NCBI GenBank assembly: GCA_003246455.1
Contig: QKAF01000063.1
Span: forward strand, 1 to 34,157
DNA from: Bacteroidota bacterium
Lineage (GTDB): Bacteria; Bacteroidota; Ignavibacteria; SZUA-365
Direction: 5' to 3'
Length of the DNA stretch: 34,157 nucleotides
Position 1 is the first letter of the stretch. Each line of letters starts with the position of its first letter. The position numbers and the translations under genes were made by a program. Below the pieces are notes generated by a model, which ran no database searches, had not been told where the DNA came from, and was given only the letters and a program-made list of their open reading frames with translations. Below, piece by piece: positions 1 to 34,157 of this stretch.

Positions 1-3000
1 ACCGATGCGGAACGCAAATTTGTCATAACGTACAATGACCTGCGAAATGCGGGTGGTACGCCCGGACAAGGTGTCCCGGCCACCTATACCGGTGATCTGC
101 AGATTTATTTCAATCTGCACCTGTCTCAGACCTTTATCTGGTCGCTTTCTCTGCAGTCGCAGCTGGCGGGGCCTCCGACAGATGACTGGGGAGGATATGT
201 TTATGGTCTGACACCATTTGATATTGACCAGCGCAACGGATCGGGATACGTCCCCGGCGCGTCCGGACATACGGTCGTTCTCGGAGCAGGCAGCCGGTCG
301 GTTCCGATTCCCATCCCCCCCCCACCCAATGGGGAAATCTCCGGTCTGAAATTCTTCGATATCAATGGGAACCACGCACAGGATATCGGGGAGCCGGTGC
401 TGCAAGATTGGGATATCTATATCACAACATCCGTCGGAGGAACACCCGTTTCGTACATGCGAACCACGGATGCTTCCGGCATCTACAGTCTCACGGGGCT
501 CCCGGGTTCGGTGTACATCGTCAGCGAAGAATATCAGGGGCTGAAACCCTTGTCGTCCCCGCCGCCGAATTATCCGTACGTGGCCTTCAACCAGACGCCG
601 CCATCCACCTGGGACGAGACATACCCGGAATTGACTACGAGCATCAACGGCGGGCTTGCAATCGGTACAGCGACCTCCGCTGCCGGACTGGCCCTCGGAT
701 ACGGTCCTGAATCATGGGCGGTTGATCTGATAACCACTCCCGTACACAGCGGCATCAATTTCGGAAACTACATTCCCCCGCCACAGTGCCGCGTGCTTCC
801 ATTATCCACCACAGTTTGCCAGGGCACACCGGTAACGTTCACGGTGGAACGCATCGCCGATGGCACGCCTCCCTACTCGGTTGCCTGGTCGGGTCCCCCG
901 GGTTGGACTCCACCGAGTGCGCCGCAGCCCTGGTCGATCAACCTCACGGCGGGTACCGATCCGGCGGGGACGTACACGGCGATACTCACCGATGCAAACG
1001 GATTCACCTCGCAGGGGTGCACAGGAACCCTGGCTCTGTATCCGCAGCCGGTATGCAGTATTTCGCCTTCCCCGCAGACTCCGCCGGTGGTGGATTTCTG
1101 TGAAGGCAGTCAGATTGTCTTCACCGGTCCGGATGCCAACGCGACGACGCATGTCGCAGGCTGGAGCTGGAGCGTTACCGGCAATGCCACCATCAGCGGA
1201 TCCGCGACCAGCCAGACGGTGACCGTGAATGTCGGTCTCGCGGCGAACGGAACGTCCTTCGCGGTGCTCCTGACAACGTCGACGAGCCCCGCGGAGGGAT
1301 CCTGTACGGAATCCTGCACCTACAATTACACGATAGCGCCGCTCATCACGTGTCCTCCGCCGGTCACCGTGACCTGCGCTGCCGACATCCCCGCTCATGA
1401 TTTCGCGTTCGGCACGACCAATTGTCCGAACGTTATCGTGACCTGGGTGAGCGACGTAGAATCGAACTACAGCGGGCCAAACTGCAAAACGATTACCCGG
1501 ACATACAGCGGTTCGATTACCGGGTTGACCGTGACGTGTCAGCAGATCATCACCGTCGCAGACAATATCGCTCCGGTGGTCACCGTACCCGCTACCTCAC
1601 TGACAATGCAGTGCTTCAGCGCAAGCGCGGTTGCGGCGTGGGCGGCGGGCGCATCCGCGCTCGATAACTGCGACGGCAGCGTCGCCGTCACCCCCAGCTA
1701 TACCGCTCCCGCGGACAACTGCAACCATACCGTAACAGTGACGTTTACCGCCACCGACGGATGCGGCAACACCGGAACCGCGACCAAGGATTTCCTCGTC
1801 AACGACACCACGCCACCGGTGATTACCGTCCCGCCCGCTTCCCTGTCCATGCAATGCTACAACCCGAGCGCCGTGGCTGCCTGGGTTGCGACAGCGAGCG
1901 CCGACGACAACTGCGACGGTTCCGTGACGGTCACCCCGACCTGGACACCGCCCGTCGATAACTGTAATCGAACGGTCACCGTGACCTTTACGGCCGTGGA
2001 TCATTGTCTGAACCAGAGCACCGCGACAAAGACCTTCCTTGTCAATGACGTGACGCCTCCCGTGATCACGGTACCTCCTGCGAACCTATCGATGCAGTGC
2101 TACGATGCCAGTACTGTCGCCGCATGGGCTGCCACTGCCAGTGCGCTCGACAACTGCGACGGCACGGTAACAGTCACACCCAGCTGGACTGCGCCGCTCG
2201 ATAACTGCAACAGAACCGTCACCGTGACATTCGCCGCACAGGACAATTGCGGGAATCAGAGCAGTGCGACGAAGACCTTCCTGGTCAATGATGTGACGCC
2301 GCCCGTGATCACGCTACCTCCTGCCAACCTGACAATGCAGTGCTACGATGCCGGAATCGTCGCCACATGGGCGGCAACCGCCAGTGCACTCGACAACTGC
2401 GACGGCACGGTAACAGTCACACCCAGCTGGACCGCCCCGCCGGATAACTGCAACAGAACCGTCACCGTGACCTTCGCCACACAGGACAATTGCGGAAACC
2501 AGAGCAGCGCGACGAAGACCTTCCTGGTCAATGATGTGACGCCGCCCGTGATCACGGTACCTCCCGCAAACCTGACAATGCAGTGCTACGATGCAGGCGT
2601 CGTTGCAGCATGGGCCGCAACCGCAACCGCGGTTGACAACTGCGATGGACCGGTGGCCGTTACTCCATCCTGGACCGCACCGCCCGATAACTGCAACCGC
2701 ACCGTTACGGTAACGTTTACCTCACAGGACAATTGCGGAAACCAGAGTACGGAAACCAAGACGTTCCTGGTCAACGATGTGACGCCTCCCGTCATCACCG
2801 TGCCGCCTGCGAACCTGACAATGCAATGCTACGATGCAGGCATCGTCGCCACCTGGGCGGCAACCGCAAGCGCCATCGATAACTGCGACGGCAATGTTGC
2901 CGTAACGCCTTCCTGGACAGCTCCGGTAGATAACTGCAATCGCACCGTTACGGTGACGTTTACCTCACAGGACAACTGCGGAAATCAGAGCACGGCAACG

Positions 3001-5484
3001 AAGACGTTCCTGGTCAACGATGTGACGCCTCCTGTCATTACCGTGCCGCCTGCGACGCTGACGATGCAGTGCTACGATGCCGGAATCGTTGCGACTTGGG
3101 CAGCGACCGCAAGTGCGCTCGACAACTGCGATGGACCGGTGGCCGTTACACCGTCCTGGACCGCACCGCCGGATAACTGCAACAGAACAGTCATCGTGAC
3201 CTTCACGTCCCAGGACAACTGCGGGAATCAGAGTACGGCGACGAAGACATTCCTTGTCAACGACGTCACCCCGCCGGTCATTACCGTCCCTCCGGCGTCG
3301 CTGACGATGCAGTGTTACGACGCCGGGACCGTCGCTGCCTGGGCCGCGACTGCCACCGCACTTGATAATTGCGACGGATCCGTTGCCGTGACTCCCTCCT
3401 GGACGGCGCCCCCGGACAACTGCAACCGGACAGTGGTCGTGACGTTCTCCTCTCAGGATAACTGCGGAAATCAGAGTTCGGCCACCAAGACCTTCCTTGT
3501 CAACGATGTCACACCACCGGTCATCACTGTACCGCCAGCGTCTCTGACAATGCAGTGCTACGACGCCGGTGCTGTCGCCACATGGGCTGCAACAGCGAGC
3601 GCATTCGATAACTGCGACGGAACCGTCACGGTGACTCCGACATGGAACGCACCACCTGACAACTGCAACCGAACAGTGACCGTGACATTCACCTCACAGG
3701 ACAACTGCGGAAATCAGAGCACCGAAACAAAAACGTTCCTCGTCAACGACAACACTCCGCCGGTGATTACGGTACCGCCCGCAACACTGACAATGCAGTG
3801 TTATAATCCCGCATCGGCCGCAGCATGGGCGGCAACCGCCAGTGCCTCGGATAACTGCGATGGAAACGTCACGGTCACACCGACCTGGTCGGCGCCGATC
3901 GACAACTGCAACAGAACTGTCACCGTTACGTTCTCGGCGCAGGACAACTGCGGAAACCAGAGCAGTGCAACCAAAACCTTCCTCGTCAATGACAACACAC
4001 CGCCGGTTATTACCGTACCTCCTGCACCTCTGACGATGGCATGCTTCGACGCAGGTGCTGTCGATACGTGGGCGGGCACGGCCAGCGCTGTCGATAACTG
4101 CGACGGAACGGTAACCGTCACGCCGACGTACACTCCGCCAATAGATAATTGTGATCGCACGGTCACAGTTACGTTCTCAGCCCAGGACAACTGCGGTAAC
4201 CAGTCCACGGCGACCAGAACCTTCTACGTGAATGACGATGTCAATCCCACAATTTCCGGGTATCCTGATTTCACGGTGAACTGCGGGCAGCCGATCATTT
4301 TCAATGATCCGGACATTGACGATAACTGCAGTCCGGCTCCTACCCTGGTGGTGGTTCTCTCGACGATCACGTACAATGGCGGCCTCATCAACCACATCAA
4401 GTCGTGGAAGGCCGTCGATGCGTGCGGCAACGAATCGGCGACGGTTACCCAGGTCATTACAGAACTCTGTAACCAGTTCGGCTCTCTTACCCAGGGCTAC
4501 TACGGTAATCCCGGCGGCTCTTTCTGCGGAACCGGACAGGGAACTGCAACGCTGATCGACTCCCTGATTCAGCTTAACGGCGGGACCATCACTGTCGGCG
4601 TACCGCTGGCATATCCCAGCGGCGGTTCCCTCACGATTCACTCAGCCGATGCCTCCTGTATCATCCAGTATCTGCCCGGAGGCGGAACGCCAACCGTCCT
4701 GACCGCTGATTACGGGTTCCTCAACGGCTGCATCATCAATCCGAGCGGTATGCCGCTGAACAGCTACGGCCGCTTCGACAACATTCTTCTTTCACAGACC
4801 ATCACCCTGACCTTGAACCTGCTGCTGGATCCCACACTCGGAACCTCATTCTATCTGCCGCCACCGACGACTCCGTGGATGCGGACGCAGGGTTCTGATT
4901 ACGTCAACGGCATATGCCTCGACGGAAATGATATTCCGGACAACACGTTCCTGAACTTCTATTTCCCGCCGAGCGTCCTCAGCGGTCTCAATTCGAATGG
5001 AACGAACAAAACGCCGCAGGATCTGCTCACCATGGCGAACAATGCCCTGGCGGGCCTGGCTCCTGTCGGGGTTACGCTCAGCGACATCGTTGCAGCCCTG
5101 GATGCAATCAACAAGGGATTCGACAATGCCCGGTTCTTCAGCGGTTACTATGTCACGCCGCCTCCGAAAGCCGCGAGCGGGGAGTCCGTACCGAGTGGTT
5201 TCGCGCTCCATCCGAACCATCCCAACCCGTTCAACCCGAGTACCACGATCTCCTTCACCCTCCCGGTGGAGTGCAACGTGCGTCTCGCAGTCTACAACGC
5301 CCTCGGCAACGAGGTCGCAGTCCTGGTAAACCACATGGTGCCGGCCGGCACGCATTCCGTCGTCTGGAATGCCCAGGCCACCGGTTCGGAACTGCCGTCG
5401 GGTGTGTATACCTATCGCATTCTTGCGATCGGCGGCGACAACCAGGAATTCCACGATGTGCGGAAGATGATGCTGGTCAAATAA
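1..5484 (+). CDS. Giant T9SS-secreted HYR/'DNC'-repeat surface protein, 5' end outside the window
   Basis: The frame is open from base 1 to TAA at 5484 (1827 visible codons), so the true start lies upstream; the GTG at 397 is internal. In order I see a beta-rich segment of unknown type (residues 1-105); an SdrD_B/prealbumin-like module (about 110-180, starting GEISGLKFFD); two PKD/Ig-like segments (about 260-445); a first divergent HYR-like unit (about 450-520); eleven near-identical 81-residue units (525-1416); a further divergent unit to about 1490; a segment starting near LTQGYYGNPGG that resembles a module common before sorting domains in such proteins; and a C-terminal sorting domain (about 1730-1827) with HPNPFNPSTTI and an ending RKMMLVK. 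By family knowledge this tail directs export through the type IX system and cell-surface attachment or release. Adhesion or a structural surface role is inference. A strong terminator follows, so it is probably transcribed apart from the protease gene downstream. Confidence 0.9.
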   Translation, partial: TDAERKFVITYNDLRNAGGTPGQGVPATYTGDLQIYFNLHLSQTFIWSLSLQSQLAGPPTDDWGGYVYGLTPFDIDQRNGSGYVPGASGHTVVLGAGSRSVPIPIPPPPNGEISGLKFFDINGNHAQDIGEPVLQDWDIYITTSVGGTPVSYMRTTDASGIYSLTGLPGSVYIVSEEYQGLKPLSSPPPNYPYVAFNQTPPSTWDETYPELTTSINGGLAIGTATSAAGLALGYGPESWAVDLITTPVHSGINFGNYIPPPQCRVLPLSTTVCQGTPVTFTVERIADGTPPYSVAWSGPPGWTPPSAPQPWSINLTAGTDPAGTYTAILTDANGFTSQGCTGTLALYPQPVCSISPSPQTPPVVDFCEGSQIVFTGPDANATTHVAGWSWSVTGNATISGSATSQTVTVNVGLAANGTSFAVLLTTSTSPAEGSCTESCTYNYTIAPLITCPPPVTVTCAADIPAHDFAFGTTNCPNVIVTWVSDVESNYSGPNCKTITRTYSGSITGLTVTCQQIITVADNIAPVVTVPATSLTMQCFSASAVAAWAAGASALDNCDGSVAVTPSYTAPADNCNHTVTVTFTATDGCGNTGTATKDFLVNDTTPPVITVPPASLSMQCYNPSAVAAWVATASADDNCDGSVTVTPTWTPPVDNCNRTVTVTFTAVDHCLNQSTATKTFLVNDVTPPVITVPPANLSMQCYDASTVAAWAATASALDNCDGTVTVTPSWTAPLDNCNRTVTVTFAAQDNCGNQSSATKTFLVNDVTPPVITLPPANLTMQCYDAGIVATWAATASALDNCDGTVTVTPSWTAPPDNCNRTVTVTFATQDNCGNQSSATKTFLVNDVTPPVITVPPANLTMQCYDAGVVAAWAATATAVDNCDGPVAVTPSWTAPPDNCNRTVTVTFTSQDNCGNQSTETKTFLVNDVTPPVITVPPANLTMQCYDAGIVATWAATASAIDNCDGNVAVTPSWTAPVDNCNRTVTVTFTSQDNCGNQSTATKTFLVNDVTPPVITVPPATLTMQCYDAGIVATWAATASALDNCDGPVAVTPSWTAPPDNCNRTVIVTFTSQDNCGNQSTATKTFLVNDVTPPVITVPPASLTMQCYDAGTVAAWAATATALDNCDGSVAVTPSWTAPPDNCNRTVVVTFSSQDNCGNQSSATKTFLVNDVTPPVITVPPASLTMQCYDAGAVATWAATASAFDNCDGTVTVTPTWNAPPDNCNRTVTVTFTSQDNCGNQSTETKTFLVNDNTPPVITVPPATLTMQCYNPASAAAWAATASASDNCDGNVTVTPTWSAPIDNCNRTVTVTFSAQDNCGNQSSATKTFLVNDNTPPVITVPPAPLTMACFDAGAVDTWAGTASAVDNCDGTVTVTPTYTPPIDNCDRTVTVTFSAQDNCGNQSTATRTFYVNDDVNPTISGYPDFTVNCGQPIIFNDPDIDDNCSPAPTLVVVLSTITYNGGLINHIKSWKAVDACGNESATVTQVITELCNQFGSLTQGYYGNPGGSFCGTGQGTATLIDSLIQLNGGTITVGVPLAYPSGGSLTIHSADASCIIQYLPGGGTPTVLTADYGFLNGCIINPSGMPLNSYGRFDNILLSQTITLTLNLLLDPTLGTSFYLPPPTTPWMRTQGSDYVNGICLDGNDIPDNTFLNFYFPPSVLSGLNSNGTNKTPQDLLTMANNALAGLAPVGVTLSDIVAALDAINKGFDNARFFSGYYVTPPPKAASGESVPSGFALHPNHPNPFNPSTTISFTLPVECNVRLAVYNALGNEVAVLVNHMVPAGTHSVVWNAQATGSELPSGVYTYRILAIGGDNQEFHDVRKMMLVK
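1573..4248 (+). repeat. Eleven in-frame 243-bp tandem repeats (81-residue units)
   Basis: Units start at 1573, 1816, 2059, 2302, 2545, 2788, 3031, 3274, 3517, 3760 and 4003. The conserved TMQC codon block recurs exactly every 243 bases, with no indel until a one-codon insertion at the end of the last unit. Each unit reads PVITVPPA.LTMQCYDAG followed by three DNC motifs (DNCDG, DNCNR, DNCGNQ) and ends TKTFLVNDVTP. That gives four cysteines per unit, suited to two disulfides in an exported Ig/HYR-like fold. Central units (3-9) are more alike than edge units: unit 1 has DGCGNT and unit 2 has DHCLNQ in the third motif. Many synonymous differences separate units that are almost identical in protein, so the array is maintained by selection or conversion rather than being a very recent copy burst. 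Confidence 0.95.
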
Positions 5485-5541
5485 CCGGCGTTACACCGCA
5501 TCGCGCATATCTGCCCGGATACGCGCTCTTTCTCCTCAAAG

Positions 5542-5571
5542 AAAACGGACCCGTACATACGGGTCCGTTTT
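5542..5571 (+). terminator. Rho-independent terminator of the giant repeat protein gene
   Basis: A perfect 13-bp inverted repeat (AAAACGGACCCGT, loop ACAT, ACGGGTCCGTTTT) begins 57 bases after the stop codon. The T-run is part of the stem, and the A-run on the other side would let it work on both strands. Its core GGACCCG is shared with the terminator after the next gene. Confidence 0.85.
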
Positions 5572-5697
5572 CATATATTCATCCCCGCTCCTCCTGTATC
5601 TGGAATAAATAATCATACAATAATTTCCATGGAAGCGCGGAGTAATCCGTCCTTTCAATTTTGTAATCCCCGTTTCAATCTCCTGAAAGGTTCGAAA

Positions 5698-5796
5698 TGT
5701 ATCTTAGCCCCTAGAAATAAGGCGTACGAACGATTCGACAGAAATATTTTCGCATCCATACGAATCCAAATCGTTTTTTGTGTATCTTATGATAAT
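5698..5796 (+). promoter_or_regulatory. Candidate promoter elements upstream of the protease gene
   Basis: TGTATCTTA occurs at 5698-5706 and again at 5782-5790. The second copy runs into TATGATAATAT, a good -10-like string. Neither copy has a clear TTTG or TTGACA box at the expected distance, so which one is used, if either, is uncertain. An AGGAG ribosome-binding site lies at 5913-5917, 10 bases before the ATG. Confidence 0.3.
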
Positions 5797-5927
5797 ATGG
5801 ATTCCCGCCAGGGAGCGCGGGTATAAATAGGCGACAGTATTGTCGGACGCGATGAATCTGCTCAAGTACGGATCAGATAAGGCTAAGAAACGACTTTTCA
5901 CAGGAATTGTACAGGAGTTGAAACCAG

Positions 5928-7751
5928 ATGAACCGATACCTCCTTGGTCTCGCAGCAGGATTATTGTTCTTTGCCGCGTGCAGTGACGAACCCACGTTCC
6001 CTACCTCTGAAAACGAATCCCATCAACCGGCCATGGCGAAAGTGACGTCCGGCGACGAAAACGTTGACGTCAAGGACCGGTATATCGTTGTTTTCAAGGA
6101 CAATGTCGGCAATGTCGACGGACTGGTCGATGAGATGACGCACGGCAACGGAGCGAACGTCCACTTTCGCTACAAACGTGTGCTGAAAGGATTCGCCGCC
6201 ACCATACCCGCACAGGCGCTGGAAGGCATTCGCCACAATCCCAATGTCGCGTATATCGAACAGGATGTTCAGGTGGGTATCGAATCGCAGAACAACCCGC
6301 CGAACTGGGGTCTGGACCGGATTGATCAGCATCAGCTTCCCCTCGACAATCTTTACACCTATCCGAATACCGGATCCGGTGTCACGGTGTACGTGATTGA
6401 TACAGGAGTTCGTCTGGACCATCAGGAGTACTCCAGCAGAGTTACGTCCGGTTGGGACTTCGTCGACAACGACGCCGATGCTTCTGATTGCGGCGGGCAT
6501 GGTACGCATGTCGCCGGCATCATCGGAGGTTCCACCGTCGGTGTGGCCAAGGGGGTTTCCATCGTTGCCGTCCGTGTCCTCAACTGCATCGGTGTGGGCG
6601 TGGGAAGCGCCGTCATCGCCGGCATCGATTGGGTGGTCACCCATCGCAACGGTCCCGCTGTCATCAACATGTCGATGAGCGGCGGCTATGTCGCAGCCTT
6701 CAACACCGCGGTCAACAATGCCGTTGCCGCCGGCGTGGTCTGCACCGTCGCCGCCGGGAACGACAATGTCGACGCATCGACCAAGTCCCCGGCCAGCGCG
6801 GCGGATGCAATCACCGTCGGTGCGGTCACCAGCGCAGACGCTCGCGCCTACTATTCGAATTACGGCAGTGTCGTCGATCTTTTCGCTCCGGGTTCATATA
6901 TCTATTCTTCGCTCATGACCGCCTCGAACGCATACGGCGTGAAATCCGGCACCTCGATGGCGAGTCCGCATGCCGCCGGCGTTGCGGCCCTCTATCTCAG
7001 TGCCAATCCGACTGCCACGCCGGCCCAGGTCGATTACGCGCTGAAATCGGCAGCCACGTCAGGCATTCTCAGCAGCATTGGACCGGGTTCTCCGAATCTT
7101 CTTCTGTTCAATCTCGCATCCGCCACTACTCCGCCCTCTACTTCCACCGTCCCTGTCGCCCCTTCGGCACTGAATGCATCGGCAACGTCGACAAGCAGCA
7201 TCGCGATCAACTGGAGCGATAATGCATCCAACGAGGACGGATTCCGGATCGAGCGTTCTCCGGACGGCTCCACCTGGGCGCAGATCGCCACGGTAGGTTC
7301 GAACACGATCAGTTATACAAACTCCGGACTTTCTTCCGGCGCCACCTATCATTACCGCGTCCGTGCCTACAACAATGCCGGCAGCTCGGCCTATTCGAAT
7401 GCCGTCAATGCCACGACTCCGGTCCCGTCTGTGACCACCGTGCACATTTCCTCGGCGAACGGGTACTCCTGGTCGAATAAAAAGAAGTGGCGCGGAAATC
7501 TCGGTGTGACCGTCGTCGACGCGGCGAACCAGCCCGTGCCCGGTGCGACCGTCACGGTCAGCTGGAGCGGCGGTGACAGCGGCAGCGCTTCGCTGATTAC
7601 GGACGGAAACGGTAACGTCACCGCACAGACCGCCGTGATGGACCGCAGCAGCTCTTCCGTTGTGATGACGGTCAGCAGCCTGTCGGGCAGCGGCGTCACT
7701 TACAACAGCAGCGCCAACGTGCCTGTTCTTCCCGTGACCGTCACCCCCTGA
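5928..7751 (+). CDS. Subtilisin-family (S8, proteinase K-like) serine protease lipoprotein with Fn3 and Ig-like tail
   Basis: 607 residues. An N-terminal signal ends in a lipobox (FFAAC, Cys18), predicting lipid anchoring. Residues about 50-116 form an I9 inhibitor propeptide (DRYIVVFKDN to IEQDVQV). The catalytic domain follows (about 125-395) with Asp158 in YVIDTG, His191 in GGHGTHVAG, oxyanion Asn278 in AAGND and nucleophile Ser343 in GTSMASPHAAG. A fibronectin type III domain spans about 410-497, and a C-terminal Big_1-like beta domain (NQPVPGATVTVSW) spans about 503-607. There is no T9SS sorting tail, unlike the gene upstream. The ATG at 5928 is supported by AGGAG ten bases before it and by the signal peptide directly after it. 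Role: extracytoplasmic proteolysis; the substrate is unknown. It is monocistronic, with terminators on both sides. Confidence 0.93.
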   Translation: MNRYLLGLAAGLLFFAACSDEPTFPTSENESHQPAMAKVTSGDENVDVKDRYIVVFKDNVGNVDGLVDEMTHGNGANVHFRYKRVLKGFAATIPAQALEGIRHNPNVAYIEQDVQVGIESQNNPPNWGLDRIDQHQLPLDNLYTYPNTGSGVTVYVIDTGVRLDHQEYSSRVTSGWDFVDNDADASDCGGHGTHVAGIIGGSTVGVAKGVSIVAVRVLNCIGVGVGSAVIAGIDWVVTHRNGPAVINMSMSGGYVAAFNTAVNNAVAAGVVCTVAAGNDNVDASTKSPASAADAITVGAVTSADARAYYSNYGSVVDLFAPGSYIYSSLMTASNAYGVKSGTSMASPHAAGVAALYLSANPTATPAQVDYALKSAATSGILSSIGPGSPNLLLFNLASATTPPSTSTVPVAPSALNASATSTSSIAINWSDNASNEDGFRIERSPDGSTWAQIATVGSNTISYTNSGLSSGATYHYRVRAYNNAGSSAYSNAVNATTPVPSVTTVHISSANGYSWSNKKKWRGNLGVTVVDAANQPVPGATVTVSWSGGDSGSASLITDGNGNVTAQTAVMDRSSSSVVMTVSSLSGSGVTYNSSANVPVLPVTVTP

Positions 7752-7775
7752 CGAGAAGTTCATTCGGATGTAAAA

Positions 7776-7803
7776 AAAAGGACCCGCATTCGCGGGTCCT
7801 TTT
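7776..7803. terminator. Bidirectional terminator between convergent protease and transketolase genes
   Basis: A perfect 12-bp stem (AAAAGGACCCGC, loop ATTC, GCGGGTCCTTTT) is preceded by eight A residues and followed by TTTTCATTTTT. It can therefore terminate the plus-strand protease gene (stop at 7751) and the minus-strand transketolase operon (stop at 7836). Confidence 0.9.
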
Positions 7804-7835
7804 CATTTTTCTCTCATGGAGACGATCGCGGAAAC

Positions 7836-8759
7836 TCACCCTTTCAGGAAGGCGGCCACCTGCCGTTTCACCCCTTCCCTGTCGAGACCGAAATGCACGT
7901 ACAGATCTTCGGGTGTGCCGGATCGGCCGTACTCCGTCATGCCGATGCGCTTCATCAGGGTCGGCTGCCGTTCGCCCAGAACCTCTGCGACCGCACCGCC
8001 GAGCCCACCGACAATGCTGTGATCTTCGACGGTAATCACGCGACCGGTTTCCTTCGCGCACTGAACGACGAAGTCCGCATCGAGCGGTGCGATGGTGTGG
8101 ATGTTCACCACGCGAATGCTGAGCCCCTCTGATTCAAGCTCTTCCGCCGCCTTGAGCGCGTTGTACACGACCCCGCCTGTGGCAAAAATAACGGCGTCGC
8201 TGCCGTCACGAAGCAGATCGGCTTTGCCGAATCGGAATTCATAATCATCGCCGTGAAGGTCCTCGAGACCCTGCCTGGTCAGGCGAAGGAATGCCGGATT
8301 CTGATGATCGGCGAGGAAGCGGACAGCCGCCTTCGCCTCGCGGTCATCGGCCGGCTGAATGATTGTCATGTTGGGAAGAGTGCGCATCAGGGCGATGTCT
8401 TCAAGCGCCATCTGGCTGTAGCCGTCTTCCCCGATCGCGACACCGCAATGTGTGCCGACCACGGTCACGTTGGCTTCGCTGTAGCCGATGGACATGCGGA
8501 TGACTTCGAATCTTCCGACAACGAAGGTGGAAAACGAGCAGATGAACGGTTTCTTGCCGCTCAGCGCCATGCCCGCGGCAGCGCCGATCATGTTGTGCTC
8601 CTGAATGCCCATTTCAAAAAAGCGTTCGGGATATTTTGCTGCGAAATGCTGCGACTGCGTGGATTTGGAGAGGTCCGCATCGAACACGACAAGCTCGGGG
8701 TGAGTCGCACCGAGCTCAACAAGCTCTTCGCCGAATGAAACGCGTGTTGCTTTAGCCAT
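7836..8759 (-). CDS. Transketolase, C-terminal subunit (pyrimidine-binding and C-terminal domains)
   Basis: 307 residues. It is the second half of a transketolase: the thiamine-diphosphate pyrimidine domain first, with the catalytic glutamate Glu54 in GIQEHNMIG, then a transketolase C-terminal domain from about residue 180 (ATGGVVYNAL, VEDHSIVGGLGGAV). It pairs with the gene 15 bases upstream on the same strand that supplies the diphosphate-binding half; together they would transfer two-carbon ketol units in the non-oxidative pentose phosphate pathway. DXS is unlikely because the protein is short and split. In split transketolases the two chains form the active enzyme as a heteromer; this is known for the family and not shown here. 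The start ATG at 8759 follows AAGGA at a loose distance. Confidence 0.92.
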   Translation of the reverse strand: MAKATRVSFGEELVELGATHPELVVFDADLSKSTQSQHFAAKYPERFFEMGIQEHNMIGAAAGMALSGKKPFICSFSTFVVGRFEVIRMSIGYSEANVTVVGTHCGVAIGEDGYSQMALEDIALMRTLPNMTIIQPADDREAKAAVRFLADHQNPAFLRLTRQGLEDLHGDDYEFRFGKADLLRDGSDAVIFATGGVVYNALKAAEELESEGLSIRVVNIHTIAPLDADFVVQCAKETGRVITVEDHSIVGGLGGAVAEVLGERQPTLMKRIGMTEYGRSGTPEDLYVHFGLDREGVKRQVAAFLKG

Positions 8760-8774
8760 TATTCTGTCGTGTCC

Positions 8775-9602
8775 TTAATTGAGTAACGCTTCGAGTTCCT
8801 TGATTGCGGCTTCTGTCTCTGCCGCATTCGGCGCCTTGCCGTGCCATTCGGTCGGATGCTCCATGAAAGAAACACCCTTGCCCTTGATCGTATTCGCAAT
8901 GATGAAATGCGGCTGACCGTTCTCCGCCTGCGCGCGTGCAACCGCTGCGTCGATGGCCGCGAGATCGTGACCGTCAATTTCCTGCACGTCCCAGTTGAAG
9001 GCGCGGAGCTTGTCGCCGAGCGGTTCGAGATTCAGAATTTCGTTCGTCGGACCGTCGATCTGACCCTTGTTGTAATCGAGAATGACGATCAGATTATCCA
9101 GCTTGTGATGCGGCGCGGAAAGCAGAGCTTCCCAGGCCTGACCTTCCTGCGTTTCCCCGTCTCCCATGACGCAATACACCTTGTACGGCTTTTTGTCGAG
9201 CTTGGCAGCCATGGCCATGCCCTGCGCCATGCTCAGTCCCTGACCGAGGGAGCCGGTACTTGCTTCCACGGGAGCGAATGACCCGTTGTGCGGATGGCCC
9301 TGCAGGTAACTTCCGACCTGCCGGAGGGTAATCAGATCTTCATGCGGAATCACGCCGCAGCGCGCCAGCACCGCGTACAGCGCGGGAACACCGTGCCCTT
9401 TCGAGAGCACGAGACGATGCCGGTCAGGATCCAGGGCGTTTTCCTTCGTCCGCTTGATGTAGCGAAGGAATACGACGGTGAGAATGTCGATGAGCGAGAG
9501 CGAACCGCCCGGGTGTCCCGAGCCGGCCGCGTGCAGCATCCGAATGATGTCGATCCGCATTTCATTCGCGGATCGCTGCAGGGCGGGAATTGTCAGATCC
9601 AT
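8775..9602 (-). CDS. Transketolase, N-terminal subunit (thiamine-diphosphate binding)
   Basis: 275 residues covering only the first transketolase domain. Visible signatures are GSGHPGGSLS (His30), SKGHGVPALYA (His70), GSLGQGLSMAQG, and the metal/diphosphate motif GDGETQEG (147-154) ending at Asn178 (LDYNKGQ). A full-length transketolase has over 600 residues; here the rest is the next gene, so the enzyme is split. The ATG at 9602 has only weak Shine-Dalgarno complementarity. AtuA-family genes lie upstream on the same strand with an 81-bp gap, so the four may be co-transcribed, although a functional link between them is not evident. Confidence 0.92.
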   Translation of the reverse strand: MDLTIPALQRSANEMRIDIIRMLHAAGSGHPGGSLSLIDILTVVFLRYIKRTKENALDPDRHRLVLSKGHGVPALYAVLARCGVIPHEDLITLRQVGSYLQGHPHNGSFAPVEASTGSLGQGLSMAQGMAMAAKLDKKPYKVYCVMGDGETQEGQAWEALLSAPHHKLDNLIVILDYNKGQIDGPTNEILNLEPLGDKLRAFNWDVQEIDGHDLAAIDAAVARAQAENGQPHFIIANTIKGKGVSFMEHPTEWHGKAPNAAETEAAIKELEALLN

Positions 9603-9683
9603 AAGGGGTTTGGTAGGATGAGCGTTGTGGATGAAACAGCGATTTGATTCCTGGATATTTCGATATGCATCGCGCCCGGAGCC

Positions 9684-10025
9684 TCAGCCCGCGAGCAGTG
9701 ATTCGTCGACGTCAATCTCCATCCGGAGAATTGCCGCACTGAGTGTCTTCCCCTGGGCGTCATTTTTCAGTGAGACGGTGCCGCCGCCGCCGAGCGTATT
9801 ATGTAGGATGAAATTCAATGCGCCAAGATTCGGCAGTTCGTACCTGTCGACAGGACCGAAGCAGATCCCCTCGAAGTGCCGCTTTACCGCATCGGCGGTA
9901 AGCTGTTGAACGAGAACAGGATAATAGCGTTCATCGCGAGCGATCACACCGACGTTCCCCGCGTCACCTTTATCGCCGGAACGTGCGTGTGCAATTTCTA
10001 TCAGTCGAATGCGTTTCACGGCCAT
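9684..10025 (-). CDS. AtuA-type small chain (AtuA C-terminal ferredoxin-like-fold domain)
   Basis: 113 residues: MAVKRIRLIEIAHARSGDKG, then GNVGVIARDERYYP and LGALNFILHNTLGGGGTVSL. This matches the compact C-terminal domain found fused to AtuA (DUF1446) proteins of acyclic-terpene utilisation and related acyl-CoA gene clusters. Here it is a separate gene whose ATG lies one base after the TGA of the large chain, with GAGGAGA just before that stop, so translation is almost certainly coupled. The biochemical activity of the family is not established; partner and function are taken from the neighbour. Confidence 0.82.
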   Translation of the reverse strand: MAVKRIRLIEIAHARSGDKGDAGNVGVIARDERYYPVLVQQLTADAVKRHFEGICFGPVDRYELPNLGALNFILHNTLGGGGTVSLKNDAQGKTLSAAILRMEIDVDESLLAG

Positions 10026-10026
10026 G

Positions 10027-11388
10027 TCAGTTCTCCTCGACGATAACGTGCGGCGTCACCGCGGTTTTGGGTATGAGCGCCGGCCAGTAAGCGATGACGT
10101 CGCTCGGCTTCGGTCTTCCGCCGGCAAATCCCGTGACCGAAGGCGGTCCGGTCAGGATGAGCGGAGCGAGTTCCTGCCCGAAGCGGACGAGGTGATCCCG
10201 GTTTTTCCCCCGCACGCCTATGCGCAGGACCAGTTCATTGATCTCCTCCGGCATGGTCGCCAGGGGGCCGAAGCAGGAGTTGTGTCCGACGAATTCGCTG
10301 CGGATCTCATCGAATTCAAGGCCGAGATCCGAGAGCCGGGTGCGCAGAATCTGATCAGCTGCCTGCGCTTTCTCCAGCGCTTCCGGCCAGGTATAGGTCA
10401 GCGTTCCGACAGCGGAATATCCGTCGTGATAGGAAGCGGAAACCTTGTAAAACGGGGTGAACGGCCGTCCCTTGACATCGTAGACTTTCACCCGATTCTC
10501 CCCTTCCTGCTTCAGCCGAATGCTTGTGAAATCCGCGATACAGTCAGGGGTGATATACTCCGTCGGATCACCGATTTCATACAGCAGCTGTTCCTTCACT
10601 GTCGCCTCCGAAACCAGGCCGCCCGTGTTTTCGTGCTTCGTGATGAAGACGGTTCCGTCCGGGTGCGCCTCGGCGATGGGGAAACCGATGTGCGCGAGGT
10701 CCGGGACAGACTTCCAGTCCGCGAGGAAATTCCCGCCGCTGCTCTGTCCGCCGCACTCGAGGATATGTCCTGCGACCGTCCCGGCAGCCAGCTTATCCCA
10801 GTCATCCGCCTCCCAGCCGAACTCATGAATCATGGGTGCGAGCGTGAGCCCGGTGTCGGTCGTGCGACCGGTAATAATGATCTGCGCGCCCTGACGCAGC
10901 GCTTCGACAATGGGAAACGCTCCGAAATAGACGTTTGCGGAGACGATGCGGTCGCGGATACCGGAGATCGCATCGTCGCTTTCCATATTGCGCAGTTCAA
11001 TGCCCGCGGCCATCAGCGCATCGATGTTATCCAGGATATCATCGCCGACGACAACCCCGACTTTGAGTCCCTTGATCCCCTGCTTTTCCGCTTCACGGAA
11101 GATGGCGTCACGGCAGGCAAGCGGATTGACGCCCCCACCGTTGGTGATGACCTTGATGTTTTTTTCGACGATATGCGGAAGCATGCGGCTTATCTGCCCG
11201 GGCAGATCGCGCGCGTACCCCAGCTCGGGGTTACGCAGTTTCTGCTTCTGCATGATGGACATGGTCACCTCCGCGAGGAAATCCATCATGATATAGTCCA
11301 CGGGCCCCCGCGTCACCTGATGATACGGCGCGTCAATGAGGTCGCCCCAGAATCCCTGGCCACTGGCGATACGAATGGTCTTGTTCAA
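10027..11388 (-). CDS. AtuA family protein (DUF1446), large chain
   Basis: 453 residues. Family-typical segments include RIASGQGFWGD near the N-terminus, ITNGGGVNPLACRDAI (about 101-116), IITGRTTDTGLTLAP and a late segment ending TGFAGGRPKPSDVIAYWPAL. The start is TTG at 11388: an in-frame stop lies six codons upstream, and AGGAAGG (11395-11401) sits at good spacing before it. AtuA is named from acyclic terpene (citronellol/geraniol) catabolism, but close relatives occur widely beside acyl-CoA carboxylase and dehydrogenase genes. None of those genes is present here, so a terpene role is not supported by context. The transketolase pair downstream is the only other member of the apparent operon. 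Confidence 0.85.
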   Translation of the reverse strand: MNKTIRIASGQGFWGDLIDAPYHQVTRGPVDYIMMDFLAEVTMSIMQKQKLRNPELGYARDLPGQISRMLPHIVEKNIKVITNGGGVNPLACRDAIFREAEKQGIKGLKVGVVVGDDILDNIDALMAAGIELRNMESDDAISGIRDRIVSANVYFGAFPIVEALRQGAQIIITGRTTDTGLTLAPMIHEFGWEADDWDKLAAGTVAGHILECGGQSSGGNFLADWKSVPDLAHIGFPIAEAHPDGTVFITKHENTGGLVSEATVKEQLLYEIGDPTEYITPDCIADFTSIRLKQEGENRVKVYDVKGRPFTPFYKVSASYHDGYSAVGTLTYTWPEALEKAQAADQILRTRLSDLGLEFDEIRSEFVGHNSCFGPLATMPEEINELVLRIGVRGKNRDHLVRFGQELAPLILTGPPSVTGFAGGRPKPSDVIAYWPALIPKTAVTPHVIVEEN

Positions 11389-11625
11389 TGAGTACCTTCC
11401 TGCCTAAGCGGAATGTTTCGGGGAGGTTAGATCTGGAACCAAATCCACAATTTAAAAGGTAACACACCGCTGTTTTTTTTCAAAGGCTTCGGCGATTTTC
11501 CCTTCCCGCGAATGCACTTTTCTGACGGGAATGACCGAAATCCTGTGCATCCCTCCACTGGAATGTGTATCTTTTGCGATATTTGGCGTCGCCATCCCGA
11601 ACCACCAATTAGAAGATGAGAGTGT
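11389..11625. promoter_or_regulatory. Divergent promoter region between AtuA and the POT transporter
   Basis: This 237-bp spacer separates two genes read outward. On the plus strand TATCTTTTG at 11568-11576, 50 bases before the transporter ATG, resembles the Bacteroidota -7 element TAnnTTTG with one extra T; TGTG lies 20 bases upstream of it. On the minus strand I see only AT-rich sequence around 11440-11465 and no clear box. An open frame on the minus strand here (11427-11669) looks accidental. Confidence 0.4.
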
Positions 11626-13038
11626 ATGACGGAAACGTTGCAGAAACCACGGTTGAAGGATTTTCCCAAGAATTACTGGGTCGTAATCCTGTTCGAATTT
11701 TTTGAACGCGGTTCCTACTACGGAATGATGAGCATCCTTTCGGTATACATGACCGATCAGCTCGGATTTTCGAAGGAAGGTGTCGGACTGATTAAAAGCA
11801 CCATCCAGCCGCTGCTCTACTTCCTCCCCATTTTTTCCGGTGCCATCGCCGACCGAATGGGGTATCGGCGCACCCTGATGGTTGCGTTCACCCTGCTTGG
11901 CGGCGGCTATTTCCTGACGAGCCAGATGACGGAATACAGTGCGGTTTTCTTCGGACTCGTCGTCATGGGTCTCGGAGCCGGAACCTTCAAGCCGATCGTT
12001 TCGGGAACGATCGCCAAGGTGACGGACGAGCGCACGAGCACACTCGGCTTCGGTATTTTCTACTGGACGATCAATCTCGGTGCGTTTCTCTTCCCTCTCA
12101 TCGTCGTTCCGATGCTCAAGTCCATCGCATGGCATTACGTCATCATCGCGTCCGCGGTCGCAACCGGCGCCATGCTGATCCCGACAATATTCCTGTTCAA
12201 GGAACCCAACGAAGCCCATCCGGTCAAGGAATCGTTCGGTGTCGCGATGAAAGGCATCCTTCAGAAGCTCTACATCGTCTTCACCGACTGGCGCTTCATC
12301 CTGTTCATCTTCATTTACTCGTGGTTCTGGATCCTGTATTTCCAGATGTTCGACAGCGTGCTCTGGTACGTGAAAGCCTTCGTCGATGCCTCTCCGCTCG
12401 ATAATCTCGTTCAGGGCACCCTGGGTATCGACTGGCATTTCGACGTTGAACATGTCACCGTGATCAACGCCGGCACAATCATTCTGCTTCAGCTGTTCAT
12501 CTCGCGCATCGTCAGCAAGACCAAGGCGCTGCCGACGATGGTGACCGGCATCGCACTCGGAACGATCGGAATGGCCATTCTGGCTGTGGACACCAATATC
12601 TGGATCTTCATGGCCGGCATCACCATCTTCTCCATCGGAGAAATGACGGCGCACCCGAAGTTCATCAGCTACCTCGGTCTTATCGCTCCGCCGGATAAGA
12701 AAGCGACCTACATGGGATTCGGTTTCCTCTACGGCGCGTTCGGTTCACTGATCGGCGGGGTGCTGGGGGCGTTCCTTTATGTGCGCTTCATCGACAATCC
12801 CATGATCGCCTTCGTCAGGCAAACCGTTGCAGAGCGCGGCGCAAATATCAGCATGCCCGCGTCCATGACCATCGAAGACGCCCTGAAAATCGGCGAGGAT
12901 CTCGGACTGACGAAGCTCGAAATTTCAACGCATGCGCTGACGAGTGAGCTCTGGCTGCTTTTCAGCGGTATCGGCGTCCTCTGTATCATCGGACTTCTGA
13001 CATATCAGAAGTTTATCGGGACACGATCGGGACACTAA
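11626..13038 (+). CDS. POT/PTR2-family (MFS) transporter, probable proton-coupled peptide transporter
   Basis: 470 residues, strongly hydrophobic, with about 12-14 membrane spans. Helix 1 carries the POT motif ExxERxxYY as EFFERGSYYG (24-33). Next come GAGTFKPIVSG, which corresponds to the family's G-x-G-x-KP signature, and FYWTINLGAFLFP, the typical F-Y-x-x-I-N-x-G helix motif. Substrates of the family are di- and tripeptides, or other small solutes in some members, driven by the proton gradient. The Phe usually found after ExxER is Gly here, so the precise substrate is open. The gene stands alone: it diverges from AtuA and is closed by a strong terminator. A general MFS permease remains the alternative. 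Confidence 0.85.
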   Translation: MTETLQKPRLKDFPKNYWVVILFEFFERGSYYGMMSILSVYMTDQLGFSKEGVGLIKSTIQPLLYFLPIFSGAIADRMGYRRTLMVAFTLLGGGYFLTSQMTEYSAVFFGLVVMGLGAGTFKPIVSGTIAKVTDERTSTLGFGIFYWTINLGAFLFPLIVVPMLKSIAWHYVIIASAVATGAMLIPTIFLFKEPNEAHPVKESFGVAMKGILQKLYIVFTDWRFILFIFIYSWFWILYFQMFDSVLWYVKAFVDASPLDNLVQGTLGIDWHFDVEHVTVINAGTIILLQLFISRIVSKTKALPTMVTGIALGTIGMAILAVDTNIWIFMAGITIFSIGEMTAHPKFISYLGLIAPPDKKATYMGFGFLYGAFGSLIGGVLGAFLYVRFIDNPMIAFVRQTVAERGANISMPASMTIEDALKIGEDLGLTKLEISTHALTSELWLLFSGIGVLCIIGLLTYQKFIGTRSGH

Positions 13039-13065
13039 TTCCATTCGAGTAATCCCCAAAACATT

Positions 13066-13098
13066 GCAGGGGCGCAGCATGCTGCGCCCCTGCTTTTT
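13066..13098 (+). terminator. Strong rho-independent terminator of the POT transporter gene
   Basis: A perfect 13-bp inverted repeat (GCAGGGGCGCAGC / GCTGCGCCCCTGC), whose arms are separated only by AT, is followed by TTTTTA. It begins 27 bases after the transporter stop. The convergent minus-strand gene ends at 13198. Further weak hairpins lie around 13135-13147 (GGCGTcaaACGCC) but lack a T-tract on the minus side. Confidence 0.88.
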
Positions 13099-13197
13099 AT
13101 TGGCGTGATACAAACCCCAACATTTCTCTCGGCGTCAAACGCCGCCTTGTCATTTTTCCCCAGCGCCATCATGCGTGGCGCCGCTGGCTCCTGCGGA

Positions 13198-15888
13198 CTA
13201 ATCCACCACGACCATCTTTTTCACTTCACGCTGCGCTCCGGATCGGAGCTCATAGAAATAGGCACCGGGTTTCATTCCCGCAGCGCTGACAGCGACCTGG
13301 TGATTCCCGGCCTCGCGATATTCGTTCACCACGGTACGAAGAAGTTTTCCTCGGATGTCGTAGATACGGACTGAGACCTGTCCGGCCGCTTCAAGGGTAA
13401 AGGGAACGACCGCGCTTCCCGCAGCCGTACCCGCGTCCGCCGCGACAGGATTCGGGTAGTTCTGTCCGAGCGCAAACATGAGCGGCTTGCTTCGGGCGGC
13501 ATCCTCGACCGAGGTGACAATGGCAGACGACATCCACATACCTCGGCCGTGGGTCCCTGCGTAAAGAACGTCGTCCTCGGTGATTTTCAAATCGTCGATA
13601 ACCACATTCGGAAGCCCCTCATCGTACGGGACCCAATTCCCACCCCCGTCGGTGCTGAGGTAGACACCGATGTCGGTTCCGGCAAACACAACCTCCGGAT
13701 CCTTCTCCCAGATTGCGATGGCGCCCACCGGAATGTCCGGCAGCGATGTCTCGGGCGTCGCCCCCTTCATGAAGGTCCAGCTCGAGCCGCCGTCCGTCGT
13801 TTTATACACGCCGCTTGTCGGACTGAAGCCCGCGGTTCCGACATACGCGATATCCCCGTTCGTCGGGTGCACCGCCACTTCCCCCAGGAAGAGATTCGGA
13901 ATTCCGGCATCGATGCGCGTCCATGTGACGCTGGCGGGATCGGCCATGGCGTTGGTCGTGCGGAATGCGAGCGAGGAATATCCCGTCACCCCGTAGAGAA
14001 CGTTCGGATTCGTTTTACAGAGCGCCAGGTGCTGGAACTGGGAGAGCGAACTGCCCGAGCCGGTCAGATCGTCGGAGATGGCCGTCCAGCTGCCGGCACC
14101 ATCGCTGGTTCGATACACTTTATTGCCGCCGATAAACAGCGTCTTGGCATCTGTCGGATGCATGATAAACGGCGTCACGAAGCTGAACATGTAGTTCTGG
14201 TTCGCGTCCTGAAGCACGAGCCCGGACTGCGCGGCCTTGAATGTACTGCCGCCATTCGTGGTTTTCCCGATCCGCCCGTATTGGTAGGCGACGTAGAACA
14301 CTTCCGGATCATCATAGTCGAAGGCGACCCAGCCGCCGTCCCCTCCCCAGTTGATCAGCTGCCGCCATTCGACGGTCGACGCGTCGCCGATATTGTTTCG
14401 CCTGTCCTGCGTCCCGCCCATGACCCGTGTCGGTGTGTTCCGATCGTAGTTGATGGAGTAGAACTGCATCGTGGCGAGTCCTACGCCGACCTCCTCCACG
14501 ACCATGGTCGACCGCCTGCAGTCGGTCGTCCGAAATACGCCGCCGTCGCTCGCGATAAGCATGATATCGGGATTCTGCGGACTGTAATCCACGTAGTGCA
14601 TATCGACCCACGCTCCTGCCAGCCCCGTCTGTGTCGTGACCTGGCGGAATGTCGTTCCCCCATCCGTACTGCGCCACGTGTTGATGCCTCCGAAGAACAC
14701 GATGTTCGAATCCGTCGGATGACAGCTGATGTAGAGGTTATAATCGCCCTGTCCCCGAAGGACTTCCCGCATGTTCGACTGTGCGGATGAGGGGAGTTTG
14801 ACCCAGCTCTCACCGTAGTTGGTCGACTTGAAGATGCCGAGAAAATCCTGCTTATCCGAAGGCGAATTCTTCGGTGCACGCTGCATCGCGCAAAACATGG
14901 TGCCGGGGACGGTCGGAGACACTTCCACGACCATGCGGCCGATGGAATCCGCGGCAGGCAGTCCCTCGGTGAACTTCGTGAAGCTGAATCGATTTCCCCG
15001 CTCATCCGAGTAATAGATGCCGTTGCTGCTGCGGCCGTTATAATATCCGAATCCGACGATGACACGATCCGGGTTCGTCTCGTCGATGTTGACGGTGCAG
15101 GCAGGTCCGTTCAGCACGGCCTTCCATTCTCCGCCACCGTCCGTACTCCGCATGAGCGCGCCGGTCCCGCTGCCGTAGGTCGTCGCCGCGAAGATCAGGT
15201 TTGGATCCGTGGGATGAACGGTGATGTAGTTCACGGCGAGGTCGAGGTCGTTGATGACTCCCTCCATGATATTGGTCCACGTCTCACCGCCGTCGGTGCT
15301 CTTGTAGATGCCGTTTCCATGCACGGCGTCCCAGTTGTTGCTTCCCTCACCGGTCCCGGCATAGATGATGTCCGGATTGACCGGATCGAAGGCAATGTGC
15401 CCGATGGACAGGGTCGGAAGGTGATCCGATTTCGCCACCCAGGTGCTGCCGCCGTCCGTTGATTTGAAGATTCCGCCCGAGGCCGATCCGGCGAACGCGA
15501 TATTCCCGTTCGTCGGGTGGAAACGCACGACGCGGATACGACCCGCGATATTATTGGGTCCGACGAAGGTCCAGTGGTTCGCCATGCCCTCTTTCCGCAT
15601 CGCAAGCATCCGCTTCTGATCCTCTTTCATCAGGGTCGCTTCGCGGAGTCCCTCCGAAATCCGCTTCGTCGAATTGAAAATGCGGGGGATGATGTACCAG
15701 TCAAGGTTCGGCTGATCGCTGCTTCGACCCTCCCGTACGTCCGCGTTTTTTTCCGCGCGGAGTTTCATTTTTTCTCCATGCTGCCGTGACTCCATCGACC
15801 GTTCACCGGGAACCGTCACGTGAAAAAAGAATGCGGCCGCCGTCATGGAGAGCAAAATGGTGGAAATGGTAGTCAGTCGTCGGTTCAT
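13198..15888 (-). CDS. T9SS-secreted BNR/sortilin-like beta-propeller protein
   Basis: 896 residues from ATG at 15888, preceded by GGAGG seven bases away. A longer reading to 15978 would put the signal sequence inside the protein and is rejected. An N-terminal hydrophobic signal (residues 4-22) is followed by a linker. From about residue 105 there are at least ten BNR/Asp-box repeats of the form STDGGSTW, for example FKSTDGGSTW, YKSTDGGETW, WRSTDGGTTF and YLSTDGGGNW, alternating with phrases such as HPTDPNLIFAAT. These build one or two VPS10/sortilin-like propellers. The last 90 residues are a T9SS sorting domain (FALGQNYPNP to EVKKMVVVD). Such proteins are cell-surface or released; ligand or glycan binding is possible, and hydrolase activity cannot be claimed. 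It diverges from the AMMECR1 gene. Confidence 0.9.
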   Translation of the reverse strand: MNRRLTTISTILLSMTAAAFFFHVTVPGERSMESRQHGEKMKLRAEKNADVREGRSSDQPNLDWYIIPRIFNSTKRISEGLREATLMKEDQKRMLAMRKEGMANHWTFVGPNNIAGRIRVVRFHPTNGNIAFAGSASGGIFKSTDGGSTWVAKSDHLPTLSIGHIAFDPVNPDIIYAGTGEGSNNWDAVHGNGIYKSTDGGETWTNIMEGVINDLDLAVNYITVHPTDPNLIFAATTYGSGTGALMRSTDGGGEWKAVLNGPACTVNIDETNPDRVIVGFGYYNGRSSNGIYYSDERGNRFSFTKFTEGLPAADSIGRMVVEVSPTVPGTMFCAMQRAPKNSPSDKQDFLGIFKSTNYGESWVKLPSSAQSNMREVLRGQGDYNLYISCHPTDSNIVFFGGINTWRSTDGGTTFRQVTTQTGLAGAWVDMHYVDYSPQNPDIMLIASDGGVFRTTDCRRSTMVVEEVGVGLATMQFYSINYDRNTPTRVMGGTQDRRNNIGDASTVEWRQLINWGGDGGWVAFDYDDPEVFYVAYQYGRIGKTTNGGSTFKAAQSGLVLQDANQNYMFSFVTPFIMHPTDAKTLFIGGNKVYRTSDGAGSWTAISDDLTGSGSSLSQFQHLALCKTNPNVLYGVTGYSSLAFRTTNAMADPASVTWTRIDAGIPNLFLGEVAVHPTNGDIAYVGTAGFSPTSGVYKTTDGGSSWTFMKGATPETSLPDIPVGAIAIWEKDPEVVFAGTDIGVYLSTDGGGNWVPYDEGLPNVVIDDLKITEDDVLYAGTHGRGMWMSSAIVTSVEDAARSKPLMFALGQNYPNPVAADAGTAAGSAVVPFTLEAAGQVSVRIYDIRGKLLRTVVNEYREAGNHQVAVSAAGMKPGAYFYELRSGAQREVKKMVVVD

Positions 15889-15895
15889 CACGAAT

Positions 15896-15900
15896 CCTCC
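15896..15900 (-). promoter_or_regulatory. Ribosome-binding site fixing the start of the BNR protein
   Basis: GGAGG on the minus strand, seven bases before the ATG at 15888, decides between this start and an upstream in-frame alternative at 15978. Confidence 0.8.
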
Positions 15901-16011
15901 ATGGTGCACTGCGTTTGCGAAAAGAATGACTCCGTGTTCGCAATTGCGTATATTCTGAGAAAAGCTGTTAGCGGTCAATCAGGCCAGGCAAATTCCGATT
16001 TCGCCTGATTT

Positions 16012-16043
16012 GAAAGATAGACCGTTCCGCTTTCCGAGACAAT
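16012..16043 (-). promoter_or_regulatory. Candidate Bacteroidota-type promoter of the BNR protein gene
   Basis: On the minus strand ATTG (16040-16043) is followed after 20 bases by TATCTTTC (16012-16019). This is close to the -33 TTTG / -7 TAnnTTTG consensus of Bacteroidota sigma-A promoters. It would give a leader of roughly 115 bases. The same arrangement with 20-base spacing is seen upstream of def. Confidence 0.45.
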
Positions 16044-16061
16044 GAAAATCGGAACGACGTC

Positions 16062-16622
16062 ATGCTCCCGCTTCCGGACCACGATACCGAAATGTCGCTG
16101 CTGCGGATCGCGCGCGATGCGATATTCGCGCTGCTCGATCACGCACCGTACGACCCTCCTGCCGTGGAGAGCCTCCCGGCGACCAGCGGGGTGTTCGTGA
16201 CCCTGTACGTATCCGGAGCACTGCGCGGGTGCATCGGCTTCATTGAGCTGTCGGGGGGATTGCTTCCGACGCTGGCGGAAGCCGCGCGCCGGGCCGCATC
16301 ATCCGACCCGCGCTTCATGCCGCTCCGCAAAGATGAACTGCCGAACTGCCGCATTGAAATCACATTGCTCGGCCCGCAGGAAGCGATTTCCCATCCTGAC
16401 GATTTCATTCTCGGGCAGCATGGTCTGGTGCTGGAGCTTCATGGACGGCGCGGGCTCCTCCTCCCGCAGGTCCCGGTGGAGCGCGGGTGGAGCAAGGAAG
16501 AGTTTCTGTCGGCGCTCTGTCAGAAAGCCCGCGTACCCGACCGGAGCTGGCTGGAGACAGAGGCCGAACTGTTTCGATTCGAGGGCCGTGTCCTCCGGGA
16601 AGAACCGCAGGCCACCGCTTGA
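16062..16622 (+). CDS. AMMECR1-domain protein (AmmeMemoRadiSam system protein A type)
   Basis: 186 residues forming a complete AMMECR1 domain. The hallmark LRGCIG is at 54-59, preceded by GVFVTLYVSG and followed by RRAASSDPRFMPLRKDEL and IEITLLGP; LLLPQVPVERGW lies near residue 135. The family is conserved in bacteria, archaea and eukaryotes, and its biochemical activity is unknown; a base-modification or redox role has been proposed. A MEMO-family gene follows 33 bases downstream on the same strand, the usual pairing. The radical-SAM third member is not in this window. The ATG at 16062 has a weak GGAA upstream; a second ATG at codon 11 is a possible alternative. Confidence 0.92.
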   Translation: MLPLPDHDTEMSLLRIARDAIFALLDHAPYDPPAVESLPATSGVFVTLYVSGALRGCIGFIELSGGLLPTLAEAARRAASSDPRFMPLRKDELPNCRIEITLLGPQEAISHPDDFILGQHGLVLELHGRRGLLLPQVPVERGWSKEEFLSALCQKARVPDRSWLETEAELFRFEGRVLREEPQATA

Positions 16623-16655
16623 AACCGATACGCTGATCACCGCGAGGAATACGAG

Positions 16656-17492
16656 ATGAAGGCAATGCTGATACGTCCGCCTGCTGTGAGCGGTCTTTTT
16701 TATCCGGCGGATCCGACGCTGTTGAGCATGACGATCGATCGCCTGCTGGAAGCAGCCCCGGAGGCGGAATCCTCGCTCCGACCGCTCGCCCTGGTCAGTC
16801 CGCATGCCGGATATGCGTTTTCGGGACCTACCGCCGCCGCCGCGTACGCCACGCTTCGGAATCGCAGTTTCCGTACCGCCGTGATCGTCTCGCCCAGTCA
16901 CAGAGAATATTTCAACGGGATCTCCGTCTATGAGGGCGATGCTTATCGCACCCCCCTCGGACTGATCAACGTCGACATCGAACTGCGCGAGAGGCTGCTC
17001 GCCTACAAGGGAATCATCACATCTTCGCAGCTCGGACACCGCGACGAGCATGCAATCGAGGTGCAGCTGCCTTTCATCCAGCGTATCAATCCTGACGCGA
17101 AAATCCTCCCTATCGTCATGGGAGATCAGCGCAGTGAATACTGTCTGCTGCTGGCACGTGCACTGGCGGAAATTCTCTCCCCGGACAACGTCCTCATCGC
17201 CAGCAGCGATCTTTCCCATTTCCATGAACAGGGCGCTGCGGAGATCCGTGACAGGATCGTTGCCGAGGATATTCGTTCACTGAGTCCGATGCGGCTGCTC
17301 GATGACCTGAGCACGCACAAGGGCGAAGCTTGCGGCGGTGGGCCGATCGCAGCCGTGATGACAGCCGCGCAGACTCTCGGTGCCGATCGTGTCACCGTGC
17401 TGCATCAGTGCACCTCCGGCGATGTCACGGGCGAGAAGCAGCGGGTCGTCGGATACCTCTCCGCGGCGTTCACTTCCAGCACGGGTTCCTGA
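16656..17492 (+). CDS. MEMO-family protein (AmmeMemoRadiSam system protein B type)
   Basis: 278 residues, the usual length for a MEMO1-like protein. RPPAVSGLFYP at the N-terminus is typical. The putative metal/redox pocket seen in human MEMO is conserved: His50 in SPHAGY, His82 in SPSHREY, His188 in SSDLSHFH and Cys226 in GEACGGGP. DEHAIEVQLPF (130-140) is another family signature. The fold is related to extradiol dioxygenases, but enzymatic activity in bacteria is unproven. GAGGA lies about ten bases before the ATG. Together with AMMECR1 upstream and the DUF2520 gene four bases downstream it forms a compact three-gene unit. Confidence 0.93.
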   Translation: MKAMLIRPPAVSGLFYPADPTLLSMTIDRLLEAAPEAESSLRPLALVSPHAGYAFSGPTAAAAYATLRNRSFRTAVIVSPSHREYFNGISVYEGDAYRTPLGLINVDIELRERLLAYKGIITSSQLGHRDEHAIEVQLPFIQRINPDAKILPIVMGDQRSEYCLLLARALAEILSPDNVLIASSDLSHFHEQGAAEIRDRIVAEDIRSLSPMRLLDDLSTHKGEACGGGPIAAVMTAAQTLGADRVTVLHQCTSGDVTGEKQRVVGYLSAAFTSSTGS

Positions 17493-17496
17493 GTCC

Positions 17497-18324
17497 ATGG
17501 CCTCGCAGCTTCCCTCCATCGCATTGTTCGGCGCAGGACGCGTCGGCATGAACCTCCTGCGTCATTGCGCCCGGAACGGCGTTCCTGTCCAGACGGTCGT
17601 GGAACGGGACGTGTCAAAGCACGACCGCATCCGGGATATTCACCCGCATGCGGCGCTGTCTTCCTCGCTCCCCGAACGGGTTCCAGCGACCGTGCGCTAC
17701 TGCATCCTGGCGCTTCCCGATCAATCGCTCGCAGAAACGGCGGATCAGCTGCGGAATGAAACTGCACTCGAGCCGGACCTGGTCGTCTTTCACTGTTCCG
17801 GGACGCTCACGTCGACGATCCTCTCACCGCTCGCCTCGAAAGTCACCCGCATCGGCAGCATCCATCCCATGCAGAGTTTCCCTGACGACGACCTCCCCGC
17901 TGCGGCACTCGCGGGCATCGGCTGCGGGATCGAGGGAGATGACGCCTTCACGGAGGAAGCAGAAAGATTCGCGGAAATAATGCAGTGGCGGCCGCTGCGG
18001 ATAGAAGCAGGAAAGAAGGCCCTGTATCATGCGGCGAACGTCTTCGCGGGAAACTTCCCCACCGTGCTCGCCTCCCTGGCTGAGACCCTACTCCGCGCAT
18101 CTGCCGCCGCAGATTCCCCGGAGCGGCTGACGCACCTCCTCCCCATGATGAAATCCGTGGTCGATCGCGTTGCGGGCACCGAACCTGTACGCGCCCTTAC
18201 CGGGCCGGCGGCACGGGGCGATCACGACGCGATTCGCCAGCACCTCGAAGCGCTCGGCGCCCTCGATCCTCCCCTTCGTGACGTGTATGAAGCCCTCACG
18301 CGGGCGGCAATGAACCTGAAATAG
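17497..18324 (+). CDS. Rossmann-like and DUF2520 domain protein (NADP-dependent oxidoreductase fold)
   Basis: 275 residues from ATG at 17497, four bases after the MEMO stop. The open frame extends upstream to 17380, but that part overlaps MEMO and lacks homology. The N-terminal Rossmann domain opens with IALFGAGRVGMNLL, a GxGxxG dinucleotide motif, and includes VVFHCSGTLTS and the conserved IGSIHPMQSF. The C-terminal helical DUF2520 domain (about 150-275) includes KKALYHAANVFAGNFPTVL. The architecture resembles 6-phosphogluconate-dehydrogenase-like and F420/NADP reductase-like proteins. The substrate is unknown. The 3' end overlaps the convergent glycosyltransferase gene by 29 bases. Confidence 0.88.
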   Translation: MASQLPSIALFGAGRVGMNLLRHCARNGVPVQTVVERDVSKHDRIRDIHPHAALSSSLPERVPATVRYCILALPDQSLAETADQLRNETALEPDLVVFHCSGTLTSTILSPLASKVTRIGSIHPMQSFPDDDLPAAALAGIGCGIEGDDAFTEEAERFAEIMQWRPLRIEAGKKALYHAANVFAGNFPTVLASLAETLLRASAAADSPERLTHLLPMMKSVVDRVAGTEPVRALTGPAARGDHDAIRQHLEALGALDPPLRDVYEALTRAAMNLK

Positions 18325-19483
18325 CCTGCAGAAGCCCCGTTCGCTCACGCTCCCACCGGAATCCTGCCGCAGCCTCCCTGCATGCCGCCTTCGCGCGGGA
18401 ATACCGGTCTCCGTCATCGATCAATGTACGTACCGCTCTCACCAGCATATCAGGTTCAGAGGGATCGACCGCGATTCCGGCGCCGGTATCACGCAGTAAT
18501 GCGCCGATCTCGGGAAAATCACTGCCCACAACAGGAACCCCTGCCGCGAGATACTCGAACAATTTGTTCGGCAGGCTCAGGTAGTAGCTCTGACCGAGAT
18601 TTTCTATGAGACAGAATCCGAGATCTGCCGATGCGGTCCATGCCGGAAGTTCCGCCGATGGCACAGCCGGTAAAACCGTCACACGGTCAGACACGCCCGC
18701 GAATCGCGCTGCCGCCTCGATATCCCCGCGCAGATCGCCCTCCCCCAGAAAAACGAGGTGACAGTCGGTGAGCGCGGGCATTGCATTGACGAGGAGAATG
18801 GCGCCGCGGCCGCGCTGCAATCCCCCCTGTGAGAGCAGCACTCGCAGATTCGGACGTATCCCGACGGCTTCCCGCAGTCTGTCTGATGGTGCCCCTTCCG
18901 GCCAGTCCGGGACATTGCGCACCACGCGTACGTCGGCGTAGCGTTTTCTCAGTATTTCGGCGATCGAATCATTGACCGTGAAGATGGTGGCGGCGCTCCG
19001 GCCGTAGCGTTTTTCCACGCCTGTCCAGAACCGCTGCATCAGTGCACGGTCCTGCAGGGCAGCGACGGAGGAGTACAGCTCGCGAGCATCATACATGAGC
19101 GGACATTTCAGCTTGCGCGCCGCCCGGGACGCTGCGGGAAGTGTGTAGAGATCGGAGGCGATAACCAGGTCGCAGCCGAGTTCGCGGATCGCCGCCGATG
19201 CCTGCCGCCAGAATCTCGGCAGCGCCGAACGGAGCGATCCCTGCCGCGGAAACGGGATAACCCGGTATGACTCGTTTTCTGACGCAGTCAGCGGTTTCAA
19301 GACCCGATCGTCCCCATTGTGATTCACGGTCTCTGCCGCGTCTGCGGAATGATCTGGCGCGTCCGTAAGCTGGAGGATGTACACCTCGGCCATTTCCGCG
19401 GCAGCTGCGGCGAAACGACGAAGACGCGAATCCCGCGTCACATCCCCTGCGAAAGTGAAGCAGATGTGCGTCCGGTGGGACAT
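18296..19483 (-). CDS. Glycosyltransferase family 4 (GT-B fold)
   Basis: 395 residues. The N-terminus HICFTFAGDVTRDSRLRRFA is a typical GT4 acceptor-domain opening. The middle has the linker segment LRVLLSQGGLQRGRG and VFLGEGDLR, and the C-terminal half has the nucleotide-sugar motif FEYLAAGVPVVGSDFPEIG near residues 305-325, with the E-x7-E pattern of retaining GT4 enzymes. It is cytoplasmic or membrane-associated and adds a sugar from an NDP- or GDP-sugar; donor and acceptor are unknown. It is the last gene of a minus-strand unit, six bases after a PorV/PorQ-family gene. By context its product may decorate surface polysaccharide (the anchor for T9SS cargo) or exported proteins; this is inference. 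Confidence 0.87.
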   Translation of the reverse strand: MSHRTHICFTFAGDVTRDSRLRRFAAAAAEMAEVYILQLTDAPDHSADAAETVNHNGDDRVLKPLTASENESYRVIPFPRQGSLRSALPRFWRQASAAIRELGCDLVIASDLYTLPAASRAARKLKCPLMYDARELYSSVAALQDRALMQRFWTGVEKRYGRSAATIFTVNDSIAEILRKRYADVRVVRNVPDWPEGAPSDRLREAVGIRPNLRVLLSQGGLQRGRGAILLVNAMPALTDCHLVFLGEGDLRGDIEAAARFAGVSDRVTVLPAVPSAELPAWTASADLGFCLIENLGQSYYLSLPNKLFEYLAAGVPVVGSDFPEIGALLRDTGAGIAVDPSEPDMLVRAVRTLIDDGDRYSRAKAACREAAAGFRWERERTGLLQAISGSLPPA

Positions 19484-19489
19484 GTATGA

Positions 19490-20425
19490 TCAGAGAGTGA
19501 TGGAAAGAGCGATCGTGTGCGCGTTGCCGAACGCCTCGGAGAAGGGGGTAAATGCGTAATCGAAACGCAGGGAGCTGTACGTCGCGCCGCCGCCGAAGGA
19601 TACCCCGTTGTTGTCGTAGCCGGACCGGTACCCGAGCCGCAGGAACACCATGCCAAGATAATTGAACTCGGCGCCGAGATTCACGTGCGTGGTGCTCTCC
19701 TCGAGCAAGGTGAGACCTTCAGCCGCGAAGTTCAGACCGCCTTTCACGGATTCGATCGGTATCCGGTATCCCGCACCGTAGCGGAGCAGACTCGGCAGCT
19801 TCGTCGAGACCGTGCGGAGTTCCGTCATGCTCCCGAGGTTGGCAAGAGTGACGCCCGTGCTGAGATTCGCCAGATCACCCTCGGAAAAGGGGCGCACCGA
19901 AACACCGAAGTCGAACGCATAGCCGCCTGCTTCATCGACGTAGATTTTCTCGTAGACGTATTTTGCGGTCACACCGAAATCGACGCCGTCAGCAAGAGCG
20001 AATGCAGCAGTGATACCGCCCGCGAAATTTCTCGTATCCGCCTCGCCGAGTGCTTCACCCGGACGGTCGCGGACTTCGATTCCGCCGACGGAAGTCAGTC
20101 CCATGTGCAGCCCGAAACTCCAGCCATTGAGCGGGAGACTGACACCGACGAATTCCGTGCTGATATCTTCCACCCACTCGTTGTGCATGATCGTCACCGA
20201 GGCGTCCGCATCGTCCGCGATCAGCGAGGGATTGTAGTACATCGCGCTTCCCATGTCGGCATTCGCAACACCCGCATCACCCATACCCATGGTGCGTGCC
20301 CCGACACCGATCTTGAGAAACGAAAGGCCGCTTCCTCCGGACTGTGCCTGCAGAACAGGCCCCCATGCGGCGAGCAGGAAGATGATGAAAAGCGCGGCGA
20401 TGAACTGCGGATGCGTCCGTCTCAT
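19490..20425 (-). CDS. PorV/PorQ-family outer-membrane beta-barrel protein (second copy)
   Basis: 311 residues. The signal peptide (residues 1-27, ending VLQA) is followed by SGLSFLKIGVGARTMGMGDA and AMYYNPS, the hallmark opening of the PorV/PorQ (UPF0164-like) family, itself related to FadL-type barrels. The rest alternates polar and aromatic beta-strands and ends in AHTIALSITL, compatible with an outer-membrane C-terminal strand. In Bacteroidota, PorV carries T9SS cargo from translocon to attachment complex, and PorQ shares its fold. The start is backed by GGGAG eight bases upstream. It lies 18 bases after the first PorV/PorQ-family gene. Which of the two (if either) is the general PorV cannot be told from this window. 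Confidence 0.87.
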   Translation of the reverse strand: MRRTHPQFIAALFIIFLLAAWGPVLQAQSGGSGLSFLKIGVGARTMGMGDAGVANADMGSAMYYNPSLIADDADASVTIMHNEWVEDISTEFVGVSLPLNGWSFGLHMGLTSVGGIEVRDRPGEALGEADTRNFAGGITAAFALADGVDFGVTAKYVYEKIYVDEAGGYAFDFGVSVRPFSEGDLANLSTGVTLANLGSMTELRTVSTKLPSLLRYGAGYRIPIESVKGGLNFAAEGLTLLEESTTHVNLGAEFNYLGMVFLRLGYRSGYDNNGVSFGGGATYSSLRFDYAFTPFSEAFGNAHTIALSITL

Positions 20426-20443
20426 GCGTGAACTCCCTGGTGG

Positions 20444-21436
20444 TTAGAACTGCAAAGCGAAAGAAAGCACATGTGTCGGCGTGGGTGCAACGGGTTCGAG
20501 GATGAAGGCATAGTGGATAACCGGCTGCATCTGTGCGATCGGCTGACTGATCGAAAATCCGAACGTAGGTCGGGGATCTATTCCCGCGTCCGAAAAGTCT
20601 ATTCTTTCGACGCCACCGCGGAGCCAGATATTCTCCACGATAGGTATTTCAACACCGAGACGCGCCAGGTACACATCTTCCACGGCCTCGACATCGACTG
20701 CGGCGATGCCCGATTCGTTGGGCAGCGTATATCCAACACCCAGACGATAGATGCGCGCAAACGGATCCTCGGTGGAGTTGCCGTTCTGCGCTCCGTAGAG
20801 TTCGGAGGTGTCCCACTTGTACTTCGTCAGCAGTTCCTGGGCAACCAGACCGATCCGCAGGGACGGCGAAACCGTGTACAGGATACCGATGTCAAGCCCG
20901 AAGCCGGAAGAAGTCACGCCCTCGTAAAGTCCCGCGTAGTAGAACTTGGCGTTGAAGCCGGCCGCCAGCCGGTCCGAAAACCGGGTTCCGAAGTTCACCG
21001 CGAACTGGTTTTCGAACACGCTCAGGAGATCCGTTTTGAAACCGTCGCTGTCGTATCCCTGGATATTTGCATCGCCCGCGTTGATCCATGAAATGGACAC
21101 GCCGGAGATGGACTGCACCCCGGGTTCATCCGCATAGATGTTCGCTTCCTTGTTATGGATGCGGATCATCTGCGTATAGCTGACCTGGTTGAATTTCCGG
21201 TCGAGTGACAGGATACCGTAGCTGCCGTGCAGGACATGGCCTTCCTGGAAAGCGCTGAGCGCGGGATTATAGTACGTGGATATCGTCCCGGTGTTCACCG
21301 TCGTCAGCGCATTCCCCATGCCCTGTCCGCGGGCGCCGAAACCCATACGGGTGAATGCTCCGGCGGTACCGTTCTGGGCCTGCGTCGGCATGGCGCAGAG
21401 AAGCGCGGCGAATGCAAATAGGATGATGTTCTTCAT
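20444..21436 (-). CDS. PorV/PorQ-family outer-membrane beta-barrel protein (first copy)
   Basis: 330 residues from ATG at 21436 (MKNIILFAFAALL). An upstream ATG at 21469 would overlap the preceding gene and bury the signal peptide, so it is not used. Signal peptide cleavage is likely after Ala20 (TQA/QNG). The family signature appears as AFTRMGFGARGQGMGNA and STYYNPALSAF. The remainder is beta-rich and ends FALQF, as in outer-membrane barrels. It is paralogous to the next gene at the N-terminus, though the two differ considerably along their length. It follows an FlgD-CTD cargo protein by 19 bases, an arrangement that suggests a dedicated partner; this is inference. Confidence 0.87.
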   Translation of the reverse strand: MKNIILFAFAALLCAMPTQAQNGTAGAFTRMGFGARGQGMGNALTTVNTGTISTYYNPALSAFQEGHVLHGSYGILSLDRKFNQVSYTQMIRIHNKEANIYADEPGVQSISGVSISWINAGDANIQGYDSDGFKTDLLSVFENQFAVNFGTRFSDRLAAGFNAKFYYAGLYEGVTSSGFGLDIGILYTVSPSLRIGLVAQELLTKYKWDTSELYGAQNGNSTEDPFARIYRLGVGYTLPNESGIAAVDVEAVEDVYLARLGVEIPIVENIWLRGGVERIDFSDAGIDPRPTFGFSISQPIAQMQPVIHYAFILEPVAPTPTHVLSFALQF

Positions 21437-21455
21437 GATGCTTCCATGCTCCCGT

Positions 21456-23024
21456 TTACTGCAGCGCAATGGCTTTTGTCCACACGGGATCGTTATCGCC
21501 GATGGTCACTTGAATATAGTAGACGCCGTTCGCCACCTGTTTGCCATTGTCGTCGCGGCCGTCCCACACCTCGTCCTGCTCGCTGTTGAGCTGACGGCTG
21601 ACATTGCTGAGCAGTACCCGCACAGGCATCATGGCGAAGTCGTAGATACGGATGGAGATCGACCCGGTGTTGTCCGTCCGGTAGTGAATCCGCAGCACCT
21701 CATCGTCCGGGGCGAAGGGATTCGGATACGCGTACGCTTCCGCCGGGCTGGATATCTGCCGGGCCGCGCCGAGAATCGTCCAGTACTGGCCGAAGAAATA
21801 TTCGGACCCGTCTTCCGTCCGCATCAGTCCGTCGGAATTGGCCACGAACACATTGTCGCCGATAACCGCCGCGGCATAGCATTGTTCGCTCGCGGCGACG
21901 CGCCGCGATGACGCATCGACAAAGCGGGACGTCCCGATCCAGCTGTTTCCGCCATCGTCGGAGCGGTAGATGCCCGAATTGGTGGGAACATAGACGACGT
22001 CATCCTTGAAACCGAAGTTGTGCGCGAATTCGCCTCGCAGCGTCGTGCGCCAGGTGCGCCCCATATCCGTGGTCACGCTGACGGCACGGTATTCAACCGG
22101 ATTCAGCGCATTGATCGTCGCGGCCCAGACATGCGTCACGCCCCCGATCACGTTATGTCCGATTGCGACGACAAAATTGCCTGATATGGGTTCATTCTGA
22201 TTGTTGAACGAGCACTTCCGCCAGGAGACGCCGCCGTCTGTCGAGAGATTGATCCCGCCGGCAGTGCCGACCCACAAGGTGTCATCATTCATCGCATGGA
22301 CGGAGAATACACGGTGGTTCAGGCTTTCGACGAGTCCGAGATCCGGGCGATTGACCGGGGAGAGATCGAAGTCGAGACTGTCGTTCGGGGAGATCGAATC
22401 GATCTGGTCTGGCGGAAGCACGACGGGAAGGAACGTCTGCCCGCCATCCGTGGAACTGCGCAGTCCCCCGGCGAAACTGGCGATAAACACCGCCTTGCCT
22501 GTCACGGCGATATCATAAGTGATATTGTTGATGTCCGTGGTTACGGCGAGTGCCTTGATCGTGTTGTTTCCGTACGCGATATCATAGACAGACATGTCCG
22601 TGGACTCTTTCGGCTGCGGTACGAGGGACCAGGTGCGGCCGAAATCCGTCGACACGGCGAGGCCAAGCCCTTTCGCGAGCGATCCCTGGTCGGTGTCCTC
22701 CGATCCGGCAAGCGAAGCCCACATCACTCCCCCGTGCCCTTCGAGCGCGGCGATGTCTTCGAAGTCGAACGGAGCCGCGTCACCGAAATGCTTCCAAGTG
22801 CTACCGAGATCAGGCGTCAGATCGATGCCCTTCCCTCCTCCCATCCACAGCGTATCGCCGCGGACGAACAGGTCGACCGCACTGTTGGACAGCGGCCGAT
22901 CGTCAGTCGTCTCGTGTGACTTCGAGAGCGAGAAGGTAAGCGGAATTTCCTGTGCGTTCGTGGCGGACGCGGTGAGAATCAACACCGCTGCCAGACATCC
23001 CTTGAGACTTATTCTGCTGCGCAT
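21456..23024 (-). CDS. Secreted beta-propeller (BNR-like) protein with FlgD-like/T9SS C-terminal domain
   Basis: 522 residues. The signal peptide (1-24, ending ATNA) is followed by propeller-like blades with Asp-box motifs: TPDLGSTW, STDFGRTW, SSTDGGQTF, STDGGVSW, TTDMGRTW, SDDGGNSW. The last 90 residues form a FlgD-like Ig/sorting domain: YPNPFAPDDEVLRIHY, VWDGRDDNGKQVANGVYYIQV, ending TKAIALQ. The protein is therefore expected outside the inner membrane and probably exported by T9SS. Its ATG overlaps the TGA of the upstream lipoprotein gene by one base (TGATG), indicating translational coupling. Two PorV/PorQ-family genes follow. The role is unknown. Confidence 0.88.
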   Translation of the reverse strand: MRSRISLKGCLAAVLILTASATNAQEIPLTFSLSKSHETTDDRPLSNSAVDLFVRGDTLWMGGGKGIDLTPDLGSTWKHFGDAAPFDFEDIAALEGHGGVMWASLAGSEDTDQGSLAKGLGLAVSTDFGRTWSLVPQPKESTDMSVYDIAYGNNTIKALAVTTDINNITYDIAVTGKAVFIASFAGGLRSSTDGGQTFLPVVLPPDQIDSISPNDSLDFDLSPVNRPDLGLVESLNHRVFSVHAMNDDTLWVGTAGGINLSTDGGVSWRKCSFNNQNEPISGNFVVAIGHNVIGGVTHVWAATINALNPVEYRAVSVTTDMGRTWRTTLRGEFAHNFGFKDDVVYVPTNSGIYRSDDGGNSWIGTSRFVDASSRRVAASEQCYAAAVIGDNVFVANSDGLMRTEDGSEYFFGQYWTILGAARQISSPAEAYAYPNPFAPDDEVLRIHYRTDNTGSISIRIYDFAMMPVRVLLSNVSRQLNSEQDEVWDGRDDNGKQVANGVYYIQVTIGDNDPVWTKAIALQ

Positions 23025-23854
23025 CAGCGGACAATCAGTTTGTGAATGACGACGTTGCTGGAAAGATTGGAATAATCCAATGCGCGAAATTCGAAGCGAT
23101 ATTCTCCCTTGGGTGTGTCGGGCGGCATTTCCACCTTCGTCGAGTATATGCTGTCGCCGGCGGCGACGTCACCGTGCAGGGGCGAGCCGTCATCGTAGAG
23201 GCGGAAGGGATTGCCGTTGGCGGGACGACCGTCGGGGAGGAACGAATTGAAATAGGCGGTTTTGATATCCGCAGGCCCGCTTTCATCAACCACTTTCGCG
23301 GTCAGCGTCAGGACCTGCGTCTGCAGCTGCAGGGTCACCGTATCGGGGGCGTTCACCTCCACGATCACCGGGGGTTTGCTACCATAGAAGACACGGAACT
23401 TGGAAACGCCGTTGTTGAGCTCTGTCCCCCATTCATCCGTGCCGAACACATCGACACGGTAGTCCCCCACGTCTCCGCGCTTGCGATCGAAGGCGATGTC
23501 GGCAACCCACTCGAGCGGGTTCGCGGACTGTAGAAGGTCTCCGCTCGCGAGCACCGAGGATTTCCCGTCGAGGCGGACCTCGTAGCGCAGAGTTCCGACG
23601 GCTCCGCCCGCACCGAGCGGCTCCGAAACGTTCACCGCCACATGGATCGGCACAGTCACCGGGTCGTCGGCGGTTTTGTCTTTCCCCGGCTGTACGTTGA
23701 GGGTATCCGTGTCGACAACGTATGGGGATAACTGCATGTCAGTCAACAGGATATGGCTGTACTTTGGATTGGAATCTACGACAGCCGAATCATCGCTGCA
23801 TCCCACCGCAATGACTACGGCGAGGAGCAGGAAAGGAAGATTTTTTTGAATCAT
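23024..23854 (-). CDS. Putative lipoprotein with Ig-like folds
   Basis: 276 residues from ATG at 23854. The longer frame to 23902 would displace the lipoprotein signal. The signal LLLAVVIAVGC has a lipobox with Cys19. After it come two beta-sandwich-like segments. The second contains YDDGSPLHGDVAAGDSIYST (about 221-240), a short acidic motif I associate from memory with Ig-like modules of secreted proteins, and then a strand-rich end (GEYRFEFRALDYSNL). No enzymatic motif is visible. It heads the five-gene minus-strand operon and is coupled by a one-base overlap to the propeller protein, so the two probably act together at the cell surface or in the periplasm. Confidence 0.75.
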   Translation of the reverse strand: MIQKNLPFLLLAVVIAVGCSDDSAVVDSNPKYSHILLTDMQLSPYVVDTDTLNVQPGKDKTADDPVTVPIHVAVNVSEPLGAGGAVGTLRYEVRLDGKSSVLASGDLLQSANPLEWVADIAFDRKRGDVGDYRVDVFGTDEWGTELNNGVSKFRVFYGSKPPVIVEVNAPDTVTLQLQTQVLTLTAKVVDESGPADIKTAYFNSFLPDGRPANGNPFRLYDDGSPLHGDVAAGDSIYSTKVEMPPDTPKGEYRFEFRALDYSNLSSNVVIHKLIVR

Positions 23855-23885
23855 GGCTCTGCGCTGCAGTTTAGTATGTATGATG

Positions 23886-23920
23886 AAGCCGAGGCATGTC
23901 AAAAGACAGTGCCCCGGCTT
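23886..23920. terminator. Hairpin between the site-2 protease operon and the lipoprotein operon
   Basis: The arms AAGCCGAGGCA (23886-23896) and TGCCCCGGCTT (23910-23920) pair with one mismatch; inside them TGTC and GACA add four pairs around an AAAA loop. The minus strand lacks a good T-tract after the stem, so it may be a weak terminator of the operon ending at 24011 or a leader structure for the gene starting at 23854. The minus-strand loop region reads TTTTGACA, which contains a perfect -35 hexamer. Confidence 0.5.
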
Positions 23921-24010
23921 ACAATCACACTATCAAGGAGGCAATCCTAACATACATTCCCGCCCCTCCAAAGTCAATCGGAAAACAGGAGGAGGACCGT
24001 TTTTTACCCA

Positions 24011-25045
24011 TCACAGCAGGTGAATCGGCGCGGGCGACAGACAGACGACAAACATCGCGTAGGAGAACCAACCCAGCATCCTCCGACGGGAACCAAGACC
24101 TGCAAATTCAGGAACTTCGGGGTGTTTTACCTTGATGAAAATCGTGATCAGCAGGGCCCAAAACAGCCATCCTGGCCAGAATATTGCGCTGAAGTGAGGA
24201 ACGGATTCCATGATTTTAAACCCGAGATCTGTCAGCCCCACAAGATCCAGCACGGCCGGCAGCACGCCCATTCCACCGAAAAACCCGAGAACGGCCACGG
24301 TGATGCGGCCGACGAGGTGCTGTCTGCTGCCGAACATCGCGTAAGTCACGTGTCCCCCGTCGAGCTGACCGGCGGGCAGCATGTTGAGGGCTGTGACGAG
24401 AAGTCCGAACCAGCCGGTGATCAGCAGCGGATAATGGTACATCTCGGTCATGGGCGGAATGTACGCGCCGGGTTTGCTGAAGATCTGCTCCAGCAGCGAG
24501 TACAGAAACGGCGATCCAAACGCCAGCGTCAGCCCGGGTTCCGCACCGGGAGTGGTCCCGGTCGCAAAGTCGAAATCGGGGTGGATTCCGAGGAGAAAAT
24601 CATGTCCCGGCAGTGTCATGAATCCGATGATCAGTACAATGATGCTCGCCACAAAGCCCGCGATCGGTCCCGCGATACCGATATCGAAAAGCGCCGACCG
24701 GTGCGGAATGACCTGCTTGGTGCGAATCACCGCCCCGAGGGTTCCAAAATTGATGAACATGGGAATCGGCGGCAGGGGGATGTAATAGGGCAGCGTCGTG
24801 CGAACCCCATGTCTCCTCGCAGCAAAATAATGACCGAATTCATGGCAGCTGAGAATGAACAGCGCGGATATGCTGTACGGCAGACCGACGGAAAAGTCCG
24901 CGAGATCGAACACCCCCTGCCAGAGCATCCCGGCAATCGTGGTCGTCACGAAGGTGATGACGAATAGTGCAATATGCTTCGCGACCTGGAGGGGCGCCAG
25001 CTCGGGTTCGCGTGTGACGGTGGTATACGTGGATTCGGCTTCCAT
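24011..25045 (-). CDS. Site-2 protease family (M50) membrane zinc metalloprotease
   Basis: 344 residues with several membrane segments. The zinc motif is HEFGH (His68, Glu69, His72), inside a transmembrane helix. The second metal-ligand motif NMLPAGQLDGGH (221-232, Asp229) is close to the family's NxxPxxxLDGG. No PDZ domain is seen between them, unlike RseP. Such enzymes cut substrates within the membrane. The substrate here is unknown, and no anti-sigma factor gene is adjacent. The start is taken as ATG at 25045; GTG at 25051 (two codons more) is possible, and neither has a strong ribosome-binding site. It is the last gene of the eight-gene minus-strand unit, 27 bases after the HAD phosphatase. 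Confidence 0.9.
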   Translation of the reverse strand: MEAESTYTTVTREPELAPLQVAKHIALFVITFVTTTIAGMLWQGVFDLADFSVGLPYSISALFILSCHEFGHYFAARRHGVRTTLPYYIPLPPIPMFINFGTLGAVIRTKQVIPHRSALFDIGIAGPIAGFVASIIVLIIGFMTLPGHDFLLGIHPDFDFATGTTPGAEPGLTLAFGSPFLYSLLEQIFSKPGAYIPPMTEMYHYPLLITGWFGLLVTALNMLPAGQLDGGHVTYAMFGSRQHLVGRITVAVLGFFGGMGVLPAVLDLVGLTDLGFKIMESVPHFSAIFWPGWLFWALLITIFIKVKHPEVPEFAGLGSRRRMLGWFSYAMFVVCLSPAPIHLL

Positions 25046-25072
25046 TGGCACTGTATTATTGAACGGGCGGAA

Positions 25073-25822
25073 TCACCCTGTGGACCACAATTGACTGCGC
25101 AGGACCTGCGCGCGTTTTCTTGGACGTAATTTCCGCGCCGCAATCAGGTCGGAGAGAATATCGCGGACGGTGTTAAAGGTATAAAACCGGCGAAACGTGA
25201 TGTTGTGTTCCTGGCACCATGCTTCCAGGGAACCGCGAGCGAACACGAGATCGGCGAATCCGGCGGCTTCAAAATCCGAGGAACCGTCGCCGATATAGAC
25301 GATAAGATCATCATCCTGCGAAAGAAGCGCCACGTGGTTGCTCTTGCAGTTCCCGATGCGCGGACAGCGGGGATCCGTATACGGGAAATCGAGTTCGGGC
25401 GCGCCCCCGTTCAGTCTCATGCGGTTCGCTTTCACCTCGACATCCACCCCACCGCGGTGCAGCAGACGCTCGATGTACGCGTCGAATCCATCGCTGAGCA
25501 CGGTGAGAGGATATTCCTGCAGGCGGCACCACTCGACGAAGCGGGGAAACGACGGGTCTATTTCATAGTTCTCGAGGAAGGCATCGAGCATCTCCCCTGT
25601 CAGCGCGGGGACGCCCGCATAAAGACTGCGGTAGGTTTCTGCGGCATTCACTTCACCCCGGTCCCACTTCTCGAGAAGCGCGTCGACCCGATCGTCACGG
25701 CAGAAATGACGGAGCAGCGCAGCGCCAATGTCTTCCTGGGTGACGGTCCCATCAAAATCGGTAAAAATCCGTACCGTCGGAGCCGGACGTCCGTCGGCGG
25801 GATACGGCTGCTTCCGATTCAC
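25073..25822 (-). CDS. HAD-superfamily (MtnX/phosphoserine-phosphatase-like, HAD-IB) phosphatase
   Basis: 249 residues from GTG at 25822. This start is preferred over ATG at 25864 because AGGGAGGAAC lies just before it and it forms a GTGA four-base overlap with the gatA stop. Motif I is TDFDGTVT (21-28, nucleophile Asp22 and acid Asp24), motif II is VLSDGF, and the late aspartates are in YIGDGSSDFEAA. The layout matches MtnX-like phosphatases, whose reference member dephosphorylates a methylthiopentenyl phosphate in methionine salvage. No other salvage gene is present, so the substrate is not assigned. Tight coupling to gatA may only reflect operon packing. Confidence 0.85.
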   Translation of the reverse strand: MNRKQPYPADGRPAPTVRIFTDFDGTVTQEDIGAALLRHFCRDDRVDALLEKWDRGEVNAAETYRSLYAGVPALTGEMLDAFLENYEIDPSFPRFVEWCRLQEYPLTVLSDGFDAYIERLLHRGGVDVEVKANRMRLNGGAPELDFPYTDPRCPRIGNCKSNHVALLSQDDDLIVYIGDGSSDFEAAGFADLVFARGSLEAWCQEHNITFRRFYTFNTVRDILSDLIAARKLRPRKRAQVLRSQLWSTG

Positions 25823-27237
25823 CGCGTTCCTCCCTCTATAACCGCAGATGCAGCCAGGAGCCACTCCTCGCGAAAGGCCGGCGCCATGAACTGTACCGCC
25901 AAGGGTGATCCGTCTTCATTTTTTCCGACCGGCACGCTGATCGCGGGCAGACCGGTCAGATTGGCCGCGACGGTATACACGTCCGATCGATACATCCGAA
26001 GCGGATCGCGCAGAAGCTCCTCACGAAAGGCCGGGGGCTCCGGCATGACCGGGAGGAGCAGCAGATCCACGCTTTCCAGCAGCGTCACATATGCTTCGCG
26101 TATGCGCCTGCGCAGCCGAGCCGCCTGCTCGAACCACTTCTCCCGGTATCCGGCGCTGAGCACATGGGTGCCGATCATGATGCGGCGCTTCACTTCCCTT
26201 CCGAAACCCTCGCTCCGGCTGCGTGCGGTCGAGGTATGAAAGTCCGTTTCCCCTTCCGCGGCGCGGCCGTAACGTACGCCGTCGTAGCGCGAGAGATTCG
26301 ATGCCGCTTCCGCGTTCGCGATGACTGCATACACCGGGTAAAGCAATTCGGCCATCGGAAGCGAGACATCGGTCACGCGCGCACCGGCAGAGGCGAGCAG
26401 TTCGGCGCTCCGGGAAATGGCGCGTGCCTGCTGGGGAGGCAGATCTTCGATGAAACCCTCCGTGACCCTCCCCACGCGCAGTTCCCTGACCCCCTGGCGC
26501 ACAGCGGCAGCGAAATCGGGTACCGGTTCGGACGCGCTCTCCGCATCCGCCCCGTCCTTCCCGGCGATGCTCCCGAGAACGCGCGCGGCATCTTCGGTAG
26601 TCCCCGCGATCACGCCGATCTGGTCACACGAGGACGCGAATGCGATCAGTCCGCTGCGGGAAACCCGTCCGTAGGTGGGCTTCAGCCCGATGGTTCCGGT
26701 ACACGCAGCCGGCTGGCGCACGGACCCGCCCGTGTCGGAACCCAGGGCCGCATGCAGGAGTCCTGCGGCGACGGCGGCGGCGGATCCGCTGCTGCTGCCG
26801 CCCGGCACCCTGTCGTTGGCGGCGGGATTCATCGTCGGTCCATATACGGAAGTCTCCCCGGTCGAGCCCATGGCGAATTCATCCATATTCATGCGCCCCA
26901 CGATGAGCGCGCCGTCCGCACGAAGTTTTCGGACGACGGTCGCATCGTACACCGCGCGATGTCCGCGGAGCATCCGCGACGCTGCGGTACATTCCCTGTC
27001 CTTTACGAGGATGTTGTCCTTGACTCCGATGCACATTCCCTCCAGCGATCGTGCGTTTCCCCCGGTGCTGCGTCTGTCGGCTTCGCGCGCATACGCATCG
27101 AAATCATCGTCGAACAGCTCCACGAAGGCGTTGATCGATTCATGATTCCTCGCATCGCTGCGAAGCGTATCAACGAGCGAGGCACAGAATTCCTTCCGTG
27201 CCTCGATCAGCTTCCGTATTTCGGAATAAGAGGTCAT
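25819..27237 (-). CDS. gatA: Glutamyl-tRNA(Gln)/aspartyl-tRNA(Asn) amidotransferase subunit A
   Basis: 472 residues from ATG at 27237 (MTSYSEIRKL); an upstream extension to 27273 lacks homology. It is an amidase-signature protein with the complete Ser-cisSer-Lys triad: Lys73 in GVKDN, Ser148 in PGGSSSGSAAA, Ser172 in GSDTGGSVRQPA. Spacing is identical to characterised GatA enzymes. GatA-specific segments follow: GLKPTYGRVSRSGLIAFAS, SNLSRYDGVRYG and EVKRRIMIGTHVLS. It hydrolyses glutamine and passes ammonia to GatB for transamidation of misacylated tRNA. gatB and gatC are not in the window. It follows tatA by 54 bases in the operon. Confidence 0.93.
   Translation of the reverse strand: MTSYSEIRKLIEARKEFCASLVDTLRSDARNHESINAFVELFDDDFDAYAREADRRSTGGNARSLEGMCIGVKDNILVKDRECTAASRMLRGHRAVYDATVVRKLRADGALIVGRMNMDEFAMGSTGETSVYGPTMNPAANDRVPGGSSSGSAAAVAAGLLHAALGSDTGGSVRQPAACTGTIGLKPTYGRVSRSGLIAFASSCDQIGVIAGTTEDAARVLGSIAGKDGADAESASEPVPDFAAAVRQGVRELRVGRVTEGFIEDLPPQQARAISRSAELLASAGARVTDVSLPMAELLYPVYAVIANAEAASNLSRYDGVRYGRAAEGETDFHTSTARSRSEGFGREVKRRIMIGTHVLSAGYREKWFEQAARLRRRIREAYVTLLESVDLLLLPVMPEPPAFREELLRDPLRMYRSDVYTVAANLTGLPAISVPVGKNEDGSPLAVQFMAPAFREEWLLAASAVIEGGTR
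25826..25835 (-). promoter_or_regulatory. Shine-Dalgarno site deciding the GTG start of the HAD phosphatase
   Basis: AGGGAGGAAC on the minus strand, inside the end of gatA, ends three bases before the GTG at 25822 (its GGAGG core is six bases from it). It supports the shorter protein with a GTGA overlap. Confidence 0.75.
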
Positions 27238-27291
27238 TTCCCATTCCACCCCATGCGTACAGGAGGCGGACACGCCGCGGGGACGCAGTCG

Positions 27292-27483
27292 TTACTTGTT
27301 CCTGTCTTCGATCTTCTTGTCTTCCAGGCTGATGTCGTCCTGAATATCCTTGGCGGCTTTGCGGAATTCCTTGATGCCTTTACCAAGCCCCTGCGCCAGT
27401 TCAGGAATTTTTTTCGCCCCGAAGAAAATGAGGATGAGGAAAATGATAATCAGAATTTCCCATCCGCCGATATTGCCGAACAT
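27292..27483 (-). CDS. tatA: Twin-arginine translocase subunit, TatA/TatE type
   Basis: 63 residues: an N-terminal hydrophobic helix (about 7-22, GWEILIIIFLILIFFG), the hinge and amphipathic helix KKIPELAQGLGKGIKEFRKA with the conserved FG-xxK-xPEL pattern, and a charged tail. It forms the pore-like component for folded-protein export across the inner membrane. AGGAGG overlapping the purQ stop gives an ideal ribosome-binding site eight-base spacing from purQ. tatC is not in the window. TatB is unlikely because the protein is so short. Confidence 0.93.
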   Translation of the reverse strand: MFGNIGGWEILIIIFLILIFFGAKKIPELAQGLGKGIKEFRKAAKDIQDDISLEDKKIEDRNK

Positions 27484-27493
27484 ATGACCTCCT
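27484..27493 (-). promoter_or_regulatory. Strong Shine-Dalgarno site of tatA overlapping the purQ stop codon
   Basis: The minus strand reads TAGGAGGTCAT immediately before the tatA ATG; the TAG is the purQ stop, so the two genes are translationally close-coupled. Confidence 0.8.
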
Positions 27494-28211
27494 AGGAAAG
27501 GACGGGCTCTTCGCCCGAAATTGCGAGAAGCAGTGATTCAAAAACACCCAGTCCGTCGTCGCTGCCGAGCAGCTGTTCGACCACGCGCTCCGGATGCGGC
27601 ATCATGCCGAGCACATTGCCCTCTTTGTTGAAGATGCCCGCGATATTGTTGAGCGACCCGTTGGGATTCGCGGCGTCGGTCAGGGATCCATCCGCCTCGA
27701 CATAGCGGAAGGCCACCTGGCCATTCTCTTCGATTTCCGCGAGGGTATCCTGATCAGTATAGAAATTTCCCTCGCCATGGGCAACAGGAATAGAAATGAC
27801 CTGTCCCTGCCGATACCGGCTGGTGAACGCGCTGGTGTTGTTCTCCACCCGCAGATGCACCTGCCGGCAGACGAATTTGAGCGAACGGTTGCGCAGGAGC
27901 GCGCCGGGAAGCAGACCGGATTCGGTCAGAATCTGGAAGCCGTTGCAGATGCCGATCACATGTCCGCCGCGGTCTGCATGACGGACGACCTCTTTCATGA
28001 TCGGGGAGAAACGGGAGATCGCCCCGCAGCGCAGATAATCACCGTAGGAGAAACCGCCGGGGAGAATCACGACGTCGACATCCTGCAGGCTGCCTTCCTT
28101 ATGCCAGAGAAATTCCGCCTGTCCGCCGAGAACATGCTTCGCGGCATGATAGGCGTCATGATCGCAGTTGGAGCCGGGAAAGACGACGACGCCGAATTTC
28201 GCTTTTGCCAT
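27492..28211 (-). CDS. purQ: Phosphoribosylformylglycinamidine synthase, glutaminase subunit PurQ
   Basis: 239 residues from ATG at 28211, preceded by AGAGG; a TTG two codons further upstream is a weaker alternative. It is a class I glutamine amidotransferase: nucleophile Cys in [29 protein letters not shown] near the N-terminus, [16 protein letters not shown], and the His-x-Glu pair in [10 protein letters not shown] near the C-terminus. It supplies ammonia for the fourth step of purine synthesis in complex with PurS and PurL. purS lies nine bases upstream; purL is not in the window. The length is normal for PurQ of the PurS-dependent type. Confidence 0.95.
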
Positions 28212-28220
28212 GGTCAACCT

Positions 28221-28469
28221 CTAGGCCTCGTGGAGTTCGTAAGTGTAATCTTCCATTACCGGGTTTGCGAGGAGCTGACGACAGGCGTCGACCACGGCGG
28301 CTTCAGCTGCCGCGCGATCCGCGGCGTCGACCTGCATTTCCACGAGCTTTCCGATGCGGACACCGGAGAGTGCCTTGAAATCGAGCGACTGCAGCGCATG
28401 TTCGATGGCCTTGCCCTCGGGATCGAGGATCGACGGCCGGAGTTTCACGGTTATGATCGCCTTGAACAT
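28221..28469 (-). CDS. purS: Phosphoribosylformylglycinamidine synthase subunit PurS
   Basis: 82 residues: FKAIITVKLRPSILDPEGKA, then ALQSLDFKALSGVRIGKLVE, the standard PurS fold that bridges PurQ and PurL. Presence of PurS implies that PurL elsewhere in the genome is the short type. AAAGG lies eight bases before the ATG. It follows pssA by nine bases, so purine synthesis genes are embedded in a lipid/export operon. Confidence 0.95.
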   Translation of the reverse strand: MFKAIITVKLRPSILDPEGKAIEHALQSLDFKALSGVRIGKLVEMQVDAADRAAAEAAVVDACRQLLANPVMEDYTYELHEA

Positions 28470-28478
28470 GGGGAACCT

Positions 28479-29294
28479 TTAAGATGACGGGTCAATGGTT
28501 GCATTATGAGATTCTTCTTCCAACTCCGCGTCCTCCTCCATATCGGCATCCGATTCGCCGCTCTCGGCTGCGCGGGGACGAACGGCGCCCCGGACTTTCC
28601 GTCCCGCGGCGAAAATCGGTCCGCTGACAATCAGCAGCAGAAGCATCGGAAAGAGCAGTTCTCCGCGGGAGATCGCCACGACGAGCGCGGCGGCGGTCAG
28701 CAGTGACATCTGTACCGGCCGCGCTTTGAAACTCCTGACGGAAATCTTCGGCACGACGGGATAGCGGACAGTACTGATCATGAGAACGCCGCATGAGGCG
28801 GTAAGCAGCATGAGCGCATGCTGAAGATGTTCGTTCGCCTGTATTCCCTCCGGGGTGAAAAACAGGATGAACGAGACGAGCGTCAGAGCCGACAGCGGTA
28901 TCGGCATGCCGGTGAAATGATCTTTCGAGAAGCCTACGAGCTGCACGTTGAAACGCGCGAGGCGGAGCGCACCCATGATCAGGGGCGTCGCGGAAATCAG
29001 GATCCCGAGCGCCCCCCAGGTTTTGAGCACCAGGGCGTAGATCAGGAACGAGGGCGCCACGCCGAATCCGACCACATCGGCAAGCGAGTCGAGCTCGACG
29101 CCGAATTCACTGGCGGAATTTGTCAGCCGTGCCATCAGTCCGTCAAGCGAATCACAGACCGCGGACAGCACGATGTACCACAGGGCCGGGACGAACTGTC
29201 CCTGCGAAGCCGAAATGATGCTCAGGAACCCGAAGTAGATATTCAGGACCGTGAACAGGTTTGGTACGATCGAACGGCTGAGGCGAATACGCAA
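28479..29294 (-). CDS. pssA: CDP-diacylglycerol--serine O-phosphatidyltransferase
   Basis: 271 residues, membrane protein of the CDP-alcohol phosphatidyltransferase family. The active-site pattern D-x2-DG-x2-AR-x8-G-x3-D-x3-D is complete from Asp48 to Asp73. SIVPNLFTVLNIYFGFLSI at the N-terminus is typical of the type II (PssA/archaeal-like) serine enzymes. It makes phosphatidylserine, the substrate of the psd product encoded 25 bases upstream. The start is TTG at 29294. The last roughly 30 residues are an unusual acidic hydrophilic tail (ESGESDADMEEDAELEEES). About six to eight membrane helices are visible. Confidence 0.92.
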   Translation of the reverse strand: MRIRLSRSIVPNLFTVLNIYFGFLSIISASQGQFVPALWYIVLSAVCDSLDGLMARLTNSASEFGVELDSLADVVGFGVAPSFLIYALVLKTWGALGILISATPLIMGALRLARFNVQLVGFSKDHFTGMPIPLSALTLVSFILFFTPEGIQANEHLQHALMLLTASCGVLMISTVRYPVVPKISVRSFKARPVQMSLLTAAALVVAISRGELLFPMLLLLIVSGPIFAAGRKVRGAVRPRAAESGESDADMEEDAELEEESHNATIDPSS

Positions 29295-29319
29295 GGGACT
29301 ACCGTTTCGTGTATTGAAT

Positions 29320-29970
29320 TCAGGGCTTGACGACCGCGAGCACCGTTTCGCCCGCGACGACGTGGTCGTCCAACTTTACGAGGATCTCGGCGTCGAGAGG
29401 CATGAGCACATCCACGCGCGAACCGAACTTGATCATGCCGAATCGTTCCCCCGCCACTGCACTGTCACCGACCTCGATCGGACAGACGATGCGTCGCGCG
29501 ACGAATCCCGCGATCTGCTTGAAGAGCACCTTGAATCCCCCGGCGTTGATGCCGATGAGCGTGCGCTCGTTGAGCTCGCTGGCTTTGTCTTCGAAGGCCG
29601 CGACGAATTTTCCCTCGACGTAGCGGAAATACTCCACGGTCCCGTTCACGGGGTACCGGTTGACATGTACATTGAGGGGCGACATGAAAATACAGACCTG
29701 CCGGACTTTGCCGCCGAGATACTCGATTTCCTCGGTTTCGCTGATATTGACGATCTTGCCGTCCGCCGGCGAGATAATACCGCCCTCAACGTCCGGGGTG
29801 CTGCGGTCCGGGTCGCGAAAGAAATTCAGCGTGAACAGGAATGCGGCTGCGCCGACCACGATGAGAATGATGCGCACGGGCAGGTTCGAGGTAAACAGCC
29901 CGATCAGCACTACGGCGAGTGCGATGATCAGAATGGGAACAGCAACGTCAAGACCGTATTTTGTGAGCAT
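29320..29970 (-). CDS. psd: Phosphatidylserine decarboxylase, short (archaeal-type) form
   Basis: 216 residues. Two N-terminal membrane segments (about 9-50) are followed by the catalytic domain with FFRDPDRSTP, ISPADGKIV, IFMSPLNVHVNRYPVNG and the self-cleavage site FGSR. Cleavage between Gly183 and Ser184 creates the pyruvoyl group; long-form enzymes have LGST at this place. The product is phosphatidylethanolamine. It is the first gene of the eight-gene minus-strand unit, and its ATG at 29970 lacks an obvious ribosome-binding site. A TATCTTGC promoter-like box lies 47 bases upstream. Confidence 0.93.
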   Translation of the reverse strand: MLTKYGLDVAVPILIIALAVVLIGLFTSNLPVRIILIVVGAAAFLFTLNFFRDPDRSTPDVEGGIISPADGKIVNISETEEIEYLGGKVRQVCIFMSPLNVHVNRYPVNGTVEYFRYVEGKFVAAFEDKASELNERTLIGINAGGFKVLFKQIAGFVARRIVCPIEVGDSAVAGERFGMIKFGSRVDVLMPLDAEILVKLDDHVVAGETVLAVVKP

Positions 29971-30016
29971 ACAAACACGCTGGTGATGGAGCCGGATTCT
30001 GTTCCGACATGATCAC

Positions 30017-30024
30017 GCAAGATA
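30017..30024 (-). promoter_or_regulatory. Candidate -7 element of the psd operon
   Basis: TATCTTGC on the minus strand, 47 bases before the psd start, matches the TATCTT core seen upstream of several genes in the window. No TTTG box is visible 19-20 bases further upstream. Confidence 0.35.
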
Positions 30025-30107
30025 CCGATTTCGTCTCATGATTCATAGCAGGGGGATGCCCGCTCCCCGTCCGGAGTTGATTTTCGAGGCGGCCGCGCCT
30101 AACTTTA

Positions 30108-30115
30108 TAAGTTTG
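30108..30115 (+). promoter_or_regulatory. Candidate -7 element for the methyltransferase-lpxB unit
   Basis: TAAGTTTG is an exact match to TAnnTTTG, 20 bases before the TTG start. It overlaps an inverted repeat AACTT-TAT-AAGTT (30101-30113), which could be an operator or chance. The -33 box is not clear; TTTT at 30081-30084 lies slightly too far away. Confidence 0.4.
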
Positions 30116-30135
30116 CAAGCTATGAGGACGTACTC

Positions 30136-30705
30136 TTGACCTTCAGCCAATTCCTCTTCCGTAACCGGAGCTACACTCCGCTGCCCTTCCTGGCCGTCAT
30201 GCTGATCTTCGCCCGTCCGACGCTGACGAGCCTGATCGCGGGATTCGTGATCGCCGCGCTGGGTGAATTCCTGCGTGCCGCCGGCGTATTCTATGTCGGA
30301 AGCGAGACGCGCGTGACCGGCGCGGTCGGTGCCAGCAAGCTGGTGACATCCGGGCCGTTCTCCTATACCCGTAATCCGCTGTACGTGGGCAACATCCTGA
30401 TCTACATCGGCATCGGTGTCATGTCGATGGCGCTGTTTCCCTGGCTTCCGCTGATCGCCCTCGCCTGGTTTGTCTTCCAGTACACCCTCATAGTCAAAGA
30501 AGAGGAAAATTTCCTCCGGGAGAAATTCGGACAGGAATACCGGGACTACTGCGCGAAGGTCCCGCGATTCTTTTTCCGCCTTTCCGCCTATTCGTCGTGG
30601 AATCCGGTCGACATCGACTGGAAGGCCGGCTGGCATTCCGAAGCACGCACGCTGCAGGCCTTCGCCCTCGCGACCCTGATTCTCGTCATAATCTGGCTCG
30701 CCTGA
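30136..30705 (+). CDS. ICMT/PEMT-like integral membrane methyltransferase
   Basis: 189 residues from TTG at 30136, with GAGG (30124-30127) eight bases before it; no better start exists in frame. About five membrane segments are visible. The SAM-dependent methyltransferase signature of the isoprenylcysteine carboxyl methyltransferase / phospholipid methyltransferase family is present: LVTSGPFSYTRNPLYVGN (89-106), then EEENFLREKFGQEYRDYCAKV (about 120-140) with its conserved glutamates. Bacterial members methylate phospholipids or other small membrane substrates, and many are uncharacterised. It diverges from psd/pssA and precedes lpxB by four bases, so a lipid substrate is plausible. A C-terminal tail with a further hydrophobic segment follows the core. 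Confidence 0.82.
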   Translation: MTFSQFLFRNRSYTPLPFLAVMLIFARPTLTSLIAGFVIAALGEFLRAAGVFYVGSETRVTGAVGASKLVTSGPFSYTRNPLYVGNILIYIGIGVMSMALFPWLPLIALAWFVFQYTLIVKEEENFLREKFGQEYRDYCAKVPRFFFRLSAYSSWNPVDIDWKAGWHSEARTLQAFALATLILVIIWLA

Positions 30706-30709
30706 GATC

Positions 30710-31846
30710 ATGTCCGCCGCCGCACCACGAATCATGATCATCGCCGGGGAGGCGTCGGGCGACCTGTACGGCGCGCGGCTGATGCGCGCCTATCGGGAGT
30801 CGAACCCCGGAGTGGAATTCTTCGGCATCGGCGGCGACCTGATGCGGGAAGAAGGCGCCGATCTGCTCTACCACATCAGCCAGACGGCAATCATGGGCTT
30901 CGTGGAAGTCGCGAAGCATTACCCCTTCCTGAAGGAAATGTTCAACCGCTGCGAACAGCAGTATCGTGAACGCCGGCCGGATGCCGTGGTCCTCATCGAC
31001 TACCCGGGCTTCAACCTTCGCTTCGCGCGGAAAGTAAAGGACGCGGGAGGACGCGTGCTCTACTACATCAGTCCGCAGGTCTGGGCGTGGGGAAAAAACC
31101 GCGCACGAAAAATGGTCGGTCTCATCGACCACCTTGCGTGCGTGTTCCCGTTCGAAGAAAAGCTTTTCAACGACATCGGCATTCCGACAACCTTCGTCGG
31201 TCACCCGCTTCTGGAGATTCTTGAAACGTCCGATCGCGATGAATTCATCCGCGAACAGGGTCTGCCCGCCGACGCACCCATACTCGGCCTGTTTCCGGGA
31301 TCACGGGAACAGGAGGTGCACCGCCTTCTTCCCGCGATGATCGAGGGAGCCGAACGTATCAGTGAACGGACGGGCTGCAGTATCGCCATCGGCGCTGCCC
31401 GGCTTCCCGACAGCCTGTACGAGCAGCATGTCAGAGGAAACCATGCGATCCGGCTTGTTCGCGGCGCCACTCATGCCCTCATGCAGCACAGTCATGCAGC
31501 CATCGTGGCCTCCGGCACGGCGACGGTGGAAACTGCATGGTATGAAACGCCCATGGTCATCGTGTACCGTGCTTCCTGGCTGAACTATCAGATAGGACGG
31601 CGGCTGATCAACGTCGACAATATCGGTATGGTGAATATCCTTGCGGGAAAGCGCATTGTCCCCGAACTGCTGCAGGATGACGTCCGCCCGGATTATATCG
31701 CGGAATACGCCCTTATGTATTTCACGGATAAAAAACAGAGGAACGCGACGATCGCCGCCCTGCGGAAGGTGAAAGAGCAGATGGGCACGTCCGGGGCATC
31801 GCGGCTTACGGCCGATATCCTGGCAGCATTAGTGCATGGCAGCTGA
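30710..31846 (+). CDS. lpxB: Lipid-A-disaccharide synthase
   Basis: 378 residues, normal family length. Signatures include MIIAGEASGDLYGARL at the N-terminus, FGIGGDLMREEGADLLY, VVLIDYPGFNLRFA, YYISPQVWAWGKNRARKM and LFPGSREQEVHRLLP, with ASGTATVETAWYETPMVIVY near residue 265. It is a GT19 glycosyltransferase that joins UDP-diacylglucosamine and lipid X to form the lipid A disaccharide at the inner membrane. It shows the organism makes lipid A. Its start is four bases after the methyltransferase stop, and its end overlaps the convergent fmt gene by 18 bases. Confidence 0.95.
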   Translation: MSAAAPRIMIIAGEASGDLYGARLMRAYRESNPGVEFFGIGGDLMREEGADLLYHISQTAIMGFVEVAKHYPFLKEMFNRCEQQYRERRPDAVVLIDYPGFNLRFARKVKDAGGRVLYYISPQVWAWGKNRARKMVGLIDHLACVFPFEEKLFNDIGIPTTFVGHPLLEILETSDRDEFIREQGLPADAPILGLFPGSREQEVHRLLPAMIEGAERISERTGCSIAIGAARLPDSLYEQHVRGNHAIRLVRGATHALMQHSHAAIVASGTATVETAWYETPMVIVYRASWLNYQIGRRLINVDNIGMVNILAGKRIVPELLQDDVRPDYIAEYALMYFTDKKQRNATIAALRKVKEQMGTSGASRLTADILAALVHGS

Positions 31847-32767
31847 ACCGAAGACAGCGCCCGCTTCAAGCCGATATCCCCGCAGATACTCCTCCGAAGA
31901 CATTTCTCGCCGTCCCTCCGGCTTTACGCGCATCACCGTCACACTCCCCCTGCCGCATTGAACTCGAAGTCCGGGCTCTGTCGCGATGACTGTCCCCGGC
32001 ACCCCCTCCGTTGATTGCTCCGTAACACGGCTTTCCAGAATTTTCATCTCAGCTCCGTCCAGCGTCGTCCATGCGGCGGGATACGGACTCAGTCCCCGGA
32101 TATGGTTATGCACCTCGCGTGCAGCCTTGTTCCATGGAATCACGCAGGTTTCGCGGAAAATCTTCGGTGCGGGCGTGGCCAGGGTGTCGTCCTGCGCCCG
32201 CGGCGCGTCGTCGCCTGCGGCAATAAGCTCGACGGTCCGCAGAACCGTACGCGCTCCCGACTCCGCCAGCAGATCGTGCAGTTCGCCGGCAGTCATGTTC
32301 TCGCCGATCGGAACGCGTTCCTGCAGAAGCATATTTCCGGTATCGACTTTTTTCTGCAGAAAGAAGGTCGTCACCCCGCTTTCATCGTCGCCGTTCATCA
32401 GCGCCCAGTTGATCGGCGCCGCGCCGCGATAACGCGGAAGCAGGGACGCATGCAGGTTGAAGCTGCCCCTCGCTGGAATCGTGAATACTTCTTCAGGAAG
32501 GATGCGGAAGGCGACGATGACGAACAGATCCGCGCCGACCGCACGCAGCGCATCGGCAAAGGAAGGATCGCGCAGCGCGTCGACCTCCAGTACGCGGAGT
32601 CCCAGTTCCAGCGCAGCGGCCTTCACAGGCGTCGGACTCAGCTGTTGTCCTCTCCCCCGTTTCTTGTCCGGCGCGGTGACGACGCATGCGACATCATGGC
32701 CGGCCGCATGGAGCATGCGGAGGGACGGCACGGCGAAATCGGGGGTTCCCATAAACACGATACGCAT
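31829..32767 (-). CDS. fmt: Methionyl-tRNA formyltransferase
   Basis: 312 residues. The N-terminal formyltransferase domain begins MRIVFMGTPDFAVPSL. The catalytic trio is present as Asn104 and His106 in FNLHASLLPRYRGAAPINWA and Asp142 in KKVDTGNML. The C-terminal tRNA-contact domain starts near residue 205 (HNHIRGLSPYPAAWTTLDG). It transfers a formyl group from 10-formyl-tetrahydrofolate to initiator Met-tRNA. GAGGAA lies about eight bases before the ATG. def lies 56 bases upstream on the same strand, the usual pairing of enzymes that add and later remove the formyl group. Confidence 0.95.
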   Translation of the reverse strand: MRIVFMGTPDFAVPSLRMLHAAGHDVACVVTAPDKKRGRGQQLSPTPVKAAALELGLRVLEVDALRDPSFADALRAVGADLFVIVAFRILPEEVFTIPARGSFNLHASLLPRYRGAAPINWALMNGDDESGVTTFFLQKKVDTGNMLLQERVPIGENMTAGELHDLLAESGARTVLRTVELIAAGDDAPRAQDDTLATPAPKIFRETCVIPWNKAAREVHNHIRGLSPYPAAWTTLDGAEMKILESRVTEQSTEGVPGTVIATEPGLRVQCGRGSVTVMRVKPEGRREMSSEEYLRGYRLEAGAVFGSAAMH

Positions 32768-32823
32768 GCGAAATTCCTCTGTATGAAACGGGATTGCGGC
32801 GCGCCGGCGCCGCTTCAGGGAGA

Positions 32824-33384
32824 TCAGTCCGCGAATTCGACTTTGCGCGCCATGACGTAATCCGCGTCGGCTTCCCCGGCGCGAATTTTCTTGAGCACCG
32901 GCATGACGAGGCGCTTCCGCAGGCCGCGGAGATAGTCGGTGAAGAAAATACCTTCGAGGTGGTCGTACTCGTGCTGGATGACGCGTGCGAGGAAGTCGTC
33001 CGCCTCGAGTTCCTGCGGCTCGAAGTTGGCATCACGGAATTTGATGTGCAGCTTCTCGGGACGCATGATTTCTTCCCGCACATTGGGCACGCTGAGACAC
33101 CCTTCTTCATACCCGATCTCATCTCCCCACAGATCGGTGATCACGGGATTGATCATCACCAGGGGTTTGCTTTCTTCATAACCTTCGACGGGACGCAGAT
33201 CGATGACAAAAAGCGACTTGCCCTCGCCCACCTGGTTGGCCGCGAGTCCGACGCCGTTCGCCCTGTCCATCGTCTCGAACATGTTGATGATGAGCTGCGT
33301 CAGGTCCGCCGAGGGGCCGGCGACTTCGCGGGTTTCTTCACGCAGAACTGCCGCGTCGTAGGGGTATATGGGGAGAATGGCCAT
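32824..33384 (-). CDS. def: Peptide deformylase
   Basis: 186 residues from ATG at 33384 (MAILPIYPYD), with AGGA six bases upstream. The open frame continues to 33585, but that part is not homologous and overlaps the promoter. All three family motifs are present: GVGLAANQ (44-51), EEGCLSVP (93-100, metal ligand Cys96) and QHEYDHLEG (His138, catalytic Glu139, His142). It removes the N-formyl group from nascent proteins. fmt follows in the same transcription unit. Confidence 0.95.
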   Translation of the reverse strand: MAILPIYPYDAAVLREETREVAGPSADLTQLIINMFETMDRANGVGLAANQVGEGKSLFVIDLRPVEGYEESKPLVMINPVITDLWGDEIGYEEGCLSVPNVREEIMRPEKLHIKFRDANFEPQELEADDFLARVIQHEYDHLEGIFFTDYLRGLRKRLVMPVLKKIRAGEADADYVMARKVEFAD

Positions 33385-33449
33385 GGTATCCTGATGAAAG
33401 AGTGATCGTCTTGTCTGAGATCCGGGAATTCCCGTACCTTGTAGAACAA

Positions 33450-33481
33450 CAAAGATAACCACGAAATAATTGCGGATAAAA
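33450..33481 (-). promoter_or_regulatory. Candidate Bacteroidota-type promoter of def-fmt
   Basis: The minus strand reads TTTT (33478-33481), a 20-base spacer, then TATCTTTG (33450-33457), an exact match to the -7 consensus TAnnTTTG. It would give a leader of about 60 bases before def. It lies between the divergent def and SDR genes. Confidence 0.5.
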
Positions 33482-33486
33482 TCTCC

Positions 33487-34157
33487 ATGGAACTTGAACT
33501 CACGGGAAAACGGGCATTGGTCGCCGGATCGAGCGACGGAATCGGGCGCGCCATCGCCGAAGGACTCGCTGCAGAGGGCGTCCATATCATGTTGTGTGCA
33601 CGCACCGAAACAAAGCTCTCCTCCCTGGCTGACGCATTACGCGCAGGCGGGGCAGCGCGCGTGGAATACATCGCCGCGAATCTGGATGCCCCGGAGGAAA
33701 TTTCGCGAGTCATCGCTGAAACAAATGAAGCGTTCGGCGGGGTGGACATTTTGATCACCAACAACGGCGGACCCAATCCCGGAGACTTTCTTTCCATGAC
33801 CGAGGAGGACTGGCTTGCGGGCTACAACCGCACGCTGATGAGCGGCATTCGCCTGATACGTGGTTTTCTTCCCGGGATGATCGACCGCGGTTTCGGCCGT
33901 GTGATCAACGTGACGAGCATTTCCGTCAAACAGCCCGTGCAGCGCCTGCTGCTTTCCAATACCTTCCGGGCCGGTGTCACGGGCATGGCCAAAACGCTGT
34001 CGGACGAAGTCTCGAAGCACGGTGTCACCGTAAACAACATTGCCCCCGGTTACATCGCCACGGGACGCCAGGCGCAGCTCTTCACCGACCGTGCAGCGAA
34101 AGCCGGTGTGACCGTCGACGAAATCCGCGACAATCTCACCGCCAACATTCCGATGGG
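33487..34157 (+). CDS. SDR-fold oxidoreductase-like protein, 3' end outside the window
   Basis: 223 codons visible, running off the window. The N-terminal dinucleotide motif is AGSSDGIGRAIAEGL (13-27), with Ala where classical SDRs have Thr. NNGGP (92-96) stands at the NNAG position, and INVTSISVKQPV holds the expected serine (Ser144 or Ser146). The classical YxxxK is absent: the aligned segment is LLLSNTFRAGVTGMAKTL, with Ser157 and Arg161 at those sites. IAPGYIATGR (185-194) matches the usual P-G cofactor loop. It belongs to the beta-ketoacyl-ACP-reductase-like SDR group with degenerate active site known from bacteria; catalytic competence is uncertain. It diverges from def and starts at ATG 33487 without a clear ribosome-binding site. 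Confidence 0.85.
   Translation, partial: MELELTGKRALVAGSSDGIGRAIAEGLAAEGVHIMLCARTETKLSSLADALRAGGAARVEYIAANLDAPEEISRVIAETNEAFGGVDILITNNGGPNPGDFLSMTEEDWLAGYNRTLMSGIRLIRGFLPGMIDRGFGRVINVTSISVKQPVQRLLLSNTFRAGVTGMAKTLSDEVSKHGVTVNNIAPGYIATGRQAQLFTDRAAKAGVTVDEIRDNLTANIPM

Follow-up and report, generated by a model that had tools for sequence, protein, structure and literature searches.

A conserved Bacteroidota operon joining a sorting-domain propeller protein to two PorV/PorQ-superfamily barrels, and its possible role as a tethered type IX surface complex

What could an operon contribute to type IX secretion that encodes a lipoprotein, a protein with a sorting domain (CTD), two barrels of the PorV/PorQ superfamily, and a glycosyltransferase? 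In the usual description of the type IX secretion system (T9SS), PorV is the sole shuttle for type A CTDs, and there is a single attachment complex, comprising PorU, PorV, PorZ, and PorQ. The locus lies in the window analyzed here, that is, the whole 34,157-nucleotide stretch of QKAF01000063.1 (positions 1-34,157), from Bacteroidota bacterium (GCA_003246455.1; Ignavibacteria, SZUA-365). A sequence-only reading of this DNA had proposed that five minus-strand genes (18296-23854) could form a self-contained export-and-decorate system with private PorV paralogues.

Gene calls in the window bore out all five genes, along with their coordinates and the gaps between them (-1, 19, 18, and 6 bases in the order lipoprotein, propeller protein, barrel b, barrel a, and GT4). 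Internal terminators, which had been named as a feature that would split the unit, were sought in every intergenic gap of the five-gene operon, and no terminator-like site was found. The first gene (23024-23854, minus strand) encodes a 276-aa lipoprotein with two Ig/Fn3-like domains and a C-terminal choice-of-anchor-X repeat (26 bits against NF041940, cut-off 25). Its lipobox ends in AVGC, followed by SDDS, and the Cys is invariant in 36 homologues, while its AF2 model (pLDDT 91) returned generic fold matches of the Ig/Fn3 type. The second gene (21456-23024, minus strand) encodes a 522-aa protein with a signal peptide, a single beta-propeller, and a CTD. Barrel b (20444-21436, minus strand) and barrel a (19490-20425, minus strand) are outer-membrane proteins of the PorV/PorQ superfamily; the start of barrel b was placed at the ATG at 21436, the longest ORF opening at a TTG at 21469. 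The last gene (18296-19483, minus strand) is firmly predicted from its group 1 and group 4 domains to encode a GT4-fold glycosyltransferase, with Pfam scores well above cut-off (PF13692, 67.7 bits; PF00534, 60.6 bits; PF13439, 38.5 bits).

Several other genes surround the operon. Upstream is an M50-family membrane metalloprotease gene (24011-25051, minus strand; PF02163, 71 bits), which is a common neighbor, being present at 50/68 loci of the class plus several distant ones, and whose membership in the module is uncertain. On the plus strand, AMMECR1, Memo, and DUF2520/Rossmann genes (16062-18324) converge on the GT4 gene in a block that also recurs in close relatives. Additionally, a 926-aa protein with a sortilin/BNR propeller and a type A CTD that exceeds its cut-off (13198-15978, minus strand) is encoded nearby, as it is near the module in several relatives.

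The operon is an ancient, class-wide core module that recurs across deep branches of the Bacteroidota. Specifically, the propeller gene was found in 84 of 119 relatives, with one match each except for one genome with two, and a profile search recovered it from 167 of 395 genomes of the phylum, nearly always in single copy. Among six named relatives, two were labelled Ignavibacteria and one Ignavibacteriae. In gene maps of 74 loci of the class, with denominators being the loci where contig ends allow judgement, the lipoprotein gene was directly upstream of the propeller gene at 68 of 71 loci, barrel b directly followed the propeller gene at 71 of 72, and barrel a was in place at 69 of 70. The order lipoprotein, propeller, barrel b, and barrel a was intact at 65 of 68 assessable loci, conservation that far exceeds chance expectation and that supports a single co-directional unit. 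The claim that relatives would share the same five-gene order held for these first four genes and failed for the GT4 gene. In the class, this gene immediately follows barrel a at no more than 23 of the 65 loci that could be assessed, so that it is a variable member rather than the fifth member of the core. Most of 40 more distant loci also had the four-gene order, although some were rearranged or, in several distant families, had no barrel a; at three loci (families f31 and f46) barrel b directly precedes the lipoprotein gene. At one locus (L121) a second propeller-like ORF of 235 aa, a partial duplicate or broken copy, sits just before the propeller gene.

The propeller protein resembles PorZ in predicted fold. 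Its AF2 model (mean pLDDT 91) consists of one propeller and a C-terminal sandwich, and Gln25, directly after the likely signal-peptide cleavage site, is invariant. The propeller domain (residues about 46-425; 21750-22889, minus strand) was delimited by AF2 strands, BNR/Asp-box matches, and profile matches to the glycan-sensor propellers 3v9f and 4a2l. PorZ (5m11) was the top PDB fold match to the model (E 1.6e-13), the TM-score being low (0.40/0.29) on account of the second propeller in PorZ, which is set at an angle to the first. The second-best matches were the glycan-sensor domains of BT4663/BT4673, which are PorZ's own nearest fold relatives (PMC5121618). By curated criteria (260 bits; two propellers and a CTD) the protein is not PorZ: it scored 27.5 bits against the PorZ model NF052228, with the CTD alone aligned, and its sequence similarity to the PorZ of the same genome is weak.

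The CTD (residues about 429-522; 21459-21740, minus strand) is type-A-like, with scores just or somewhat below the cut-offs of the type A models (TIGR04183, 22.1 bits, cut-off 23; FlgD_ig, 22.9 of 27; Por_Secre_tail, 16.5 of 27) and 15.4 of 27 against the type B model (CHU_C, PF13585). Its profile matched the CTD structure of PorU (6za2, residues 1057-1139, E 0.001), and it is better conserved than the propeller (mean pairwise identity 0.51 vs 0.43). It has a W-D hairpin resembling that of the PorU and PorZ CTDs. We considered this hairpin as a mark of uncleaved CTDs and retained it as a hint only, given that it was in 15 of 20 cargo CTDs of the window's genome picked by the PorU model and almost absent from 38 picked by PF18962, two samples that were picked by different models and do not amount to an unbiased census. 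Two length classes can apparently be distinguished among the CTDs of this genome (L283-L342), one of 78 residues and a longer one in which, as in PorU and PorZ, a W-D hairpin precedes a G-x-Y motif.

The suggested membership in the PorV/PorQ superfamily held for both barrels, with different degrees of divergence. Barrel a scored 152 bits against the family model NF033709 (cut-off 90). Barrel b scored 58.9 bits (E 6e-16), below that cut-off, and is best described as a divergent relative, which its placement inside the superfamily tree would support. Against more specific models the two barrels scored far lower than required, with 63 and 21.5 bits for PorV (NF033710, cut-off 250), 65.8 and 38.5 bits for PorQ (NF033711, cut-off 220), and, for barrels a and b, 49 and 37 for PorV2 (NF052325, cut-off 325); the PorP-family model TIGR03519 gave 28.6 of 90.6. 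A tree of 138 proteins from the superfamily, built by a quick search with SH-aLRT support and no bootstrap, resolved PorV (99, with one extra PorV-like row) and PorQ (100) as separate groups. Barrel b sequences (52 rows) formed a clade with support of 100, and 41 barrel-a rows grouped at 98 with one unlinked row from genome G122; two long barrel-a branches meet in this tree, such that details within the groups are unsure. The window's two barrels nest within these respective groups and outside the PorV and PorQ clades; they are neither PorV nor PorQ and represent deep clades of their own. The unlinked row (L273, G122:C1:930127-930954) is possibly a relocated barrel a, as the operon of that genome has none. 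The PorV2-like protein of the window's genome groups beside barrel b, a placement that rests on one long branch.

These placements revise the view of the barrels as private PorV paralogues, since they are ancient phylum-wide lineages and not local PorV duplicates. A position outside the PorV and PorQ clades that bind cargo had been named in advance as an outcome that would refute the proposed module, and this is the position that both take, so that cargo-binding barrels of the PorV type are not supported; superfamily membership and a CTD protein as genomic partner nonetheless still fit a binding role.

The link to type IX secretion was examined through the remainder of the genome and across the phylum. 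The window's genome encodes at least 150 type A CTD proteins, and PorU (C47:13636-16944) with adjoining PorV, PorQ (C16), and PorZ (C85; 354 bits against NF052228) are each present over the curated cut-off; SprA is also present, split between contigs. The operon is therefore neither self-contained, as it had been called, nor the local attachment complex, and the idea that it is the lineage's own sequence-displaced PorZ/PorQ/PorV set is ruled out by the true PorU, PorV, PorQ, and PorZ elsewhere. Of the 167 genomes carrying the propeller gene, 147 have PorU and the remaining 20 all have SprA, leaving none without both; these counts are of genomes and not of independent events. The propeller protein thus relies on T9SS genes or, at the least, is always accompanied by them, in agreement with its initial description as a T9SS-type cargo.

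The 20 PorU-negative carriers, which have lost the enzyme that ordinarily anchors exported proteins, also have no PorZ, which was found in all nine PorU-positive genomes searched alongside. All 20 kept PorV, and 5-58 CTD matches remain in them. By gene content, these genomes (G165, G180, G201, G209, G232, G253, G274, G277, G280, G336, G343, G373, G376, G388, G395, G403, G411, G431, G439, and G454) are predicted to have a sortase-less type IX system. In the PorU-negative genomes of family f39 that were read, PorU no longer adjoins PorV, and CTD conservation of the propeller protein in this family is 0.555 without PorU vs 0.556 with it. Since the module is kept where PorU and PorZ were lost, it requires neither of them. 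Two further ideas were discarded, namely that the module is independent of all type IX parts, given SprA and PorV in 20/20 PorU-negative carriers, and that the propeller protein is SprA's sole client in these genomes, given the CTD matches that persist.

The window's genome has five superfamily barrels whose genes lie immediately downstream of a CTD gene: PorV (downstream of PorU), barrel b (downstream of the propeller gene), and three further PorV-superfamily barrels (L047, C2:24340; L050, C13:14315; L051, C2:1641). This recurrence points to a common arrangement whereby CTD proteins are encoded with an outer-membrane partner of their own, akin to type B substrates, which are encoded with SprF-like shuttles, dedicated shuttles having been proven for these (PMC12618676, PMC9143113). 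One could accordingly picture barrels a and b as dedicated, private shuttles to which SprA hands the propeller protein, in the manner of SprF-like proteins and type B substrates, with the product then released or decorated with sugar. The substrate-then-barrel order and a CTD that falls under the type A cut-offs are in keeping with this idea, which we nevertheless find unlikely: every type A CTD studied so far uses PorV (PMC12618676), a canonical PorV is present in the window's genome and in 20/20 of the PorU-less genomes tested, and two barrels per single substrate would be left unexplained.

The sugar link of the module, first drawn from the GT4 gene, was borne out more broadly. In 52 sampled loci, chosen in favor of readable co-directional neighbors and reported as raw frequencies, the first gene after the barrels encoded a group 1/4 glycosyltransferase (25), FemAB/GNAT (10), PMT (7), or a thioredoxin-like protein (6), such that about 42 were glycan-related and represented at least four enzyme families. 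The second and third genes included flippases, glycosyltransferases, FemAB, deacetylases, and GT9. GT4 is thus replaced at other loci by other glycan genes (glycosyltransferases, FemAB, PMT, a Wzx flippase, or a deacetylase), and glycan genes recur beside the barrels in distant lineages as well; glycosyltransferase, flippase, and deacetylase genes have an identical order in f19, from the window's class, and f39, from another group.

This repeated linkage to differing glycan biosynthesis genes could mean that the barrels themselves export or assemble polysaccharide at the outer membrane, acting on a glycan or glycolipid, and that the CTD merely brings the propeller to the surface. The rates of the two barrels also covary (0.63) above those of either barrel with the CTD (-0.03 and 0.17). 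Yet superfamily members of known role bind CTD proteins, no feature resembling Wza or LptD was detected, and some loci have no glycan gene beside the barrels, with thioredoxin-like genes, for example, in their place, rendering this role improbable. Rate covariation was also considered as proof of partnership and was not relied on: signals between the barrels and between lipoprotein and propeller were present, but that between propeller and M50 was equally high. Finally, the notion that PorV carries and PorU processes the propeller protein as ordinary cargo, with the barrels as unrelated co-transcribed transporters, would suit a genome with at least 150 CTD proteins, many with propellers and one within the window (13198-15978), but is very improbable and fits the conservation poorly, as the four-gene order is kept class-wide and over much of the phylum, usual cargoes are multicopy and patchy, and the module persists where PorU was lost.

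Alongside what is observed here, that is, the gene order and its conservation, the fold, the clade placements, the co-occurrence with SprA or PorU, the persistence without PorU and PorZ, and the glycan neighbors, we propose that the operon encodes a sortase-independent, tethered propeller complex, PorZ:PorQ-like, that acts on surface polysaccharide. We place the probability of this reading at slightly under one half (about 0.45). The complex would depend on type IX secretion and share the architecture of PorZ:PorQ within the attachment complex, yet be distinct from that complex. Equipped with a signal peptide, the propeller protein would cross the outer membrane through SprA by way of its CTD, which it would retain, and barrel b would tether it at the surface. 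Barrel a would be another component of this assembly, with the two-Ig-domain lipoprotein as a putative accessory partner. The propeller, in turn, would bind the surface polysaccharide made by the neighboring glycan genes and help to present or assemble it. In PorZ itself the CTD is likewise retained; this protein binds A-LPS, and PorQ serves as its anchor (PMC5562754, PMC8545088). We favor the tethered complex because PorZ is the best fold match and barrel b follows the CTD gene as PorV follows PorU, because all 167 carriers have PorU or SprA, and because the module and its conserved CTD persist without PorU and PorZ and glycan genes follow the barrels.

Some observations temper the tethered-complex proposal. 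The hairpin is also in apparently ordinary cargo CTDs of the window's genome, which counts against a PorZ-like reading, as do the low TM-score to PorZ and the weak sequence similarity to the genome's own PorZ, and the CTD and barrel b covary weakly in rate (partial 0.17). Moreover, PorU-less genomes retain ordinary type A cargoes as well, so that CTD conservation there is not special to the propeller protein. A broader formulation, which we regard as doubtful though conceivable, is that the operon represents a second, sortase-independent type IX surface complex with two barrel lineages and a polysaccharide partner of its own, of an age equal to that of PorU-PorV-PorZ-PorQ, and able to outlive the attachment complex.

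No description of the operon was found in open-access papers on T9SS PorV/PorQ paralogues, Ignavibacteria, Rhodothermus/Salinibacter, PorZ/PorQ, and exopolysaccharide clusters, in line with the initial impression that the grouping is undescribed. A conserved, near-single-copy operon and two deep barrel lineages imply that SprA serves another outer-membrane complex in less studied classes of the Bacteroidota. The 20 genomes without PorU and PorZ are, moreover, natural deletion mutants, in which one can ask what purpose SprA has without the sortase.

Among known systems, the module is most readily compared with PorZ:PorQ of Porphyromonas gingivalis, in which a protein with propellers and a CTD is likewise paired with a PorV/PorQ-superfamily barrel and linked to surface polysaccharide. 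Unlike PorZ:PorQ, the module has one propeller, where PorZ has two, as well as a second barrel, a lipoprotein, and operon linkage; it also falls under the curated PorZ and PorQ cut-offs, coexists with true PorZ and PorQ encoded elsewhere, and persists without PorU and PorZ. The PorU-PorV pair is similar in that a CTD gene, with a CTD related to that of the module, is followed by a PorV-superfamily barrel, whereas the module has no peptidase domain and its barrels lie in separate clades. PorV2 (NF052325), a putative type IX sorting protein, is likewise an extra PorV/PorQ-superfamily paralogue recognized by NCBI, but barrels a and b are far below its cut-off. SprB-SprF and other pairs of type B CTD and PorP-like proteins share with the module a substrate gene directly followed by that of its outer-membrane partner, while differing from it in that the module fails both the type B CTD and the PorP-family models.
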